From an uncultured Ignisphaera sp. (lineage in GTDB: Archaea; Thermoproteota; Thermoprotei_A; Sulfolobales; Ignisphaeraceae): a stretch of DNA of 64,000 bases. A model generated the notes under the pieces. It was given only the letters and a program-made list of their open reading frames with translations, made no database searches and had not been told where the DNA came from. Of this stretch, positions 1-64,000 are shown piece after piece (position 1 is the stretch's first letter; every line of letters begins with the position of its first letter). The translations under genes were made by a program, and so were the position numbers. The stretch is taken from contig CALJEI010000006.1 in NCBI GenBank assembly GCA_938074605.1, positions 124,001-188,000 of the forward strand. The letters run 5' to 3'.

Positions 1-342
1 TTAATAGGCAAGTCATCAACTCAAGCAGTGATAACACTTCCTAGTGGGAAACAAAAATTTGTGTTACTCGATGCACGAGCAACAATAGGAGTAGTAGCTG
101 GTGGCGGTAGACTTGAAAAGCCTTTGCTTAAGGCTGGTAATTCGTATTACAAATGGAGGGCTAAAGCTAGAAAATGGCCGAGAGTTAGAGGCGTAGCTAT
201 GAATGCTGTTGACCATCCCCACGGTGGTGGTTCACATCAAAGTGAATCAAAGCCTACAACTATATCTAGAAGAGCTCCACCTGGTAAAAAAGTAGGACAT
301 GTAGCGGCTAGAAGAACTGGTAGAAGAAAAGGTGCTCATTAA
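1..342 (+). CDS. rpl2: 50S ribosomal protein L2, C-terminal part (cut by window start)
   Basis: This is the last 113 codons of universal ribosomal protein L2, a 23S rRNA-binding large-subunit protein needed for subunit joining and peptidyl-transferase assembly. The frame is open from base 1, so the gene begins before the window. The C-terminal signature around [10 protein letters not shown] and the basic tail ending GRRKGAH are typical and leave little doubt. It converges on the minus-strand secretion ATPase with a gap of six bases, so transcription of the two probably overlaps. Confidence 0.97.
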
Positions 343-348
343 GAGTCT

Positions 349-1794
349 CTATAAACCATAGAATTTTCTCATCATCTTTTCAACAGATTCGTACCCCTCA
401 TTAATAGTCTCAAGAACTTTCGTTCTATACTCTAATTCAGCCTCAATATCATCTCTTAAGAGTCTTCTAGCTAGTCTCTTCATAGTATAGCTATTCATTA
501 TCAAATTAGTGTCAGTATTGTATATTTCCCTCCATCCATTATCGATGCGTTCATATATTCTCCACACCCTCCTTTCAATTTTGTGACCTACTCTTAGCCT
601 TGAGATGAGTATTACTAGAGCAGTATTTAGTGACAGCATGTAGTATAGGTCTTGTGGCAGTAGATTTCTTAAGGCCATCTCATATTCCTCTGATGTTGAT
701 GCATGGAAAGTTGTAGCAGAGCCTGAACCTGATGCAGCAGCCCTCACAAGTACTGTTATTTCATGACCTCTAACTTCACCAACAACTAAAATATCAGGTC
801 TATATCTAAGTGCTGTAAGACATCTTTGGAACATCTCCTCTGAGGTTTCGCCATAAAACTGTATAAATCTTGGTCTCATGGGAAGCTTTATTTCAGGAAT
901 ATCTTGAACTACAATTATTTTCCAGTTTGGGTTACTAAGTTGAAGTACGGCATTTAGTAAAGTAGTTTTTCCTGAACCACTTCCGCCTATTATAGAATAG
1001 AACATCTTTGCATCGTTTATAAGCCAAAGTAATGCTGCTATTTGAGGCTCTATTATACCACCCTTTATTAGCTTAATGATATCTATTGGAACAGATGGAA
1101 GTTTTCTTATGTTAAACGTTGGGCTATGGCTAATAGGTTCACCAAGTGTTGCTGCAATCCTGTATCCTTCAGGTAAAGAAGCATGGAGCTCAGGTTTAAT
1201 TAGTGATACAGCCTTACCACTCTTTATTGCAAGTCTCTCAAGATAGCCCTTAACCTCCTCCTCACTATTAAATTGAATGTTTGTAACTAAAGCTTCATAG
1301 CTTAAAAAATCTCTATGGACAACTGTAACAGGCTTCCTCCAATCAGATAGCTCTATATCCTCAATATCAGGATCTTTTATAACAGAGTCTAAAATGCCGT
1401 AGCCAAAGGAATCTCTAATAACATAGTAAAGTAAGTTATTGTAATATTTATGAAGTTCCTCTTCAAATCCAAAATTGAGAGCTATATTTTCAATAGCCTT
1501 TTTCAAATCTTCAATATCGTATATTATAAAATAGGAAGTGTAGAGATAATCCATTATTATACTGTATAACTTTAAGCCTAATTCATCCAGAGGGGGTTCT
1601 ATAACAATATATCTAGTAGTTCCGTATTTATCTACACATATTGTGATACTAGCCTCACCAATATTATAGTTTCTCAGAACCTCTAGACATAGCTCATTTA
1701 TATTCTCCATATATATTCTGCGGGCAACTTTCTTAAGTACAAAACCTTTAGTATCATAATGTGAATTCTTTTTTGTAAAGACAGTAAATTTCAT
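349..1794 (-). CDS. Type II/IV secretion or archaellum/pilus-type ATPase (GspE/VirB11 family)
   Basis: A 481-residue hexameric ATPase of the type that powers archaeal pili, archaella or secretion at the inner face of the membrane. Visible motifs are Walker A (GGSGSGKTT, near residue 270), an Asp-box-like segment (VVQDIPEIKLP), Walker B (ILVVGEVRG, near 335) and a His-box segment (SATTFHAST). The N-terminal 150 residues are family-typical and variable. No TadC/FlaJ-type membrane platform or prepilin lies next to it, so its partner is unknown from this window. A GGGG box sits just before the ATG at 1794; an internal ATG at 1710 is an alternative because a TATA-like TTTATA lies very close to 1794. 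Confidence 0.9.
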   Translation of the reverse strand: MKFTVFTKKNSHYDTKGFVLKKVARRIYMENINELCLEVLRNYNIGEASITICVDKYGTTRYIVIEPPLDELGLKLYSIIMDYLYTSYFIIYDIEDLKKAIENIALNFGFEEELHKYYNNLLYYVIRDSFGYGILDSVIKDPDIEDIELSDWRKPVTVVHRDFLSYEALVTNIQFNSEEEVKGYLERLAIKSGKAVSLIKPELHASLPEGYRIAATLGEPISHSPTFNIRKLPSVPIDIIKLIKGGIIEPQIAALLWLINDAKMFYSIIGGSGSGKTTLLNAVLQLSNPNWKIIVVQDIPEIKLPMRPRFIQFYGETSEEMFQRCLTALRYRPDILVVGEVRGHEITVLVRAAASGSGSATTFHASTSEEYEMALRNLLPQDLYYMLSLNTALVILISRLRVGHKIERRVWRIYERIDNGWREIYNTDTNLIMNSYTMKRLARRLLRDDIEAELEYRTKVLETINEGYESVEKMMRKFYGL

Positions 1795-1842
1795 AGCCCC
1801 TATAAATAAGGGCTTAATAAAAGTTTACAGTATAATTCACTA

Positions 1843-1897
1843 TCAGCATTTCCGGCTCTCTTCATCGAAAATACTCAAAAGACCCTCTGATCATCAT
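1843..1897 (-). ncRNA. Candidate C/D box sRNA directly downstream of tRNA-Gln
   Basis: Read on the minus strand the segment has a perfect C box ATGATGA (1897-1891), a 12-nt guide, a D'-like TTGA (1878-1875), a 7-nt spacer, a C'-like CGATGA (1867-1862), a 15-nt guide and a perfect D box CTGA (1846-1843). Length and spacing match archaeal 2'-O-methylation guide RNAs that work with L7Ae, Nop5 and fibrillarin. The D' and C' boxes are each one base off consensus and the terminal stem is weak. It starts 16 nt after the CCA end of tRNA-Gln on the same strand, so the two may share a precursor transcript. Targets were not determined. Confidence 0.55.
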
Positions 1898-1913
1898 ATC
1901 TCTATTTTATTGT

Positions 1914-1989
1914 TGGTAGCCGGGCGGGGATTCGAACCCCGGTCACGGGGGCCAAAGCCCCGCATCCTTGGCCGCTAGACGACCCGGCT
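1914..1989 (-). tRNA. tRNA-Gln (anticodon TTG)
   Basis: Minus-strand cloverleaf: acceptor AGCCGGG/CCCGGCT, D stem GTCT/GGAT, anticodon stem CGGGG/CCCCG around loop CTTTGGC (anticodon TTG, reads CAA), T arm CGGGG-TTCGAAT-CCCCG, discriminator A at 1917. The CCA end is encoded at 1916-1914. No intron is visible. A TATA element lies about 33 bases upstream and a C/D sRNA candidate follows. Confidence 0.97.
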
Positions 1990-2019
1990 GCATCATAGTT
2001 TAAGAGTTTTTGAGTAGCC

Positions 2020-2028
2020 TTATAAATA
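2020..2028 (-). promoter_or_regulatory. TATA box for tRNA-Gln
   Basis: The minus strand reads TATTTATAA about 31-39 bases upstream of the mature tRNA-Gln 5' end at 1989, the right spacing for an archaeal TBP site driving a short-leader stable RNA. It is inferred from position and sequence. Confidence 0.6.
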
Positions 2029-2245
2029 TTGATGTTTAAAATAAAATATAAAATTCCTTTTGTGGCTATCTTAGACATGAATATGCTATATCTAAGTTCT
2101 CCTACTTTAGCATAGGCACTAATAATTTAAAGAGCAGTATTAGCACAACCTAACCTAAAATAGCCATTTATAGAAATCTATATCAAAAATCTTCAACAAA
2201 CATTAGAATTTAAATAGATATGCCGGGCATCCTAGAGTAGTCTAG

Positions 2246-2278
2246 CTAGAATATTAGCAGATGATTAAAATATTCTAG
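2246..2278. repeat. Perfect 10-bp inverted repeat, 13-nt loop
   Basis: The arms CTAGAATATT (2246-2255) and AATATTCTAG (2269-2278) are perfect complements. A related TAGAATAT word recurs just downstream near 2291. It could be an operator, a terminator hairpin or chance in AT-rich DNA. Confidence 0.45.
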
Positions 2279-2412
2279 AGTATCTGATTAGAATATCTAA
2301 AAGGAGTAGAACAAATTTCACATATAGACTATCTAATATAATACATTTTCAATCTATCTATATATTCCAATCTAAGAACTTTATAGACTAATTCGATATA
2401 CATTTAAAAATT

Positions 2413-2430
2413 ATCTACACACTTGTAGAT
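2413..2430. repeat. 7-bp hairpin after a TATA-like box
   Basis: ATCTACA (2413-2419) and TGTAGAT (2424-2430) are perfect complements around a CACT loop. It begins three bases after ATTTAAAAA (2402-2410), so it could be an operator for a transcript reading into the sRNA at 2461. Confidence 0.4.
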
Positions 2431-2460
2431 GTTAAACGTGAAGAGCGGTGGAATGTTTCA

Positions 2461-2527
2461 TGTTAGAAATGATGACTCCTAGACCAGGCTGAAAAATTAG
2501 ATGAAGAGTCTCCAGAAGCTGAAAACA
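2461..2527 (+). ncRNA. C/D box sRNA
   Basis: The order is: perfect C box ATGATGA (2469-2475), 13-nt guide (2476-2488), perfect D' CTGA (2489-2492), 6-nt spacer, C' AGATGA (2499-2504, one base off TGATGA), 14-nt guide (2505-2518), perfect D CTGA (2519-2522). TGTT at 2461-2464 can pair with AACA at 2524-2527 to close a short terminal stem. This is the standard architecture of an archaeal methylation guide. By the D+5 rule the D guide would direct methylation of a U in a target reading CUUCUGGAGACUCU, and the D' guide a G in CCUGGUCUAGGAG. I could not identify the target RNA. Confidence 0.72.
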
Positions 2528-2635
2528 GGTAATATCATTGATTATATGTGTAACACGTTTACTTAAAAATGGAATGTATTAATGATTGTGAATGTAAACC
2601 AGGGGTTAAAAACGATTATAGCGTGATTATATTAA

Positions 2636-3124
2636 TTATCTATTTTCTTCTAAGTTTTTAAGATATTCTATTAAACCCCCAGCCCTTAGAATGTCAAGGG
2701 CCATTCCAGTGATGCCCTTACACTTAATTATACGATTTTCTACAATAACTTCACCACTTTCAATGTTAACCTTAATTATTTCACCTTCATCTACTTCTTT
2801 AGTTATATCAGGGCATACTATGACAGGAAGGCCATTATTTATAGCATTTCTATAGAATATTCTTGCAAAGGATTCCGCTAAAATAGCTTTAATACCTGCT
2901 GCTTTAATTGCTATAGCGGCCTGTTCTCTTGAAGAACCCATACCAAATACTTTACCAGCTACGATTATAGCTCCCTTTGCCTTTTTATGAAATTCAGGAT
3001 CTATGGATTCAAATACATGTTGAGCTAAATATTCTGGTTCTGTGTACTTTAGATGTTTAGCTGGTATAATGATATCTGTATCTATTTTATCGCCGAGTTT
3101 AATTACACGTCCTTCTATAATCAT
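2636..3124 (-). CDS. leuD: 3-isopropylmalate dehydratase / homoaconitase-type small subunit
   Basis: A 162-residue swivel-domain subunit of the aconitase superfamily that pairs with LeuC to isomerise 2-isopropylmalate (leucine pathway) or a longer homologue. Family signatures are [23 protein letters not shown] near residues 14-36, [10 protein letters not shown] near 62 and [16 protein letters not shown] near 85. The specificity loop reads HLKY; as I recall, characterised archaeal enzymes carry YLVY-like (isopropylmalate) or YLR-type (homoaconitate) loops, so the Lys leaves the substrate open. Its ATG overlaps the leuC stop by four bases, implying translational coupling. Confidence 0.93.
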
Positions 3125-4368
3125 TTTAAATCCCCAGGTTCAGCTATTTTACCTAGTATAGCTGTTGCTGCAGCTACAGATGGTCCTGAGAGATATATTT
3201 TTGCTTGTGGACTACCCATTCTACCAATAAAGTTTCTATTTGATGTCGATACAACAATCTCATTCGGCGCTGTAACACCGAAATGTCCACCTATACAAGG
3301 GCCGCAAGTTCCATAAGTAACTATACATCCAGCTTCTACAATAGTATGTATATAGCCAAGCTCCATAGCTTTTTTGAATACATTCCAAGAAGCTGGAATA
3401 ACTATACATCGTGTTTTAACCTTCCTACCCTTCAATATTTTTGCAGCAATTTCAAGATCACTTAATCTACCATTTGTACAAGAACCTATAAAGACATAGT
3501 CTACGTCAATGCCTGCCACTTCTCTAACGCTTTTAACATTATCAACACTATGCGGTGCTGAAACTAGAAGTTCCACCTTATCTAGCTCCATGGTATATTC
3601 ATCAATATATTTAGCATCCTTGTCGGGTAGGATGTTTCTCGGTATTATTCCCCTCATATATTTTATATAGTCAATGGTAACTTCATCTGGTATAAACATT
3701 AATGTATCGGCATTCATTTCAATACCCATATTAGCAACTGTTGCCCTATAATCCATTGGAAAACTATTTGGATTCTCAACAAAAACCTCTATAGCCATAC
3801 CATTAAAGTAGTCAGCTTTAAAAACCTTTAAAATTTCTAAAGCTACATCTTTTCCTGTTACCCACTCCTTTAATTTTCCACTTAATGTGATTTTAAATGG
3901 ATGTGGTACTGTCATCCATGTTTTTCCAGTAATAATTATAGCAGCAACATCACTTGCACCCATACCCTGTGAAAAAGCACCCAGAGCGCCAGAGGTCGTT
4001 GTATGGCTATCAGCAGCTATAACAATCTGTCCAGGTAAAACATACTTTTCCAACAGAATCTGATGCAAAATTCCATAACCAATATCATGGAAATTTTTAA
4101 CATTAAGGATCTTAACAAACTTTCTTATATATTGCTGTATTTCAGCACTTCTAACATCTGGTGGAGGGACTAGATGGTCAAATGCTATAACAAGGGAATC
4201 TATATTATGGACCTTCATCATATCTGCTTTTTCCATGACCTCAATAACATGATATCCAGTCAAATCATGGAAGGCAACGATGTTAATCTTAACCTCTATA
4301 ACATCTCCAGGGGTAACAGACTTCCCTGAGGCTTTGCTCAAAATCTTTTCAGTTAGTGTTTTACTCAT
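3121..4368 (-). CDS. leuC: 3-isopropylmalate dehydratase / homoaconitase-type large subunit
   Basis: A 415-residue catalytic subunit that carries the [4Fe-4S] cluster of the hydro-lyase. Motifs include [21 protein letters not shown] near residue 118, [15 protein letters not shown] near 297 (first cluster Cys) and CGPCIGGH near 356 (other two Cys). It forms a two-gene operon with leuD. No leuA, leuB or lysine-pathway gene lies nearby, so the pathway cannot be read from context. A GGGGTGA ribosome binding site precedes the ATG by about five bases and a TATA-like element lies near 4415. Confidence 0.94.
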
Positions 4369-4737
4369 TCCTTGTCACCCCATAACAGATGTGATAAAAC
4401 TTGGATACCGATTAAAAATATGGTGGTATAGATGGCTAAATATAAGTGAATGTGTTCTATAGTAGGATGTGTTAACATCTTATTAATAATAAAAACCGTA
4501 AGGATTTAATTTTTAATGAAGGATATGGTAAGGAGGCCTAGTTATAAGGATTATTAAAAAGAATTCAAAGTAAAATACTGAAAATCGAATATTCAAATCT
4601 CAAGTTCCTATTTATGGTGTTAACAGTATATCATTATTACATAGAGTTGTTGGCTTTATTTAAGCCAAGAGGCCTGTGAATGGAGTTAGGACACTACAAC
4701 GTTAAATGAATTTCAACAAAGTTATAGAGAATTGTTT
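4369..4737. other. Gene-free interval
   Basis: The 369 bases upstream of leuC contain its probable promoter and a 7-bp hairpin at 4650-4668. I see no convincing gene. Confidence 0.55.
4650..4668. terminator. Perfect hairpin downstream of the RpoL run
   Basis: TTGGCTT (4650-4656), loop TATTT, AAGCCAA (4662-4668). It sits about 70 bases past the stop of the last minus-strand gene of the translation cluster. A terminator or processing hairpin is plausible, but archaeal termination does not need one. Confidence 0.35.
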
Positions 4738-5085
4738 TCATTTTAATTGACTTGTCTTATATATGGTATACTTTAGTGAAAGTATTTGTAATATTTTAAG
4801 AACTTCTTTAATTTCAGTTAACAACTCTTCATCCTCTATGTGGTTTATAGATATAATTTTTGCCTTTGGATTTAATTTTAGCTCTGCACAAGTATCATTA
4901 TTTATAATTATATAATTTATCTCACCAGCTACACCCATCCCTCGGCTAAGAAAGCTGCTCAATTCATTGCAATCCTTAAATACTACAGAATTTTCTATTC
5001 CAGCTATACCCCTTATAATTAGACCTATAATAAAGTTATCAAGTTTATCAATTATTAAAATTCTAGTCTCTTTTTTGAGATACAC
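4738..5085 (-). CDS. Small hypothetical protein coupled to rpoL
   Basis: A 115-residue acidic/hydrophobic alpha-beta protein with a GTG start at 5085, overlapping the end of rpoL by 23 bases, so it is very likely translated with it. I do not recognise it firmly. The pattern ILIIDKLDNFIIGLIIRGI, then a helix, then YIIINNDTCAEL resembles the Rossmann-like fold of V/A-type ATP synthase subunit F, which has similar length, but identity looks too low for a call and no other ATPase gene is present. Function unknown. Confidence 0.6.
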   Translation of the reverse strand: MYLKKETRILIIDKLDNFIIGLIIRGIAGIENSVVFKDCNELSSFLSRGMGVAGEINYIIINNDTCAELKLNPKAKIISINHIEDEELLTEIKEVLKILQILSLKYTIYKTSQLK

Positions 5086-5371
5086 TAATTAGAGCCTCAT
5101 TGAATTCATTTAAAAATTTCTCTGCAAGAGTCTTAGCTTCTTCTATGACTGAGGTTAGGATTTCAAGGGGGTGTACTGAGCCATCTGTTAAAATGACTAC
5201 CTCAGGATATGATGCAAGAGGGTGTTCAAGAATATAGGCTGAATATATAACACCAGGCTTCTTTAGAGCAAGCTTTACAATTAAATTGGGAAGCGAATGC
5301 CTATCCTCATCATATATAATAAATCTGAGTTCCCGATCAGATATTTTTCTTAATTCTATGTTTATTCCCAA
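5063..5371 (-). CDS. rpoL: DNA-directed RNA polymerase subunit L
   Basis: A 102-residue homologue of eukaryotic Rpb11, which dimerises with subunit D to nucleate RNA polymerase assembly. The conserved core runs DEDRHSLPNLIVKLALKKPGV near residues 21-41, then YILEHPLASYPEVVILTDG, followed by a long C-terminal helix. Length is normal. It sits near the downstream end of the minus-strand information-processing cluster. Confidence 0.93.
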   Translation of the reverse strand: MGINIELRKISDRELRFIIYDEDRHSLPNLIVKLALKKPGVIYSAYILEHPLASYPEVVILTDGSVHPLEILTSVIEEAKTLAEKFLNEFNEALISVSQKRD

Positions 5372-5461
5372 ACAAATATCACCACATCTACTTTTTAACT
5401 ACTTTTCCAGCTCCAGCTTATAAGCACTATAATTGGTTATTGTCTTTACTTTTATAAAGAT

Positions 5462-6091
5462 TTATTCGCCATATTCACTAAAATGTTCAATAACTGTCTT
5501 TAGTGCTTCTTGCCATGGCACTTTAAGTTCAAGGTTTTCAGAAATAATGTTTTTATCTTTTAATACATTTATTAATTCATCAATGTGTGTATTAAATAGT
5601 GAGGAAGAAGCTATCAACAGTTTTCTTAGATTGAATGGATAGTGTCCATGCGAAACTTTCTCCATTACCGCTACAATATGTTTAGCATACTCTATAACTG
5701 TATCTAGATCTAAATCTACATAAAGTGTTGAAGAGTATACCCTGGGATTGACATTTAAAGCATATCTTAAAACCTCTGCAAGTACATCTATAGGAATGGT
5801 TTTCTTAAGTATTTTAGCAAGATCATCGGCTCTCACACCCTTTTGTGGATTGAGTCTCTTTATATTCATATACGTCTCTATATATTCTCTAATTTTGTTT
5901 ATGGATGATTGTACCTTTGGTTCAAGACCTATAACCCTAAAAATAAGTTTATTATGTTTAAATTCAGCAATAATTTCAGCTTCAAGTGACAGTTCCTCAT
6001 CTATTTTCTCGAGAAGATCTAAACATACTGAAGTATTGGGGCAGCTGTATGAAAATATTCTCTCTACATAGATATTCTTATTATTTGACAA
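5462..6091 (-). CDS. DUF2067 family protein
   Basis: A 209-residue archaeal protein of the crenarchaeal DUF2067 family. Its second half, with a helix-rich segment around GVRADDLAKILKKTIPIDVLAEVL, looks like a small nucleic-acid-associated domain, but no catalytic motif is evident. It begins two bases after the Csl4 stop and lies ahead of rpoL, so its neighbours suggest a part in RNA metabolism or transcription. Function is unknown. Confidence 0.75.
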   Translation of the reverse strand: MSNNKNIYVERIFSYSCPNTSVCLDLLEKIDEELSLEAEIIAEFKHNKLIFRVIGLEPKVQSSINKIREYIETYMNIKRLNPQKGVRADDLAKILKKTIPIDVLAEVLRYALNVNPRVYSSTLYVDLDLDTVIEYAKHIVAVMEKVSHGHYPFNLRKLLIASSSLFNTHIDELINVLKDKNIISENLELKVPWQEALKTVIEHFSEYGE

Positions 6092-6093
6092 AA

Positions 6094-6648
6094 TTACTTC
6101 CCCTTTATAAGCATATAATCAACTGATATTTTTCTGCTTTCAATATTATTGCATTTTGTGCATTTTAGGGTATCTCCTATCTTAATTAATTGGGAGCCGC
6201 ATTTTGAACAATAAGCTAAAATTACACCTAGTTTAGGATCTTTCATTGATGTGATATATGGTATGTAATTGTTAAGAATTCGTACCTTTACAAAATCGCC
6301 TAGCTTAATATAGTCGTGGAGATTCTGTACTCTAGATTCCATTAACTGTGAGATATGGAGAATACCGGTAAAAATATGCTTAAAAGGTGTTATAATATCA
6401 TAGCCAATTATTTTAATAGTGGCCATTTCATCTCTTATTCTATCAATAACACCAATCACGATATCACCAGATTTCGGTTTTTTTGGATTCTTTATAGGTT
6501 TAATATATATTCTTCGATTGACTGTATCGTATATAGGGATGCCTATAACATTTGCACGTATTACACCATTTAGTGTATAAACTCCTTCAAATGGTATAAA
6601 CTCTTCCTCTACACACAGCATTTCACCTGGTACAACCACTCTTTTCAT
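6094..6648 (-). CDS. csl4: Exosome RNA-binding subunit Csl4
   Basis: A 184-residue cap subunit of the archaeal RNA exosome, which recruits RNA and DnaG to the Rrp41/Rrp42 ring. Three parts are visible: an N-terminal domain beginning VVVPGEMLCVEEEF, a central S1-like barrel (GDIVIGVIDRIRDEMATIKI to LGDFVKVRIL) and a C-terminal zinc ribbon with CSKC and CTKC pairs near residues 147 and 163. Archaeal DnaG, a known exosome component, is encoded at 34097. Confidence 0.92.
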   Translation of the reverse strand: MKRVVVPGEMLCVEEEFIPFEGVYTLNGVIRANVIGIPIYDTVNRRIYIKPIKNPKKPKSGDIVIGVIDRIRDEMATIKIIGYDIITPFKHIFTGILHISQLMESRVQNLHDYIKLGDFVKVRILNNYIPYITSMKDPKLGVILAYCSKCGSQLIKIGDTLKCTKCNNIESRKISVDYMLIKGK

Positions 6649-6660
6649 AGCTGAAACACC

Positions 6661-7284
6661 CTACCTTGTAAATCTGTATATAGAGATTTTAAATCTATGG
6701 ATGTATTTTACATGATTTTCATATGTTGCATGGATAGACATATTACCAGTGTATATGAGCTGTATTGTGTAATCCTTTCTATAGGCTAATCTAGTTATAA
6801 GTCTATGTGAATTGGGATTATATTTATGAATAGAATAGATATTGGAGGGTAGTATCTCAAAGGCTTTTTCAAGAAACTCTATGTCTTTTCCTCGACTATG
6901 TACACCAAATGGGGGATTCATAATAATAGTATCTATAGGTCTAAGGGAGAGTTTTCTTACGTCACAGCATATGTAGTGAATGGCAGAGGAGGCACCATGG
7001 ATAGTGTCTAAAAATTCCTTTGCTGTGTATAGAGCATTGTGATCTATATCTATACAGAACACATCTCTAGCACCAAGAATGAAAGCTCCATAGCTTAGAA
7101 TGCCAGTTCCACACCCAAAATCAGCAACGATCTTATCTTTAATATCGTTATAAATATAAGCATGCCATAGAAGTTCACTCGCTATAGAGCTGTCACACAC
7201 ATATTGTTCTAACTTCTTAATCGGATTTTTAAAAGATGGAATTTCTGTAAGAGCTATCTCAAGCTCTCTCTTACTCTTCACCAT
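6661..7284 (-). CDS. METTL5-like RNA N6-adenine methyltransferase
   Basis: A 207-residue Rossmann methyltransferase with the SAM motif DFGCGTGILSYGA near residue 55 and the adenine-N6 motif IMNPPFG near 118. Size and motifs match archaeal relatives of METTL5, which methylates an adenosine of small-subunit rRNA in eukaryotes; the archaeal substrate is inferred. The start overlaps the end of dph2 by seven bases and the gene sits in a ribosome-maturation operon. Confidence 0.85.
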   Translation of the reverse strand: MVKSKRELEIALTEIPSFKNPIKKLEQYVCDSSIASELLWHAYIYNDIKDKIVADFGCGTGILSYGAFILGARDVFCIDIDHNALYTAKEFLDTIHGASSAIHYICCDVRKLSLRPIDTIIMNPPFGVHSRGKDIEFLEKAFEILPSNIYSIHKYNPNSHRLITRLAYRKDYTIQLIYTGNMSIHATYENHVKYIHRFKISIYRFTR

Positions 7285-8291
7285 GGATATACATACCTAT
7301 TTAAATTACCATGAAGTATAGCAAGTGCTTCACCAACTGTTAGAATTGGCTTACTAAAATCTTTAAAATCAAATGCTAAGTAGGGGCAAGAAGCTATGAC
7401 TATTACGTCAAAATTTTTATCAGCCTCTAAATTTATTAGAGTCTCTCTATCTAGCTTTAAAGCTTTTAGAATATAGTATTCTTTATTATTACTCTTAAGT
7501 AGCTTAATTAATTGGGTCAACAAGGCTTTTCTATGTTGTCCATAGAAGCCATCTACTATAAGCCATCTTTTAGCATCAATAGCTTGGTAAATTTTCCACA
7601 TTCTAATCTTTATAATTTTTTCAACATCCTTGACAGGATCCCATAGACTATAGGTATAAGGGTCTAAACATAAAATTTTTGAAGGCGTATTAGCAATGTT
7701 CCTACTATATCCAGAAAGGGCTTGAGCTATACAGTGAAACTTTCCACCACTAATAATAATAAATGTATCACAATTCTCATGAGCTACCGGATAACAACCC
7801 ATGGCAACACCTTTATATTCACATTCACATTTTTCAATAGTGTTGCAAATAAATCTAGCTATGCTAATATGTTGTGGTGAGGCTGCTATACATAGCCTAC
7901 CCTGTTTTTCTGAACACAAATCTTTAACAACTTTTAAAAGCCTTGACTTATCTACACCAGTATACTCTACAGGTATAAACAATACTTCTATATCATGAGT
8001 GTAATGGGGGTATGGTGTATGGCCGAAATGAACTATTAGGTCAGCATTTATACTCTTGGCTCCATACTCATCAATAAGACATGAACCATATGATGGATTA
8101 GCTGAAACAACAATCTCTACATCTCTATCTAATAACTGTTTAATTCTATCTATAATAAATCTTATACATCGTTGAAAGCCCTCTGGTAACTGTATGTAGA
8201 GCTTCCTTATGTCTCTCGATCTTATAGTATTGACTATTTTCTCTATTTCGAAATCAAAATTGTTGCAGAATTCCATAATATGCTGCATCAC
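7278..8291 (-). CDS. dph2: 2-(3-amino-3-carboxypropyl)histidine synthase (diphthamide step 1)
   Basis: A 337-residue Dph2-type non-canonical radical SAM enzyme that transfers the aminocarboxypropyl group of SAM to a histidine of elongation factor 2. The cluster cysteines probably lie in YGSCLIDEYGAK (near residue 68), VAMGCYPVAHENC (near 163) and IASCPYLAFD (near 301), one per domain. In archaea the enzyme is a homodimer. It overlaps the rpl10e stop by four bases. Confidence 0.92.
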   Translation of the reverse strand: MMQHIMEFCNNFDFEIEKIVNTIRSRDIRKLYIQLPEGFQRCIRFIIDRIKQLLDRDVEIVVSANPSYGSCLIDEYGAKSINADLIVHFGHTPYPHYTHDIEVLFIPVEYTGVDKSRLLKVVKDLCSEKQGRLCIAASPQHISIARFICNTIEKCECEYKGVAMGCYPVAHENCDTFIIISGGKFHCIAQALSGYSRNIANTPSKILCLDPYTYSLWDPVKDVEKIIKIRMWKIYQAIDAKRWLIVDGFYGQHRKALLTQLIKLLKSNNKEYYILKALKLDRETLINLEADKNFDVIVIASCPYLAFDFKDFSKPILTVGEALAILHGNLNRYVYPW

Positions 8292-8803
8292 TTAAGGAAT
8301 TCGATATCAATGCTGCATCTAATTGGCAACTTAGTAGAGGCCCTTCTAAGAGCTTCTCTTAATACTTCAATATGCTGTTTGTAACCCAAGACTTCTATGA
8401 TTTCATCCCAGGGAGCAACAACACAGCCAACACCAATAGGCTTTCCGAAAGCTCTCCTCATACCCTCTTGTAGTCTATCAGCACCTGCGAAAGCCATCAT
8501 CTTATGCTCTCTTAGAATTTGATGAGGATATTTTCTTACAATTAGTATAAAGTTTTGTTCATTAATTTCAGTACTTAAGAATTTATGGGCCATAATTCTT
8601 GCGGCCTCTAATGCATTATGTCTTATAATCCCTCCTTCAAGAGCCTTAAGTACAAGTCTTACTTCAGAATTAAGTTTTGTATTGCCCATAACAAATTTCG
8701 TTATTTTAGATGGTGGTATACCATGTATATACTCTTTTCTTGTATATGGAGGCTTTTGTTGATGGGTATAGCATTTAGCTGGCTTTAGAGGCATTTTAAT
8801 CAA
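8288..8803 (-). CDS. rpl10e: 50S ribosomal protein L10e (uL16)
   Basis: A 171-residue L10e/uL16 protein of the large subunit near the peptidyl-transferase centre and 5S rRNA. Typical features are the N-terminal CYTHQQKPPYTRKEYIHGIP and the central KYPHQILREHKMMAFAGADRLQEGMR block. It overlaps the SpoU methylase upstream by eight bases and dph2 downstream by four, a tightly coupled operon. Confidence 0.96.
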   Translation of the reverse strand: MIKMPLKPAKCYTHQQKPPYTRKEYIHGIPPSKITKFVMGNTKLNSEVRLVLKALEGGIIRHNALEAARIMAHKFLSTEINEQNFILIVRKYPHQILREHKMMAFAGADRLQEGMRRAFGKPIGVGCVVAPWDEIIEVLGYKQHIEVLREALRRASTKLPIRCSIDIEFLK

Positions 8804-9542
8804 CCTTTTGAATTAAGTTAATTTGTGTTTCCTCCTTTTTAACTTTACTATATATTCTCCTTATAAATGTTATCAAAAGGCCTACCTCACTTTTAGATAG
8901 CAGGACTCTTCTAACTAGACGTTTAAATGATATAGCAAAGAGTCTTTTTTGAGATTCATTACTTGAAATTATTGATGCAAGTTCATCAATATACTTGTCT
9001 AAAATACGCAGCTGCTCTTCATCAGCTTTGTTGATTTTGTCTAGGATACTAGATTTTTTAAGTGCCCTATGAAGAATGTATAGGGCTATTCCTACAGCAT
9101 GGCTAAGGTTTAATATAGGGTACTCAGGATTTGATGCAATGTGTACCAGCAGATCACACTTTTCAATTTCATTACGTGTCAATCCAACGCTTTCACGGCC
9201 AAATACAATAGCAATACTGCTATATCTGGTAGCTATGTCTGCAAATTCACTTAATTCTACTGCTCTTCTAAGTAGATCTATACCTTCAGTACTTACAATA
9301 CCAGAGGTGCAAGCTGAAATACCAATACCACTTAAAGCATCATCTAAACTACCATAAATCTTGACTTTGCCACTATATAGATAATCAACACCATTTGCTG
9401 CAAACCTCTTTACCTCATCAGACCATGGATCTATCTGCGGTTTTACAATAGCTAGCTCATCAACGTCAAAATTTTTACAGAGTCTTACAATAAAACCCAT
9501 ATTTATCTCACCCTCAATACCTACGATAACAATCTTTAGCAT
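8796..9542 (-). CDS. SpoU/TrmJ-like RNA 2'-O-methyltransferase
   Basis: A SPOUT-class methyltransferase of about 248 residues. It opens IVIVGIEGEINMGFIVRLCKNF, has the motif IVFGRESVGLTRNEIEKCD near residue 114, and NPEYPILNLSHAVGIALYIL that forms the knotted SAM pocket, followed by a helical C-terminal extension. This matches TrmJ-type enzymes that modify tRNA position 32; the exact target is inferred. The ATG at 9542 is preferred over GTG 9551 because AGGTG lies six bases ahead of it. Confidence 0.85.
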   Translation of the reverse strand: MLKIVIVGIEGEINMGFIVRLCKNFDVDELAIVKPQIDPWSDEVKRFAANGVDYLYSGKVKIYGSLDDALSGIGISACTSGIVSTEGIDLLRRAVELSEFADIATRYSSIAIVFGRESVGLTRNEIEKCDLLVHIASNPEYPILNLSHAVGIALYILHRALKKSSILDKINKADEEQLRILDKYIDELASIISSNESQKRLFAISFKRLVRRVLLSKSEVGLLITFIRRIYSKVKKEETQINLIQKVD

Positions 9543-9544
9543 GG

Positions 9545-10237
9545 CTAGCACCTAACTATAGCAGAGCATATAGTTTCATAAAAGAATTTACTACACTCAT
9601 AAATCTCAATATCATTACATATATTAAGTGTTTTATCTAAAAGTTTTATTATGTTTTGGGTTGATGAGAAGATGAATATTATTGTACATAAATTCTTTAA
9701 ACATATGCGTATAGCATTATTAAAGAATTCTTCCCAGACCTCAATACCTTCACTACCACCACTCCATGAAATTCCAATATGATTAAACTCTTCAACAGGT
9801 AAGTAGGGAGGATTGAAAAATACAATAGATGTAAATGAACCTCTAAGGCATTGTGCTGAGTTGCATTGGATAACATCTATATACATGTCAAGACCGTTTC
9901 TCTTTGCTGAATTCCATGAAGCATATACTGCACAAGGCGATACATCAGTTAATATTCCATATAGATGAAGTATTGTATTACTAAATAAATAGATGCTGGC
10001 ATAACCACTTCCACAGCCAATCTCTATAAATACTTCTTTATACTCATTTTTGTGTTTATTAAAGAAATCCACAACAGTTTTAGCCAGTATATGACTATCT
10101 TCAGCGGGCTCATACACATATTCATTTATTAGAATTCTTAGACCATTGTAGGTTAATTCCTTTTCTTTAGCTCTACATATATATCGGCTAATTTCACTAT
10201 ATCCTCTATAGTGAGATGTGATACTCGTTTTCTCCAT
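9545..10237 (-). CDS. HemK/Mtq2-like protein-glutamine N5-methyltransferase
   Basis: A 230-residue class I methyltransferase with the VYEPAEDSHILA signature near residue 40, the SAM loop IEIGCGSGYASIYL near 72 and the catalytic FFNPPYLP near 137, matching HemK2/Mtq2 enzymes that methylate the GGQ glutamine of release factor aRF1. The ATG at 10237 makes an 85-base overlap with the end of ksgA; the first 30 residues are not typical of the family, so a later start (for example GTG just before YEPAEDS) is possible. Confidence 0.85.
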   Translation of the reverse strand: MEKTSITSHYRGYSEISRYICRAKEKELTYNGLRILINEYVYEPAEDSHILAKTVVDFFNKHKNEYKEVFIEIGCGSGYASIYLFSNTILHLYGILTDVSPCAVYASWNSAKRNGLDMYIDVIQCNSAQCLRGSFTSIVFFNPPYLPVEEFNHIGISWSGGSEGIEVWEEFFNNAIRICLKNLCTIIFIFSSTQNIIKLLDKTLNICNDIEIYECSKFFYETICSAIVRC

Positions 10238-11037
10238 AAATCACCTTCCACTTTTACTTTATCATTAAGCTTTCTATCTATGCAGTATGCAAAAGCCTTG
10301 TACACCAATTTACGTTTATAGCTAAATAAACATTTTGTTAATTCTTCAGCAATCCTTACATATTGATTGTATGGGTTCTTACGTCTAAGAATTATAATAG
10401 CTGACGATACTTGTGGAGAAGGTATAAATAGCGAAGAAGGAATTACCCTTAAGACCTCCACATCAAATAGCATTTGCATTAATATTGAAAGCTTTCCATA
10501 GTTTTTTGTGCCAGGTTTAGAGATAATTCTCTCAGCAACATCTTTTTGTAGAGTTAATAGAGCTAGCGGTATGCTACTCTGTGCTAATGCTAATAGCAAA
10601 TGTGATGTGATATGGTATGGAATATTTCCAGTAACTAGATCTATACCCCTCATAGATGTTAATAGGGATAGTGCATCGCCTATTATAATTTCTATATTAT
10701 TGAATGTCTTTTTTACTTCTTGAAGAATGGGGGTGAATCTATGGTCAATCTCTATAGCAATTATTAACGCATCTATATTTTCATGACCTAAAAACTGTGT
10801 CAGATTTCCAATACCAGCACCAATCTCAATAACTATTGGGGATTCTTTACCTGATATTAATTCATATGATTTTTTGGCAATAAATGTTAGAATTTTTGGA
10901 TCTACTAACATTATTTGACTAAGCTTTTTTCTAAGCCTTATATTGTATTCTTTAAGTTTACTTTTCATCCATTTCAAGAGTTCTCTACGGGTATATGGTA
11001 AATCTTTACCAGGGCTCAAAATAGCCAACTCTTTCAT
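10153..11037 (-). CDS. ksgA: 16S rRNA dimethyladenosine transferase (KsgA/Dim1)
   Basis: A 294-residue KsgA/Dim1 enzyme that dimethylates two adjacent adenosines near the 3' end of 16S rRNA. Seen are IEIGAGIGNLTQFLG near residue 70, TGNIPYHITSHLL near 131 with the NxPY active-site motif, and the C-terminal rRNA-binding domain. The N-terminal motif usually read as LGQNFLVD is KLSQIMLVD here, an unusual change at a SAM-contacting loop. The long N-terminus overlaps the DUF655 gene by 32 bases; ATG at 10968 is an alternative start. Confidence 0.92.
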   Translation of the reverse strand: MKELAILSPGKDLPYTRRELLKWMKSKLKEYNIRLRKKLSQIMLVDPKILTFIAKKSYELISGKESPIVIEIGAGIGNLTQFLGHENIDALIIAIEIDHRFTPILQEVKKTFNNIEIIIGDALSLLTSMRGIDLVTGNIPYHITSHLLLALAQSSIPLALLTLQKDVAERIISKPGTKNYGKLSILMQMLFDVEVLRVIPSSLFIPSPQVSSAIIILRRKNPYNQYVRIAEELTKCLFSYKRKLVYKAFAYCIDRKLNDKVKVEGDLWRKRVSHLTIEDIVKLADIYVELKKRN

Positions 11038-11665
11038 AAAGGAGTTCTAAATACCCAAGATATTTCATATCAAGTGTTAACGGATGTGGATTAACAAATA
11101 GGTAATATTTCTCATTTCTCTGCAATTCAGCTATGATTCTGTCAACAAACATTTTTATGGGGTCATTTATCTTTAGGCGTCTCTTTACATCGTCAAAGCT
11201 TTCGAACTTCTTTTTTCTTCTCTCCTCTAATATAAGGGTTAGCGTCTTTTTACCTATACCAGGTAGAAGCTCTAAGCTATGAAGTCTAATGTTTATGGCT
11301 TCAGCTATATTTAGGAACTCTACAAATATACGCTCCTTTTCCTCTACTATTTGCTTTACATACCTAGTGGTGTTCTCCCTAGCTATTGAGGTTAGATCCT
11401 CATAAGAAAGTCTGTCAAATACTCTGTGGCCAGGCATATCAGGGGTTAGCGATAAGGGTATTCGTTCTCCAATAGCGATTATAGAACTTCTTAGAGGTAT
11501 TATTTCAACAAGTGTAAAGAATTTTGTACCTATTCCTTGTGCTACGGGTGAGGATTTGTGAAAAGTATGCTTGTCATAGGGGTTGCCCATAGGCATATAA
11601 TCTAACACTATAGCAAACTCATCTGGTATTTCTACTAGTCTTCTCCTATATTTAGGTCTCATCAC
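11006..11665 (-). CDS. DUF655 RNA-binding protein
   Basis: A 219-residue archaeal DUF655 protein. The N-terminal half is an OB-like basic domain (DKHTFHKSSPVAQGIGTKFFTLVE), and the C-terminal half has a helix-hairpin-helix (LELLPGIGKKTLTLILEERRK near residue 132). The family is found next to rpoF and L21e across archaea and is inferred to act on RNA or ribosome assembly. It lies between rpoF and ksgA in the same operon. Confidence 0.88.
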   Translation of the reverse strand: MMRPKYRRRLVEIPDEFAIVLDYMPMGNPYDKHTFHKSSPVAQGIGTKFFTLVEIIPLRSSIIAIGERIPLSLTPDMPGHRVFDRLSYEDLTSIARENTTRYVKQIVEEKERIFVEFLNIAEAINIRLHSLELLPGIGKKTLTLILEERRKKKFESFDDVKRRLKINDPIKMFVDRIIAELQRNEKYYLFVNPHPLTLDMKYLGYLELLYERVGYFEPW

Positions 11666-11741
11666 ATCCCACCTCTATAAAAAGCTCTTTTTACACAGAG
11701 CTTAGTTATAGCCTATAACCTATAGAAATGTTCATAGATTG

Positions 11742-12095
11742 TTATGGCTGTTGACAGTTTTGATTAATAAACTCTAGAATTTTATTTAAAACAGAGTCTT
11801 CAGGTACTGTCTCTTCAAAAGTAAGGAGTGTTCTAAGTTCGTCTAAACTCCTCGGTAAAATATTGAGGATCATCGATATTGTTATATCCTTTAGCTTGAA
11901 GCTCTTCAGCGTATTATACATATCTTCTACTGCCTTATCATCACACTTAGATACGTTATCAAGATACTCCAATGTTGAACGTATCAGTTCAGGGATAATG
12001 TCATAAGACGATATTTTTTCAGTGTATTCTTTGAGGATCTTCTTAGCTATAACATTTGGGATATCACGAAATTCAATGATTTCATAAGACATCAA
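11742..12095 (-). CDS. rpoF: RNA polymerase subunit F (Rpb4 homologue)
   Basis: A 117-residue helical protein homologous to Rpb4, which with subunit E forms the stalk of archaeal RNA polymerase. Recognised by the opening YEIIEFRDIPNVIAKKILKEY, the C-terminal helical segment with ILPRSLDELRTLL, and the conserved gene neighbourhood L21e-rpoF-DUF655. Length is normal. It begins 33 bases after L21e. Confidence 0.86.
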   Translation of the reverse strand: MMSYEIIEFRDIPNVIAKKILKEYTEKISSYDIIPELIRSTLEYLDNVSKCDDKAVEDMYNTLKSFKLKDITISMILNILPRSLDELRTLLTFEETVPEDSVLNKILEFINQNCQQP

Positions 12096-12128
12096 TTTTC
12101 ACTCATGATAAAGATTGTGGACATTAAT

Positions 12129-12524
12129 TTACTTTCGTAAAATGGATAATAAAGTCTTTCTTTGCTCTTTTCTTACATTTGATAGCTCTTTTAACCTAGA
12201 TAAAACCTCCTCTATTCTTTCGGTTAAATTAAAAGCAGGTTTTACATGTTCTGGCAAAAGGAATAGCTTTTTGGTCTTAGATCCTATTGAAACTTCAACT
12301 ATTAAGGCTTTATTTTTAATTCCGATAACAGTACCAACTCTACCTATATACCTTCTATGAGGCATTCCATTGTGTATTGCAGGATTAACTGTTATATATA
12401 CTTTATCGCCAGGTCTATAATCTATGGTTATGCTACTCAACGGTGGTATAGATCCACGATCTCTAATCTTCTTTTTCATAATTTTCCTAGATCTATGTCT
12501 CAAGCCTCTTGAGGGTTTCACCAT
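12129..12524 (-). CDS. rpl21e: 50S ribosomal protein L21e
   Basis: A ribosomal protein of about 131 residues, with an SH3-like barrel. The start reads VKPSRGLRHRSRKIMKKK and the core YRPGDKVYITVNPAIHNGMPHRRYIGRVGTV is diagnostic. A strong GGAGTGAT box precedes the ATG at 12524 by about five bases, favouring it over the GTG at 12533. The protein is longer than the usual 95-100 residues because of a lysine-rich C-terminal extension. Confidence 0.95.
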   Translation of the reverse strand: MVKPSRGLRHRSRKIMKKKIRDRGSIPPLSSITIDYRPGDKVYITVNPAIHNGMPHRRYIGRVGTVIGIKNKALIVEVSIGSKTKKLFLLPEHVKPAFNLTERIEEVLSRLKELSNVRKEQRKTLLSILRK

Positions 12525-12601
12525 TATTATCACTCCTCAATGAATCTCAGGATCTATAACAAAGTATAGGGGCTTACTTTACTCTACCTCTTAATTAAAG
12601 C

Positions 12602-13945
12602 TTATATATACTCATGAACATAGAGGACGTCAAGTTCTAGACACTTAGCCTGAGTCCCTAAGAATTCTGAAAAACTGGGAGAGGTCCTACCGTTATCACC
12701 GTTTATAAGTTCTTTAACATATAATCCACCTTCACATTTTATAAAAGCTTCAAATAAATTAGGAGCTAGTTGAAGTATTTTTACAGAAAATACCTTCTTT
12801 CTCCTTACAGTATCCCTTTTTCTCCTTAGGATTCTTAATGGTGTACGCTGTTGGATTATTAGACCCTTGAAATAATGTTCAAGTTCAACTATTTTGTTAG
12901 AATCAATAGGATTTTCTGTTAAAACTATAGCTCTATAGATCTTAAATGATGTTGAGGCTGATTGTTTTAATCTTGATATAAACTCTCTACTAACACTCAT
13001 TACAATTCTGAACTTTATCCATCTACTGAAATTATTTAGGGTATTCTCTAACTCAGATAGGCTGATACTTCTTTTTAGCGGATTTTTAAACTCTATTACA
13101 AGAGGTCTTCCACTTCCAAGAACCCTTACATCAACATCTTCTCTACCTGCTATGTGAAGAGCTACATCATTTGCATTAACAATAGAGGAGGCGTATTTAG
13201 CAGCATCTTCTATTGATAGTGGGTATTTTTTAGATTCATGATCCTTGGTCCATATGTTTTGTGAGATATTTCTACCTAACTTTAAGTAGTATCCAAAAAT
13301 TAATAGTGAAGGAGATTCCATTTTAATTAAATTATGAACAAGATCTACAATATATATTGTGTCTGGTTTATCAAAATCTACATTTACATTTGTTATCTGT
13401 TGGACTCTCTTGCCAATTTCTCTTTTTAATTCGCGTTTAATGCTCTCCCAATATTTTATCCGATACTCTTTAACTATACTGTTTTCACGCTCTAGAATAT
13501 CATTTGGCACAACGACTCCTATTAGAAAACTCTTTCTTGCGGTTTCTAGAATGTGTTGAGCAATACGCTTTGAATATAAATCGATTATTTCGTCAATTGT
13601 GTCATTACATATAAAACATTTTTTCATCTCATTCAATGTTTCACCATCTATACTTATTTTTAGTGCATTGAGAAGAGATTGCAGAGGAAACTTAATGTTT
13701 GGAGCAAGAAGCCTTAGTATTTCAGGTGCAGAATTATCTCCCTCTAAAATCCTTCTATGTAGCTCCATAATTATGTACGTCTTTAAAGCCTTTCCTCTTT
13801 CAGCATTATCTAGACCACGGCCAAGGTTTGCATGAAGCCTCCCTAAACATCTATTACATAGTGGATACTTTATGAGAATATCAATAGTGGTGTCCACTAA
13901 GCTGCGCATTGTGTTTATAACCTGTATTAACTGTTTATTCTTCAA
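12602..13945 (-). CDS. pus10: tRNA pseudouridine synthase Pus10
   Basis: A 447-residue Pus10, which forms pseudouridine 54 and 55 in the T loop of archaeal tRNA. The N-terminal cysteine cluster (PLCNRCLGRLH near residue 29, with CFIC near 113) forms a zinc-binding/THUMP-like domain; the catalytic domain carries GREDVDVRVLGSGRP near residue 269 with the active-site Asp. It overlaps the srp54 end by 11 bases. Two TrmY-like proteins, whose family acts on pseudouridine 54, are encoded at 24692-25890. Confidence 0.93.
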   Translation of the reverse strand: MKNKQLIQVINTMRSLVDTTIDILIKYPLCNRCLGRLHANLGRGLDNAERGKALKTYIIMELHRRILEGDNSAPEILRLLAPNIKFPLQSLLNALKISIDGETLNEMKKCFICNDTIDEIIDLYSKRIAQHILETARKSFLIGVVVPNDILERENSIVKEYRIKYWESIKRELKREIGKRVQQITNVNVDFDKPDTIYIVDLVHNLIKMESPSLLIFGYYLKLGRNISQNIWTKDHESKKYPLSIEDAAKYASSIVNANDVALHIAGREDVDVRVLGSGRPLVIEFKNPLKRSISLSELENTLNNFSRWIKFRIVMSVSREFISRLKQSASTSFKIYRAIVLTENPIDSNKIVELEHYFKGLIIQQRTPLRILRRKRDTVRRKKVFSVKILQLAPNLFEAFIKCEGGLYVKELINGDNGRTSPSFSEFLGTQAKCLELDVLYVHEYI

Positions 13946-15284
13946 TTTTTGATAAATCTATCCCAAGTTTCTTGAGAATTCCATGTCTTCTTTTAACAGT
14001 TTTTATAAAGCTGTTTATAAATTCGTAGTACTTTATAAGATCTTTAACATCATCAATGGTTGTACCTGAACCTAATGCAATTCTTAGCATCCTTGACTTA
14101 TCTAGTATATTTGGATTTCTAAGCTCTTCATATGTCATTGAATTGATTATAGCGAGCCATTTATCCATTTTTTCTTCACCTATTTTCATCTGTTTGTCAT
14201 CCAATGGTAATAGAGATAGTCCGGGTATAAGCTGGAGCACCTTTGAAAGAGGACCTAATTTTTTTATTGTTTGTATCTGAAGGTATAGATCTACTAATGT
14301 TATTTTTCCAGTGATTATACCACGACTAAGTCTCTTTTCAAGTATATTGCTATGCTCTAAGGCCTTAAGCTTCTCTATTAACGATGGTAGATCACCAAGG
14401 CCAAGAAGCCTTCCTACAAACCTTCGTGGTTCAAAAACTTCTATTTCAGGTATTTTTTCCCCTGTACCAATGAATTTTATAATAGCCTTTGTTGCTGCTA
14501 CAGCTGATAGTGCTCCTCCACCCTTAGCAGTTCCATCAAGTTTTGTTATAGCTATGGAACCTATTGGTGTAGCTTGGTGAAATCTTAGGGCAAGATCATA
14601 TGCTTTTTGACCAATTGAAGCATCTAGAATAAGCATAATTTCGTCTGGTGTTATGGAGTTCGCTATTTCACGCATTTCATTAAGGAGAGCCTCTTCTTCA
14701 TTGTAGCCATGTCTACCAGCTGTATCAACTATTATTATATTTGAGCCATTTTTAATGCACATGTCAACGCATTTCTTTGCTATTTCTATGGCGTTTCTAG
14801 AATTAGTATCGCCGCAAAATTCAACATCTATACTTTTGCTTAATTGTAGGAGTTGCTCATATGCTGCTGGTCTATATGTATCCGCACATACTAAGCATGG
14901 TTTATAGCCATATCTTTTATATATGTAGGCTATTTTAGCAGCGGTTGTTGTTTTACCTGAACCTTGTATACCTACAAGCATTATTACATATGGTGTTTCC
15001 TGTGGAAAAATTGAAGGTTTTACGTCACCTCCAAATATATTTGATAGTTCGTCATACACTATTTTTATAAACCATTCATGTTTTGATATATAGGGTGGAG
15101 GCTTTGATTTGATAGCCTTCTCTCTAATGTTATTAGTAAGTTGCTGAACTAGCTTAACATTAACGTCTGCTCTTAGTAGCGTTTTCTGAAGTTCTTTTAT
15201 AAAATTATCAACAGCTATTTCATAGCTTTCTTTTCCTTTTAAAAAATCAGCTACAATTTTTCTTAGAGATTCTAGAATTTGCAT
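13935..15284 (-). CDS. srp54: Signal recognition particle GTPase SRP54
   Basis: A 449-residue SRP54/Ffh that recognises signal peptides and, with SRP19 and 7S RNA, targets ribosomes to the membrane. An N-terminal helical bundle is followed by the G domain with GIQGSGKTT near residue 105, DTYRPAAYEQL near 136, VDTAGRHG near 186 and TKLDGTAKGGG near 248, then the M domain. The M domain is less methionine-rich than in bacteria, which is usual for thermophilic archaea. Confidence 0.96.
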   Translation of the reverse strand: MQILESLRKIVADFLKGKESYEIAVDNFIKELQKTLLRADVNVKLVQQLTNNIREKAIKSKPPPYISKHEWFIKIVYDELSNIFGGDVKPSIFPQETPYVIMLVGIQGSGKTTTAAKIAYIYKRYGYKPCLVCADTYRPAAYEQLLQLSKSIDVEFCGDTNSRNAIEIAKKCVDMCIKNGSNIIIVDTAGRHGYNEEEALLNEMREIANSITPDEIMLILDASIGQKAYDLALRFHQATPIGSIAITKLDGTAKGGGALSAVAATKAIIKFIGTGEKIPEIEVFEPRRFVGRLLGLGDLPSLIEKLKALEHSNILEKRLSRGIITGKITLVDLYLQIQTIKKLGPLSKVLQLIPGLSLLPLDDKQMKIGEEKMDKWLAIINSMTYEELRNPNILDKSRMLRIALGSGTTIDDVKDLIKYYEFINSFIKTVKRRHGILKKLGIDLSKIEE

Positions 15285-15295
15285 ATCCCTTCGCT

Positions 15296-15691
15296 TTACC
15301 TTATCCTATATATAAATCTTCTCCCTAGAGCGCTCCAATACTCTACCTCGGTACCTGGTGAGAGTTTAGATGCTATGTTTTCATCTTTAGGCATATCCAC
15401 TTCAAAGGTTTCGTAGCTTTCCAGATCCATTAGCTGTACTCTATCCCCAAGGACTGCAATTATTTGTGCTACTCTCTTATCTATTATTGGTATTTCAATT
15501 CTTTGATCAGAGGGTCCTGTGACAGTTTTTCTTGAACCTGTGAAAAGTCCAATGGCAACTAGATGAACCTTGGCACTACCATGTTTACCAGTTTTAGCCT
15601 TTGAAACATCTACAACTCTACAAGGCTCTCCATCTATTACTACATAGCTACCCTCTTTAAGATCTCCTAACTCTCCATATTCTACAGTCAT
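15296..15691 (-). CDS. eif5A: Translation initiation factor 5A
   Basis: The archaeal homologue of eIF5A/EF-P that relieves stalling at polyproline stretches. The hypusine loop reads [14 protein letters not shown] with the modified Lys in GKHGS near residue 37; an OB fold follows. ATG 15691 is preferred over 15703 because GGTG lies seven bases upstream of it. It heads the long minus-strand cluster; a TATAT-rich site at about 15741-15749 can serve this gene and the divergent gene at 15783. Confidence 0.95.
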
Positions 15692-15740
15692 TTTTAGCAC
15701 CATAAAATGTAAATCTTAAAAACCAGATAAAAACTCTACC

Positions 15741-15749
15741 GTTTATATG
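15741..15749. promoter_or_regulatory. TATA element between divergent genes
   Basis: TTTATATGG lies about 35 bases upstream of the plus-strand start at 15783 and 50 bases from the eIF5A start at 15691. Read the other way it is CCATATAAA, so it may act in both directions. Confidence 0.45.
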
Positions 15750-15782
15750 GTAAGTAGTAAGAGGGGTATTTAGGTTTTGAAG

Positions 15783-16136
15783 ATGTCCTTAGGCACCATT
15801 AAGGAGAGGGTCTATAGGTGGATTAGTGAGAATAATGAGAAAAGTGTAGACGAGGTCTATGAAACATTCGTAGAATTTATAAAGGTGGTTGCTCCAATTA
15901 TTGATAATAGATTCAAAAGAATTGATAGGTGGAATATAGAGATACTCGATGATGCTGTTGATAGTTTGTGTGACCATCTTCATGGCAGTTCAGCTGTGAT
16001 AGCCTTATGGGATGAAATATGGGATGCTAGAATAGAAAAGCGAGGTATTAGTATGGAAAAAATAAAACTGTTTTACAGAATAATAGATGAAGTAGAGAGA
16101 AGAACTATAAATAAAAGTATACTGACTAGAACCTGA
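15783..16136 (+). CDS. Hypothetical helical protein
   Basis: About 117 residues, predicted mostly helical, with no motif I recognise. ATG 15783 is chosen over TTG 15777 because AGGT lies eight bases before it. It is divergent from eIF5A and followed 70 bases on by TFS, which has its own TATA-like sequence near 16136-16147. Codon use looks like that of its neighbours. Function unknown. Confidence 0.65.
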   Translation: MSLGTIKERVYRWISENNEKSVDEVYETFVEFIKVVAPIIDNRFKRIDRWNIEILDDAVDSLCDHLHGSSAVIALWDEIWDARIEKRGISMEKIKLFYRIIDEVERRTINKSILTRT

Positions 16137-16205
16137 TATATTTAAAAGATTTATAGGTCTAACAAGATATATCTGATTAAGACCACTGTCATGGGGGAAA
16201 CAATT

Positions 16206-16544
16206 ATGATGTTCTGTCCAGCTTGCGGATCTCTAATGATATTTGAAAAAACTAAAAGAAGATATAGATGTCCGAGATGCGGATATGAGATGCAGAATAT
16301 GAATAGCAGTAAACCAATAGTATCTAGAACTATTGTACATGGTGAAAAGGAGAAGCTAACGGTAGTTAATTCATCGAATGTTGATGTACCACCTGGGTCA
16401 GTTCTGCTCAAGGGGCATATAAGGTGTCCGAAATGTGGCTATGAGGAAGTGTATGCATGGCAGTTACAGACAAGAGCTGCTGATGAACCTCCAACAACAT
16501 TTTATAAGTGTGTAAAATGCGGCCATACATGGAGGGAATATTAA
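16206..16544 (+). CDS. tfs: Transcription factor S (TFIIS/Rpb9-like)
   Basis: About 112 residues with two zinc ribbons: FCPACGS...RCPRCGYE at the N-terminus and RCPKCGYEEVY...KCVKCGHTW at the C-terminus. The C-terminal ribbon carries the acidic hairpin expected for transcript cleavage (RAADEPPT, the Asp-Glu pair inserted in the RNA polymerase pore). ATG 16206 or 16209 is favoured because GGGGGA lies nine bases ahead; ATG 16191 is part of that box. Confidence 0.94.
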   Translation: MMFCPACGSLMIFEKTKRRYRCPRCGYEMQNMNSSKPIVSRTIVHGEKEKLTVVNSSNVDVPPGSVLLKGHIRCPKCGYEEVYAWQLQTRAADEPPTTFYKCVKCGHTWREY

Positions 16545-17104
16545 GGTAAAAAGAATTTTTCATTTCTTATATGAATACCTAAATCAAAAACATTCTTAAC
16601 AATGGCTGTTAACATTTTACCTTCTTCAATAAGTCTTTTAATATCATCCTCATCAACGAGTAGCATACCAGTACCAATAGCATACATATCGCTAGAATCT
16701 AGTACAGCAATATGGTCTCCCTTTTTTATAGGAGGTATGAAGTAATCAAGTGATGCTAATAGTAAATCCTTTCCATATAGAAAGGCTTTTACACCCTGCG
16801 GCTTAGCAACGACACTACAGCCATGGCTATAACTATACCTTTTACTAAGATTAAATAGATGGGGCGAAGGAATAAATTTCTCATTATATATCCAGCCACA
16901 CAGAAGACCAAAGCCTATAACCTTGGCATCTGAAATATTTGTAAGAAAATTTGTTAAATCCTTTGAAACCAGTGTTACTATAACCCAACCTCTTTTAGAA
17001 TAAAATGACTTAACTAAAAAGTTATTTAGAATGAAGTCTACAAATTTTGATCCAATACATCTAGATACATACTTGTAAAACAATTCATGGATATGTTCTG
17101 CCAT
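16541..17104 (-). CDS. Nip7-like PUA domain protein
   Basis: About 187 residues resembling Nip7, a large-subunit biogenesis factor. The N-terminal alpha-beta domain is followed by a PUA domain near residues 95-175 (VVAKPQGVKAFLYGKDLLLASLDYF, then GDHIAVLDSSDMYAIGTGMLL). It converges on TFS with a four-base overlap. ATG 17104 is preferred, as a GTGAT box lies upstream. RNA binding is inferred from the PUA domain. Confidence 0.82.
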   Translation of the reverse strand: MAEHIHELFYKYVSRCIGSKFVDFILNNFLVKSFYSKRGWVIVTLVSKDLTNFLTNISDAKVIGFGLLCGWIYNEKFIPSPHLFNLSKRYSYSHGCSVVAKPQGVKAFLYGKDLLLASLDYFIPPIKKGDHIAVLDSSDMYAIGTGMLLVDEDDIKRLIEEGKMLTAIVKNVFDLGIHIRNEKFFLP

Positions 17105-17458
17105 GGTAAGCATCACTGAATAAGTTAGAATGAGCAGCTTATAGCCTCTCGTGATTATTGATTAAGAATATAATGACCTACAATGGCAGGGGTATGCATT
17201 TCTTCGGCGACCATCCTATCTCATATCACTCTAATCAAATACTTTATGGGCTTTCCTAATACGTGAGCATATATTAGGCATAGAATTAGATACTTTAGTA
17301 TGAATGCAGATATAAGAAGATGATATATGGTTTCATTATAACTGAAAATCTTATTCTATAGGATGGGAAGAGGCTAGTTTCGCAAAGAACAGATAAATTT
17401 AAATCCCTAAACCACATATAGATCACAAATAGACCATGCACGCCAGCTAACTTTGGTT
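17105..17458. other. Gene-free interval upstream of tRNA-Val
   Basis: About 350 bases without a convincing gene. The right part contains the tRNA promoter candidates ATAAATTTAAAT (17393-17404) and ACATATAGA (17414-17422). Nothing else is recognised. Confidence 0.5.
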
Positions 17459-17532
17459 GGGCCCGTCGTCTAGTCTGGTAGGACGCCGCCCTTACGAGGC
17501 GGAGGTCCGGGGTTCAAATCCCCGCGGGCCCA
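17459..17532 (+). tRNA. tRNA-Val (anticodon TAC)
   Basis: Plus-strand cloverleaf: acceptor GGGCCCG/CGGGCCC, anticodon stem CCGCC/GGCGG around loop CTTACGA (anticodon TAC, reads GTA), T arm CGGGG-TTCAAAT-CCCCG, discriminator A at 17532. The CCA end is not encoded. No intron is visible. Confidence 0.97.
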
Positions 17533-17987
17533 CTTTGTCTAATCATTCTACTACCGCTAGTCTTAGCCTACTATATTGAATAACTCGAGGAGATGCTCCT
17601 TGGATTTATATGTCAATCCCTAGTCCCTCCTCTCCTCTTATTGAATACAAGGTTTTTAGTATTATTGATCTTTAATTACTTCAGATGTAGAGAAATCTTC
17701 ATAAGATCTTCTATTAATGACATGGTGATGTATACGTTCAACTTTGCTTTATTAGATGTAGTGTGGTAAAGTATAGATAATGGAAATAGAGAAAAGTTTA
17801 ACATATTCATATGCAATAATTATAGCAGAAAAGTAACATTGACAAACCTTTGGATTTAATGTTGGTGTTGATTATATGTTTTTACCCTTGGGTAAATACA
17901 TTGCATTGTTTTCATTTTGTATATAAATATTTATAATGTCACTTTAATCTCAAATTTATTCCCTGTTTTATTGACTCATACAATTTA
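17533..17987. other. Gene-free interval with one hairpin
   Basis: About 455 bases between tRNA-Val and the thioredoxin-like gene. No gene or remnant is recognised. The perfect hairpin TTTACCC-TT-GGGTAAA at 17881-17896 lies about 90 bases beyond the stop of the minus-strand gene and could be a terminator or a protein site. Confidence 0.5.
17881..17896. repeat. Perfect 16-bp palindrome
   Basis: TTTACCC and GGGTAAA separated by TT. Too short a loop for a stable hairpin in RNA, so a dimeric protein binding site is at least as likely as a terminator. Confidence 0.35.
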
Positions 17988-18527
17988 CTATGAGAGGAGA
18001 TTTTGCCAGAAGCTAACATCTAGTGTACTACCAATTACTATTGCTACTGGTTTACCATGTTTGACAACTATGGTCTGTGGGACAGCATATGCATAATTGA
18101 GTGGTACTCCATTGTTTTGTTCTATTTGAGCAAGTCTTCTAAATAGTATTGCAGTATCGGTATTTTCAACCCATAGAAATATATATCTATCTTTAAAATA
18201 TCTTTCAAAGAAGTCATGGAGATTTTTACAGTGAGGACATGTAAGAGAACCAAATGCTATTAAATTAATTAATTCCCTTTGACTACTATCTACTGTTTCA
18301 GATACTATGGATGAAACACTATCTACATCAATAATTTTGTAAGTTAAGCTATCAACATATAGAGGAATGTACTGTTGGTTTAAGGGTTTGCTAGATATTG
18401 GTGATGTTGGGAAGTGGGTATATACATAGTAGATAATTAGGATAGATATGACCACGATTACTATTAATGTTACTAAAAGGGTACTACTTCTACTACCATT
18501 TTTTCTTCTTTTCTTACCCTTTGGCAC
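17988..18527 (-). CDS. Membrane-anchored thioredoxin-like protein (CPHC)
   Basis: About 179 residues with a basic N-terminus, one membrane span (about residues 18-40) and an extracytoplasmic thioredoxin-fold domain. The redox site CPHC lies in GSLTCPHCKNLHDFF near residue 113, and a cis-Pro segment AVPQTIVV near 154 fits a DsbA/thioredoxin fold. It is divergent from a three-gene operon ending in a CcdA-like electron carrier, its likely reductant. GTG 18527 is preferred over TTG 18533 because AGGTG lies eight bases ahead. Confidence 0.83.
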   Translation of the reverse strand: MPKGKKRRKNGSRSSTLLVTLIVIVVISILIIYYVYTHFPTSPISSKPLNQQYIPLYVDSLTYKIIDVDSVSSIVSETVDSSQRELINLIAFGSLTCPHCKNLHDFFERYFKDRYIFLWVENTDTAILFRRLAQIEQNNGVPLNYAYAVPQTIVVKHGKPVAIVIGSTLDVSFWQNLLS

Positions 18528-18634
18528 TAGCAATACACCTAGATGGAATGTCTTATTAAGAAGGTTTATATGTTTATTTATCTGTATTTATATCTTTAAT
18601 AATACAGCTCACATGAGCAATATCAGTTCTGTAG

Positions 18635-18644
18635 GGTTTATAAG
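18635..18644 (+). promoter_or_regulatory. TATA box of the 18681 operon
   Basis: GTTTATAAGC lies about 40 bases before the ATG at 18681 and directly in front of a palindrome, so the expected start of transcription falls inside or just beyond that palindrome. Confidence 0.5.
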
Positions 18645-18647
18645 CTA

Positions 18648-18669
18648 CTTATGCATATATGTGCATAAG
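18648..18669. promoter_or_regulatory. Operator-like 8-bp palindrome
   Basis: CTTATGCA (18648-18655), six-base spacer, TGCATAAG (18662-18669). It is perfect and sits between a TATA box and the ribosome binding region of the 18681 gene, a classic position for a repressor of an archaeal promoter. The divergent thioredoxin-like gene starts 120 bases away. The regulator is unknown. Confidence 0.5.
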
Positions 18670-18680
18670 GGAATTCCATT

Positions 18681-19265
18681 ATGGAGAAGCATATTAGGAC
18701 TGAAAATCCAGCAGATGATTCAAAATTGGCTGACACAATATCTGTAAAGAACTTGCAGTCTATTAATAAAAATAGTAGTGGTCGTGAATCTGCTGTTTGG
18801 GAAGAGGCTTTAATTCAAGAATTCCTATACGCTATAGGACATTTAAATCATTGTGAACAACATTTAATGGAAATTGATTCTAGTATTGGAATGACACTAT
18901 TTGGGGATATCATTAACAGGGTTAGAGAGCAGAGAAAAATTGTTGGTGAAGCGCTATTCTTTATTGAGAAATTAGAGGCTGTAAAGGGTAGTGATGATGT
19001 TAGAACCTCCTGGGAGAGTATATGGTGTACATTAAAGCATTTAGTAACAGCGCTTATACATATTGATGAATGTATAGAGAAAATGTTAAAGAGAATAGGA
19101 GGCGGTAGTGGAGATGAGTTAATAAAGTATACAAACATACTTTTAAATGTGAGACACAATATATCAGAGTCATTGATACAGCTATTATCTAGAGCAAGAA
19201 CATCTGCTGAAATTATCACTAAAGCTAGTGTGCGATGTAGGGAAGATCTATGTGTAGAATTCTAA
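18681..19265 (+). CDS. Hypothetical helical protein, first gene of redox operon
   Basis: A 194-residue protein with a polar N-terminal 40 residues and then four or five long amphipathic helices. Cysteines lie at NHCEQH near residue 56, at SIWCTLKH and DECIEKM in the middle, and at CREDLC near the C-terminus. I do not recognise the family. It is followed after 15 bases by a second small gene and then by a CcdA-like membrane protein, so an operon role in thiol chemistry is possible. AAGGGA about eight bases ahead supports the ATG. Confidence 0.65.
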   Translation: MEKHIRTENPADDSKLADTISVKNLQSINKNSSGRESAVWEEALIQEFLYAIGHLNHCEQHLMEIDSSIGMTLFGDIINRVREQRKIVGEALFFIEKLEAVKGSDDVRTSWESIWCTLKHLVTALIHIDECIEKMLKRIGGGSGDELIKYTNILLNVRHNISESLIQLLSRARTSAEIITKASVRCREDLCVEF

Positions 19266-19280
19266 GAGGGATAGAATGCG

Positions 19281-19559
19281 TTGGAGTATATAATTATTAG
19301 AATATCTCGAAATATACATAAAAATATTAGGAATAGAATGTATAAGACACTTCTGGGAACAACTGTAACTATTAAAGATAAGAAATACAGAGTTAAAGGA
19401 CTCATAAAAAAGGTTAATGGCAAGGCCCTCTCACCAGGACTATATATGATACCCTCTGAAAGGCTTGAGGATTTTATTGAGAAATTAAGGGAGAAAGGAC
19501 TTGATAACTATATAGAGGTTCTAAAGCTATGTTTATGTGCATGTACCCTACAGCATTAA
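19281..19559 (+). CDS. Hypothetical small protein with Cys-rich C-terminus
   Basis: A 92-residue basic protein starting from TTG 19281. The N-terminal 80 residues look like a small alpha-beta domain; the tail reads CLCACTLQH, three closely spaced cysteines that could bind metal or exchange disulfides. I do not recognise the family. It lies 15 bases after the 18681 gene and 25 bases before the CcdA-like gene, so the three are probably one transcript. Confidence 0.6.
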   Translation: MEYIIIRISRNIHKNIRNRMYKTLLGTTVTIKDKKYRVKGLIKKVNGKALSPGLYMIPSERLEDFIEKLREKGLDNYIEVLKLCLCACTLQH

Positions 19560-19584
19560 TATATCATCAATTATGGTGTAGGAC

Positions 19585-20298
19585 ATGGATCTTGGAATGA
19601 TCAGTACAGTTGTTTGGCTAGCACTTATAGACTCTTTTGATCCATGTGTATTTGCTATCTATTCAGCTCTTCTCATATCAGCATCTATGATAAGTATAAG
19701 GAAAACTGTTACAATGGGTTCAGTATTTATAGTCTCAGTATATATTGGCTATCTCTTATTTGGAATGCTCTTAAGGTATGTGGCACTATCTCTACCAAGG
19801 TATGTATTAGCTATAGCTACAGCGTTGTATGGTACTATCATATTTCTTCACACAATAGCAAAAAGAGGAAGGGCAGGAGACGGTAATGTGTGTCGAGAGG
19901 ATGAGATAGTATGTAAAATTGGGAGGATACTGAGATTAGATAAGTTTATGAATAGAGGCACCGTATTTACATTTTTAATAGGATTTATAGCAGCATTTAC
20001 GCTCTTTCCATGTACAGCAGGCATGTATATAATATTTAATGTTTTGACAATCGAACTTAGTGTTATTGAGTGGCTTCCTATAGTATTATTTTATATAGCT
20101 ATATTTATATCACCATTGATTTTAATACTGCTTAGCTTTATAGGTATTATAAGGTTTAAATCTATACACAATATCCTACTCTCTAATCAAGACCGTATAA
20201 AGCTAATAGGATCTATACTACTTATAGCTATATCAATGTATGTCCTAGTCACATCTGTGCCTACAGCTCCTCTAATACTAGGAACTTTTAGCAAATGA
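19585..20298 (+). CDS. ccdA: CcdA/DsbD-like transmembrane thiol electron carrier
   Basis: A 237-residue protein with six probable membrane segments. The two conserved cysteine motifs of the family are present: DSFDPCVFAIYSALL near residue 19 and LFPCTAGMYIIF near residue 139. CcdA moves reducing equivalents from cytoplasmic thioredoxin to extracytoplasmic thioredoxin-like proteins. The CPHC protein at 17988 is a natural partner. It converges on pheA with a gap of ten bases. Confidence 0.87.
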   Translation: MDLGMISTVVWLALIDSFDPCVFAIYSALLISASMISIRKTVTMGSVFIVSVYIGYLLFGMLLRYVALSLPRYVLAIATALYGTIIFLHTIAKRGRAGDGNVCREDEIVCKIGRILRLDKFMNRGTVFTFLIGFIAAFTLFPCTAGMYIIFNVLTIELSVIEWLPIVLFYIAIFISPLILILLSFIGIIRFKSIHNILLSNQDRIKLIGSILLIAISMYVLVTSVPTAPLILGTFSK

Positions 20299-20308
20299 AT
20301 TAGCGCCA

Positions 20309-21367
20309 CTATGGAATCTTTTGATATGAACCTAGTACCTTTACCTGTACTGCTCTTTCTCTAAGTTCCTTTATAGCTTCAGAAACTATTTTATCTTCCT
20401 CGTGTCCCTCAAATTCCATAAAGAATAGATATTCCCATGGCTTGCCCTTTATAGGTCTTGACTCAATCTTTGTTAAATTCAGTCTCCGTACAGCGAATGG
20501 TTCTAGAGCACTATATAGAGATCCTGGCCTATGTGGTAACGTATATATGATTGCTGTTTTCATGCCTACACCTTTTTTTAAAGGGCTTCTTCCTATAGCA
20601 ATAAACCTAGTATAGTTGTCTTTGTGATCCTCTATACCTCTCGCAATTATTTCACCTCCATAGATATAAGCTGCTAGCTCTGAACCTATGGCTGCTATGC
20701 CACTATTTTCAATAGCTTCTCTAACGGCTTCAGATGTACTTGATCTTGTTTCTATTCTCACATTTCTTAACCTAGCTTCTATGAAACTTCTACACTGTGC
20801 TATAGCATGTGGGTGACTAATAACAAGCTTTATATCGTTGAAACTGGTACCTGGTCTTACAATTAGATTGTGCCTTATCCTAATCTCTGTTTCACCACAA
20901 ATTTTCAGATCAGTGTTTACAAGGAGATCTATGGTTTCACCAACACTACCCTCAAGAGAATTTTCAAGGGCTACCACACCATAGTCAGCATCTCCATTTT
21001 CAACAGTTCTAAAAACCTCTTTGATACTTGGTAATGGTATAAATAGCGTTCCACTATCACCAAAGATCTTTAATGCAGCTTCTTCAGTAAATGATGCCCT
21101 AGGGCCTAGGAAAGCTACCCTTAGGGGTTTAATGGCAGCTAGAGAAACTCCGTGTACGTAGCTGAATAGTAGATTTGTATAATATTCATCAAGACCAAGC
21201 TCTCTAGCAATAGCTGTGATCTCTTCTCTAGCCCTAATGAAAACATTATCTAGAGTCTTTTGATCTATTTGCCTAAGGAGTTCTATCCTTCTTTTCAATA
21301 ATTTTATAATCTCCATATCAATATTTTTTAAGTCATTTAATAGGACATCATATTGAATGGTGCACAA
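20309..21367 (-). CDS. pheA: Chorismate mutase-prephenate dehydratase (phenylalanine synthesis)
   Basis: A 352-residue fusion. Residues 1-80 resemble an AroQ helical chorismate mutase (IDMEIIKLLKRRIELLRQI); residues 83-265 are prephenate dehydratase (VAFLGPRASFTEEAA, ENSLEGSVGETIDLL, and the catalytic NYTRFIAIG); residues 272-350 form an ACT domain (LPHRPGSLYSALEPF, with the Phe-binding ESRP motif as KIESRPIKGKPW). Feedback control by phenylalanine is expected. The start is TTG, with a GGGG box about eight bases ahead. Confidence 0.93.
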   Translation of the reverse strand: MCTIQYDVLLNDLKNIDMEIIKLLKRRIELLRQIDQKTLDNVFIRAREEITAIARELGLDEYYTNLLFSYVHGVSLAAIKPLRVAFLGPRASFTEEAALKIFGDSGTLFIPLPSIKEVFRTVENGDADYGVVALENSLEGSVGETIDLLVNTDLKICGETEIRIRHNLIVRPGTSFNDIKLVISHPHAIAQCRSFIEARLRNVRIETRSSTSEAVREAIENSGIAAIGSELAAYIYGGEIIARGIEDHKDNYTRFIAIGRSPLKKGVGMKTAIIYTLPHRPGSLYSALEPFAVRRLNLTKIESRPIKGKPWEYLFFMEFEGHEEDKIVSEAIKELRERAVQVKVLGSYQKIP

Positions 21368-21672
21368 GGTATATTCCCCATACAGAATGTTGCCAGAATT
21401 TTAATTTGGTTAAAAAACCTTACCTATATTTAAGATGGTTTTTTATGGATTAGCATTTATTGTGAGTTATTGTAATAATTTCCTATTGTATTGAGGAGAA
21501 AAAGGTTAATGGCAGAATATATTATTATAGGGTGTCTATGGTTTTAATAGGACTAGACTGCCATTTCAATATTTTAATGACTATGATAGTAGATTCACGG
21601 TTAAGATTCTTAAACAAAAAGCTTTTTAAGTCTTGCATGACATATTGAGCTGGTAGCTGATGTGAAATATAG
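21368..21672. other. Gene-free interval
   Basis: About 305 bases between the divergent pheA and acetyltransferase genes. It must hold both promoters. I see no gene or strong repeat. Confidence 0.45.
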
Positions 21673-22623
21673 ATGGAGAGTAACGAAGAAGATGATTTGT
21701 CTAAATCATGCCAAGATATCATATTTAGGAAAGCAAAAAGCTTTGATGTTGATGATATTATAGAGATTTATGATAATAGTATAGAGCATTTAGATAAAGA
21801 AAGTAGAGAGTGGATACAGAGTATTATAAAGAGAAGAAGTAGAAGAATCAGAGTCTACGTTGTTCACTATAGGGCTAAAGTTGTAGGATTTAGTATAGTC
21901 TACAAAAAGAGAGATAAAGCGTATATAGATGCTTTTGCCATAGATGCCAAATTCAGGGGGAAGGGTATTGGCCAATGTTTTTTGAGATACTTAGAGGACA
22001 TCTTATCTAAAGAAGGTATTAAAAGGGTGTATCTAACGGTTAAGAATAATAATAATAAAGCACTTGGCATGTATATAAAGAATAACTATAGAATATCCAA
22101 TCTAGTGCTAATTTTTGAAGCTCCATCAGAGAATATAGATAGTAACATAAATGAGTTAGATGAAATTTCAATAGAGATCAATACTATTAAGAGAAGTTCA
22201 TTTCTAAATGTAAAACTTCTTGATACTGCTATATGGAACAATTTTACATGGGATATAGATGAAGCAATATATCGAATAATTGATAAAGGGGCAATAGTTT
22301 TAACAATCTATAGAGGGGAGCATATTGCAGGTACTGCTTGGATTTCAAGAGACTTTAATAGAGTTGTTGTTGAAAGACTAGCCTTATCCTACTATAGACC
22401 ATCTGAATCACTTAAGATACTCATAAATATGATTAAAATACATATAGTCTCAGGATCTAGAGAGATAATAGTTGTTCCTATAGACTCCTCAAAATTTTCT
22501 TTATTAAAGACACTTATATCTATGGGGTTTAGAATAAATGGTGGTGAGTATGTTCTATATAAAGATCTTTTAGAGAATAGAAATCGAAATTATGAAAAAG
22601 ATGTTATGATAGCTGCAAGGTAG
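21673..22623 (+). CDS. GNAT acetyltransferase with degenerate second domain
   Basis: A 316-residue protein. Residues 12-150 form a GNAT domain with the acetyl-CoA loop FRGKGIGQCFLRYLE near residue 95 and a clear motif B (LGMYIKNNYRI). Residues 165-305 look like a second, degenerate GNAT repeat without a clear acetyl-CoA loop. The substrate is unknown. It stands alone, with gaps of 188 bases or more on either side. Confidence 0.82.
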   Translation: MESNEEDDLSKSCQDIIFRKAKSFDVDDIIEIYDNSIEHLDKESREWIQSIIKRRSRRIRVYVVHYRAKVVGFSIVYKKRDKAYIDAFAIDAKFRGKGIGQCFLRYLEDILSKEGIKRVYLTVKNNNNKALGMYIKNNYRISNLVLIFEAPSENIDSNINELDEISIEINTIKRSSFLNVKLLDTAIWNNFTWDIDEAIYRIIDKGAIVLTIYRGEHIAGTAWISRDFNRVVVERLALSYYRPSESLKILINMIKIHIVSGSREIIVVPIDSSKFSLLKTLISMGFRINGGEYVLYKDLLENRNRNYEKDVMIAAR

Positions 22624-22811
22624 TGTATCATTATGTGCTTAATGAAAAGTTTATATATTTAAATCATTTATCGCTAAATTTAATTTGTAGACATTAAAAT
22701 TAGTAATCTAGATAAACAAGTTTTATTCTCATCTCTAGTTTTAAAATATAATTCATGATAATAATATTTTTAATCCTCTAGTGGAATAACTTAAACATAG
22801 GGTAAGCATTA

Positions 22812-23129
22812 ATGTATGATAGTGTTGGATTTAATCAATATAATATTAAGGAAATTGTTATTAGAGCTACAGAACTCTATAATAAGTATAGAGCTCCTGA
22901 AGCCATAAGTAAGATTATCGAAATTAATGGAGATTATATTAAGATATTATTTGAGGGTCATTTTTGTAAAACCTGTGCTGTTAATGATTGGATTGAGGAT
23001 TTTAAGTATATTTTAGAGGATATGGGAGTTGAAGCTGAGCTTACAAATATAATTGAACCTTATGATGTTGAAGAAAATTGGAGAATAGGTGTATTTAAAC
23101 TTAAAAAAATTGGTTATGAGGAGCAGTAG
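22812..23129 (+). CDS. Small Cys-containing hypothetical protein upstream of Lrp regulator
   Basis: A 105-residue protein that I do not recognise. The central segment GHFCKTCAVNDWIEDFKYIL near residue 54 has a CxxC pair in front of an acidic helix. The fold looks like a small alpha-beta domain (EINGDYIKILFEG, then a helix, then VEAELTNII). It ends two bases before the GTG alternative start of the Lrp-type regulator, so the two are probably cotranscribed. A redox or metal sensor is conceivable. Confidence 0.65.
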   Translation: MYDSVGFNQYNIKEIVIRATELYNKYRAPEAISKIIEINGDYIKILFEGHFCKTCAVNDWIEDFKYILEDMGVEAELTNIIEPYDVEENWRIGVFKLKKIGYEEQ

Positions 23130-23140
23130 AGGTGTTAAGA

Positions 23141-23602
23141 ATGGCTATAGAATATGAGTTAGATGAAAAGGATCTTAAACTAATTGAGATATTAGCAGTA
23201 AATGCTAGAGTAACATATACTGATATGGCAAAGATTCTTGGTATGAGTGATGTAGCGGTTTTGAAAAGAGTTAAGAAGCTAGAGTCTAGAGTTCTAAAGA
23301 AATATACAATAGTTATTGATCCAAGAAAAATTGGCTACAGAACAATATCGCTAACAGGTGTCGATGTAGAGTCTGAAAAGCTTTTTGATGTAATTACGAA
23401 GCTTAGGGATAACCCAATGGTGAAAGGAATCTATTTAACCACTGGTGATCACCCTATAATGGCTATTATATGGGCTAGAGATGAGGATGATTTAGCTAAA
23501 ATCCATAGAGAAATTTCTGGGATTAATGGAGTTAAAAGGGTATGTCCATCAATAGTGTTAAGAACTTTAAAAGAGATTGATCTATGGTTTAGTATAGATT
23601 AA
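23141..23602 (+). CDS. Lrp/AsnC family transcriptional regulator
   Basis: About 153 residues. An N-terminal winged helix-turn-helix (LKLIEILAVNARVTYTDMAKILGMSDVAVLKRVKKLE) is followed by a RAM ligand-binding domain (GVDVESEKLFDVITKLRD...VKGIYLTTGDHPIMAIIWA). ATG 23141 is preferred to GTG 23132, with GAGGTG six bases ahead. The Cys protein upstream may share its transcript. The effector and targets are unknown. Confidence 0.9.
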   Translation: MAIEYELDEKDLKLIEILAVNARVTYTDMAKILGMSDVAVLKRVKKLESRVLKKYTIVIDPRKIGYRTISLTGVDVESEKLFDVITKLRDNPMVKGIYLTTGDHPIMAIIWARDEDDLAKIHREISGINGVKRVCPSIVLRTLKEIDLWFSID

Positions 23603-23605
23603 ACG

Positions 23606-24172
23606 CTACTCTTTCTTACCCTGTGTAAGTGCTTTAAGTATTTGTATAATTATGTCCTCTAACGCCTTACTACTCGATTCCTTTGATATTGGTGGAGAAA
23701 CTTTTTCACCTCTCATATGCTTTATGGCACGTTCTTCAAAGTTATCTAGAACTAGCTTAAGTTCAAATTCATACATTATACCTTCATACTTCTCCTGATA
23801 TTTTATAGAGCTATTATCATCGGCATATAATACTATAGTTGTTGGAGATGCGTGAACATCATATTTTTTAAAGCTTTCAGCAGCTGCTGTTGATTTACAT
23901 TCTCTTGCAAACCAATCGCATAATATGACCATAAAGTGGATATCTTTCTTCTTCTGTGAGTATGATTCTACAAATGGAAACCATATACCGTCATATTTTC
24001 TACATGCTGAACACTTAGTATTGTCGAAATAAATAACATATACCCCTTTTGAGGTGGGTTTAAAGTATTCACCATCACTCTTTATAAATCTCCACATACC
24101 ATGCTCTACACTATATTCGTATATACCATGTGGGCACTTCTCATCTACACGTTTTACAAGTGGTACCTCCAT
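23606..24172 (-). CDS. Thioredoxin-fold protein (CSAC)
   Basis: A 188-residue cytoplasmic thioredoxin-like protein without a signal or membrane segment. The redox site CSAC lies in FDNTKCSACRKYDGIWFP near residue 54, two further Cys lie in LCDWFARECKST, and the cis-Pro segment is HASPTTIVLY near residue 128. The extended C-terminal tail is polar and ends KKE. It converges on the Lrp gene with three bases between them. Partner unknown; it may feed the CcdA-like carrier at 19585. Confidence 0.8.
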   Translation of the reverse strand: MEVPLVKRVDEKCPHGIYEYSVEHGMWRFIKSDGEYFKPTSKGVYVIYFDNTKCSACRKYDGIWFPFVESYSQKKKDIHFMVILCDWFARECKSTAAAESFKKYDVHASPTTIVLYADDNSSIKYQEKYEGIMYEFELKLVLDNFEERAIKHMRGEKVSPPISKESSSKALEDIIIQILKALTQGKKE

Positions 24173-24286
24173 TTTATTTACACCACTATTCAGATATCCT
24201 AAAACATATATTTATTAAGTTTAATAAATTTGTGTCCTCTTCAATCTAAATTAAGTTTATAAAATAGTCAGAATTCGGGGGTAGGG

Positions 24287-24676
24287 ATGACTATATATGT
24301 AATGCTAGGCTTATTTAAGGGGGAGAGGTTTGAGTATGCAAGAGCCTTAATTGATGTAAATATAAGTGTAAGTGTCATTATAGAGACTATTGCCGATGCC
24401 CTTAAATGTAGTGAAGAAGTAGATAAGTATTTTCATATTTATGTACCTATAACAGGATTTGTTAAAACAAATAGAGTATGTACTATTGATAAGGCTATTA
24501 TAGATGGTTCTCTTGTAGAACTTAAAACAGTGTTTCATGTGGTTAACAATAATGCCTTAAAACCTCTTTATTGTGAGGCAATTCTTGGTAGAGATATTTT
24601 TCTTTGGTGGCAATTAATTTATGACGAAATGCTCCAGAGAGTTAAAAGTCTAATAGCAAAACTAGATAGCTATTAG
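24287..24676 (+). CDS. Hypothetical protein
   Basis: A 129-residue alpha-beta protein that I do not recognise. It starts at ATG 24287 after a GGGGGTAGGG stretch that includes a ribosome binding site, is divergent from the CSAC thioredoxin-fold gene and converges on the first TrmY-like gene with a 15-base gap. The spacing of strands (IYVMLGLFKG, then HIYVPITGF, then GSLVELKTVFHVV) hints at a small beta-rich fold. Function unknown. Confidence 0.62.
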   Translation: MTIYVMLGLFKGERFEYARALIDVNISVSVIIETIADALKCSEEVDKYFHIYVPITGFVKTNRVCTIDKAIIDGSLVELKTVFHVVNNNALKPLYCEAILGRDIFLWWQLIYDEMLQRVKSLIAKLDSY

Positions 24677-24691
24677 TAGAATTCATAACTA

Positions 24692-25225
24692 TTATAATCT
24701 GCTGTCATGGTATATGTTATCTAGGATAATGTTTACTATTGTGAGTAGATTCCATATTTTTAATCCTACTGTAGTATTACCATATTCATCTAATGCAATT
24801 CTTATATAGATACCACTTTCACAAGCCTCTATACTTCTTTTTAATACATCTATGCTATTGTAGAGTAGAGGTTCTAGTTCTAATTCCTGTAGACCTAATG
24901 AATAGGCGTAGTGTAGACAATCATCAATGAATTTAAATCCGATACCAATATTCTTGGCAAAAAGCTTTTTCAAGAAACCTACACATGAGGGTTCGTCGAC
25001 ATATAGGCCTTTAATTAAATTGCCTTGACAAAGTAGAGATGTTTTTAGAGAGTTGATTGAAAGGCATATATGGGTATCCCTTCTGATACCATATGATAGA
25101 GTAATGGCAGTTCTAATAATTTTACACAATAAAGAATGTAGGATGCTACTCTCTATATTCTTTGAAACTAATTCAATAATAAATAATCTAAATGGTTTAT
25201 GGTAGACAGCATTTTTCTCTTGCAT
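24692..25225 (-). CDS. TrmY-like SPOUT protein, degenerate SAM site (copy A)
   Basis: A 177-residue protein similar in layout to TrmY, the tRNA pseudouridine-54 N1-methyltransferase. The segment CKIIRTAITLSYGIRRD near residues 34-50 and KGLYVDEPSCVGFLKKLFAK near 72-91 match the TrmY patterns around HGIRED and LNPDERSTAALIRKAL. The C-terminal knot, usually FVLSDH then VGPEILHADHTI, is eroded to IYIRIALDEYG and VGLKIWNLLTIVNIILD. I infer a homologue that may not bind SAM alone. It is divergent from a second TrmY-like gene. Confidence 0.62.
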   Translation of the reverse strand: MQEKNAVYHKPFRLFIIELVSKNIESSILHSLLCKIIRTAITLSYGIRRDTHICLSINSLKTSLLCQGNLIKGLYVDEPSCVGFLKKLFAKNIGIGFKFIDDCLHYAYSLGLQELELEPLLYNSIDVLKRSIEACESGIYIRIALDEYGNTTVGLKIWNLLTIVNIILDNIYHDSRL

Positions 25226-25257
25226 ATCTTCACAAAAATCTATAGACAGATCGTGAA

Positions 25258-25265
25258 TTATAAAC
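25258..25265 (+). promoter_or_regulatory. TATA box of the second TrmY-like gene
   Basis: TTATAAAC lies only five bases before the ATG at 25270 but about 62 bases before the ATG at 25327. Its position argues for the later start. Confidence 0.45.
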
Positions 25266-25326
25266 GTATATGGTTAGAGAATTAAGTAGTAATATTTTAA
25301 AAGGTTATGATGGTTGGTGTATATGT

Positions 25327-25890
25327 ATGAAGATAATAGTTCTAATGTATACTATTGGATCGCCTAATATAGATAAAATAAGGATAGCTAAAGGTGTTGA
25401 TCAAAGATTTGGGAGATTAGATATAGTTGCACGAGTTATAGATGTTTTATTGGATGATGCATTTAGGGATCTCAGTAAATATCTAATTGTATATATCAAA
25501 AGTATAGAAGTAGCTATACATATAGATATAAATATAATTGATAGAAAGTTTTATAGAGAGATAGATCTATACAATATACTGATACAATGTATAAATAGAA
25601 ATACAGCCTATTGTTCGAAAATTAAAACAGATTTTGAACTATTATTAGAAATGCTTCAAACAAGATATGAAGTTATAGTTCTTAGTGAAGAAGGTGATAA
25701 GATATCCCTGGATAATATAATGGCCAATGCAATATATGTAGTTGGAGCAGAGGAAGACCCTCCTAAGAATATTATATCAAAGTACAGAAAGATATCAATA
25801 GGACCTTTAGTCTACCATGCAGACCAAGTTATTGGGTACCTCACATGGGTTATTAAGAGAAGAATTAAAAGCGGCCCGATCCCAGCTTAG
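25327..25890 (+). CDS. TrmY-like SPOUT methyltransferase (copy B)
   Basis: About 187 residues, close to the family length. FGRLDIVARVIDVLLDDAF matches the TrmY start GRLDVLCRCVNAAF, and the C-terminal knot is well kept: IYVVGAEEDPPKNI (for FVLSDHHDF) and ISIGPLVYHADQVIGYL (for VRVGPEILHADHTI). The middle basic/PDERS region is not recognisable. ATG 25327, with GGTTGGTG ahead and a TATA at 25258, is preferred over 25270. Its last 20 bases, including the stop, lie inside the 5S rRNA on the other strand. Confidence 0.68.
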   Translation: MKIIVLMYTIGSPNIDKIRIAKGVDQRFGRLDIVARVIDVLLDDAFRDLSKYLIVYIKSIEVAIHIDINIIDRKFYREIDLYNILIQCINRNTAYCSKIKTDFELLLEMLQTRYEVIVLSEEGDKISLDNIMANAIYVVGAEEDPPKNIISKYRKISIGPLVYHADQVIGYLTWVIKRRIKSGPIPA

Positions 25891-26001
25891 GTGGGCTGCG
25901 GCCCCTCTCGGAAGCCACAGCCCCACCTAACGTGGCTGGCTTAACTTCCGGGTTCTGATGAGTCCGGGTGTTACCCAGCCACTATGGCCGGGTCGGGCCA
26001 C
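25871..26001 (-). rRNA. rrf: 5S ribosomal RNA
   Basis: Read on the minus strand the 131-nt segment begins GTGGCCCGACCCGG and ends GGGATCGGGCCGC; the two ends pair over nine bases to form helix I. The middle contains CACCCGGACTCAT and AACCCGGAAGTTAAGCC, the conserved archaeal loop B/C and helix III sequences. It is far from any 16S or 23S gene in this window. It is markedly GC-richer than its surroundings, as usual for hyperthermophile stable RNA. Confidence 0.97.
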
Positions 26002-26022
26002 AGACGATAGTACTATGACATA

Positions 26023-26031
26023 GTTTAAAAG
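26023..26031 (-). promoter_or_regulatory. TATA box for 5S rRNA
   Basis: The minus strand reads CTTTTAAAC 22-30 bases upstream of the mature 5S 5' end at 26001, the exact spacing for a transcript starting at or near the mature end. Confidence 0.6.
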
Positions 26032-26036
26032 CTTTA

Positions 26037-26351
26037 CTATCTTTTCTCTTTGGTCTCCTTTACTGTTAGCGGTACCACATATATTTTTTCTATCACTATG
26101 TTAGAATTGCATTTAGGACATAAGCCATCAATTTTACCTATGAAGTCTCCCTCTCTAAATTCACGTTCTAACATATAATCATTGTTTATGCATGATGCTA
26201 TTGTTATTGTTTTTAGTGGCTGATCTTGTAACTCACTTCTATTTCTTTTCATCATATAGCCTAAGCCAAATCTTAATAGATATATTAGTATAGCTGAAAA
26301 AAATACTATAAGTATTATTGTGAGGATATTGCTATCTATTTGTAGATACAT
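26037..26351 (-). CDS. Small single-span membrane protein with zinc-ribbon-like pair
   Basis: A 104-residue protein with one hydrophobic segment (about residues 9-31) and a polar C-terminal domain containing CPKC near residue 84 and a single Cys near 55. I do not recognise the family. Its ATG overlaps the stop of the DUF1512 gene in a TAATG arrangement, so it is translationally coupled to that protein and probably works with it at the membrane. Confidence 0.68.
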   Translation of the reverse strand: MYLQIDSNILTIILIVFFSAILIYLLRFGLGYMMKRNRSELQDQPLKTITIASCINNDYMLEREFREGDFIGKIDGLCPKCNSNIVIEKIYVVPLTVKETKEKR

Positions 26352-27346
26352 TAATATACACCCACACTATTTCCTATACCAGCAACAATTATATTGTCTC
26401 CCGGTTTCGTTCTAGTTTTTATTATATCTAATACTTTTTGATAAGCTTTGTCAATACTATCAGCAATCTCCTTAGACATTGGTTTTATTGCTTCATCAAT
26501 ACCCATTTTAATTATAACGGCATCTAGAGGTGCACCACATTTTACAGCAATCCTCTCTATTTCTATTTTTTCAGGGCCAGGGTCCCCTATAGCAGCCCCT
26601 GAACCTTCAGATATAGATCCTGATTGCTCACCTTCAAGCTTTAAAGCGGCATCTACTGTTATAATCCTTGCAATATTATATGAAAGCATTTCAGCAATTT
26701 TATAAACCCCCTTACCAGGTCTACCTACAGTAGCTCCAGGACCTTTTGCCTTAACAATATAGACATTTCTTCCTTCTATATTAATTAGTGAATAAACTGT
26801 ATCTTCATCTATATCTATCCTAGGGCTAAGGCTGGCCAGCTTGAATGCTACCATAGGTCCAGCTGAATCTCCTATTGGGATACCTCTAAATACTCCATCT
26901 ATTGCTTTTGTGTATGGTATTAACTCCTTTACAAGCTGTGGTAATTGTAAGTAGAGTTGCATTAGTAGAATCCAGTTTTCATATTTTTTGCCAAGTAAGT
27001 AATAGTGTCTTAAAATTTTAAATACTATAAATAGAGCAGATGCGATGGCTAGAGAAACTGCCACATTGTTTAGTGTATGTCTACTTACATTTGGCATGAA
27101 TTTCTCTAAGTCCTTCTTAAATTTATCTTCATTATTAGTTATCATGTGATCTAACCTCTTGATGATATCTATAGGCTCTATGGATACAGGTTCTATGACG
27201 AAATAGTTGTCAAGAACGCCATTAATGACGTTATCAGGCTCCTTAATACCTAATCTATTGAGATAGTTCTTTACCTTATTAATACTCTCCTTTACTAGCG
27301 TCTCTATAAGTATTAAACGTGCGGCAACACCCCTTTCATATCTCAT
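26351..27346 (-). CDS. DUF1512 family protein; likely start lies upstream
   Basis: A 331-residue archaeal DUF1512 protein as drawn from ATG 27346. The conserved C-terminal half has GPMVAFKLAS, a glycine-rich KGPGATVGRPGKGVYKI segment and the final GDNIIVAGIGNSVGVY. The reading frame stays open for 43 codons upstream and encodes a hydrophobic membrane-span-like stretch (NTILSILFWAVFILYFL), yet contains no ATG, GTG or TTG. A GGTGA box lies seven bases before an in-frame ATA at 27433, and a CTG occurs at 27463. The true protein is probably about 360-370 residues. Function unknown. Confidence 0.85.
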   Translation of the reverse strand: MRYERGVAARLILIETLVKESINKVKNYLNRLGIKEPDNVINGVLDNYFVIEPVSIEPIDIIKRLDHMITNNEDKFKKDLEKFMPNVSRHTLNNVAVSLAIASALFIVFKILRHYYLLGKKYENWILLMQLYLQLPQLVKELIPYTKAIDGVFRGIPIGDSAGPMVAFKLASLSPRIDIDEDTVYSLINIEGRNVYIVKAKGPGATVGRPGKGVYKIAEMLSYNIARIITVDAALKLEGEQSGSISEGSGAAIGDPGPEKIEIERIAVKCGAPLDAVIIKMGIDEAIKPMSKEIADSIDKAYQKVLDIIKTRTKPGDNIIVAGIGNSVGVY

Positions 27347-27569
27347 AAACTGTGTTTTCTGTGGTAAATCTGTTAGAAAATAGAGTATGAATACAGCCCA
27401 AAATAGTATTGATAATATAGTGTTTAAATTTATTCCACCTTCACCGTTAGAGAGGGGTAACAGTGGAATCGTACTTCAACACCATGATTTGTGTCTTTAT
27501 GTCAGATAAAAGCTTAGTACTATAGGGTTATTAAACTAATGTTAACATCATCATATAGATTGAGTAATT

Positions 27570-28487
27570 TTAACAGTTATCTGTTAAAATAATTTTCTCA
27601 CCATTGTTACCAATTAATACTGTATGTTCATACTGGGCTACCAAACCTCTAGTCCTCTCTACAAGTACAGGATAGCTTATAGCCAACCCTTGAGAGAGAA
27701 GGACTTTGATGATTTTGGTTAACAATTCTAACTCATATATATTTGTATACCACCGTAGGGCAAATGGCAGAGCCCTTCTCTCACTATATATTGTATTGAA
27801 TAGTGTCTGAATATCGTTACTAAGCTTGTTTAACTTCTTAGGATTTAACTTAAGAGAATATATTGTGATTTTACTACTATTTTCAACATACCCTACACCT
27901 GTTGTTGCAAACGGTTCTATTGCATATACATTGCCAACTTTAAAGCTTCCAAAATTCATTCTATCTCTAAAATTGGGGATTACTTCACCAGAATGCAGTA
28001 CGTATCTGTCTACGCTATGACCACTTAGATTATATATGGGGTTATAGCCATAATTCTTTATGGTGTTATTAATGATATTGCCAACTTCACTAAATTTAAT
28101 CCCCTTATCAACAATTTTAATAGCTTTCTCAACAGCCTCTTTAGCAGCTTCAGCTAGAGTTATATATTTGTCGTCGAAGACTATTGTTGAAGCTGTATCA
28201 GCTATATAGCCATCTACATGAACCCCTATGTCAACTTTAACAATGGAATTATCTGTGATTATCGATTTATCGTCTGGTTCAGGGGTATAATGAGCGGCAA
28301 TGCTATTGATAGAAATATTTGTAGGAAAAGCAGGTATGCCACCATATTCACTAATTTTCTGCTCAATATATTTAGCAACGTCTATAAGACTCATACCCAC
28401 TTTAATATATCTTTCAGCTTCTTTTCTTATAATGCATGCTATTCTACCTGCTTTTATATACTTCTGAATGGCTTCATCATCTAGCAT
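27570..28487 (-). CDS. map: Methionine aminopeptidase (type 2)
   Basis: About 305 residues, the archaeal/eukaryotic MetAP2 class that removes initiator methionine. Metal ligands are visible in VKVDIGVHVDGYIADTAST (two Asp near residues 80-92), NLSGHSVDRYVLHSG (His near 150), AIEPFATTG (Glu near 185) and the final YEHTVLIG (Glu). A helical insertion typical of type 2 lies before the C-terminal strand. ATG 28487 with GGATG ahead is preferred over 28496. Confidence 0.94.
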   Translation of the reverse strand: MLDDEAIQKYIKAGRIACIIRKEAERYIKVGMSLIDVAKYIEQKISEYGGIPAFPTNISINSIAAHYTPEPDDKSIITDNSIVKVDIGVHVDGYIADTASTIVFDDKYITLAEAAKEAVEKAIKIVDKGIKFSEVGNIINNTIKNYGYNPIYNLSGHSVDRYVLHSGEVIPNFRDRMNFGSFKVGNVYAIEPFATTGVGYVENSSKITIYSLKLNPKKLNKLSNDIQTLFNTIYSERRALPFALRWYTNIYELELLTKIIKVLLSQGLAISYPVLVERTRGLVAQYEHTVLIGNNGEKIILTDNC

Positions 28488-28592
28488 AATATACATCCAT
28501 AAAGTTTTTCACTATAAAAATATTTTACTTCTGAAATAAGTATTTTGTTACCTAGATTGAAAATATTTTGTAGCTATTGATGGTGATTAAGA

Positions 28593-29291
28593 ATGGTTAA
28601 CATAAGATGGTTAGGCCATGCTGCATTTGTAATAGAGCTTGATAATGAGATATTTTTGATTGATCCATGGATAACAAACCCTTTATCACCATATAAAAGT
28701 ATAGATAGTTTTATAAAGGATTATCCTAGGATACACTATATAGTTGTAACACATGATCATGGCGATCATGTGGGAGAGACTATAGAACTTTTAAAGAGGT
28801 ATAAAGATGCAAGGATATGTGCTGTTTTTGAATTAGCTGAGTATTTAGCTAGTGAGGCAAAGGCTATCGATAGATCAATACCGGGAAATATTGGAGGTCC
28901 TATAAAGCTTAGTGAGTTAACAACACTGGTATTTACCCCCGCATATCACAGCTCCTCTAGAGGTGCACCAAGTGGTATAATTCTTTTGTCAAGAGACTTT
29001 TCCATCTACCATGCTGGTGATACAGGGCTATTTAGTGAAATGGTATTGATATCAGAATTGTATAGACCTTTAGTAGCACTTCTTCCAATAGGAGGCTACT
29101 TCACAATGGGCTTAAAGGAGGCTATTAAAGCAATTGAATTACTTAAACCACAGTATGTCATACCAATGCATTATAATACATTTGATGTAATTAAGGCGGA
29201 CCCTACAGAGCTTCAGAAAATGGTTAAAGATAGAGGGCTAAGTACAACAGTAATAATATTTCAACCTGGAGAAACATATAATTTTAAATAA
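28593..29291 (+). CDS. UPF0173-type metallo-beta-lactamase-fold hydrolase
   Basis: A 232-residue MBL-fold protein of the UPF0173 group. Metal-binding motifs are THDHGDHVGE near residue 53, AYHSS near 117, YHAGDTGLF near 138 and the late PMHYNTFD near 192. The substrate is unknown. It is divergent from methionine aminopeptidase and followed by a long gene-free stretch. Confidence 0.92.
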   Translation: MVNIRWLGHAAFVIELDNEIFLIDPWITNPLSPYKSIDSFIKDYPRIHYIVVTHDHGDHVGETIELLKRYKDARICAVFELAEYLASEAKAIDRSIPGNIGGPIKLSELTTLVFTPAYHSSSRGAPSGIILLSRDFSIYHAGDTGLFSEMVLISELYRPLVALLPIGGYFTMGLKEAIKAIELLKPQYVIPMHYNTFDVIKADPTELQKMVKDRGLSTTVIIFQPGETYNFK

Positions 29292-29747
29292 TAGACTTCT
29301 GCACTAAACTGTCTATCTACTAGCAAACTACTCAGCTCTTTCTACCTAGAAGTTATTCCTCTAGCTCTCCAATTTTTAATGAAATGTTTAAGGTTATTAG
29401 CTTTTTCATGTCCTTGGCGCTATAGAAATGTGGCTTACATTCATAGTGTACATAGAGTAGGTATTTCTACTGATGATATACTTAAAGTAAGGTGGATCTA
29501 TTAAATTTAATTTTGATACAAAATATATTCTCCTACAGATAGAAGTAGGCATCATCCTAATGGTAAAAAAGAGATATAGATGGTAGCAGTTCTCTTTTAG
29601 ATGGATTTTATTGTCTATTGCTGAAATGGATGGCATGATATTGTGAAACTATGGGTTGTAAGATGAAAATAAGAACATAAAAATATAAATACCCTATCAA
29701 TATGAGAGTATAGATACCAAAACACCTAGATATTATGGGGGTTATAT
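29292..29747. other. Gene-free interval and pheS promoter
   Basis: About 455 bases. The only feature I can support is a TATA box AAATATAAAT at 29680-29690, about 60 bases before the inferred pheS start, and a GGGGG box at 29737-29741. A minus-strand open frame of 76 codons (29406-29636) has no protein-like composition and is not called. Confidence 0.5.
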
Positions 29748-31262
29748 ATTGTTTTAGAAAGGCGGTTAGAACCATTATCAAGGAGTGAAATAGAGTTACT
29801 TAAAAAGCTTATTGAAATAGGTAAACCAGTAGAGCTATCTGAACTTGCAGACAGATATAGAATGCCTCTAGCAACTCTCTCATCAATAGTTGAGCTTCTA
29901 AAATCTAAAAGTATTGTAGTAGTTGAAGAGACTGAAAAGATATATGGTACACTCTCTAGAGAGGGTCTTGAATACATTGATATGCTACCTGAGGAAAAAG
30001 TTGTGTTACTTTTAAAAGAATTAGGTGGGAATGCGTCAATAGATAAAATTGAAAGTGTTTTAGGCAAGGAACAGGCAAACATTGGTATAGCGTGGGCTAT
30101 AAGAAGAGGATGGATTGTAGTAGAGAAGGGGGATATAAGGTTAAAGGAATTTAAATTTCTTGAAGAGCATCATAAGATGCTTCAAATGTTCACCAATACA
30201 CGTGAAGTTCCACAGGCACTTTTAGAAGATAGAGTGTTTCAGGAACTTGTTAAAAGAAAACTTATAGTTCTCTCGAAGAAGAGAATTAAGGTAGTTAAAC
30301 TTACAATTAGTGTGGATGAAGCATTAAAGATTATTGAACATGGTGAAGGCATCTCTAGGCTAACACGTGATGTAATTGTAAATAGATTATGGATGAAAGC
30401 AAAAATTAAACCGTATAATATCGAGGCTTTACCCCCCATTAAATATAGTGGTAAGAATCATTTCTTTAAAGAATTCATAGAAATGTTGAGGGAGATTATG
30501 GAAAGTTTAGGTTTTAGTGAGGTAAAAGACGATTATGTTATACCAGAGCTGTGGAACTTCGATATACTTTTCCAGGCACAGGATCATCCATCAAGGGATA
30601 TTCATGATATTCTTATAGTTGAAGGTGATGCAGATTTATCAGAATATATAGATGTTGTTGAAAGGACCAAGAGAGTTCATGAAGAGGGTGGTGCTAGTGG
30701 TAGTATTGGATGGGGATATGGATGGAGTCTAAAGAAGGCTTCAAAATTGATATTGAGATCTCATACCACGGCTGTTACAGCTAGATATTTAATATCCTAT
30801 AGCAAGCCTCCTGTAAGACTATATACAATTGATAGAGTTTTCAGAAGAGATAATCCAGATGCAAGACATCTACCAGAATTTACTAATTTTGATGGAGTTA
30901 TTATGGAGGAAGATTTTAACTTTAGAAAGCTCCTTGGGCTACTTAGCCAAATACTAAGACATCTAGGTATTAAGAAGTTTAAATTTAAACCAGCATACTT
31001 TCCATTTACGGAGCCAAGTGTTGAGGGCTATGGATATGTAGCTGGCTATGGATGGATTGAGGTATTTGGCGCTGGTATGTTTCGCCCTGAAGTTCTAGAA
31101 ATACTTGGTGTAAAGCACCCTGTTGGTGCATGGGGAATGGGGGTGGAGAGGCTAGCTATGGTTGTATATGGTGTAGAAGATATTAGGCTACTATTTTCAA
31201 AAGATATAGAGTTTGTTAGAAGGTTCCCTATAATTAGGATAGATAGATTAGGGGGCGTATAA
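29748..31262 (+). CDS. pheS: Phenylalanyl-tRNA synthetase alpha subunit, probable non-standard start
   Basis: The catalytic subunit of PheRS. The first ATG in frame is at 29862, but the winged-helix domain typical of archaeal/eukaryotic PheS clearly extends upstream (LSRSEIELLKKLIEIGK, then PVELSELADRYRM), giving about 504 residues. No ATG, GTG or TTG exists between the upstream stop at 29727 and 29862. A GGGGG box lies six bases before an in-frame ATT at 29748. Catalytic motifs include DHPSRDIHD, the Gly-rich GASGSIGWGYGW and GAGMFRPEVLE. pheT follows after two bases. Confidence 0.9.
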   Translation: MVLERRLEPLSRSEIELLKKLIEIGKPVELSELADRYRMPLATLSSIVELLKSKSIVVVEETEKIYGTLSREGLEYIDMLPEEKVVLLLKELGGNASIDKIESVLGKEQANIGIAWAIRRGWIVVEKGDIRLKEFKFLEEHHKMLQMFTNTREVPQALLEDRVFQELVKRKLIVLSKKRIKVVKLTISVDEALKIIEHGEGISRLTRDVIVNRLWMKAKIKPYNIEALPPIKYSGKNHFFKEFIEMLREIMESLGFSEVKDDYVIPELWNFDILFQAQDHPSRDIHDILIVEGDADLSEYIDVVERTKRVHEEGGASGSIGWGYGWSLKKASKLILRSHTTAVTARYLISYSKPPVRLYTIDRVFRRDNPDARHLPEFTNFDGVIMEEDFNFRKLLGLLSQILRHLGIKKFKFKPAYFPFTEPSVEGYGYVAGYGWIEVFGAGMFRPEVLEILGVKHPVGAWGMGVERLAMVVYGVEDIRLLFSKDIEFVRRFPIIRIDRLGGV

Positions 31263-31264
31263 AT

Positions 31265-32932
31265 ATGCCTGTAGTTAGAGCTAAATTGTCTAGACTACTT
31301 GGATTAATTGGTATAGATAGTGTTGATTTACTGCAGGATATATTATTTAATTTAAAGTGTGAATCTGAGATTGAAGGGGAAGAAATATCCATAGAGGTTC
31401 AAAGCGATAGAATTGATATGTTTTCAGTTGAAGGAATAGCATATGCTGTAAGGCTCTATTTGGAGATGGCCAAGCCATCTATAATAGGGATTACTGATAA
31501 AGTGTTTAGAGTATATGTGGATGCACCAGTAAAGAGACCATATATAGCTATTGCAGCAGTTAAAAATATCAATCTAGATGAGGAGTTATTGAGAGACTTA
31601 ATAGAATTCCAAGAAAGGCTACATACAACCTTTGGAAGAAGTAGAAGAAAAGTTGCTATAGGCCTTCATGACCTTGACAAACTACCCTCTAACACTATAT
31701 ACTATAGAGATATAGATATAGATCAGACATTTATGATTCCACTACATGACTACAGAAAAATGAGTATAAGGGATGTACTAAAAACTACTGAACAGGGTGT
31801 GGTATATGGGTCTATATCCATCAATAATAATATGCATCCAGCAATACTCTCTGGAGATGAGGTGATATCACTACCTCCGGTCATAAATAGTAATATAACA
31901 AGGCTAGAACCATCCACAAGAAATATTCTAATAGATGTTACTGGAACAGATATAAAGGCTGTTGAAGCAGTTCTAAATGCTATTATTCATACACTTACAG
32001 TATATAGTAATATTGTTGTTGCAGCTGAAATTATGTACCCCAATCAAAAATTAATTACACCAAATTTAGCGTGGAGGAAGATGGTTATTGATGTTGATTT
32101 TATTTCTAAGTGGCTTGGTCTTGAAAAAGAATATATACACTCTAAAGCTACCACAGCACTAATGAAAATGGGATATATGCTAAATAATGTTGGTGAAAAA
32201 CACATTGAGGTGTTAGTACCGTACTATCGTTCAGATATATTGCATCAAGTTGATATTGTTGAGGATATAGCTATAGGGATAGGCTATGGTAGTATTACAC
32301 CAGAACCTGTTACAGCTATAGAGATGGAGGGTGAGAGAATAATTGATAGGGCTATCACTAGAGCTTTAAGAAAGGTTTTAGTGGGTTTGGGATATGTAGA
32401 AACAAATACCTTGACGATGGTGCCATCGAAGTTTTTAGAGCTTATAGGTGTAGGTGATTTTATTAAGATAGTTAACTCACCGTCTATGGAAATGGATGCT
32501 TTGAGAAATAGTTTATTGCAATCTCTGCTAATTCTCTTAGTCAATTCGCAGCATTTAGTTTTACCTATAAAACTATTTGAGATAGGCGATGTTATTTTAA
32601 GATGTGATGAATGCTATAATAAGTGGGTTAATGAGCAGAGAATTGCATGGGTTATTATGGATAGCGAGATAAAGTTTGAAGAAATACATGCAGATCTATA
32701 TGTAATTTTAAGAGAGTTAATGTTAGACGGTATTGCCGCTATAAAAAGGTGTTCCAGAACATCTTTCATTAATGGTAGATGTGGATGTATTGAAATAGAC
32801 GGTGAAGTTATTGGTGTAATAGGTGAATTGGATCCAGAAATACTTTTAAAAATCGGTATAGAGTATCCAGTAGCTGGTGTTGAATTATCAGTGGATAAAT
32901 TGTCTACAATTCTTAAACCCAGGAAAAACTAA
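31265..32932 (+). CDS. pheT: Phenylalanyl-tRNA synthetase beta subunit
   Basis: A 555-residue archaeal-type beta subunit that binds the alpha subunit, supports editing and positions tRNA-Phe. It opens with PVVRAKLSRLLGL, contains the B3/B4 editing domain (SIRDVLKTTEQGVVYGSI region) and ends with the catalytic-like but inactive domain (EIGDVILRCDEC, then GELDPEILLKIGIEYPVAGVEL). It is the second gene of a pheS-pheT operon; tyrS follows 49 bases on. Confidence 0.95.
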   Translation: MPVVRAKLSRLLGLIGIDSVDLLQDILFNLKCESEIEGEEISIEVQSDRIDMFSVEGIAYAVRLYLEMAKPSIIGITDKVFRVYVDAPVKRPYIAIAAVKNINLDEELLRDLIEFQERLHTTFGRSRRKVAIGLHDLDKLPSNTIYYRDIDIDQTFMIPLHDYRKMSIRDVLKTTEQGVVYGSISINNNMHPAILSGDEVISLPPVINSNITRLEPSTRNILIDVTGTDIKAVEAVLNAIIHTLTVYSNIVVAAEIMYPNQKLITPNLAWRKMVIDVDFISKWLGLEKEYIHSKATTALMKMGYMLNNVGEKHIEVLVPYYRSDILHQVDIVEDIAIGIGYGSITPEPVTAIEMEGERIIDRAITRALRKVLVGLGYVETNTLTMVPSKFLELIGVGDFIKIVNSPSMEMDALRNSLLQSLLILLVNSQHLVLPIKLFEIGDVILRCDECYNKWVNEQRIAWVIMDSEIKFEEIHADLYVILRELMLDGIAAIKRCSRTSFINGRCGCIEIDGEVIGVIGELDPEILLKIGIEYPVAGVELSVDKLSTILKPRKN

Positions 32933-32981
32933 AATACTATTAAAATGTGCCGAGTCATATATTCTAGAGTAGGGTGTTGGA

Positions 32982-34067
32982 ATGGATATAGATAAAAAGA
33001 TTAGCATAATTAAAAGGAATACTGTTGAAATTGTTACTGAAGAAGAACTTAGATCGCTACTTAGTGGGGGTGGAAGACTCAGAGGGTACATAGGGTTTGA
33101 GCCCAGTGGCATTTTTCATATAGGCTGGCTTATATGGGGCTACAAGTTTAAGGATTTAGTTGATGTGGATATTGAGATGATTTTATATGCTGCTACATGG
33201 CATGCATGGATAAATGATAAACTTGGCGGTAGAATTGAATTAATAAGAGCTGCAGCTAAGCATGTTGTAAGAGTGCTAGAGGCTTTAGGGGTTAATATGG
33301 CAAGAGTTAAAGTAGTGTATTCAGATGAACTTGTTAATAAGATGAGTTATTGGGAGAAGGTGCTAAGAATTGCAAAGAATGCCAGCTTAAGTAGGGTTAA
33401 GAGAGCCTTAACCATTATGGGTAGAAGAGCAGATGAGGCAGAGTTAGATTTTTCTAAACTTATATATCCATTGATGCAAGTGGCAGATATATTTGAAATG
33501 GACTTAGATATAGCACTTGGAGGAATAGACCAAAGGAAAGCCCATATGCTAGCAAGAGATGTTGCTGAGAAACTAGGTTTTAAAAAGCCTGTGGCTATAC
33601 ATACTCCTCTACTTCCATCGTTAAAGGGTATAAGTAAGATGGCTTCTGAAGGCATGGAAATTGATGAGATGATGTCTGAAATCAAGATGAGTAAGTCCAG
33701 ACCTGATGAAGCATTATTCATTATCGATGATGATGAAACGATAAGGAGGAAGATAAGGGGAGCTTATTGTCCACCAAAGGAGGTGGAAAATAACCCTATA
33801 CTCCATATAGCTAAATATATAGTATTTGGACAGGGGGAAAAGAAGCTTACAATTGTTCGTAAGCCTGAGTATGGAGGAAGCATTGATGTCTATAATTATA
33901 GTGAGCTTGAGGCAGTATATCGGGATGGAAAGCTCCATCCACTAGATTTAAAGAATGCTATAGCAGATGAGCTTATAAAGATTATTAAGCCTATTAGAGA
34001 AGCTCTGTATAGCGAAAAAGATCTTTGGATGGAGCTTGGTGAAATAGAAAAAAGTGTCACAAGGTGA
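32982..34067 (+). CDS. tyrS: Tyrosyl-tRNA synthetase
   Basis: A 361-residue class I synthetase. The HIGH-like motif is PSGIFHIGWLIWG near residue 42, the tyrosine-binding segment contains ALGGIDQRKAHMLARD near 178, and the KMSKS loop is EIKMSKSRPDEA near 231. Length and the missing C-terminal S4 domain fit archaeal TyrRS. It is preceded closely by pheT and followed by dnaG, a likely cotranscribed set. Confidence 0.95.
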   Translation: MDIDKKISIIKRNTVEIVTEEELRSLLSGGGRLRGYIGFEPSGIFHIGWLIWGYKFKDLVDVDIEMILYAATWHAWINDKLGGRIELIRAAAKHVVRVLEALGVNMARVKVVYSDELVNKMSYWEKVLRIAKNASLSRVKRALTIMGRRADEAELDFSKLIYPLMQVADIFEMDLDIALGGIDQRKAHMLARDVAEKLGFKKPVAIHTPLLPSLKGISKMASEGMEIDEMMSEIKMSKSRPDEALFIIDDDETIRRKIRGAYCPPKEVENNPILHIAKYIVFGQGEKKLTIVRKPEYGGSIDVYNYSELEAVYRDGKLHPLDLKNAIADELIKIIKPIREALYSEKDLWMELGEIEKSVTR

Positions 34068-34096
34068 TATTTTAACTCAAATGAGGATTGAGTAGT

Positions 34097-35380
34097 ATGG
34101 CTAAATATATTGTAAGAGCAAAAATAGAAATTGAAGGAGAAGTGGAGAAGTCGGATATCATAGGAGCAATATTTGGATTTACAGAGGGTATGTTTGGTGA
34201 AGAGTTTGATTTAAGAGACCTTCAGGATAAGGGAAGGATAGGAAGAATAAGTGTTGACATAAAGTCTGAGAAGGGAAAAACTGTTGGCGAGATACTTATA
34301 CCATCTAATCTAGATAGAGTGGAAACAGCATTACTAGGAGCTATGATAGAAAGCATTGAGAAGGTGGGACCCTATCAAGCTAAGATACAGGTTATAGATA
34401 TTGTTGATGTTAGAGCTGAAAAGCTCAAGAAAATCGTAGAGAGAGCTTCAGAACTTGCTAAAAAATTCTTCATAGAGAAGACTCCTGATCTCAAGGAGGT
34501 ACTGGGGCATATATCTGAAAGTATTAGAATTGCAGAGCTGGTATTATATGGACCAGAGAAGCTACCAGCAGGACCAGATGTTGATGAGAATGACACTATA
34601 ATTATTGTAGAGGGTAGAGCGGATGTTGTAAACATGTTACGCTACGGCTATAGAAATGTTATAGCACTAGAGGGAGCTCATGGAGCAAAAATACCTGAGG
34701 CTATAGTCAAATTAGCAGCAAGAAAGAATGCTATTCTTTTTGTTGATGGAGATAGAATGGGAGAGCTAATAGCAAGAGATGTCATAAAGGTGGCAGACAT
34801 TGACTATGTCGCTAGAGCCCCACCTGGAAAGGAAGTTGAAGAATTGACTGGAAAAGAAATAGCTAAGGCTCTAAAGAATCTTATACCTGCTAAACAGTTT
34901 ATAGAGACAATAGAAAAAAGGGCTGTGGAAGTATCTCCAGAGACTCAGCAGCTACAGCCATCTGAACAAGTTCAACAGCCAAAGCAAGAGGCTATTGTTA
35001 TAGCCGAGTCGCAGCAGGCTATTGCTCCAATGCAAGAGATAAAAATTGAGGCCAAACCTACTGAAGCATTTGAAATACCTCTTACTGTAATCAATGAGGG
35101 AAAGAAACTCTTAGGGACATTAGAAGCAATACTATTCGATGATAATTGGAATACAATTGATAGAGTGTCGGTAAGGGATCTTGTTGAAAAGCTTCAGCAG
35201 CTAGACTATGGCAGAGTACAGGCAGTAGTTTTTGATGGTATAGTGACACAGAGACTCTTGGATGTAGCATCGTCAAAGGGCATCAAACTAATAATTGGGA
35301 TTAGAATAGGGAATATAGCAAAGAAGCCAGATAACATAATTGTTATGACGTTTCAAGATATATTTGGTGTAGTATCTTAA
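34097..35380 (+). CDS. dnaG: Archaeal DnaG primase-like protein
   Basis: About 427 residues with a central Toprim domain: IIIVEGRADVVNMLRYG near residue 168 and the acidic LFVDGDRMGE near 215. In archaea DnaG is associated with the RNA exosome through Csl4 (encoded at 6094) and can prime weakly. A Gln/Glu-rich, low-complexity linker (about residues 275-320) separates Toprim from the C-terminal domain. ATG 34097 is preferred because GAGGAT lies eight bases ahead; TTG 34088 is within that region. Confidence 0.93.
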   Translation: MAKYIVRAKIEIEGEVEKSDIIGAIFGFTEGMFGEEFDLRDLQDKGRIGRISVDIKSEKGKTVGEILIPSNLDRVETALLGAMIESIEKVGPYQAKIQVIDIVDVRAEKLKKIVERASELAKKFFIEKTPDLKEVLGHISESIRIAELVLYGPEKLPAGPDVDENDTIIIVEGRADVVNMLRYGYRNVIALEGAHGAKIPEAIVKLAARKNAILFVDGDRMGELIARDVIKVADIDYVARAPPGKEVEELTGKEIAKALKNLIPAKQFIETIEKRAVEVSPETQQLQPSEQVQQPKQEAIVIAESQQAIAPMQEIKIEAKPTEAFEIPLTVINEGKKLLGTLEAILFDDNWNTIDRVSVRDLVEKLQQLDYGRVQAVVFDGIVTQRLLDVASSKGIKLIIGIRIGNIAKKPDNIIVMTFQDIFGVVS

Positions 35381-35418
35381 AATATTCAACAACAAAAAAT
35401 TAAGTTCTGCATACCAAT

Positions 35419-35859
35419 TCAACATACATCTTTTATCATTAAGTAGGCATCTTCGCCATTACTATAATATCTTGGTATCCTGGCTTGAATCCTATATCCA
35501 ATTGATTCATATAGCATTATGGCTATAAAATTTGACACTCTGACCTCCAATCGATATAGACATACGTTGAATAGTTTTTTCATAAGTTCTTCAACCTTAG
35601 TCATCAACTGTTTTCCAATACCTCTCCTACGATATTCAGGGTCTACACAAAGTGATACTATATGTCCAAATCCATCCGTTCTTATAACACTCGCGACATA
35701 ACCTACTATTACATTGTTGCATTCAGCAACTAGAAATAATTCAGGGTATAGAGATTGTAACATTATAAGTAGTTCCATTGGATATGGGTCATTGAAACAC
35801 TTTTTTTCAAGTTCAAATATTGTTGTTAAGTCGCTTTGAGAGGCTCTTCTTATATTCAT
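35419..35859 (-). CDS. rimI: RimI/Ard1-type N-terminal acetyltransferase
   Basis: A 146-residue GNAT enzyme that acetylates protein N-termini in archaea. The family opening IRRASQSDLTTIFELEKKCFNDPYP, the acetyl-CoA loop PEYRRRGIGKQLM near residue 72 and the C-terminal LYESIGYRIQARIPRYYSNGEDAYLMI are all present. Its ATG overlaps the stop of the membrane protease by four bases, indicating coupling. Confidence 0.92.
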   Translation of the reverse strand: MNIRRASQSDLTTIFELEKKCFNDPYPMELLIMLQSLYPELFLVAECNNVIVGYVASVIRTDGFGHIVSLCVDPEYRRRGIGKQLMTKVEELMKKLFNVCLYRLEVRVSNFIAIMLYESIGYRIQARIPRYYSNGEDAYLMIKDVC

Positions 35860-37082
35860 TGAACAAACCCTAGAAATATATATGAAGATATAGCTATGGC
35901 TACCACTAGTATCGCTATATTAATTAGATCAAGGAGCTTCCTTGATGTTAATATTCTCAATGGTTGAAAAATTGATGAAAGAGCCCCTATAAATATACTG
36001 CCATCTGATATGATAAATGGTATAGCGTTAAGTACATATAGACTGAAATTAACTATAAAGATGAAATTGAGATGTGTAAGTAGGTCCTCTATTATTGGAT
36101 AGCGGAGGAATACACCATTTTTCTCAAACACTAGTGTTTGAGTCATGGTTATACCTAGACATGGTATCTTTACACCCTTTTCACTATACACCCTTACATT
36201 AATAGCATTTAAAGTAACTACTCTATCTACACAGCCATTATCATTACATACTGTAATTAGTAGTGGGCTACCCACACTTCTGTTTCCAAGGATTTTCTCG
36301 ACATCGTCTATAGAGTGTATTCTATTTCCATCTATAGCAACTATAATGTCGCTAACATTAATACCAATTAATTGAGCAGGACATAGTGAAACATTACAAA
36401 TGCTACAATCTACTTTAGTAACAATTACTGCAGTTGATACACCTCCTAAGAATGGTAACATACTTGACAATATAAAAATTATTATGAAAGAGATTAGTGA
36501 GACAATAGCATTTGAGAATATGCCTGCAGCAGCAATATTAATTTTAGTTCTTGGTGAAGCCTTTGTAAACTGCTCTTCATCTAGCTCGACAAAAGCTATT
36601 GGAAATAGAAACAGTATACCCACGCCCCAGCTACGTATCTTTACACCCTCTCTAAGGGCTACTATAGCGTGAGAGGTTTCGTGTACCACCACAGCAATAG
36701 CTATTGCTGTAATTAAATATACTATTAATTCTCTATAGTGAAATAGTAGAGGTAATGGAATTAGCGTTGGTTGAGGGGGTAAGGTTGTATATCCAGAGAC
36801 AAACTCTATAAAGGATTTAATCATATTGATAATGATTGGAAGAAAAAATATATAGAAAAGGGCAATACCGAGAAATGCTATAGCCATAAATACTATATGT
36901 AGCTCTCTCCTAAGAGGCTTTACTTTCTTTGGTGTACGTTCTCTTCCTATAAATAAGAGGATTCCACCTAATGCAAACTTAATCCTGAACTTAGAGATCC
37001 TATATTCTCTATTCATTGAGAAAAGGTAGCCTACCGTAGTAATAGCTATAAATAATAGCATTACATAGAGTGCATTCCACAC
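35856..37082 (-). CDS. Site-2 protease family membrane metalloprotease (M50) with PDZ-like insert
   Basis: A 408-residue polytopic protein. The zinc motif HETSHAIVA (HExxH) is near residue 131, preceded by membrane helices, and the later membrane segment contains NAIPFIISDGSIF near 349, the NPxPxxxxDG-type motif supplying the third ligand. A PDZ-like loop (about residues 225-305; NVSDIIVAIDGNRIHSIDDVEKIL) lies between. Such proteases cut substrates in the membrane, often regulators. Start is GTG 37082 with GGTGAC ahead. Confidence 0.9.
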   Translation of the reverse strand: MWNALYVMLLFIAITTVGYLFSMNREYRISKFRIKFALGGILLFIGRERTPKKVKPLRRELHIVFMAIAFLGIALFYIFFLPIIINMIKSFIEFVSGYTTLPPQPTLIPLPLLFHYRELIVYLITAIAIAVVVHETSHAIVALREGVKIRSWGVGILFLFPIAFVELDEEQFTKASPRTKINIAAAGIFSNAIVSLISFIIIFILSSMLPFLGGVSTAVIVTKVDCSICNVSLCPAQLIGINVSDIIVAIDGNRIHSIDDVEKILGNRSVGSPLLITVCNDNGCVDRVVTLNAINVRVYSEKGVKIPCLGITMTQTLVFEKNGVFLRYPIIEDLLTHLNFIFIVNFSLYVLNAIPFIISDGSIFIGALSSIFQPLRILTSRKLLDLINIAILVVAIAISSYIFLGFVQ

Positions 37083-37476
37083 TAGGTGTCACCGTGACTG
37101 TTACAGTGACTTAGATATAGTGAAAATGTAATAGAATTTTTAAGCTGATTAGCGTATGAAGATCATTGTTAACAGACACTTCAGTGTCTTTCACCATAGA
37201 GGTATAGTTTAAAAACGTATAGTAGTGGTGTTCTGTATGGTATTTTTAAATAAGTCTATTTAAAGTGGCCAAGAATTATACTCAAAATATTAAAGGCAAC
37301 TGCGGTGTTTAGTATATTGAATTCTATAGATATAGAAGCTATATGGAAAGAGGGGATGCTGAGTAACTTATAATTATAGGTAAGATTTAAAATATTGCAT
37401 AGAGTGTATCTCTATACAAAGTGAGTATGACCAAAATTATGAAGGGGATTGGACTGCGAGATTGAGGATGTAATAT
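37083..37476. other. Gene-free interval between divergent genes
   Basis: About 394 bases holding both promoters, a 16-bp palindrome at 37174-37189, and the short palindrome ACTGTTACAGT near the protease start. No gene is seen. Confidence 0.5.
37174..37189. repeat. Perfect 16-bp palindrome
   Basis: AGACACT and AGTGTCT separated by TC. It lies about 92 bases upstream of the protease start and 290 bases from the nucleotidyltransferase start. The short spacer suggests a dimeric protein site rather than an RNA hairpin. Confidence 0.35.
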
Positions 37477-38202
37477 ATGGGAACACAGTCGTTTACTGGA
37501 TTTGTAAGAGAGGTACACTATGATAAAAAGAGATGGAATATACTTATGGAGAAGAGGAGAAAAACATTAAAAATACTTACAGACTTAAAGAGCTGTGGTG
37601 TAATACTAGCATTTGCTCATGGTAGTATTGCTAGAGGAGATGTTGATGAGAATAGCGATGTAGATATAGCATTACTTGAGCCATATCCTAGTGGTATCAT
37701 CAGGTATTGTTTGGAGAAAAATGGATATAACATATATAGTATATCTATTGTACAAGCAACACCAAGGCATACCCCAAAGATATATATATATCTAAATGCT
37801 TTAGAGGAATTGTGTATATCAAATCCACTGACACACCTTGACCCTATAGAAATTGAGTACTATAGATTTAGTGGAATGGCAAGCCTCGATGATATAGCGG
37901 CTAATATAAGGGTGGTGGGTGTGGATAAGAGGCTTATATTTATAGAGCCTACAGATTTTGGCCATAGGGAGTTTCCGGTTATTGGAAATGAGGGTTATGT
38001 TGCTAAGAGACTTGGAATTTCTCTAAATACTGTAATGGATAGAGTTGAAGCATTAAGCAAAAGGGTTGAGGAAGGACATACAGGCCTCTTTATAAAGATT
38101 ATACTATCTGATTTTGAACAACTAGAGTTTACCATAGAGAGACTATGCGTGGAAAATTCATTATTTAGAAGAAAGGTTGAAAGATATGGACTATGCCCAT
38201 AA
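37477..38202 (+). CDS. Nucleotidyltransferase-domain protein
   Basis: A 241-residue protein. The polymerase-beta-like NTase motif AHGSIARGDVDENSDVDIALLEP lies near residues 47-69 with the GS and DxD catalytic signature. The C-terminal 130 residues include a winged-helix-like segment (VAKRLGISLNTVMDRVEAL near residue 177). It is the first gene of a compact plus-strand set; its end overlaps the radical SAM gene by 17 bases. The substrate (nucleotide, antibiotic or RNA) is unknown. Confidence 0.83.
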   Translation: MGTQSFTGFVREVHYDKKRWNILMEKRRKTLKILTDLKSCGVILAFAHGSIARGDVDENSDVDIALLEPYPSGIIRYCLEKNGYNIYSISIVQATPRHTPKIYIYLNALEELCISNPLTHLDPIEIEYYRFSGMASLDDIAANIRVVGVDKRLIFIEPTDFGHREFPVIGNEGYVAKRLGISLNTVMDRVEALSKRVEEGHTGLFIKIILSDFEQLEFTIERLCVENSLFRRKVERYGLCP

Positions 38203-39121
38203 GTTGTATGGTAATGAAGTAATTGGATGGTGGTATGGCCGTCTACCAAGAGGCTGTGAACTGTGTATGAAAGGCTCTAAGGTAGTGGTATTCATAACTG
38301 GAATATGTGGTGTAGACTGTTTCTACTGTCCAATAAGTATGGAGAGAAGAAGGATGAGAGCATTTTATGCTGACGAAGAAAGAATTCAAAAAATTGAATA
38401 TATTCTAGATGAAATCTTCTTTATACAGGCAGAGGGGTTATCGATAACAGGTGGAGAACCTTTTCAAAGATATGATCTTGTTACAAAGGTTGTTGAAATG
38501 GTTAAAGATGTTATGGGTAGCAAATTCCATGTACATCTATATACCTCAGGTTTAGGTGCTACAAAGAGCGCTATAAAGTATCTAGATAGGATTAATCTTG
38601 ATGAGATAAGATTTCATATTGTAAACAATAGCGTATGGAGATTGGTTGAATACACTATAAAGAATACCTCTATGGATGTAGGTATAGAAGTTCCTGCACT
38701 TCCAGGTGGTGAAGAGGTACTTTGGAGTATTATCACCACAGCTAATTCTATAGGTGTAAGGTTTGTTAACATTAATGAACTAGAGATAAGTGAAACTAAT
38801 ATCAATAGCCTACTCCTTAGAGGATTTAGACCCTCTCAAGATGGTAGAACAGTTTATGGAAGTAGCGAGACTGCTATGGAGGTTGTAAGAAAAGCTTTAG
38901 AGGAAAGGTTAAGTATATCAGTTCACTTCTGTCCGACTATATATAAAGATTCTATTCAACACAAAGAGAGGCTAAGAAGAAAATCGATTACCTGTAAGGG
39001 TTATCATGACATGGTGTCTGAGGATGGTTTGTTGATTAGAAATGGTGAAGAGGTTATTCCTATGATTAACTTGTGTTCAAAAATGTTTAAATTAACCTGC
39101 GATTTACCAGCAATGAAATAA
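38186..39121 (+). CDS. Radical SAM protein
   Basis: About 311 residues. The cluster motif CGVDCFYC (CxxxCxxC) lies near residue 44, after GSKVVVFITGI; SITGGEPFQR is the SAM-binding GGEP motif. Extra cysteines occur before the core (GCELCMKG) and in the C-terminal 70 residues (CPTIY, TCKGYH, LCSKMFKLTC), which could hold a second cluster. Reaction unknown. ATG 38186 with AAGG ahead is chosen over TTG 38177. Confidence 0.85.
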   Translation: MDYAHKLYGNEVIGWWYGRLPRGCELCMKGSKVVVFITGICGVDCFYCPISMERRRMRAFYADEERIQKIEYILDEIFFIQAEGLSITGGEPFQRYDLVTKVVEMVKDVMGSKFHVHLYTSGLGATKSAIKYLDRINLDEIRFHIVNNSVWRLVEYTIKNTSMDVGIEVPALPGGEEVLWSIITTANSIGVRFVNINELEISETNINSLLLRGFRPSQDGRTVYGSSETAMEVVRKALEERLSISVHFCPTIYKDSIQHKERLRRKSITCKGYHDMVSEDGLLIRNGEEVIPMINLCSKMFKLTCDLPAMK

Positions 39122-39336
39122 TTGACATGAAATAAATGGATTTAGACTAAATGAAAATCTAAACTCATTGAAGCTAGTGGAGGAAACAGACTCTTATACT
39201 ACATATATCCATTCTCTAAGCTATGGATGAAACATGTAGTTATAAAGTTTATATGTCTGTTATCGAATATATTGCCTACCAGGTTTTTACGCGAAATATA
39301 AGGTGTGGATACTGGTAGAAGGTGGAGTATATCTAA

Positions 39337-40497
39337 TTGATAGAAAATGCATATAGGGTGAAGATATTGCCTAAGGAAGCAGTACTCTATAGAGTTATAG
39401 ACGACATGAAGAAATTAGTAGAGTGTACAGCATGTCCAAGAAGATGCAAATTGTTGAATGGGCAATACGGTTTTTGTGGTATTAGATGGAACTTTGAAGG
39501 GAAGCTCTATCTAGTTTCATACGGACTTGCTATAGCTGTTGCAATTGATCCTATAGAAAAGAAGCCACTCTATCATTTCAATCCAGGCTCATTAGTTTTC
39601 TCAATGTCTACAACAGGGTGTAGTTGGGCATGTCAATTCTGTCAGAATTGGGATATTAGTCAAAGGAGGGTTATAGCTGGATGGAAGTTATCGCCAGAGT
39701 TAGCAATAAAGCTTGCTATAGCATATGGAGCACAGGGCATGACATACACCTATAATGAGCCTATAATATTCCTAGAATATGCATATGATGTGGGTCTTCT
39801 AGCTAAAAAACATGGGCTGTTTAATACTATGGTTACAAATGGCTACATGACTGATGAGTCTATAGATATGGTTGTAAAATTCATGGATGCTGCAGCAGTT
39901 GATCTTAAGGGTCATGGCGATAAAGAATTTGCGAGAAAGTTTTCAATGGTTTACGATACAGAGCCTATATTCAGTGCATTAATTGAATTGAAGAGAAAAG
40001 GGGTGTTTATTGAGATTACAGATCTTGTTATACCTAAATATGGTGATGACCTAGAGAAAGCAAGAAAATTAGCTAAATGGATTGTTGAAAATCTTGGCCC
40101 AGAAACTCCTGTGCACTTTTTAAGATTTCATCCAGATTATAAAATGATGGATCTCCCTTCAACACCTGTTAAGGTTCTTGAAAAGCATATAGATATTGCA
40201 AAAAGTGAAGGTCTAAAACATGTGTATATAGGTAATGTACCAGGGCATCAGTATGAGAATACTTATTGTGCTAACTGTGGTAACATTCTTATTAGAAGAA
40301 TGGGATTTGATATTCTAGAGGTTAATTTTGGGGACGATTTACGGTGTTCTTACTGTGGGTATAAAGCTAATATAGCTGGTAGAGTTTATCCTATGTATAA
40401 GCTAAATAGATTTGTATATATACCTATAGAGGCGTTTACTGAATTTATACACATTAAGCCTGAATATATACGAGAGTTTGTGTTGCATGGGATATGA
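39337..40497 (+). CDS. amrS: AmmeMemoRadiSam-type radical SAM enzyme
   Basis: A 386-residue radical SAM protein of the group linked to AMMECR1 and Memo proteins. An N-terminal cysteine set (ECTACPRRCKLL with CGIRWNFEG), the cluster motif CSWACQFCQNWDISQ near residue 99 and TYTYNEPIIFLEYAYD near 139 are diagnostic. The C-terminal 70 residues form a zinc ribbon (CANCG and CSYCG). No AMMECR1 or Memo gene is visible here. Start TTG 39337 has GGTGGAG nine bases ahead. Confidence 0.87.
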   Translation: MIENAYRVKILPKEAVLYRVIDDMKKLVECTACPRRCKLLNGQYGFCGIRWNFEGKLYLVSYGLAIAVAIDPIEKKPLYHFNPGSLVFSMSTTGCSWACQFCQNWDISQRRVIAGWKLSPELAIKLAIAYGAQGMTYTYNEPIIFLEYAYDVGLLAKKHGLFNTMVTNGYMTDESIDMVVKFMDAAAVDLKGHGDKEFARKFSMVYDTEPIFSALIELKRKGVFIEITDLVIPKYGDDLEKARKLAKWIVENLGPETPVHFLRFHPDYKMMDLPSTPVKVLEKHIDIAKSEGLKHVYIGNVPGHQYENTYCANCGNILIRRMGFDILEVNFGDDLRCSYCGYKANIAGRVYPMYKLNRFVYIPIEAFTEFIHIKPEYIREFVLHGI

Positions 40498-41245
40498 ATT
40501 GAATGCAATATTGATGGATGCACACTGCCATCTCCATGAGTATGGGGAGGATGAAATAAAATCTATTATGGATCTAAATATATATGTAGTTGCTGTAAGT
40601 GACGATTATAAATCATCCATTAGAACAATCGAAATTTCAAGAAAATATGGCCTGGTTATACCTGCTGTAGGGCTACATCCATGGAATGTCGACCACAATT
40701 GTAAAAATGAGGTGGCAAATATAGAGGGATTACTATCAGTGGATAAATCAATTAGAATACTGGGGGAGGTGGGTTTAGATAAAAAATTTAAACCATATAC
40801 AATACAGCTCCAAGATGCAGTATTTAGGAGATTTATTGAGATGGCAAGGGAGAAAGGTCTTGCATTAAATATTCATGCTGCAAATGCATGGGCTGATGTA
40901 CTGGATATTTTATATAGAAATGATATTTCACTAGCTATACTACATTGGTATACAGGACCGCTAGATTTGGTTAAGGAGATTATGGATAGGGGCTACTATA
41001 TTACGGTAAATCAAGCCATCACTATTCAGCAGAAATATAGAGATATTATAAGAATTGCACCACTAGATATTATACTTGTTGAAAGTGATGCACCATATAG
41101 ATATAGAGGCCTTGTATTTCACCCTAAGGAGATTCTAGGTATTTACAAATATATTGCAGAATTAAAGAGTATGAGTCTAGATGAAGTTGAAAAAAGTATT
41201 GTGGAAAATAGCTATAGATTTCTAAGAGCATTAAAAGTATTATAA
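40487..41245 (+). CDS. TatD-family metal-dependent hydrolase
   Basis: About 252 residues. The metal site begins DAHCHLHEYG, followed by GLHPWN near residue 64, GEVGLD near 95, HAANAW near 128 and LVESDAPYRYR near 196. This fits TatD-type DNase/amidohydrolase enzymes. ATG 40487 overlaps the end of the AmmeMemo radical SAM gene by 11 bases, implying coupling. The substrate is unknown. Confidence 0.88.
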   Translation: MGYELNAILMDAHCHLHEYGEDEIKSIMDLNIYVVAVSDDYKSSIRTIEISRKYGLVIPAVGLHPWNVDHNCKNEVANIEGLLSVDKSIRILGEVGLDKKFKPYTIQLQDAVFRRFIEMAREKGLALNIHAANAWADVLDILYRNDISLAILHWYTGPLDLVKEIMDRGYYITVNQAITIQQKYRDIIRIAPLDIILVESDAPYRYRGLVFHPKEILGIYKYIAELKSMSLDEVEKSIVENSYRFLRALKVL

Positions 41246-41282
41246 CGGTGTAAGTCAATAAATATTGACTGGGGGTGACAAA

Positions 41283-41906
41283 GTGATTCAAAACTATATA
41301 ACAAGGCTTAAAATGCTTTCAGTGCCAAAAGGATACCCTGAAATAGACTTAATTAGAATGATTAATTATAGGGCTTTTGAGAGTTGTGTTAATAATGAAA
41401 TGAGATGTGCTATAATGTCACTTATGGCAAGGGGTATGGTAATAGCCTCAGATATAGCTACCACCTTAGGTATTTCACGAACTGCAATATATAGACATCT
41501 ACACTCTTTAAGAAGAAATGGGTTGGTTCTATATAAAGATGGAAAGTTTTATGTAGCAGCTAAACTATTCTTAGTTTACGACACTTTAATTGATAATGAT
41601 GGAAGTATTAGACTAACCGTACATTCAAATAAAGGTAGTTTTGTTGATGAAGCTCTGGGGGTTGTTTTTGTTAAAGGGGAGCTGTGTAAATGTGATGTAT
41701 GTATAATAAAAGATGAATGTCTATCAGCTGTAAAAGGATTAGCGAAGAGACTAGATGTAAAAATAAGATCAGAAAAGCCTTTAGAAGCCTTTAAGGAAAT
41801 TGTAAGTGAAATTGTGAAGAGAGATGTTGTAAATATAGTTAAAAACGGTTATCTAATTGTCAAGACGCCAGAGGAGGTTGAAGAACAGAGTATCGTTGAA
41901 CATTGA
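41283..41906 (+). CDS. HTH transcriptional regulator (ArsR-like)
   Basis: About 207 residues. A winged helix near residues 36-85 (CAIMSLMARGMVIASDIATTLGISRTAIYRHLHSLRRNGLVLY) is followed by a domain with CKCDVC and CLSAV cysteines near 135-150, a possible metal or redox sensor. GTG 41283 is favoured over TTG 41265 because GGGGGTGA lies four bases ahead. It is likely the regulator of the set from 37477 on, though this is inference. Confidence 0.82.
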   Translation: MIQNYITRLKMLSVPKGYPEIDLIRMINYRAFESCVNNEMRCAIMSLMARGMVIASDIATTLGISRTAIYRHLHSLRRNGLVLYKDGKFYVAAKLFLVYDTLIDNDGSIRLTVHSNKGSFVDEALGVVFVKGELCKCDVCIIKDECLSAVKGLAKRLDVKIRSEKPLEAFKEIVSEIVKRDVVNIVKNGYLIVKTPEEVEEQSIVEH

Positions 41907-41941
41907 TAATAGATCCTCATATTAATAGAAGGTATTATGGG

Positions 41942-42253
41942 ATGAAGAAGCTTATATTCAAATTTGACTATATAGGTAAGATACTTACAGGCGAGAAGAA
42001 AACAACTATAAGGCTTTCAACTAACTTAAAGGAAGGAGATATAGTTGAAATATTTGCAGGATGTGTGAGGGTTGGTAGAGCTGTTATAAAAAAGGTGTAT
42101 AGGAAGAAGTTAGAAGAGTTAAGTGAAGAGGAAGTAAAAACAGATGGATTTAAAACAAAGGAAGATCTATATAAGGCACTCATAAGAATATACGGAAGTA
42201 AGAGAATAAATTCAAATCCATGTGTCTATATAATAGAGTTTCAGCTACAGTAA
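41942..42253 (+). CDS. ASCH-domain protein
   Basis: About 103 residues with the ASCH/PUA-like fold: KLIFKFDYIGKILTGEKKTTIRL at the start, GDIVEIFAGCVRVGRAVIKKVY in the middle and a C-terminal strand. ASCH proteins are inferred to bind RNA or act in its modification. The frame is open from TTG 41903, which overlaps the stop of the regulator; ATG 41942 matches the usual domain start. Confidence 0.85.
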   Translation: MKKLIFKFDYIGKILTGEKKTTIRLSTNLKEGDIVEIFAGCVRVGRAVIKKVYRKKLEELSEEEVKTDGFKTKEDLYKALIRIYGSKRINSNPCVYIIEFQLQ

Positions 42254-42282
42254 ATAAACAGCAATAAAATTATTAAGCTGAT

Positions 42283-42292
42283 CTAAAATACT
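42283..42292 (+). promoter_or_regulatory. Weak TATA-like element for tRNA-Leu
   Basis: CTAAAATACT lies 24-33 bases before the mature tRNA-Leu 5' end. The position is right and the sequence is only a fair match. Confidence 0.35.
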
Positions 42293-42315
42293 ACTAGGTC
42301 TTAGAGTTTAAGTGT

Positions 42316-42400
42316 GCGGGGGTGCCCGAGCTAGGTCAAAGGGGTCGGGCTTAGGCCCCGATGGCATAGGCCTGCGTGGGTTCAAATCCCACCCCCCGCA
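42316..42400 (+). tRNA. tRNA-Leu (anticodon TAG)
   Basis: An 85-nt tRNA with a long variable arm: acceptor GCGGGGG/CCCCCGC, anticodon stem TCGGG/CCCGA around loop CTTAGGC (anticodon TAG, reads CTA), variable arm TGGCATAGGCCTGC, T arm GTGGG-TTCAAAT-CCCAC, discriminator A at 42400. CCA is not encoded and there is no intron. Confidence 0.97.
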
Positions 42401-42584
42401 CTAATTATTAGTTATAAATATTTGAGGTGCTGTTTATTTTTATTGTACTGGTTTAAAGCCAAAGAAGAGTAAGTCGCATATGGTTAAGGATTGTGTTATT
42501 ATGTTTATATATCTTCTTTAGTATTGATCACTACAGCTTATATGTTATAGAGATGGTGAAACTTAAACTTGAGGAGGATCTTTA

Positions 42585-42617
42585 ATGGTCTCTATACATT
42601 GCTTTAAACTATCTTAG
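42585..42617 (+). CDS. Candidate 10-residue leader peptide
   Basis: ATG at 42585 is preceded by GAGGAGGATC four bases upstream, about the best ribosome binding site in the window, and encodes MVSIHCFKLS before TAG. It ends 28 bases before the oxidoreductase ATG at 42646. A leader that tunes translation of the next gene is possible; without conservation data it may also be chance. Confidence 0.35.
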   Translation: MVSIHCFKLS

Positions 42618-42645
42618 GATAGTATAGCGATATATGGTGGTTAAA

Positions 42646-43560
42646 ATGATAAGAATGGGTATTGTTGGTGTTGGTCGATGGGGTAAGAACCATGCTAGAG
42701 TAGTTTATGAGCTTAGTAAAGAGCTTTCAGCAGAACTTATGTTTACAGCGGTTTGTGATATTGATATTACTAAAGCTTTAGAGGTGGCCAAGGCTTATGG
42801 GGTTCCACATGCTTTTAGTGACATTAATGAGTTTATAAGATATGTAGATGCTGCTATAATTGCTACACCTATAGATGTACTTGCAGATATTGCACTAAAA
42901 ATTGTGAGTATGGGTAGACATGCATTTATTGAAAAGCCTGGTGCGGTTAACCCTAGAGATATCTCAGCAATTGAAAAAACTGCTGTTGATAGAGATGTAG
43001 TGGTAGGAGTAGGCTATATAATGAGGTTTAGCCACACTATAGAATTCATTAAAAAATCTTTTGCTCAATTTAATCCAATGTTTATATCACTTAGAAGATT
43101 TTCTAGAAGACCTAACCATATGACGAAAACTAGTATTGTATTAGATTTAGCTGTACATGATATAGATCTATGTCTATATGTTACAGAGGCAGAAAGTTGG
43201 CAACTAGAAATGGCAAGGATATTTCACACAAATATTGATGATAGTGTTATCGCTGTATTAAAGGCAGGGGATATCTATTGCAATATACATGTTGATGGTA
43301 TAACACCACATAAAGTTAGGGAAATAGATGTAATAGGAATTAATGCTTTTGTTAGAGGTGATACTAGTAGAGAAAGCGTTGTAATAGCATGGAGTAACGG
43401 CTTAATAAATACTCTAAAATTTGATGGTGAAGAACCATTGAAGAAAGAGATAAGAAGTTTTATAGAGGCTATAAAGTTTAAAAAGCATGGCAGGCTAGCA
43501 ACTCTTAAGGATGCAGTTAAAGTTCTACAGATTGCTGAAAAAATAATGATCTACTTATAA
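42646..43560 (+). CDS. Gfo/Idh/MocA family NAD(P)-dependent oxidoreductase
   Basis: About 304 residues. The N-terminal Rossmann fold has GIVGVGRWGKNHARV near residue 5, and the family motif FIEKPGAVN lies near 93; the C-terminal half is the alpha-beta dimer domain. Members act on sugars, inositols or imines; the substrate is not evident. ATG 42646 has GGTGG six bases ahead and is preferred over ATG 42634. It stands alone after tRNA-Leu. Confidence 0.88.
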   Translation: MIRMGIVGVGRWGKNHARVVYELSKELSAELMFTAVCDIDITKALEVAKAYGVPHAFSDINEFIRYVDAAIIATPIDVLADIALKIVSMGRHAFIEKPGAVNPRDISAIEKTAVDRDVVVGVGYIMRFSHTIEFIKKSFAQFNPMFISLRRFSRRPNHMTKTSIVLDLAVHDIDLCLYVTEAESWQLEMARIFHTNIDDSVIAVLKAGDIYCNIHVDGITPHKVREIDVIGINAFVRGDTSRESVVIAWSNGLINTLKFDGEEPLKKEIRSFIEAIKFKKHGRLATLKDAVKVLQIAEKIMIYL

Positions 43561-43690
43561 TATTTTAACACAGTTAAAACAACATCATGCTGCTACTTTT
43601 TAATAATACAATGGTTAAGAGACCTTTATTTAGGAGATAACTCACAAGATTTTTATAAATCATTTTTGTCCCTATTAATAGGATTGGAGT

Positions 43691-44241
43691 ATGGAGACGC
43701 AAAAACATATGGAATTATATATAGAATTCCTTAGAACAAGAAGAAGTATTAGGAAATATACAGATGGACCTGTTTCCATGGATTTAATACTCAAGATCCT
43801 TGATGTTGCTAGATATGCACCTAGTGTAGGAAATATATAGCCATGGGAGTTTATAGTGGTTACAGATAAAGAGGTTAAGGATAGTCTTGCAAGAATTTTT
43901 ACCCCTGGCCTCAACCAATAAAAAATGCTCCTATAGAAATAGTAGTGATGTGCAATTTTGAATCATCGCCATATACATGTCAACAGGACTGCGCAAATAC
44001 AATAAATTATATAATGCTCGCAGCTCACGCATATGGTCTTGAAACAATATGGCAAGGTTTACTAAGAGATGAAGAGAAATTACGAGTTCAGCAAATTTTT
44101 AACATTCCAAATAAAAAGACACTTATAGCAATAGTGGCGTTAGGTTGGCCTGCTGAAAAACCTAAGGCAAGACCAAGAAAACCATTGGAGGAAATAGTGC
44201 ATATTAATTTTTATGGTAATAAAATAAAACAATTACAATGA
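43691..44241 (+). pseudogene. Nitroreductase-family pseudogene
   Basis: Translation from ATG 43691 gives a nitroreductase start (EFLRTRRSIRKYTDGPVS, then APSVGNI) that meets TAG at the codon normally encoding Gln in NxQPWEF; PWEFIVVTDKEV continues directly after it. A second lesion follows near 43905-43915, where the frame shifts into PQPIKNAPIEIVVMCNFE, and then runs to 44241 with the family end LAAHAYGLETIWQG and ALGWPAEKP. One nonsense and one frameshift argue for a decayed gene, unless the sequence contains errors. An in-frame ATG at 43948 could still yield a C-terminal fragment. Confidence 0.85.
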
Positions 44242-44336
44242 GTCTAAGTCAATTTATAGTCCGGCAATTAACTTCTACGGTTTACATAAATTTTTAACTC
44301 ATTTTTAAATTAAAAACAATATGATGTATCTCTAAG

Positions 44337-44377
44337 TTGAGAAAGTAATAAACTATTCTAAGAAAACTCTTTCTCAA
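44337..44377. repeat. 9-bp inverted repeat
   Basis: TTGAGAAAG (44337-44345) and CTTTCTCAA (44369-44377) are perfect complements separated by 23 bases. It lies about 95 bases after the nitroreductase pseudogene and 138 bases before the acylphosphatase-like gene. No transposase remnant is near it. Confidence 0.35.
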
Positions 44378-44514
44378 GTAATTTAAAGACTAAAAGGATT
44401 TGCCATTTATGAAGTTATCGAGAGTGAATTTTTTGTGTTGCTAAATGCTTTTTATCTTTAGTTCTGACATTAAATTAAATATATACTAGATTAAAGTTAT
44501 TGTATGGTAGGAAT

Positions 44515-44796
44515 ATGAGGACTGTTAGAATAGTGGTAGAGGGGGTGCTAAGGGGTACGGGTTTTAAGGCACATGTATATCTACTTGCTAAAAAGCTTGG
44601 GTTAAGCGGCTATATAATGGATGTAGATGAGGGTAAAGAGCTTATCTGTATTGAAGGTGAGGAGAGGCAGATCAGTAAATTTTTAGAGAACCTTCGTAAA
44701 GGACCGCCATTTACGTTAATTAATAGCATAATGGTTTTAGAGTCTAGTGAATCCTGTAGTTCTTCAACATTTAATGTTCGCTATAGAGAATTTTAA
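44515..44796 (+). CDS. Acylphosphatase-like protein lacking catalytic residues
   Basis: About 93 residues with the acylphosphatase fold: VRIVVEGVLRGTGFKAHVYLLAKKLGLSGYIMDVDEG. The family active site needs Arg in GFR and Asn in the VRN turn; here these read GFK and IMD, so both catalytic residues appear replaced. The C-terminal half (FLENLRKGPPFTLINSIMVLE) is normal. ATG 44515, with GTAGGA ahead, is preferred to TTG 44500. It may bind rather than hydrolyse, or act on a different substrate. Confidence 0.75.
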   Translation: MRTVRIVVEGVLRGTGFKAHVYLLAKKLGLSGYIMDVDEGKELICIEGEERQISKFLENLRKGPPFTLINSIMVLESSESCSSSTFNVRYREF

Positions 44797-44800
44797 AAAA

Positions 44801-45619
44801 TTATGTTATATTCTTGGATAGTATTTCTATTGATGTACTAAATCCTCTCTTTATACTATCTATCATTTTATTAGCAATAATTTCAGCAATCTCCATGGCT
44901 TTTTTTCTATCCTTATTGGAGTACATTATATAGAGCTCTATTACGGGTTTCCCTAGCTCTTCACCCTTTGGATGCGATTTTATGTAGAGCTCAGCTGGAG
45001 CTTCTCTTAAGATACTCTTTATTATTGGTGCAAGAGATGATTCAGGAATGCCAACAATTTTTAGTAGAATTTCAGCTATGTATATTGAGGGACCTATTGC
45101 TTTAAGTCGCGATTCAACCCATGTCTCCCACATCACTTCCATCTCCTGAGGTACACCAGGTAGCGAAATTATAATGGTGTTATCTACTTCAATCCAACAG
45201 CCTGGTGCAGTACCTATAGGATTTGGTATGGCGATACCTCCATCGGGTAGATATGCCATCTTAATTCTTTCTTCAGTTAAGGGCATTTTTCTAGCCTCGT
45301 ACTTTCTTTTAACCATATTATATGCATCTTCATTTAAAGTGAGTTTCCTATTCAATGCCTTTGCAATAGCCTCTAGTGTTTTGTCGTCATAGGTTGGACC
45401 AAGACCTCCTGTTGTTACAATAACTCTAGGTCTATCATGCAAAATTAATGTTAAGTATTTGGCAATAGCATCGATGTCGTCTATCAGGGATAGAATTCCA
45501 ATACACCTAAAACCAAGTAGTGTAAGTTTTCTACCAAGATATGATGCATTTGTGTTTATCACTCTACCCTGCACAACCTCAGTTCCAAGGGTCATTATCC
45601 ATGCGTCATATGATGACAT
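44801..45619 (-). CDS. CinA-like / MoCF molybdopterin-binding domain protein
   Basis: A 272-residue protein with an N-terminal MoCF domain: TLGTEVVQGRVINTNASYLGRKL near the start and TTGGLGPTYDDKTLEAIAKAL near residue 67. Archaeal members lack the C-terminal CinA amidohydrolase domain, as here. Related domains bind molybdopterin or pyridine nucleotides; the role is uncertain. It converges on the acylphosphatase-like gene with a four-base gap. Confidence 0.86.
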   Translation of the reverse strand: MSSYDAWIMTLGTEVVQGRVINTNASYLGRKLTLLGFRCIGILSLIDDIDAIAKYLTLILHDRPRVIVTTGGLGPTYDDKTLEAIAKALNRKLTLNEDAYNMVKRKYEARKMPLTEERIKMAYLPDGGIAIPNPIGTAPGCWIEVDNTIIISLPGVPQEMEVMWETWVESRLKAIGPSIYIAEILLKIVGIPESSLAPIIKSILREAPAELYIKSHPKGEELGKPVIELYIMYSNKDRKKAMEIAEIIANKMIDSIKRGFSTSIEILSKNIT

Positions 45620-45715
45620 TATATTCTCACCAGGTATTGTATGTATGCTACAAATTGTCTTATTTAAATAAGTGTATGATGTATTAGTTTTTGTCTAAAA
45701 GTTTATGCTAGAAAA

Positions 45716-47119
45716 TTAGTGTCGTTTTATAATAGGCTTTGCCCACCCTCCTCTATTAACCCATATAAGGGAGGCTATTCCTGAAAATATATTACTTAAG
45801 CCAAATGCCATCCATACACCAATAGATCCTATGTAGGAGGAGAGTAGGAAGCCAAGGCCTATTCTTATAATCCAGAGTCGTACAATACCTATTATAGTTG
45901 GATAGAGTGTGTGTCCAGATCCTCTTCCAACAGACATGCCGACAAAAAACAATCCAAAGAATGGAAGTGTTCCAAGCGCCCACATAAGAAATCTTTCAGT
46001 CTCAATATATATGCTAGTAGATAGTGGATCGTCATTAGATAGAAAGAGGGATATTATATTGTCCCTAATCATATAAGCCAGTATACTTCCAGCCATAAGA
46101 CTTAAACCAACAATAGTATTTGATGCCTTTGCAGCTAGTTTTGCTCTATTAATTTCTTGAGCTCCAAGGCACTGCCCTATAACAATAGCTGTAGCTTGGG
46201 TTAAACCCCACATCATGGCATCAGCAATATCTATAATAGTAAAGCCTATACCCCAAGCGGTAGAGGCAGCAACACCAAAAATGTTTATAAGTCTAAGCTG
46301 AAACATAAATGCCGTACTATTAAGTGTGTTCATTAATAGTATTGGGAGGCCTACACGAATCATTGATTTGATCCAGAAAGCATCTATATTGCTAGTAAAT
46401 GATATTTTTAGAAATGAAAATTTCTTGAGTACGATATAGACAAGAATTGCACCTCCAGACGTACGTGCTATAACAGTAGCTATTGCAGCACCTATTACAC
46501 CCATTCTTGGAAAGGGGCCTATACCTAGTATCATAAGGGGATCTAGTACAATATTGATAATGGCTGATATACCATTAATTATTGCAGGTCTTTTAGTGTC
46601 ACCAATACTTTGAAGAATTGTAGTGAAGCATAGACCAAAATAGCTTAGTGTAAGATCAATGCTGATTATACTAGAGTAGCCCAGTACATCATTATAAATC
46701 TCCTGTGGTACAGCTGTTATAGATGAAAATAGTATGGGTCTAAGTAGATAGTAGGAAATGCCTAGTATGGCACCAAATGATGTTGAGATGGTAAGATATT
46801 GTTTTATAACCTTAGTTGCTTCATCATACATTTTTGCACCAATATACTGTGAAATAAGGGATTGATTTGCAGCACCTAAGGCCATAGCCAATGCCTGAAA
46901 GAACATAAGTGTAGGCCAAACCTGCCTTGGTGCTGCCAATGCAACGGTTGAATATCGTGACAACCAAAAAGCATCAGCAATATTATATGAAACGTTAACG
47001 AGCTGAACCAAAACTACAGGCAGGCCGAGCCAAATTAAGACTTTGTATATAGAGTCATGTAATATTCTATCTCTGTATACACTGATGAGACTGTCACTAG
47101 CTCTATTCAATTCATACAC
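45716..47119 (-). CDS. MATE family efflux transporter
   Basis: A 467-residue membrane protein with about twelve hydrophobic segments in two repeats, matching MATE cation/drug antiporters. Family-typical parts are WLGLPVVLVQLVNVSYNIADAFWLSRY near residue 31 and the second-repeat GLPILLMNTLNSTAFMFQLRLINIFG. The drawn start is GTG 47119; TTG 47110 fits the AGGTG spacing better. It is monocistronic, with the divergent DUF89 gene 260 bases away. Confidence 0.92.
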   Translation of the reverse strand: MYELNRASDSLISVYRDRILHDSIYKVLIWLGLPVVLVQLVNVSYNIADAFWLSRYSTVALAAPRQVWPTLMFFQALAMALGAANQSLISQYIGAKMYDEATKVIKQYLTISTSFGAILGISYYLLRPILFSSITAVPQEIYNDVLGYSSIISIDLTLSYFGLCFTTILQSIGDTKRPAIINGISAIINIVLDPLMILGIGPFPRMGVIGAAIATVIARTSGGAILVYIVLKKFSFLKISFTSNIDAFWIKSMIRVGLPILLMNTLNSTAFMFQLRLINIFGVAASTAWGIGFTIIDIADAMMWGLTQATAIVIGQCLGAQEINRAKLAAKASNTIVGLSLMAGSILAYMIRDNIISLFLSNDDPLSTSIYIETERFLMWALGTLPFFGLFFVGMSVGRGSGHTLYPTIIGIVRLWIIRIGLGFLLSSYIGSIGVWMAFGLSNIFSGIASLIWVNRGGWAKPIIKRH

Positions 47120-47385
47120 CTATACTACGTAAGATATATCTATAGTTATATCTGACTACACTCAAACATTTAAAGTATTAAAGCTTAACGTACTTATTTT
47201 ATCGTAAGATTATACAAAAATTGAATGATGTTAAGAGGAACAATACTTACATGCATATCGTTACTAACAAATAAATTCTTATTTAGAACTACTGTTGAGT
47301 AAGCACGTCCCCTTAAGCGCTTTAGGAAAAACGCATTATAGATGTTATATTTTTAAGCAATTCATCTATAGCTTACTAAGTGTTA

Positions 47386-48306
47386 ATGGTGAATGGGTCT
47401 TTGAAGCTATATGCTGAATGCATACCATGTCTGCTACAAGTTAGATATAGAGAGATAGCAATGCTATTTAATAATGAAAGTGAACGTGTTGAAGTAATGA
47501 GAAAAATAGTTGAGGAGTTAAATAAGCTACTATCCTTCTTTTGTAGTAGTAGAGAAAATCCTAGCTGTGTACCAACATATATTGCAACAGAACTATTTAG
47601 AGTAATAAAAAAGCTCTCAGGCATTGAAGACCCATATCTAAAATTTAAGATAGATGTCCATAGAAGGCTTATAGAAATCTATGTAGAGGCTAAAGAATTT
47701 GTTTCAAGATTTGAAAAGTATAAAGATAAGCTATTAATGGCTATAAAATTTTCTCTAATAGGGAATATGCTAGATATGGGTGTTATAAACTATAGACCTC
47801 CTGAGGTAAAAGATCTATTGAAAGAAGTAGTAGAATTACAGATATATGGAAATGTTAATACTGCTTTAAAACTTATTGAAAAAGCAGAAAATATAGCTAT
47901 AATTCTTGATAATGCAGGTGAGGCTGTTTTAGATAGATTGCTTGCAGAGGTTCTTAAAAGTAAGGGCAAAAGTGTAGTGGCAATTATTAAAGGTGGGGCT
48001 TTTCAAAATGATATATCTATAGGCGATGCATACTATGCAGAACTAGAAAAGAGTTTCAGTAGGGTGATAGATACAGGTGTAGATGCATCTAGCATTTTTC
48101 TTAATTACATTAGAAAAGAGGTAGTAGATGTTATAAAGCATTCTGATGTCGTTATTTCAAAAGGAATGGCGAACTATGAATATCTAACTGAGGTTGAGAA
48201 TATGATAGGAAAGCCTATTATATATATGTTTATTGCTAAATGTCAGCCAGTCTCAATGTATAGTGGAGTGCCACTGGGAAAACCTGCCATAATTGTCCAT
48301 ATGTAG
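47386..48306 (+). CDS. DUF89 / ARMT1-like damage-control phosphatase
   Basis: About 306 residues. The archaeal DUF89 opening CIPCLLQVRYREIAMLF with a CxxC, the metal-site segment IILDNAGEAVLDRLLAEVL near residue 168, GGAFQNDISIGDA near 205 and VISKGMANYEYLTE near 257 are all present. The family removes harmful phosphometabolites using a divalent metal. The ND in GAFQND corresponds to a conserved metal ligand position. The gene is single and divergent from the MATE gene. Confidence 0.87.
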   Translation: MVNGSLKLYAECIPCLLQVRYREIAMLFNNESERVEVMRKIVEELNKLLSFFCSSRENPSCVPTYIATELFRVIKKLSGIEDPYLKFKIDVHRRLIEIYVEAKEFVSRFEKYKDKLLMAIKFSLIGNMLDMGVINYRPPEVKDLLKEVVELQIYGNVNTALKLIEKAENIAIILDNAGEAVLDRLLAEVLKSKGKSVVAIIKGGAFQNDISIGDAYYAELEKSFSRVIDTGVDASSIFLNYIRKEVVDVIKHSDVVISKGMANYEYLTEVENMIGKPIIYMFIAKCQPVSMYSGVPLGKPAIIVHM

Positions 48307-48408
48307 CGCCACATATATGAAGAAATATGAAAAGAAGAGAACTGATAATATTTTTATACGGCTTAAATTACATACTAAATGGCAATGAGTTATTGAGGTA
48401 TGTATTAA

Positions 48409-49767
48409 ATGTCCTATGAATTAATGTGGTGGGGGAAGAGAAGAAGGCCATGGATCACATATCTACTTATAGCCTTAAACACTATTGTATATTTCATAAC
48501 GTCCTCCCAAAATTTTTTCTATTCTTCATCTAGTGACTGGATAGATATGCTAGCCTATGTCCCAGTTCTTCTTCAGTATCCAGAGCAGTGGTATAGAGTA
48601 ATTTCAAGTATGTTTACACATGGTGATATATTCCACATATTCTTCAACATGTGGTTTCTCTATATGTTTGGAAAGGAACTAGAAAATATACTGGGGGGCA
48701 TTAAATTCATGGTTCTATATTTCATATCCGGATTCTCTGCTATAATTTTTCATACAGGCTTTATACCACTTTGGGGACCTCTTAACCTAATTATACCAGC
48801 TGTTGGTGCTTCAGGTGCTATTAGTGGTATCCTCGGTGCATATCTAATGCTGTTTCCTAGGCGAAGACTCTCCATCTGCTACTTTCTTTTCATAATGCCA
48901 TTATGCTTTACTACAGTTGCCTCAGCATTTCTATTATTTTGGTTTGCACTTCAAGTCATCTATGGGTATCTAAGGTTTGGAAGTGTTGCATTTTTTGCAC
49001 ATGTGGGGGGCTTTATAGCAGGCATCATAGCAGTCTATATGTTATTCAGGAAAAGACGTACTGAAGAATTTGCAGAGGATTTTGGGTTTTTTAGAATATA
49101 TACCACTTTGATGCCACAGATAGGTCTAGGGAGAACGATTAAAATAATCCTAGCATTACTATTGATAGCTGTTATGGCTGGAGGTATATACGCAGGTATT
49201 ATGGCTCCAAATTTAAGAGGGGCATATGTAGTTGACATAAAGGTTTGGAATATAAATCAGGAGAGTTATAGTGAGGGTCAGGCTGCCTATGCACCTATGA
49301 CAGGAGATAGAATAACCCCATCTGAAGATGATCCAAGGATTATTTTTAATAGACTTTACTGGTCTGGTCTATTTAGCGGACCTCCATCGACACAAAAAAT
49401 ACTTTCAGATGAACTGCAGATAAGATCTGAGCAAGGTGTATTAATAACTATTAAAATTAACGGTATAGCTACATATGATAGATATGGAATTCTTACATAT
49501 TTTAGTGGAAGAATTGTGACAGATGTTCTAAAAATTTCACCTATGTGGAATGTTGTTGTAGGTGTTGAAAGAAATGTGGTTTACGATGTTAATATATCAG
49601 CGAGAGATTTGGCTGGTGAAACAGGTAGAAATATAGTGTTGCCACTTTCATATTCAAGTAGTATAATAACTATGATAGCACTTTATATAGCTGTTAATAA
49701 GGACAGAGAGATAGCTGTAGAAGAATCGTTATACTATACACCACCGATAATGCCAGGACCTATATAG
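48409..49767 (+). CDS. Rhomboid-family intramembrane serine protease with long C-terminal domain
   Basis: A 452-residue protein. Residues 15-215 are a rhomboid core with HIFFNMWFLYMFG near 82, the catalytic serine in GASGAISGILGAYL near 135 and the catalytic His in HVGGFIAGI near 202. An additional span follows near 245-267, then about 185 residues predicted outside the membrane, beta-rich, of a kind I do not recognise. That tail ends with another hydrophobic stretch. MoaB follows nine bases on. Confidence 0.88.
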   Translation: MSYELMWWGKRRRPWITYLLIALNTIVYFITSSQNFFYSSSSDWIDMLAYVPVLLQYPEQWYRVISSMFTHGDIFHIFFNMWFLYMFGKELENILGGIKFMVLYFISGFSAIIFHTGFIPLWGPLNLIIPAVGASGAISGILGAYLMLFPRRRLSICYFLFIMPLCFTTVASAFLLFWFALQVIYGYLRFGSVAFFAHVGGFIAGIIAVYMLFRKRRTEEFAEDFGFFRIYTTLMPQIGLGRTIKIILALLLIAVMAGGIYAGIMAPNLRGAYVVDIKVWNINQESYSEGQAAYAPMTGDRITPSEDDPRIIFNRLYWSGLFSGPPSTQKILSDELQIRSEQGVLITIKINGIATYDRYGILTYFSGRIVTDVLKISPMWNVVVGVERNVVYDVNISARDLAGETGRNIVLPLSYSSSIITMIALYIAVNKDREIAVEESLYYTPPIMPGPI

Positions 49768-49776
49768 TGGTGGATT

Positions 49777-50280
49777 ATGAGCCATAAAGACCACGTTATA
49801 GAGAGCTACAGTATATGCTTTGTAGTAACCAGTGATTCGGTATATAGTGGGCTTAAAGATGATGATATAAAGTCTATTGCCAATACTATATCCAGCTTCT
49901 GCAAAGGAGCATTATTATCATCTTATATGATTGCTCCAAATGATATTAAAGAGATCCAGAGAAAGGTTCTAGAATCAATAACAAAATGTGATGTTGTTAT
50001 TGTTACAGGGGGTACTGGTATAAGCTATAGAGACGTAAGCGTTGAAGCCGTTAAAGAAATAGCATTGAGAGAATTACCAGGTTTTGGAGAGCTATTTAGA
50101 TCCCTTAGCTACAGGGAAGTAGGGATTACAGCATATCTTTCAAGGGCTACAGCCTATATTGTTAAAAACTCTATTATTTTTATAGTACCAGGAAACCCAA
50201 ATGCAGTAAGACTTGCATTAAATGAAATAATATGTTTATTGGCACCGCATGCTGTATACGAATTGAAGAAACACCGCTAA
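49777..50280 (+). CDS. moaB: MoaB/MogA molybdenum cofactor biosynthesis protein
   Basis: A 167-residue MoCF-domain protein that adenylylates molybdopterin before metal insertion. FVVTSDSVYSGLKDDDIKSI at the start and VIVTGGTGISYRDVSVEAVKEI near residue 70 are characteristic, as is VPGNPNAVRLALNEI at the end. Hyperthermophiles of this type usually use tungsten. MobA is encoded at 54257 and a CinA-like MoCF protein at 44801. Confidence 0.92.
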   Translation: MSHKDHVIESYSICFVVTSDSVYSGLKDDDIKSIANTISSFCKGALLSSYMIAPNDIKEIQRKVLESITKCDVVIVTGGTGISYRDVSVEAVKEIALRELPGFGELFRSLSYREVGITAYLSRATAYIVKNSIIFIVPGNPNAVRLALNEIICLLAPHAVYELKKHR

Positions 50281-50380
50281 AATAATTATATGGTAAATCA
50301 CCCCCATAAAACCATGTGACTCAATCTATAATTAATCTAAGTAATCTAGGATTTTCTTCTTTGGAGATACAGCGGATAAA

Positions 50381-51448
50381 TCAATTGATCAGTATAAATG
50401 GTTTCAGAATATTCTTAACTTTTGTAACAATTTCAATTGTTTTTTTAGAGGGTGAAATATTTTTTAAGGTCTCTTCATATTTATTGAAATCACTGAGAAA
50501 GCCTAATATAAAGGATTGTATACCCTCTTTTAAGCCAATACTATAGCCCCCCTCAAGAACAGCAGTAATACCAACACCAATTCTTTTGCTTAATGCCCTT
50601 AGTAGCGCACCATAGAGGCTATAGAACTTGTGTGTAACCTCCATTTCACTAAGACCGTCGCCTTTATATGCATCAAAGCCTGCTGAAATAGCTATAGCTC
50701 TAGGTTTAATGAGCTCTATGATTGGTATAAAAATTTCCTTAATGATATATAGGTAGTCGTCATCGCTGGAGTATGGGGGAAGAGGTAAATTGATTTTTGT
50801 TCCTCTAGCTTCACCGCCACCAATAGAGTCTATAGAGCCTGTACCTGGGTATATACCATATTGATGGATATCAATATGGATTACCTTTGGCTCGTACCAG
50901 AAGATTTCCTGTGTCCCATTACCATGATGAACATCTATATCCATTATGATAATGGGTGTATAGCCTTTATCAATGGCATATAGAGCAGTAGCAGCAACAT
51001 TATTATATATACAGAAACCTTGTGTAGGTGCATCCATCGCCCTTCCATATCTACCTACATGATGACCTGGAGGCCTAACTACTGCAAATACCAGTACCTC
51101 ATGTTGGCTCAATGCTATTTCAATTGATTTTATGGATGTTATTATGGCCATTTCAGCAGTTCTACATGTATTTCTTGAGACATATGTATCGCTATCTATA
51201 TACGTATCGCCAGCAGTACAAAGACTGTTAACAAATTCTATATAGCTCTTGTCATGTATTTTAAGAATATAGTGAAGATAACCAACATCATAGTTTATTC
51301 TATTATCTATAATCATCTTTTGAGGTAAGTAAATTTTCTTTATGGTATTAATGATAATATCTATCCTACTTGGATTTTCAGGATGATAAACTCCAGCTAA
51401 CGGTCTGTGTAGGTAAAATGTATTGCTATAGAGTATATGGATACTCAT
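50381..51448 (-). CDS. Histone deacetylase / acetylpolyamine amidohydrolase family protein
   Basis: A 355-residue arginase/deacetylase-fold enzyme. The tandem-His active site is VVRPPGHHVG near residue 125, the zinc ligands lie in DIDVHHGNGTQEIFW near 167, and AGFDAYKGDGLSEMEVT near 248 supplies the last Asp. The protein could deacetylate chromatin proteins such as Alba, polyamines or acetoin-related compounds. It converges on moaB with 100 bases between them. Confidence 0.92.
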   Translation of the reverse strand: MSIHILYSNTFYLHRPLAGVYHPENPSRIDIIINTIKKIYLPQKMIIDNRINYDVGYLHYILKIHDKSYIEFVNSLCTAGDTYIDSDTYVSRNTCRTAEMAIITSIKSIEIALSQHEVLVFAVVRPPGHHVGRYGRAMDAPTQGFCIYNNVAATALYAIDKGYTPIIIMDIDVHHGNGTQEIFWYEPKVIHIDIHQYGIYPGTGSIDSIGGGEARGTKINLPLPPYSSDDDYLYIIKEIFIPIIELIKPRAIAISAGFDAYKGDGLSEMEVTHKFYSLYGALLRALSKRIGVGITAVLEGGYSIGLKEGIQSFILGFLSDFNKYEETLKNISPSKKTIEIVTKVKNILKPFILIN

Positions 51449-51832
51449 ATAATCAACCTACATACCTAATTGTTAAGAACTTTAATTATATCTTTAGCGA
51501 TATAATATTTGCTATTAATCCATCCTTCATAGCAGTCTATAACCTTTACGTATAGAGCCATTGCATCATCCCAAAATTTTTACTTTCCATACAGAAATAG
51601 GGGCATTGTACATTCACATAATAAAAATCTCTTCAAAGTTTATAAGTCTAACAATTACTAATTAATTGAAATGAATGTACATTCAGTATATCCCTAGAGG
51701 AATAGTATATTATGTGCTATATCATGTCTAAGATAAAATACCTTCTGATTTAAATTTATTAGGGTCAATAATCATTTTATACAAAGCTTTATATTATCAG
51801 AGAAGAACATTTACTGTTGAGGGCTACGGGAA
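51449..51832. other. Gene-free interval with a repeated TGTACATTCA motif
   Basis: About 384 bases between divergent genes. TGTACATTCA occurs at 51607-51616 and again at 51676-51685, the second copy within a perfect 12-bp palindrome. TATA-like elements for the aminopeptidase lie near 51775 and 51789. No gene is seen. Confidence 0.5.
51673..51684. promoter_or_regulatory. 12-bp palindrome GAATGTACATTC
   Basis: Perfect palindrome; an imperfect copy lies 69 bases upstream (51607-51616). Two spaced sites in a divergent promoter region fit an operator pair. The regulator is unknown. Confidence 0.4.
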
Positions 51833-52936
51833 TTGGATCTAAATAAATATTCTAATCTTATTTTAGATTACTGTGTAGGAGTTAAAAAACTTGATGAAGT
51901 GGCATTGTATGCCTCTATTGAAGCTTTTCCACTAGTAAGAGAGCTATGGAAGGGTATAGTGTTGAGGGGAGGTTATCCCAGGCTTATAGTAACGGAGGAT
52001 ATTTTGACTGAAATTCTCTATAGATATGCATCACAGGAACTTTTAGAATACACCTCACCAATAGATAGGTTTATAATGGAGAAAATAAATGTAGTGATAA
52101 ATATCCTATCACCTACACATTCAAAACCCCTTATGAGTATAGACCCCAATAGAATAGCGAGTAGAGCTAAGGCTTTAAGTGCAATTAGAGAAATATTTAT
52201 GAAGAGAGATGCTGCAGGGGAGCTACGCTGGGTTATAGCACCATATCCAACTAAAGCAATGGCGCAAGAGGCTGGTATGTCAATTATTGAGTTTGAGGAG
52301 TTTATCTATAGAGCTGTTAAACTTCATACAGCAAATCCTATGGATGCATGGATTCAGCAGGCTAAGATGCAGGAAAGAATTATAGCTCTTCTGAGTAAAG
52401 TTGACGAACTTAGAATTGTTGATAATGATACAGATCTAATAGCCAAAGTTGGAGGAAGGAACTGGATAAATGATGATGGAAAAAACAATATGCCTGGAGG
52501 AGAAATTTTTACGGCACCTCATGAAGATAGTGTTGAGGGACGAATAACATTTAGCTATCCTGCAATATATCGTGGTGTTGAAGTTGAAGGTATTAAATTA
52601 GAATTTAGAAGAGGTGAAGTAGTAAGTGCTTCAGCAATAAAAGGTGAGGAATTTTTAAAAAGATTGATAGAGATTGATGATGGAGCAAAAAGAGTTGGTG
52701 AATTAGCCTTTGGCCTCAACTATGATATAGCAAAATTTACTAAAGAAATTCTATTTGATGAAAAAATTGGTGGTACTATACATCTAGCACTTGGGTCAAC
52801 ATATTTAAGAACAGGTGGTGTTAATAAATCGTCGATACATTGGGATATGATTAAGGATATGAGGAAGGGTAAGGTATATGCTGATGGGGATCTCATATAT
52901 GAAAATGGTAGGTTCATAAAGGAGTTCATAGGCTAA
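51833..52936 (+). CDS. M29-family aminopeptidase
   Basis: A 367-residue metallo-aminopeptidase of the thermophilic M29 family. The dimetal site is visible in NMPGGEIFTAPHEDSVEGRI near residue 222 (Glu), GELAFGLNYD near 290 (Glu), IHLALGS near 321 (His) and SSIHWDMIKD near 338 (His and Asp). It starts at TTG 51833 with GAGGGC about nine bases ahead. ogt follows five bases after the stop. Confidence 0.93.
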   Translation: MDLNKYSNLILDYCVGVKKLDEVALYASIEAFPLVRELWKGIVLRGGYPRLIVTEDILTEILYRYASQELLEYTSPIDRFIMEKINVVINILSPTHSKPLMSIDPNRIASRAKALSAIREIFMKRDAAGELRWVIAPYPTKAMAQEAGMSIIEFEEFIYRAVKLHTANPMDAWIQQAKMQERIIALLSKVDELRIVDNDTDLIAKVGGRNWINDDGKNNMPGGEIFTAPHEDSVEGRITFSYPAIYRGVEVEGIKLEFRRGEVVSASAIKGEEFLKRLIEIDDGAKRVGELAFGLNYDIAKFTKEILFDEKIGGTIHLALGSTYLRTGGVNKSSIHWDMIKDMRKGKVYADGDLIYENGRFIKEFIG

Positions 52937-52941
52937 CTATA

Positions 52942-53334
52942 ATGATATTTCCAATAGTTGAAGTTTGCAATAACAATTTTACTGTAAGAAGAGCTACGAA
53001 AACTGATATAGCTGAAATAGTATATGCATTAATTCAGCTAATACCAATAGGATATGTAACGACATATAGTGACATAGCTAATACCATAGGGGTGAGCCCT
53101 AGATATGTTGCTAATATTCTTAAAGAGAATAAAAATCCTATAGCCATACCATGTCATAGAGTAATAAAATCTGGTGGGAAAATAGGAGGGTATACACTGA
53201 ATGGCAAAAGAGCTGACCAATTTAAAGAGAAACTACTTATGTTAGAAAGTCTTGGGAAATCACCCTATAGAATTAGAATTGACATATTAATATTTATGAA
53301 TAGCTCTAAGGATACAACATACAGTCAAAGATAA
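52942..53334 (+). CDS. ogt: Methylated-DNA-protein cysteine methyltransferase
   Basis: A 130-residue O6-alkylguanine repair protein. The C-terminal active domain is complete: IPIGYVTTYSDIANTIGVSPRYVANIL, then the reactive cysteine in IAIPCHRVIKSGGKIGGYTLNG near residue 73. The N-terminal domain is reduced to about 25 residues, shorter than in most archaeal homologues (about 150-170), so this may be a minimal form. It forms a two-gene set with the M29 aminopeptidase. Confidence 0.92.
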   Translation: MIFPIVEVCNNNFTVRRATKTDIAEIVYALIQLIPIGYVTTYSDIANTIGVSPRYVANILKENKNPIAIPCHRVIKSGGKIGGYTLNGKRADQFKEKLLMLESLGKSPYRIRIDILIFMNSSKDTTYSQR

Positions 53335-53446
53335 TCAAGTATGTAGATGAGCATACAAAAGACAAATAATGTTTGAGATAAGCATTTATTAATTAACTAA
53401 ACAATAAAGCAATGTAGAAGAATTATTTAGAAGTGGGTTGTTAATA

Positions 53447-54202
53447 ATGTCGATAGTTAAAGTGTATAGCGGTACATTGCCGATAAATTCATTAGATGAT
53501 ATGTACGAGCTATTTACCAAATTAGGATTTCCTATAAATACTATGGAAGGAATCATTATACTCAGTAGCAAAAAGGGTTTTATAAAGAAGTTTGAAATAA
53601 AATATAATATAAAAGTATATATGGTTGGAAATAACATATTTATCTTTGGAATACTAACAGACGAGGGATCGCTAGAGGCTATTGCTAAACTATATCCAAA
53701 GGACAACGAATGGTATTTTGAATGTATTAATAAGGAATATAGTCATCTTTGTTCATCAATTCTAGATACGATTAAGAGGGGCATTAAACTATACAAAACA
53801 CAAACAACAAAAAGTAGTAGTGATAGGAGTCAACAAACATTTAAAATGAGTCGAGCATTTGAATCATTTCTTGATGGATTTGCTGAAATCACTGCCATCT
53901 CAGCAGCAATAAAGTACCCCATAGTAGAAAGAAGGACAGTCAAATTAAGTGAAGTAGGAGAAGTACTTAGAGTAATTGAGTATTTATATTCTAAGTATAA
54001 AAATGGAAGATATGTTATCTTGTTACTTGGTAAAGACTGGATGTTTAGTATGGCAGTAGATCTGGATAAGAAAGAATACACTCCATCATTAGTGATATGG
54101 AGTAGTAATTTAAGGTTGCTTAGTGAAAAAGCATTAGAGGCATTTAATCAGATAGATAGAGATGAAAACGTGAGATTTACTATCTATTCAATGCAAGAAT
54201 GA
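53447..54202 (+). CDS. Hypothetical protein
   Basis: A protein of about 251 residues without a motif I recognise. Residues 1-115 form an alpha-beta domain, a polar Ser/Gln/Lys-rich linker lies near 125-140, and a second alpha-beta domain covers 140-251. ATG 53447 is preferred over TTG 53438. It converges on mobA. Function unknown. Confidence 0.65.
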   Translation: MSIVKVYSGTLPINSLDDMYELFTKLGFPINTMEGIIILSSKKGFIKKFEIKYNIKVYMVGNNIFIFGILTDEGSLEAIAKLYPKDNEWYFECINKEYSHLCSSILDTIKRGIKLYKTQTTKSSSDRSQQTFKMSRAFESFLDGFAEITAISAAIKYPIVERRTVKLSEVGEVLRVIEYLYSKYKNGRYVILLLGKDWMFSMAVDLDKKEYTPSLVIWSSNLRLLSEKALEAFNQIDRDENVRFTIYSMQE

Positions 54203-54256
54203 CTACCGTACCAAGTAGTGCTGTACACTACAACTCACTATCTAATAATTTATTTA

Positions 54257-54850
54257 TTAAATAAGTAGTTGATAGAGTTTATAGTGTATATCATCTATTG
54301 AATTCACATTAATAAGACATTTCTTCAATTCGTTTGAGCTACATACATCGATGGTCTTAACCGAAACTTTCAGTGTTTTTATAAGTTTTTGTAGACTTAA
54401 TATTTTCTTTGCTATACCATATTCTATTACATCTAGAATAGACCTTCTATACAGTGACAAGAGGGGTTCTAGATAACCATTGTATTGTGGCATACATGCA
54501 GAAACAAATTCATCGACACTACATTGCTCTAAAATAATACGTAGACATACACAGTCTACGTAAGGCATATCCCCACCTACAATAAAGACCTCATTAAACA
54601 TCTTTAAAGCAAGATATATAGCTCCCAAAGGACCGATTTGAAACGGATCTTGTAGGGTCTCAATATATTCATTGATGCTATTTATATTTGTAAGAGAGGA
54701 AATAGCTATAACCTTTGTTGCATATCTACATCTCATCATAGAGTCTATCACATATTTAATTAGAGGCTTTCCCATTACTGGATAGAGTAGCTTATCACCA
54801 GCTAAAAATCTAGACGATATACCGCCAGCTAATACGGCTACAACTACCAT
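54257..54850 (-). CDS. mobA: MobA-type molybdenum cofactor nucleotidyltransferase
   Basis: About 197 residues of the MobA/IspD-like fold. VVAVLAGGISSRFLAGDKLLYPVMGKPLI at the start holds the nucleotide-binding GG and the Arg/Lys pair, and VGGDMPYVDCVCL near residue 92 holds the metal Asp. MobA adds GMP (or a relative CMP) to the pyranopterin cofactor. ATG 54850 with a GTGA box ahead is preferred over the start at 54868. Partner enzymes are MoaB (49777) and possibly the CinA-like protein. Confidence 0.88.
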   Translation of the reverse strand: MVVVAVLAGGISSRFLAGDKLLYPVMGKPLIKYVIDSMMRCRYATKVIAISSLTNINSINEYIETLQDPFQIGPLGAIYLALKMFNEVFIVGGDMPYVDCVCLRIILEQCSVDEFVSACMPQYNGYLEPLLSLYRRSILDVIEYGIAKKILSLQKLIKTLKVSVKTIDVCSSNELKKCLINVNSIDDIHYKLYQLLI

Positions 54851-55022
54851 GCTGTTCACTATTAACATTCTAGATGTGCTGTCTGTTGTATTTAATTATG
54901 ATGAAGCCTAATTAAAATATTTCTTACTCTTAATCTATTATATTAAATATTTTATAGTAAACATTAGTAGTATTAATTGAATACAACATATGGCATTTAT
55001 AAGGAGGACCTTATGTAGTGTA

Positions 55023-55097
55023 ATGGTCATATATATTTATTTTATCATTTGGATAATTTTACTTAAAAGGACTCTATACAATGTTAATGATAATTAA
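55023..55097 (+). CDS. Candidate 24-residue hydrophobic peptide
   Basis: ATG 55023 opens a 24-codon frame whose first 15 residues are almost all hydrophobic (MVIYIYFIIWIILLK) with a polar tail. An AAGGAGG box lies at 55001-55007, but it is closer to an ATG-TAG minimal frame at 55013. The region is otherwise unclaimed between mobA and mgtE. Small membrane peptides exist in archaea; this one is unproven. Confidence 0.25.
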   Translation: MVIYIYFIIWIILLKRTLYNVNDN

Positions 55098-55102
55098 CGT
55101 GG

Positions 55103-56503
55103 TCATAATCTAAATATTAATGATGCTATAGTGAAATAAACCAATACTGTAATTATGTCACCTATACTTGTTACAACAGGAGCTGATGCTACTGCAGGAT
55201 CTACTTTCATTTTCACTAATAGTATTGGCAACAATGATCCTATAATATCAGATACATAGCAGGAGGCAATTAAAGCAATTGTAACAATAGATGCAACCGC
55301 TATGGCGTACTCTAAACTCCATTTTGTTATATAAGATATGGAAAAGCCTATAATGAATGATAAAGGTGCTAAGAACATAAGCATGATACCTACTGTTATA
55401 AATTCCTTTAATAATATTTTCGCTAAATCACTTCTCGACAACTTAATTTCACCTGTAATAAGACCTCTTAAAATTAATGCAGTAGCTTGAGAGCCTATGT
55501 TTCCAGAGTTGTCTGCTAGCATAGGCAGAAAGGCTGCTAATAGAGCTATCCTCTGTATAACATCCTCATATACAGCTGTAATACCACCCGTAATTATGTT
55601 CATGAGGTAGAGGTATATTAGCATAGGAGCTCTTTTTATAGCTAATTTGATTGGACTTATAGCTATGTAGCTTCCCTTTATTGTTTCTATAAGACCTCCA
55701 TACTTTAGTAGATCTTCGGTATGTTCACTAACTACAACATCTAGTATATCGTCTAGTGTTACTATACCCAGCAGTCTTCCATCCATATCAACAACTGGAA
55801 TCTCTATAAGGTCATAGGCTATAGCTATTTTAGCTGCCTCTTCTCTATCGCTAAAAGGATCTACATACATATCAATTTTTTCTACAATAGTATCAAGCCT
55901 AGCTTCTCTAGGTTTAGTTAAAAGAGTCTTTATATCTATACGGCCAATAAGTTTCCTCTCGCCATCAATAACGTATATATAGCTATGCCTATCATAAAGA
56001 CCAAGTCTGTTTTTTTGAATATAGAGATCAATAGTTTCGCCAACAGACGTACTTTTATCAAAAATAGGTATCTGTGTAGTCATTATGCCACCGACACTCT
56101 CAGGAGGAAACTTCATAACCTTTAATACATCAGATAAAAGCTCACTTGGAAGGAGCCTTAAAATCTCTATTCTCATTTTAGATGGAAGCTTAAGAAGAAC
56201 ATCAGCAGTCTCATCAATAGGTAGTCTTATTATTATTTTAGCCATATCATCAACACCCTTAACAGAGGCAATCTCATACACAAACTCATCAGGAAGACGG
56301 GCTAAAACATCAACAAGATTATTAAGACTAGATGATGCAAATAGCTTCCTTCTTTCATCGCTATTAAGTCTAATAACTATGTCCATTGCCTTAGGAGGAT
56401 CTAGAGAATCAAATAGTTTAACTGCTTCTTCAAGCCTATTCCTATCAATATAATCTGTAATAGTATTAACAATACTCTCAACATCTCTATCTATTATTGA
56501 CAT
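55103..56503 (-). CDS. mgtE: MgtE family magnesium transporter
   Basis: A channel of about 466 residues. The cytoplasmic N-terminal helical superhelix (about 1-125) is followed by two CBS domains (about 130-255; GIMTTQIPIFDKSTSV and VVDMDGRLLGIVTLDDILDV) and five membrane helices containing AAFLPMLADNSGNIGSQATALILRG near 330 and the late VDPAVASAPVVTSIGDIITVL. The CBS region senses magnesium and gates the pore. ATG 56503 with AGGCGAT ahead is preferred to ATG 56524. Confidence 0.94.
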   Translation of the reverse strand: MSIIDRDVESIVNTITDYIDRNRLEEAVKLFDSLDPPKAMDIVIRLNSDERRKLFASSSLNNLVDVLARLPDEFVYEIASVKGVDDMAKIIIRLPIDETADVLLKLPSKMRIEILRLLPSELLSDVLKVMKFPPESVGGIMTTQIPIFDKSTSVGETIDLYIQKNRLGLYDRHSYIYVIDGERKLIGRIDIKTLLTKPREARLDTIVEKIDMYVDPFSDREEAAKIAIAYDLIEIPVVDMDGRLLGIVTLDDILDVVVSEHTEDLLKYGGLIETIKGSYIAISPIKLAIKRAPMLIYLYLMNIITGGITAVYEDVIQRIALLAAFLPMLADNSGNIGSQATALILRGLITGEIKLSRSDLAKILLKEFITVGIMLMFLAPLSFIIGFSISYITKWSLEYAIAVASIVTIALIASCYVSDIIGSLLPILLVKMKVDPAVASAPVVTSIGDIITVLVYFTIASLIFRL

Positions 56504-56666
56504 GTTATCGCCTTTGTTTATCACTACTTAACAAAAATAATTAAGCTTTACTTTCCCTAGAGTAGTTTATGTTATCAACCGCTAATTACTAAGTACAGTA
56601 TTAATAATTTTCAAAATAATTTATATATATTTGGAGAAATCTACATATTTTCTTTAGGGATCATCA

Positions 56667-57470
56667 TTGAGTATTAGCGAAGATATTAAGAATGTTGTCC
56701 TAAGTGGTATAAAAGATGTTAGGAATGGATCTTTAGCTATGATAATAGCTAATGGAATATCACTAATATCAACATTATTATTGATGATCTTCATCTTTCC
56801 ATTATTGATGGCTCTTCCAAGAGATATGGTAATTAGAGGTTCTATAGATCTATTAAGGTTATTAGGAGCTTCAAGGGTATTAATCGTGATAGCTGCGGTT
56901 ATGGGATTGTTTTGTATAGTCTCCCTTATCCTAGCAATATATGCAATCTACATAAAACTTATCCCTGGTTCAAATAAGTTAAAGAAATGGAGAGAAGACT
57001 TCTCAACACCATCAATGCTTATGAAGATTGGCTATATAGGAGGGTTAATAGTCATCATAGCAGGAGTTATAATAATAGTAATGGCAATAATATCACTTCC
57101 TACAATAGGTGGTGGAGAAGCATTTTCAAGCCCTATGAATCTTCTAAGATTTTTAATGCCATTGTTTGGAGGATTGGCAATAATATTAATAGGAGGTCTT
57201 CTAGGGCTTGTTGGAAATATTGGATTAATACTACTTTTCTTTAGACTTCATAGTATATTTAATGAAGTACTACTACTAGCATCAGCTGTAATCTTCATAA
57301 TAGCAATTATTATGGGTATGATAGCAGTTATACCATTAATAGGAATATTTATTAGCATTGCCCTTAGCATTCTATTATTAATAGCCTGGATTCTATCATA
57401 TACAGGTCTAGGAAATATAGTAAGAAGAATAGATAGTCAAAGCCAAGCTCTACAGCAAACAGCTATATAA
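56667..57470 (+). CDS. DUF973 membrane protein
   Basis: A 267-residue crenarchaeal DUF973 protein with six or so hydrophobic segments and short loops. It begins from TTG 56667, with AGGGATCA ahead. The conserved opening SISEDIKNVVLSGIKDVRNGS precedes the first span. The family is of unknown function and is often present in several copies per genome. It is divergent from mgtE. Confidence 0.8.
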   Translation: MSISEDIKNVVLSGIKDVRNGSLAMIIANGISLISTLLLMIFIFPLLMALPRDMVIRGSIDLLRLLGASRVLIVIAAVMGLFCIVSLILAIYAIYIKLIPGSNKLKKWREDFSTPSMLMKIGYIGGLIVIIAGVIIIVMAIISLPTIGGGEAFSSPMNLLRFLMPLFGGLAIILIGGLLGLVGNIGLILLFFRLHSIFNEVLLLASAVIFIIAIIMGMIAVIPLIGIFISIALSILLLIAWILSYTGLGNIVRRIDSQSQALQQTAI

Positions 57471-57777
57471 GTATAGTAGCTTTTTATTGTATTCTATAAT
57501 TATAGTTTAAAACCTTATTAAAATTCCATATAATCATCTATACATTAACAACAAACAGTCTCTAATTGGATGCGTATGGAGATTTAAATAGTCAGAATCT
57601 CTAACCATCTTCATCAATCATAGAGGGTCCCACTCATCATCCTAAATAATTTTTGATGAACAAAACATTTAAAAATTCAATATAATTTGACAGTCTTACG
57701 ATGTGAAAGACGATCATAATTTTATAACAGACAGCTATCTTTAGGATAATGATTTTAATTAAGTATAGAACTACACT
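57471..57777. other. Gene-free interval with a C/D sRNA candidate
   Basis: The 307 bases between convergent genes contain a minus-strand C/D box sRNA candidate at 57592-57640 and otherwise nothing I can name. Confidence 0.55.
57592..57640 (-). ncRNA. C/D box sRNA candidate
   Basis: On the minus strand: perfect C box ATGATGA (57640-57634), 12-nt guide GTGGGACCCTCT, D'-like ATGA (57621-57618), one-base spacer, perfect C' TGATGA (57616-57611), 15-nt guide AGATGGTTAGAGATT and perfect D box CTGA (57595-57592). Three of four boxes match consensus; D' is degenerate and the D'-C' spacer is short. The terminal stem is weak. By the D+5 rule the D guide would mark a U in AAUCUCUAACCAUCU; the target is not identified. 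Confidence 0.62.
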
Positions 57778-58011
57778 CTATACTTTTCTTATACCCTTTC
57801 TTTTTTCTACAATTTGTTCAACAGCTTTTATATCCATGCTATTGATATATAGTTTATCCTTTGATAGGGGCTTCCCACAATATGGGCATATACCCATATA
57901 AAGAGTGATAACATCATTAATAGACCTCATACCTGTTGCATCATCATTGATTCCAGTTATGTAGTAGTATAGGAGCTTCTTACAATTTGAACATCTATAC
58001 ATAACAGGCAT
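57778..58011 (-). CDS. Small zinc-ribbon protein
   Basis: About 77 residues with two CxxC pairs: YRCSNCKKLL near the start and GICPYCGKPLS near residue 43, a typical single zinc ribbon. The linker holds TGINDDATGMRS. ATG 58011 has GGTGTGA five bases ahead and is preferred over ATG 58044. It follows proC on the same strand after about 55 bases. Function unknown, though nucleic-acid binding is a common use of this fold. Confidence 0.75.
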   Translation of the reverse strand: MPVMYRCSNCKKLLYYYITGINDDATGMRSINDVITLYMGICPYCGKPLSKDKLYINSMDIKAVEQIVEKRKGIRKV

Positions 58012-58066
58012 TTTCACACCATAGCTGGCGACCAGGAACTGCATCCTTACCTATAGCGATAGAGAG

Positions 58067-58864
58067 CTATTTATATTTATCTCTAGTTTCGTTTAATATA
58101 GACAAATATTCTTCAATGGAATGCGATAATGCTTCTAATAATTTCGATTTTACATCATAGGTATAGAATTTCTCTACAAGCCTTATAGTAACTCCTCTGG
58201 GGGTTATTACACTATCTCTTATGTCACTTAGAGATTTAATATTTAGTAGCTCTCCAACGCCTTTAAATAATGAGGAGATTGCTCGTTTAGCAATAGCGTA
58301 TGGTATTCCAGACTTAAGAGCTGCTAATATAAATGTATCTGCTATCTCAGCTAATAGTGCTGGCGTTGATGCTGATATTAGTGTAAGCATATCGAGTGTT
58401 TCCTCATCAACCCATACAACATCACCTAAATATTGAAAGAGTTTCTCGACATCAGAATCCCTTTCACCATGGGGAGTAAGTGCTATAAATCCACTATTAA
58501 CCTCTACGGCTATGTTTGGCATAGCCCTATATACATGAGATTTGGATAAATGATTTTTAATAGTCTTATAGGAAACTAGAGCTGCTATAGAGATTATAAT
58601 TCTATCTTCAGCTATAGAGGAAAGCTCATTAGCAACCCTTATAACATCATTGGGCTTTACAGCTAATACAACTATATTGCTTTGGAAAGCAACCTCTATA
58701 TTACTTGATGCGATTCTCAATCCTAGTGTTTTAGCATATTGAAGAGCTAAAGGCTCTTTGTCATACACAATGATGCTGGAGCTGCTTATACCTTTATTTA
58801 TAAGACCTGTGGCTATAGCTTTTCCCATTCTTCCAAAACCTATTATTCCAATATTCCAATTCAC
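58067..58864 (-). CDS. proC: Pyrroline-5-carboxylate reductase
   Basis: About 265 residues. The NAD(P) fold begins IGIIGFGRMGKAIATGLI, IVVLAVKPNDVIRVANEL follows near residue 68, and the C-terminal helical signature region (STPALLAEIADTFILAALKSGIPYAIAKRAI) matches ProC, the last step of proline synthesis. GTG 58864 has AGGTGG six bases ahead and is preferred over ATG 58888. It is divergent from the aminotransferase gene. Confidence 0.91.
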   Translation of the reverse strand: MNWNIGIIGFGRMGKAIATGLINKGISSSSIIVYDKEPLALQYAKTLGLRIASSNIEVAFQSNIVVLAVKPNDVIRVANELSSIAEDRIIISIAALVSYKTIKNHLSKSHVYRAMPNIAVEVNSGFIALTPHGERDSDVEKLFQYLGDVVWVDEETLDMLTLISASTPALLAEIADTFILAALKSGIPYAIAKRAISSLFKGVGELLNIKSLSDIRDSVITPRGVTIRLVEKFYTYDVKSKLLEALSHSIEEYLSILNETRDKYK

Positions 58865-58946
58865 TAGATTCCACCTACTGAACACCATATTTAGAAACCC
58901 TTTTATTTTTGATCTAGTACCAAACTATTGTACTAGGTATGACTAT

Positions 58947-60170
58947 ATGCTGTCAGAACCACCAACAACAAAAATGTTCAAAAACATCATTACCACACTT
59001 CGTGGTGAAGCAGGATTTCGATATATAGCTAAGGCAAGGGAAATGACTAGAGTAGGTCTTAAGGTAATAAATTTTGGTGTAGGGCAACCAGATGTTCCAA
59101 CATTTCAACATATTGTCGATGAAGCTAAGAAAGCTCTTGATAGTGGCTTTACAGGATATACTGAAACCTCAGGAATACCAGAGTTAAGGGCAGCTATATC
59201 AGAATATCTAAATAGTAGATATGGATCTGATGTTAAGGCTGATGAAGTTATAGTTACACCTGGTGCTAAGCCCGCCATTTTTTTAGCTATTGCATCATAT
59301 ATAGAGCCTGGTGATGAAGTTATTATTCCAGAGCCATCCTTTCCAGCATATCCAGAGATTGTAAGATTCCTTGGTGCTAAGCCTATATATGTTCCACTAA
59401 AATGGATCAATGAAGATAGAGGTTTTGAAATAGATCTCAATACCATAGAAAGTGCTATAACATCTAAAACAAAGATGATTGTTATAAATAACCCCCACAA
59501 TCCTACTGGCACGGTCTTTAGTCCTAAACAGATTGAGGATATATATAGGATTGCTGCTGAACATAGACTTCTTATACTTGCTGATGAAATTTATGATAAC
59601 TTCCTCTATGATGGAGAGAAATTAAAGTCCTTTATAAGTTTTGCTGATTGGAGAGACTATCTGCTTTATGTAAATGGATTTTCAAAAACATTCTCGATGA
59701 CTGGCTGGAGACTTGGATATCTTGTGGCTAGAAGTGAGGTAGTATCTAAAATGACTAGACTAGCTGTAAATATATGGTCGTGTGCTACTTCTTTTGTACA
59801 AAGAGCAGGTGTTGCAGCTTTAAAAGGGTCGTGGAAGACTGTTGAAGATATGATAAAACTTTTTGAAAGAAGAAGAAATGTAGCAGTAAAGAAGTTGAAA
59901 GAGATTAGGGGAATTAAAGTATATCCAAGTAAAGGAACCTTCTATCTCTTTCCATACATAGGCGATATATTGAGAGTCGTGGGTATGTCATCAGAACAAT
60001 TCGTGGAAAATCTTATTGGGAGAAAACATGTGGTTGTATTGCCAGGTACGGTATTTCCTGACAAAGCTGGTGCAGAATTTATTAGAATAAGCTTTGCCTT
60101 AAATGAGGATAAAATCATTGAAGGTATTGAAAGATTTAAAAGTTTTGTAGAAGAGTTAATGAGAGGATAA
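58947..60170 (+). CDS. Aspartate aminotransferase-family PLP enzyme
   Basis: About 407 residues of class I aminotransferase. INFGVGQPDVPTF, NNPHNPTGTVF near residue 181, LADEIYDNFLYDG near 212 and the PLP lysine in NGFSKTFSMTGWRLGY near 249 are clear. Substrate could be aspartate, alanine or an aromatic acid. An open frame extends upstream to 58758 but overlaps proC; ATG 58947, with AGGT ahead, is the natural start. Confidence 0.92.
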   Translation: MLSEPPTTKMFKNIITTLRGEAGFRYIAKAREMTRVGLKVINFGVGQPDVPTFQHIVDEAKKALDSGFTGYTETSGIPELRAAISEYLNSRYGSDVKADEVIVTPGAKPAIFLAIASYIEPGDEVIIPEPSFPAYPEIVRFLGAKPIYVPLKWINEDRGFEIDLNTIESAITSKTKMIVINNPHNPTGTVFSPKQIEDIYRIAAEHRLLILADEIYDNFLYDGEKLKSFISFADWRDYLLYVNGFSKTFSMTGWRLGYLVARSEVVSKMTRLAVNIWSCATSFVQRAGVAALKGSWKTVEDMIKLFERRRNVAVKKLKEIRGIKVYPSKGTFYLFPYIGDILRVVGMSSEQFVENLIGRKHVVVLPGTVFPDKAGAEFIRISFALNEDKIIEGIERFKSFVEELMRG

Positions 60171-60190
60171 GAAAAAGCAATTGGCTCAGA

Positions 60191-61195
60191 TTAAATCATT
60201 AATGACCTTCTTTTTCTAGGCATAACAACAATGCCATCAATAGGCTTGTTATTTAGGTAATTCTCAATAGCCTCTACGACTGCCTCATCCATTCCTATAA
60301 GTGATTCATATGTATATGCCCCTATATGAGGTGTTATAATGATATTTGAATATTTTTGTAGGGGATGTTTTTCATCAATAGGCTCACCTTCAACAACATC
60401 AAGAGCAGCGGCAGCCACTTTGCCCTTTTCTATATATTCAATAAGGGCTGAAGTATCTATGAGTTCTCCTCGAGCAGTATTAACTATTATAACACCATTT
60501 TTCATCTTCTCAAATGCTTCTCTATTAATCATATGCTTAGTTTCATCTGTTAATATTGTGTGAAGAGTTATTATATCACTTTGTTTTAGTAGTTCATCGA
60601 GACTTTCTACATATGTACATCCAAGCCTTTCTATATATGCTTTAGGTACATATGGATCATATACAATAACTTTTGCATTAAATCCATTTATAAGAATTCC
60701 AGCAACTCTAGATCCAATATTACCAAAACCTATGACACCCACAGTAAGGTTTGGCAATTCTTTACCTACATACTTTGCTCTCTCATGCCATCTGCCACTT
60801 TTTACACTATTTGAGGCTTCTACAATTCTTCTAAGAGCAGCAAGTATTAGTGCTATTGTAAGTTCAGCTACCGCCTCTCTTTCTCTCCATCCAGGCACTC
60901 TGGCAACTATAACACCATGCTCTTCAGCAGCCCTAACATCTATATTGTCATAACCTATACCATGTCTTACAATCATAACAACATCCCTATGATTTTCAAA
61001 AAATTCTCTACCATAGAATGGTGTAACGCTTGCTATAATGAAATGAACGCCTTTAAGTTTTTCAGCAAGTTCTACACCATCTATATCTTTGGGAACATCA
61101 ACCTTTATAACCTCGCCTAATTTCTTTAGTCTATCTATAGCATTGGTATAGATTCCAAAAGACTTAGAGTTAACAATAGCTATTCTTACGGTCAC
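60191..61195 (-). CDS. D-isomer-specific 2-hydroxyacid dehydrogenase
   Basis: About 334 residues. The NAD-binding GVIGFGNIGSRVAGIL lies near residue 154, NTARGELIDTSALIEYI near 240 and the catalytic HIGAYTYES near 292, with Arg and Glu in NTARGE and the Glu/His pair expected. It could be phosphoglycerate dehydrogenase without the ACT domain, or a glyoxylate/2-ketogluconate-type reductase. It is the last gene of a three-gene set. GTG 61195, five bases after GGTGAT, is preferred over TTG 61201. Confidence 0.88.
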   Translation of the reverse strand: MTVRIAIVNSKSFGIYTNAIDRLKKLGEVIKVDVPKDIDGVELAEKLKGVHFIIASVTPFYGREFFENHRDVVMIVRHGIGYDNIDVRAAEEHGVIVARVPGWREREAVAELTIALILAALRRIVEASNSVKSGRWHERAKYVGKELPNLTVGVIGFGNIGSRVAGILINGFNAKVIVYDPYVPKAYIERLGCTYVESLDELLKQSDIITLHTILTDETKHMINREAFEKMKNGVIIVNTARGELIDTSALIEYIEKGKVAAAALDVVEGEPIDEKHPLQKYSNIIITPHIGAYTYESLIGMDEAVVEAIENYLNNKPIDGIVVMPRKRRSLMI

Positions 61196-61201
61196 CGTCA
61201 A

Positions 61202-62110
61202 TCACCTTGTAAAGTATTCTCCAACAATTGGTTCAAGGGATTTCTTAAGCTCTTCAATCTGCCTGCTATCTAAGCCTTCTTGCATTTGAATAGGTGGATA
61301 CCCTGAATTTAAGCCTCTAAACTTTAGTATTTCTCTCAATAGCTCCTGGGTCTCTAAGTTAAATTTGGCCAACACTTTTCTAACTCTAGTAATCTTATAC
61401 TGAAGGTCTAGGGCTCTATTATAATCTCTACTCTTTACAGCTCTATATAGCTCTACAGCTATTTCTGGAAATGCATTTGATATTCCACATATATGTGCAT
61501 GCATACCTATTATAAAGGTGAAATATAGGAGGTTATCGCCAGCTCCTCCTAAGAAATACTTTGTTCCAAATCTTTTAACATATTCAATCATCTGTTCAAC
61601 ATCATAGCTCGTATCCTTTATACCTACAACAGCTGATACCTCTCTAGATATATATTCAAAATCGTCTGGCGATATGTTATAGCCTTGTCTACCCTTATTA
61701 TTATAGATAACAATATCGATGTCAGCTTTCGATGATATATAGCTAAAGAATTCTACTAAACCCTTTTTGGTAGGTCTATGATATATAGGGCCAACAACAC
61801 TAACAACCTTATAGCCAAGATCACTAACATATTTAGCTAGAGAAACTATTGACTCTAAATCAGCTCCACCAACATGTGGTAAAAGGGCGAGTTTATTAGA
61901 TGCAAATTCAATAGCATATTTATAGACTTTTTGTTTAACTGTATTAGATAGTATAACACCTTCACCATATGTACCTGTTAAAAATAAAGCACCAATACCT
62001 TTGTTCATCTGAAACTCAATCATTGATTTAATACATTCTATACATAAATCGCCATCCCTTGTTAATGGTGTTAATAATGCAGTTAATACACCCTCTACTT
62101 TAAATTTCAT
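61202..62110 (-). CDS. DHDPS/KDG-aldolase family protein
   Basis: About 302 residues of the DapA/NAL superfamily. VEGVLTALLTPLTRDGDL, FLTGTYGEGVILS near residue 44 (usual GTTGE), VIYNNKGRQGYNI near 135 with the catalytic Tyr, and VGIKDTSYDVEQM near 164 with the Schiff-base Lys are present. The Tyr in GTYGEG and the missing DHDPS Arg suggest an aldolase for a sugar acid rather than lysine synthesis. ATG 62110 has GGTGAT eight bases ahead. Confidence 0.88.
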   Translation of the reverse strand: MKFKVEGVLTALLTPLTRDGDLCIECIKSMIEFQMNKGIGALFLTGTYGEGVILSNTVKQKVYKYAIEFASNKLALLPHVGGADLESIVSLAKYVSDLGYKVVSVVGPIYHRPTKKGLVEFFSYISSKADIDIVIYNNKGRQGYNISPDDFEYISREVSAVVGIKDTSYDVEQMIEYVKRFGTKYFLGGAGDNLLYFTFIIGMHAHICGISNAFPEIAVELYRAVKSRDYNRALDLQYKITRVRKVLAKFNLETQELLREILKFRGLNSGYPPIQMQEGLDSRQIEELKKSLEPIVGEYFTR

Positions 62111-62248
62111 ATTAGGTATCACCAAAAATAGTATATTATGCAAAAACTAAAATATTTTAAATATAATTATTTAGCAATACTATGGAAGGTCTGTGTATAT
62201 AGAATGGCTATGCTTAAAAATATTGTATTGTTGGAAAAAGATTTATGT

Positions 62249-63046
62249 TTATAATGTTTTAAGTATATTGCTTATAAATTTAAAGGATCTTTTTATAGAC
62301 TCTATGGGCGGCTGATATGGATATGTCTCCTGTTCAATTATAATCCATTCAGTTCCACCAAAATCTCTTAATGCTTCTATTATATCGATCCACCTTGCCT
62401 CACCCTCTCCAATAACTACTTCATACCCTTTTTCAATATTTTCTAATTCTAGTGCTTTCTTCTTTGAATAGTCTTTAGCATGTATTGTTGTAACTCTTCC
62501 TCTATATCTCTTAATAATGTCTATAATTTCATCATTACTAATTTGTGCAGCTAGTGCATGTCCTATGTCAAGTTGCATAATAACGTCTTTGGATGTACTG
62601 CTAAATACTATATCCCAGGGTCTCTCACCTTCAACTGCTATGAATTCTATTCTGTGGTTATGGTACCCTACTTTCATTCCATATTGTGCAAGCTTGCTAG
62701 CAATACCATTTAGTAGTTCTGAGAATTTTATCCAATCGCTTTTTGTTCTTCTTAATTCCTCGGGAAGACCTGGTATAATAATGTACTTATTTCCAAGAGC
62801 TATATTTAATGCTATAGTTTTTTCTAGCTCTGATTTAATAAGAGCATTAATTGGAGTATGGCTACCCGCTACTTCTAAGCCTAGTTTATACAGTATTTCT
62901 CTTACTTTATCAGGCTCTCTGCCATAAAGGCCAGCAAACTCAACACCATCAAAACCTATGTTTGTCACTTCTTTAAGTATGTGTTCAAAAGACTTTTGAA
63001 GTTCATGTCTTAGAGAGTATAATTGTAATGCTATACGAAGGACCAT
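62249..63046 (-). CDS. Sugar phosphate isomerase/epimerase-like TIM barrel protein
   Basis: About 265 residues of the AP endonuclease family 2 / xylose-isomerase-like fold. QLYSLRHELQKSFEHILKEV opens the protein, VGYHNHRIEF lies near residue 130, MQLDIGHALAA near 173 and TIHAKDYSKK near 195, giving the metal ligands. The final strand has EWIIIEQETYPY. The substrate is unknown. ATG 63046 is chosen, with GGTG eight bases ahead. It heads the three-gene minus-strand set. Confidence 0.87.
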   Translation of the reverse strand: MVLRIALQLYSLRHELQKSFEHILKEVTNIGFDGVEFAGLYGREPDKVREILYKLGLEVAGSHTPINALIKSELEKTIALNIALGNKYIIIPGLPEELRRTKSDWIKFSELLNGIASKLAQYGMKVGYHNHRIEFIAVEGERPWDIVFSSTSKDVIMQLDIGHALAAQISNDEIIDIIKRYRGRVTTIHAKDYSKKKALELENIEKGYEVVIGEGEARWIDIIEALRDFGGTEWIIIEQETYPYQPPIESIKRSFKFISNILKTL

Positions 63047-63184
63047 TTCTAGCACACCAGAGGTAGGCTACATCTATTAAGAAAGATATTTAAAGCTTTT
63101 AGCAATTAGATTACAGCTGTTTCTGAAGTATATTCATGCATAGAACCCCAGTAGTAGAGATAAAAAGGTTTTTATTTAGGTGCT

Positions 63185-64000
63185 ATGACTGGTAGTCTGT
63201 ATGTCCTCGGTGATATACTCTTGGAAGAATCTCTCATAAAAGAGTTTAGCGGCATTCTTTACCCTGAAGATAAAGAAGCTTCAGATTATAAATATATATA
63301 TTTCATTTTACCTGAAGGCTATACCTCTATAGAAATTGAGTATGATTTTGATAAGGAGCAGGGCTGTATCATAGATATAGGTATTTTTGACCCAAAGAAT
63401 ACGTTTAGAGGTTGGAGTGGCTCATCAAAAACAAAAATCTACATAGGTAATATGTCGGCAACACCAGGATATATATCTGGGGAAATGCCTTCGGGCACTT
63501 GGTCTATAGTACTTGGTCTTGCTAAAGTTGTAAAATTTGGATGTAGATATAGAGTCATTGTTAAGATGTTTAAATATGTTGACATGGCTTCAAATAATAA
63601 GGAATGTACTTGTGTAGAGAAAATAAAGCATAGAATGAATGGTGGATGGATTAAAGGTGATCTACATACACATACTATCCACAGTGATGGTAAAGATGAT
63701 ATATGTAATCTAATCTTAAAAGCAGCAAGGTTAGGTCTTGACTATATTGCCGTAACTGACCATAATACTGTTAGCCAGATAACTGAAATTAAAACAATAA
63801 AGTGTTCAGAAATACTGGTAATTCCAGGGATCGAAATTTCAACGTATTATGGACATATAAACACATGGGGTATGAAATGGTTTGATTTTAGGAGAAGAGA
63901 TTTAGATGATTTTAAAAAGCTTATTGATGAAATACATAGAGAGAACTTATTAGTTTCATTGAATCATCCATACAATTTTGATATGAATTGTATTGGGTGT
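63185..64000 (+). CDS. PHP-domain phosphoesterase/hydrolase, CehA-like (cut by window end)
   Basis: The first 272 codons of a larger gene. Residues 1-150 look like a beta-sandwich (PPC-like) binding domain: FILPEGYTSIEIEYDF and GEMPSGTWSIVLGL. The PHP domain starts at GDLHTHTIHSDGKDDI near residue 158, with IAVTDHN near 189, IPGIEISTYYGHINTWG near 213 and SLNHPYNFD near the cut. This layout matches CehA/McbA-like metallohydrolases. Its start lies after AGGTG, and the gene is divergent from the TIM-barrel gene. Confidence 0.85.
   Translation, partial: MTGSLYVLGDILLEESLIKEFSGILYPEDKEASDYKYIYFILPEGYTSIEIEYDFDKEQGCIIDIGIFDPKNTFRGWSGSSKTKIYIGNMSATPGYISGEMPSGTWSIVLGLAKVVKFGCRYRVIVKMFKYVDMASNNKECTCVEKIKHRMNGGWIKGDLHTHTIHSDGKDDICNLILKAARLGLDYIAVTDHNTVSQITEIKTIKCSEILVIPGIEISTYYGHINTWGMKWFDFRRRDLDDFKKLIDEIHRENLLVSLNHPYNFDMNCIGC

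Follow-up and report, generated by a model that had tools for sequence, protein, structure and literature searches.

The window analyzed here is a stretch of 64,000 nucleotides that corresponds to positions 124001-188000 of contig C6 of genome G000 (1.63 Mb), from a heat-loving archaeon closest, among named organisms, to Ignisphaera. It harbors pheS, coding for the alpha subunit of phenylalanine--tRNA ligase (PheRS), as well as pheT and tyrS, which served as controls. The features are as follows:

29684..29691, plus strand: TATAAATA, putative TATA box for pheS transcription, recognized by sequence, about 60 bases 5' of ATT
29737..29741, plus strand: GGGGG, a G-rich Shine-Dalgarno (SD)-like box 6 nt 5' of ATT; relatives mostly have GGTG
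29748..29754, plus strand: heptamer ATTGTT[T/C], in which AUU (PheS frame) overlaps UUG-UUY (candidate decoy frame); invariant in 22 loci
29748..29750, plus strand: ATT, the PheS-frame codon at the initiation site (from sequence and conservation)
29749..29757, plus strand: putative decoy mini-ORF of the +1 frame, TTG TTT TAG, reading as start, Phe and stop (from sequence)
29748..31262, plus strand: pheS, 504 codons from ATT plus the stop codon (NF003210)
31265..32932, plus strand: pheT, ordinary ATG start, control (from sequence)
32982..34067, plus strand: tyrS, ordinary ATG start, control (NF006330, 454.6 bits)

The pheS frame is preceded by a TAG stop codon (29727-29729), after which it reads ATA TTA TGG GGG TTA TAT ATT (29748) GTT TTA GAA, and its earliest ATG, GTG or TTG is the ATG at 29862. 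An earlier note on this DNA had reported this lack of a standard start codon, together with the GGGGG box six bases ahead of ATT, the TATA box about 60 bases upstream and a winged-helix domain encoded 5' of ATG 29862, and our reading confirmed all of these. Translated from ATT, PheS scored 515.9 bits against the archaeal PheS alpha model NF003210 (cut-off, 350), the match spanning residues 10-495 and beginning at profile position 4. The product thus exceeds the curated cut-off for an archaeal PheRS alpha with its N-terminal domain included and, because the match starts at residue 10, the winged-helix part encoded upstream of ATG 29862 belongs to PheS. The gene is essential and is present in G000 as one intact copy. 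By the archaeal promoter distance rule, we presume that TATAAATA directs a leader of about 30 to 35 nt ahead of the ATT.

The proposal that pheS starts at ATT 29748 is favored by conservation, by the SD spacing and by the absence of a usable canonical start. However, the sequence constraint spans seven bases and not three, and the earlier reading had missed both a UUG that overlaps these bases one frame on (+1), with a Phe codon behind it, and the like layout, with their own codons, at other amino-acid genes. In A-UUG-UUY, AUU-GUU lies in the PheS frame, and one base later UUG-UUY represents a standard start followed by a Phe codon.

To trace this element, pheS 5' ends were recovered from 16 of the 18 genomes of family f1 (G016 gave no match and G017 only a weak, short one). 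ATT GTT [T/C] was found at the aligned position in all 16, and it was also present in all six genomes of genus g30 (family f5), whose PheS is 41 to 43% identical to that of the window; in most of these 22 loci, it follows an SD-like box. In the comparison with relatives that the earlier note had proposed, the closest one (PheS, 76% identical) carries the identical ATATATTGTTTTAGAA. Across the 22 loci, the entropy is zero at heptamer positions 1 to 6 (ATTGTT), and position 7 is occupied by T in 19 and by C in 3. The flanks are variable except for a G-rich box around -11 to -9 (G at -10 in 17 and at -9 in 18 of the loci) and a frequent T at -6, and no further conserved element was seen in the 22 aligned leaders. 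An upstream in-frame start is absent in 11 of the 22, and the GTG at codon -3, where present, overlaps the GGTG box. As a control, pheT starts with ATG or GTG in 21/21 of these loci in which it was found.

We then asked how unusual this invariance is within the gene, using an alignment of 15 full f1 pheS genes with the Met and Trp columns set aside. Among 127 conserved residues, the codon was invariant in only two, namely, the ATT and GTT of the heptamer, and the same two were the invariant codons among 90 conserved residues when g30 was included. In the rest of the f1 pheS genes, ATT makes up 36% of the Ile codons and GTT 50% of the Val codons. The third codon encodes Leu, Ser, Arg, Gln or Tyr, and its first base is always T or C, although only 33 to 34% of all pheS codons begin with these bases. 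At the sequence level, this restriction of position 7 corresponds exactly to the degeneracy of the Phe codons in the putative decoy frame, where both of them occur. The decoy ORF comprises 2 to 16 codons in the 22 loci (UUG UUU UAG in the window). Its early stops are only mildly above background and, because a background reading in this frame ends within 16 codons 76% of the time, decoy length alone is weak evidence.

The PheS tree separates f1 widely from g30, which lies inside f5 (support, 100/99), and places f4 as sister to f1. The heptamer either arose twice or is old and was often lost. In f4, the pheS site was read in five of six genomes (G041 gave no match). Four of these five harbor GGTG-N5/6-AUUUUC, in which AUU-UUC represents a start-like codon plus Phe and PheS lies one frame on (UUU-UCN), and an upstream canonical start is absent in four of the five. 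The fifth locus, L022, is a variant with one extra T that a simple slip does not fit. Overall, we inspected pheS 5' ends in about 118 genomes of the class. Ordinary ATG, TTG or GTG starts are found in most of the others, and the printed frame was uninterpretable in a few (e.g., L073, L089, L090, L095, L113, and L141). Two further occurrences of ATTGTT fall outside the 22 loci: that in G241 (L152) was discarded as a chance match, its relatives L167 and L168 being without it and an in-frame ATG lying upstream, and that in G222 (L147) is confined to a single genome, with an in-frame GTG close by. In the G222 relatives G250, G251, and G253, pheS matched in two or three pieces, possibly reflecting frameshifts or errors.

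A matching layout was found at several other amino-acid genes. In trpS, 31 of 41 loci carry NTTGTGG, which reads as UUG-UGG (Trp) outside the gene frame and as NUU-GUG within it. Within the genus, 10 of 11 genomes have it, as do 21 of 30 loci of other genera, and it extends over seven families (f1, f2, f3, f4, f5, f7, and f11); the motif was absent from the loci read in f6, f10, f12, and f14. A GG[T/G]G box lies 6 to 9 nt, mostly 8 nt, ahead of the TTG in 28 of the 31. In cysS, TTTGTGT (UUG-UGU, Cys) was present in 11/11 genomes read, and the decoy stops after two to three codons. For ileS, GGTG-N5/6-ATTAT[C/T], which represents AUU-AUY (Ile) with UUA-UYN in the gene frame, was found in 17 of 40 loci (9/10 in the genus and 8/30 elsewhere, the rest being mostly of a divergent type with ordinary starts), and L275, L352, and L353 have no canonical in-frame start near the site. 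Decoy-frame stops in trpS and ileS come no earlier than expected from background, and early stops were rejected as general evidence for a decoy ORF. The hisC gene, which turned up among ORFs lacking a canonical start close by, harbors UUG-CAU-CAC-stop in both genomes examined (A-TTG-CAT-CAC-TAG in G000 and TTG-CAT-CAC-TAA in G008). Three of the gene names used here are best hits below curated cut-offs: serA-like (308 of 454 bits), cysteine-synthase-like (166 of 344 bits), and hisC (262 of 277 bits).

TyrRS, LeuRS, ProRS, ThrRS, and HisRS of the genus, read as controls, have ordinary-looking starts. An ATT CAT ahead of the HisRS TTG was considered as a decoy and rejected; we judged it to be a spacer because a TTG at spacing 7 is ordinary. 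Among 190 first starts with a GGTG box, the modal spacing is 7 (52/190), UUG is the start in 40, and a spacing of 10 occurs in 16. Both trpS and cysS harbor an additional in-frame GTG 3 nt past the site and, since a GGTG-to-start spacing of 10 does occur, even if it is less common, they could be ordinary GUG-start genes. TT directly precedes 7 of 31 GTG-first starts.

To search for such sites without reference to gene function, we performed three scans. The first covered 399 ORFs in 464 kb of G000 and looked for GGTG plus an out-of-frame TTG, ATT or ATC at spacing 5 to 8 with no SD-placed canonical start. It flagged 11 ORFs, of which six are amino-acid genes: ileS (ATT|ATC), trpS (TTG|TGG), the cysteine-synthase-like gene (ATC|TGT), the serA-like gene (TTG|TCG), thrC (TTG|GAA|ACA|TAA), and cimA (ATC|CAA). 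The cognate codon comes first in four of these six, second in thrC, and is absent in cimA; in the remaining five ORFs, the codon showed no amino-acid relation. The second scan, of 654 ORFs in 786 kb of other genomes, placed no demand on the following codon and flagged nine ORFs, including cysS of G009 and G007 (TTG|TGT). The third, over 704 kb of G000, sought GG[T/G]G-N6-8-NTTG in which the NTT frame stays open over 100 codons or more and has a 5' stop no more than 15 codons away, again with no condition on the codon after NTTG. Four long genes without an upstream canonical start were recovered, and in all four the codon is cognate: trpS (TGG), the serA-like gene (TCG), pheS (TTT), and cysS (TGT). 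The further matches were two ORFs of 103 and 113 codons, also lacking an upstream start, which were not counted as genes, and a few ORFs with one. In the 786 kb of other genomes, matches to this scaffold without an upstream start were cysS twice and three others with no clear cognate, namely, a beta-CASP-like gene (CAA), a corrinoid-protein-like ORF (TTG), and a 103-codon ORF (GTA). When the three heptamers were searched in 1.25 Mb, the other long-frame matches inspected all lay inside genes. Based on codon counts, the four cognate matches of the third scan would occur by chance with a probability of 1.7e-6, and 1 of the 720 arrangements obtained by reassigning six decoy codons fits; because pheS and trpS inspired the hypothesis, independent cases are limited to cysS, the serA-like gene, and hisC.

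Several neighboring cases deserve mention in their own right. In thrC (G000 C2 125383-126682, minus strand), which reads C-UUG-GAA-ACA(Thr)-UAA, the cognate codon occupies the second place and not the first. The cimA gene (G000 C2 154349-155920, minus strand) and L397 in G008 run for more than 60 codons without a canonical start; an overlapping leader, GUG-ACA/AUA-GGU-GGU-CUA-GAA-AUC-CAA-GGU-UGA, ends inside cimA, whose frame would be reached by a +1 slip at the AUC (Ile) of this leader. Both cimA and thrC fit the decoy layout only loosely. Relatives of the G000 hisC, thrC, and cimA genes were not found in the 1.0-1.4 Mb region of G009; hisC and cimA relatives are present in G008. A beta-CASP RNase-like gene of G001 (stretch L405, 16709) reads A-TTG-CAA-AGA-TAA with AUU in frame and has no obvious amino acid.

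Weak starts were also observed elsewhere. The valS genes of L279, L281, L283, L284, L286, and L287 carry AGGTG-N7-ATA and seemingly no usable canonical start; the start looks like ATA, without a hidden Val codon. A TATA-binding-protein-like gene (G000 C1 41607-42320, minus strand) has no ATG, GTG or TTG for 85 codons after its 5' stop and may start at GGGACT-ATT. Finally, livF-like and cytidylate-kinase-like genes seem to start at CTG and a HAD-like gene at ATA, all with a GGTG spacing of 7; the three are listed together at G000 C2 106137, C6 91490 (minus), and C3 49083 (minus). Since the valS ATA and the other apparent CTG and ATA starts come without a cognate decoy, weak starts appear to be a wider habit of these genomes.

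The initiator anticodon CAU retains two Watson-Crick pairs with either AUU or UUG, so that the two registers should be about equally weak. Furthermore, aIF1 is described in part of PMC6237735 as discriminating against non-canonical starts, and a passage of PMC8211752 notes that, with an empty A site, slippage of a lone P-site tRNA becomes possible if the following tRNA is in short supply. In view of the conserved sequences, their frames and spacing, and the cognate match, the pheS start is probably a frame-choice switch that senses charged Phe-tRNA by means of a decoy start. The SD box would set the initiator tRNA on AUUG, where it could occupy either UUG (decoy, +1) or AUU (PheS), and the A-site codon would accordingly be UUU/UUC (Phe) or GUU (Val). 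We infer that initiation takes place in both frames and that whichever tRNA reaches the A site first, Phe-tRNA or Val-tRNA, would fix the frame, so that charging of the cognate tRNA would decide the outcome. Abundant Phe-tRNA would lock the ribosome in the decoy frame, a dead end within 2 to 16 codons. If Phe-tRNA were scarce, the initiator would slip one base back, onto AUU, and synthesis of PheRS alpha would follow. Control in this direction would amount to negative feedback without a regulator protein or an RNA structure.

The same switch may operate with their own codons in trpS (UGG), cysS (UGU), the serA-like gene (UCG), and hisC (CAU CAC). For ileS and the f4 pheS, the decoy would be AUU plus the cognate codon, the gene frame lying one base downstream, and in trpS and cysS an in-frame GUG two bases past the UUG may replace NUU. 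On balance, several genes for aminoacyl-tRNA synthetases and for amino-acid biosynthesis seem to be controlled in this manner in Sulfolobales-type archaea, by a frame switch at the initiation site in which the level of one charged tRNA would set the frame at the first peptide bond.

Among the alternatives, AUU might be merely a conserved weak start, serving low expression or a response to an initiation factor as in infC, with the UUG-Phe reading incidental. The invariant, SD-spaced AUU and the other near-cognate starts of these genomes (ATA in valS and the CTG-like starts of the livF-like and cytidylate-kinase-like genes) are consistent with this. Nevertheless, we consider it unlikely, as it leaves unexplained the invariant GTT, the T or C at position 7, and the cognate codons at trpS, cysS, ileS, and hisC. 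Quite improbable is an ordinary start at UUG, a common start codon in this genome (see the 40 of 190 above), with Phe being decoded before a programmed -1 shift at UUG-UUY into the PheS frame, which would dispense with a non-standard start. Such a shift has no need of an A before the UUG, yet this A is invariant in 22/22 loci. In addition, AUUGUUY is not a canonical -1 slippery heptamer (X-XXY-YYZ), and, because the sequence beyond position 7 varies freely, pheS has no fixed slippery heptamer. If the heptamer bound a protein, or bound an uncharged tRNA elsewhere than in the ribosomal A site, like a T-box specifier next to the start, this would account for a constraint at the sequence level and for codon identity mattering in several genes. 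However, P and A sites are expected to give just the placement seen here, with a codon immediately behind a near-cognate start, its register fixed and at SD spacing, and the aligned leader harbors no other conserved element, which makes this reading very improbable. Lastly, a sequencing or assembly error or a decayed gene, including the missing T in the TTTT run (29752-29755) suggested earlier for this assembly in contigs, can be practically dismissed because the heptamer is identical in 22 pheS loci of separate assemblies and the essential gene is present as a single intact copy.

No report of this decoy-start arrangement was found in our searches of the open-access papers of PubMed Central. 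The arrangement of a decoy start plus a cognate codon suggests a simple, so far unreported way of sensing amino acids. If true, it would be a minimal regulator of four to seven bases, with no protein and no RNA fold and with the ribosome as readout, and would represent hungry frameshifting at a sense codon put to regulatory use in nature, to our knowledge the first at an initiator tRNA. Nor do we know of well-described archaeal equivalents of the attenuators and T-boxes that act on amino-acid genes. Each gene would come with a prediction, in that altering the hidden codon should alter the amino acid sensed. Gene starts would be corrected as well, since annotation tools would place that of pheS at the internal ATG or, in relatives, at the SD itself.

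The proposed switch shares features with several known systems. In attenuation at pheL, hisL, and trpL, it is the cognate codons within a short ORF that report on tRNA charging for the pathway concerned. Attenuators rely on separate, cognate-rich leader ORFs and on transcription termination through an alternative hairpin, whereas the pheS mini-ORF of 2 to 16 codons harbors one Phe codon and overlaps the start of the gene. The AUU start of bacterial infC is a conserved non-canonical start used for regulation, with control by IF3. Likewise, AUU is present in 22/22 pheS loci, with a G-rich box in most, but the product is PheRS alpha and not a codon-discriminating initiation factor. A GTC start under IF3 control, likewise conserved and regulatory, is described for Streptomyces sigR in part of PMC5472188. 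Neither infC nor sigR involves a cognate codon. Hungry-codon frameshifting (Gallant and Lindsley, as cited in a section of PMC8211752) resembles the proposal in that a lack of charged tRNA leads to slippage of a single P-site tRNA; a passage of PMC5009743 states that no examples are known in which it yields starvation-specific trans-frame proteins. In fucA1 of Saccharolobus solfataricus, described in a portion of PMC8211752 as the sole archaeal -1 case as of 2021, the shift takes place at an internal A-AAA-AAT slippery site with a hairpin. It resembles the proposal in being a programmed -1 shift, in a related archaeon, and differs by its internal site and hairpin. Finally, prfB, coding for bacterial release factor 2, is regulated by +1 frameshifting, an autoregulatory shift aided by SD pairing according to an excerpt of PMC5009743. 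As proposed for pheS, a slow early event in the A site lets the P-site tRNA re-pair in the gene frame, resulting in negative feedback. In sequence, the pheS layout, with a putative UUG-UUY decoy and the PheS frame at -1, would be compatible with entry into the gene by way of a shift at a codon that is decoded with the help of the gene product. However, prfB employs a UGA stop codon as sensor, and a peptidyl-tRNA shifts at CUU_U, whereas pheS would sense the amino acid of its own enzyme through a sense codon right behind the start, with the initiator tRNA shifting on AUUG.
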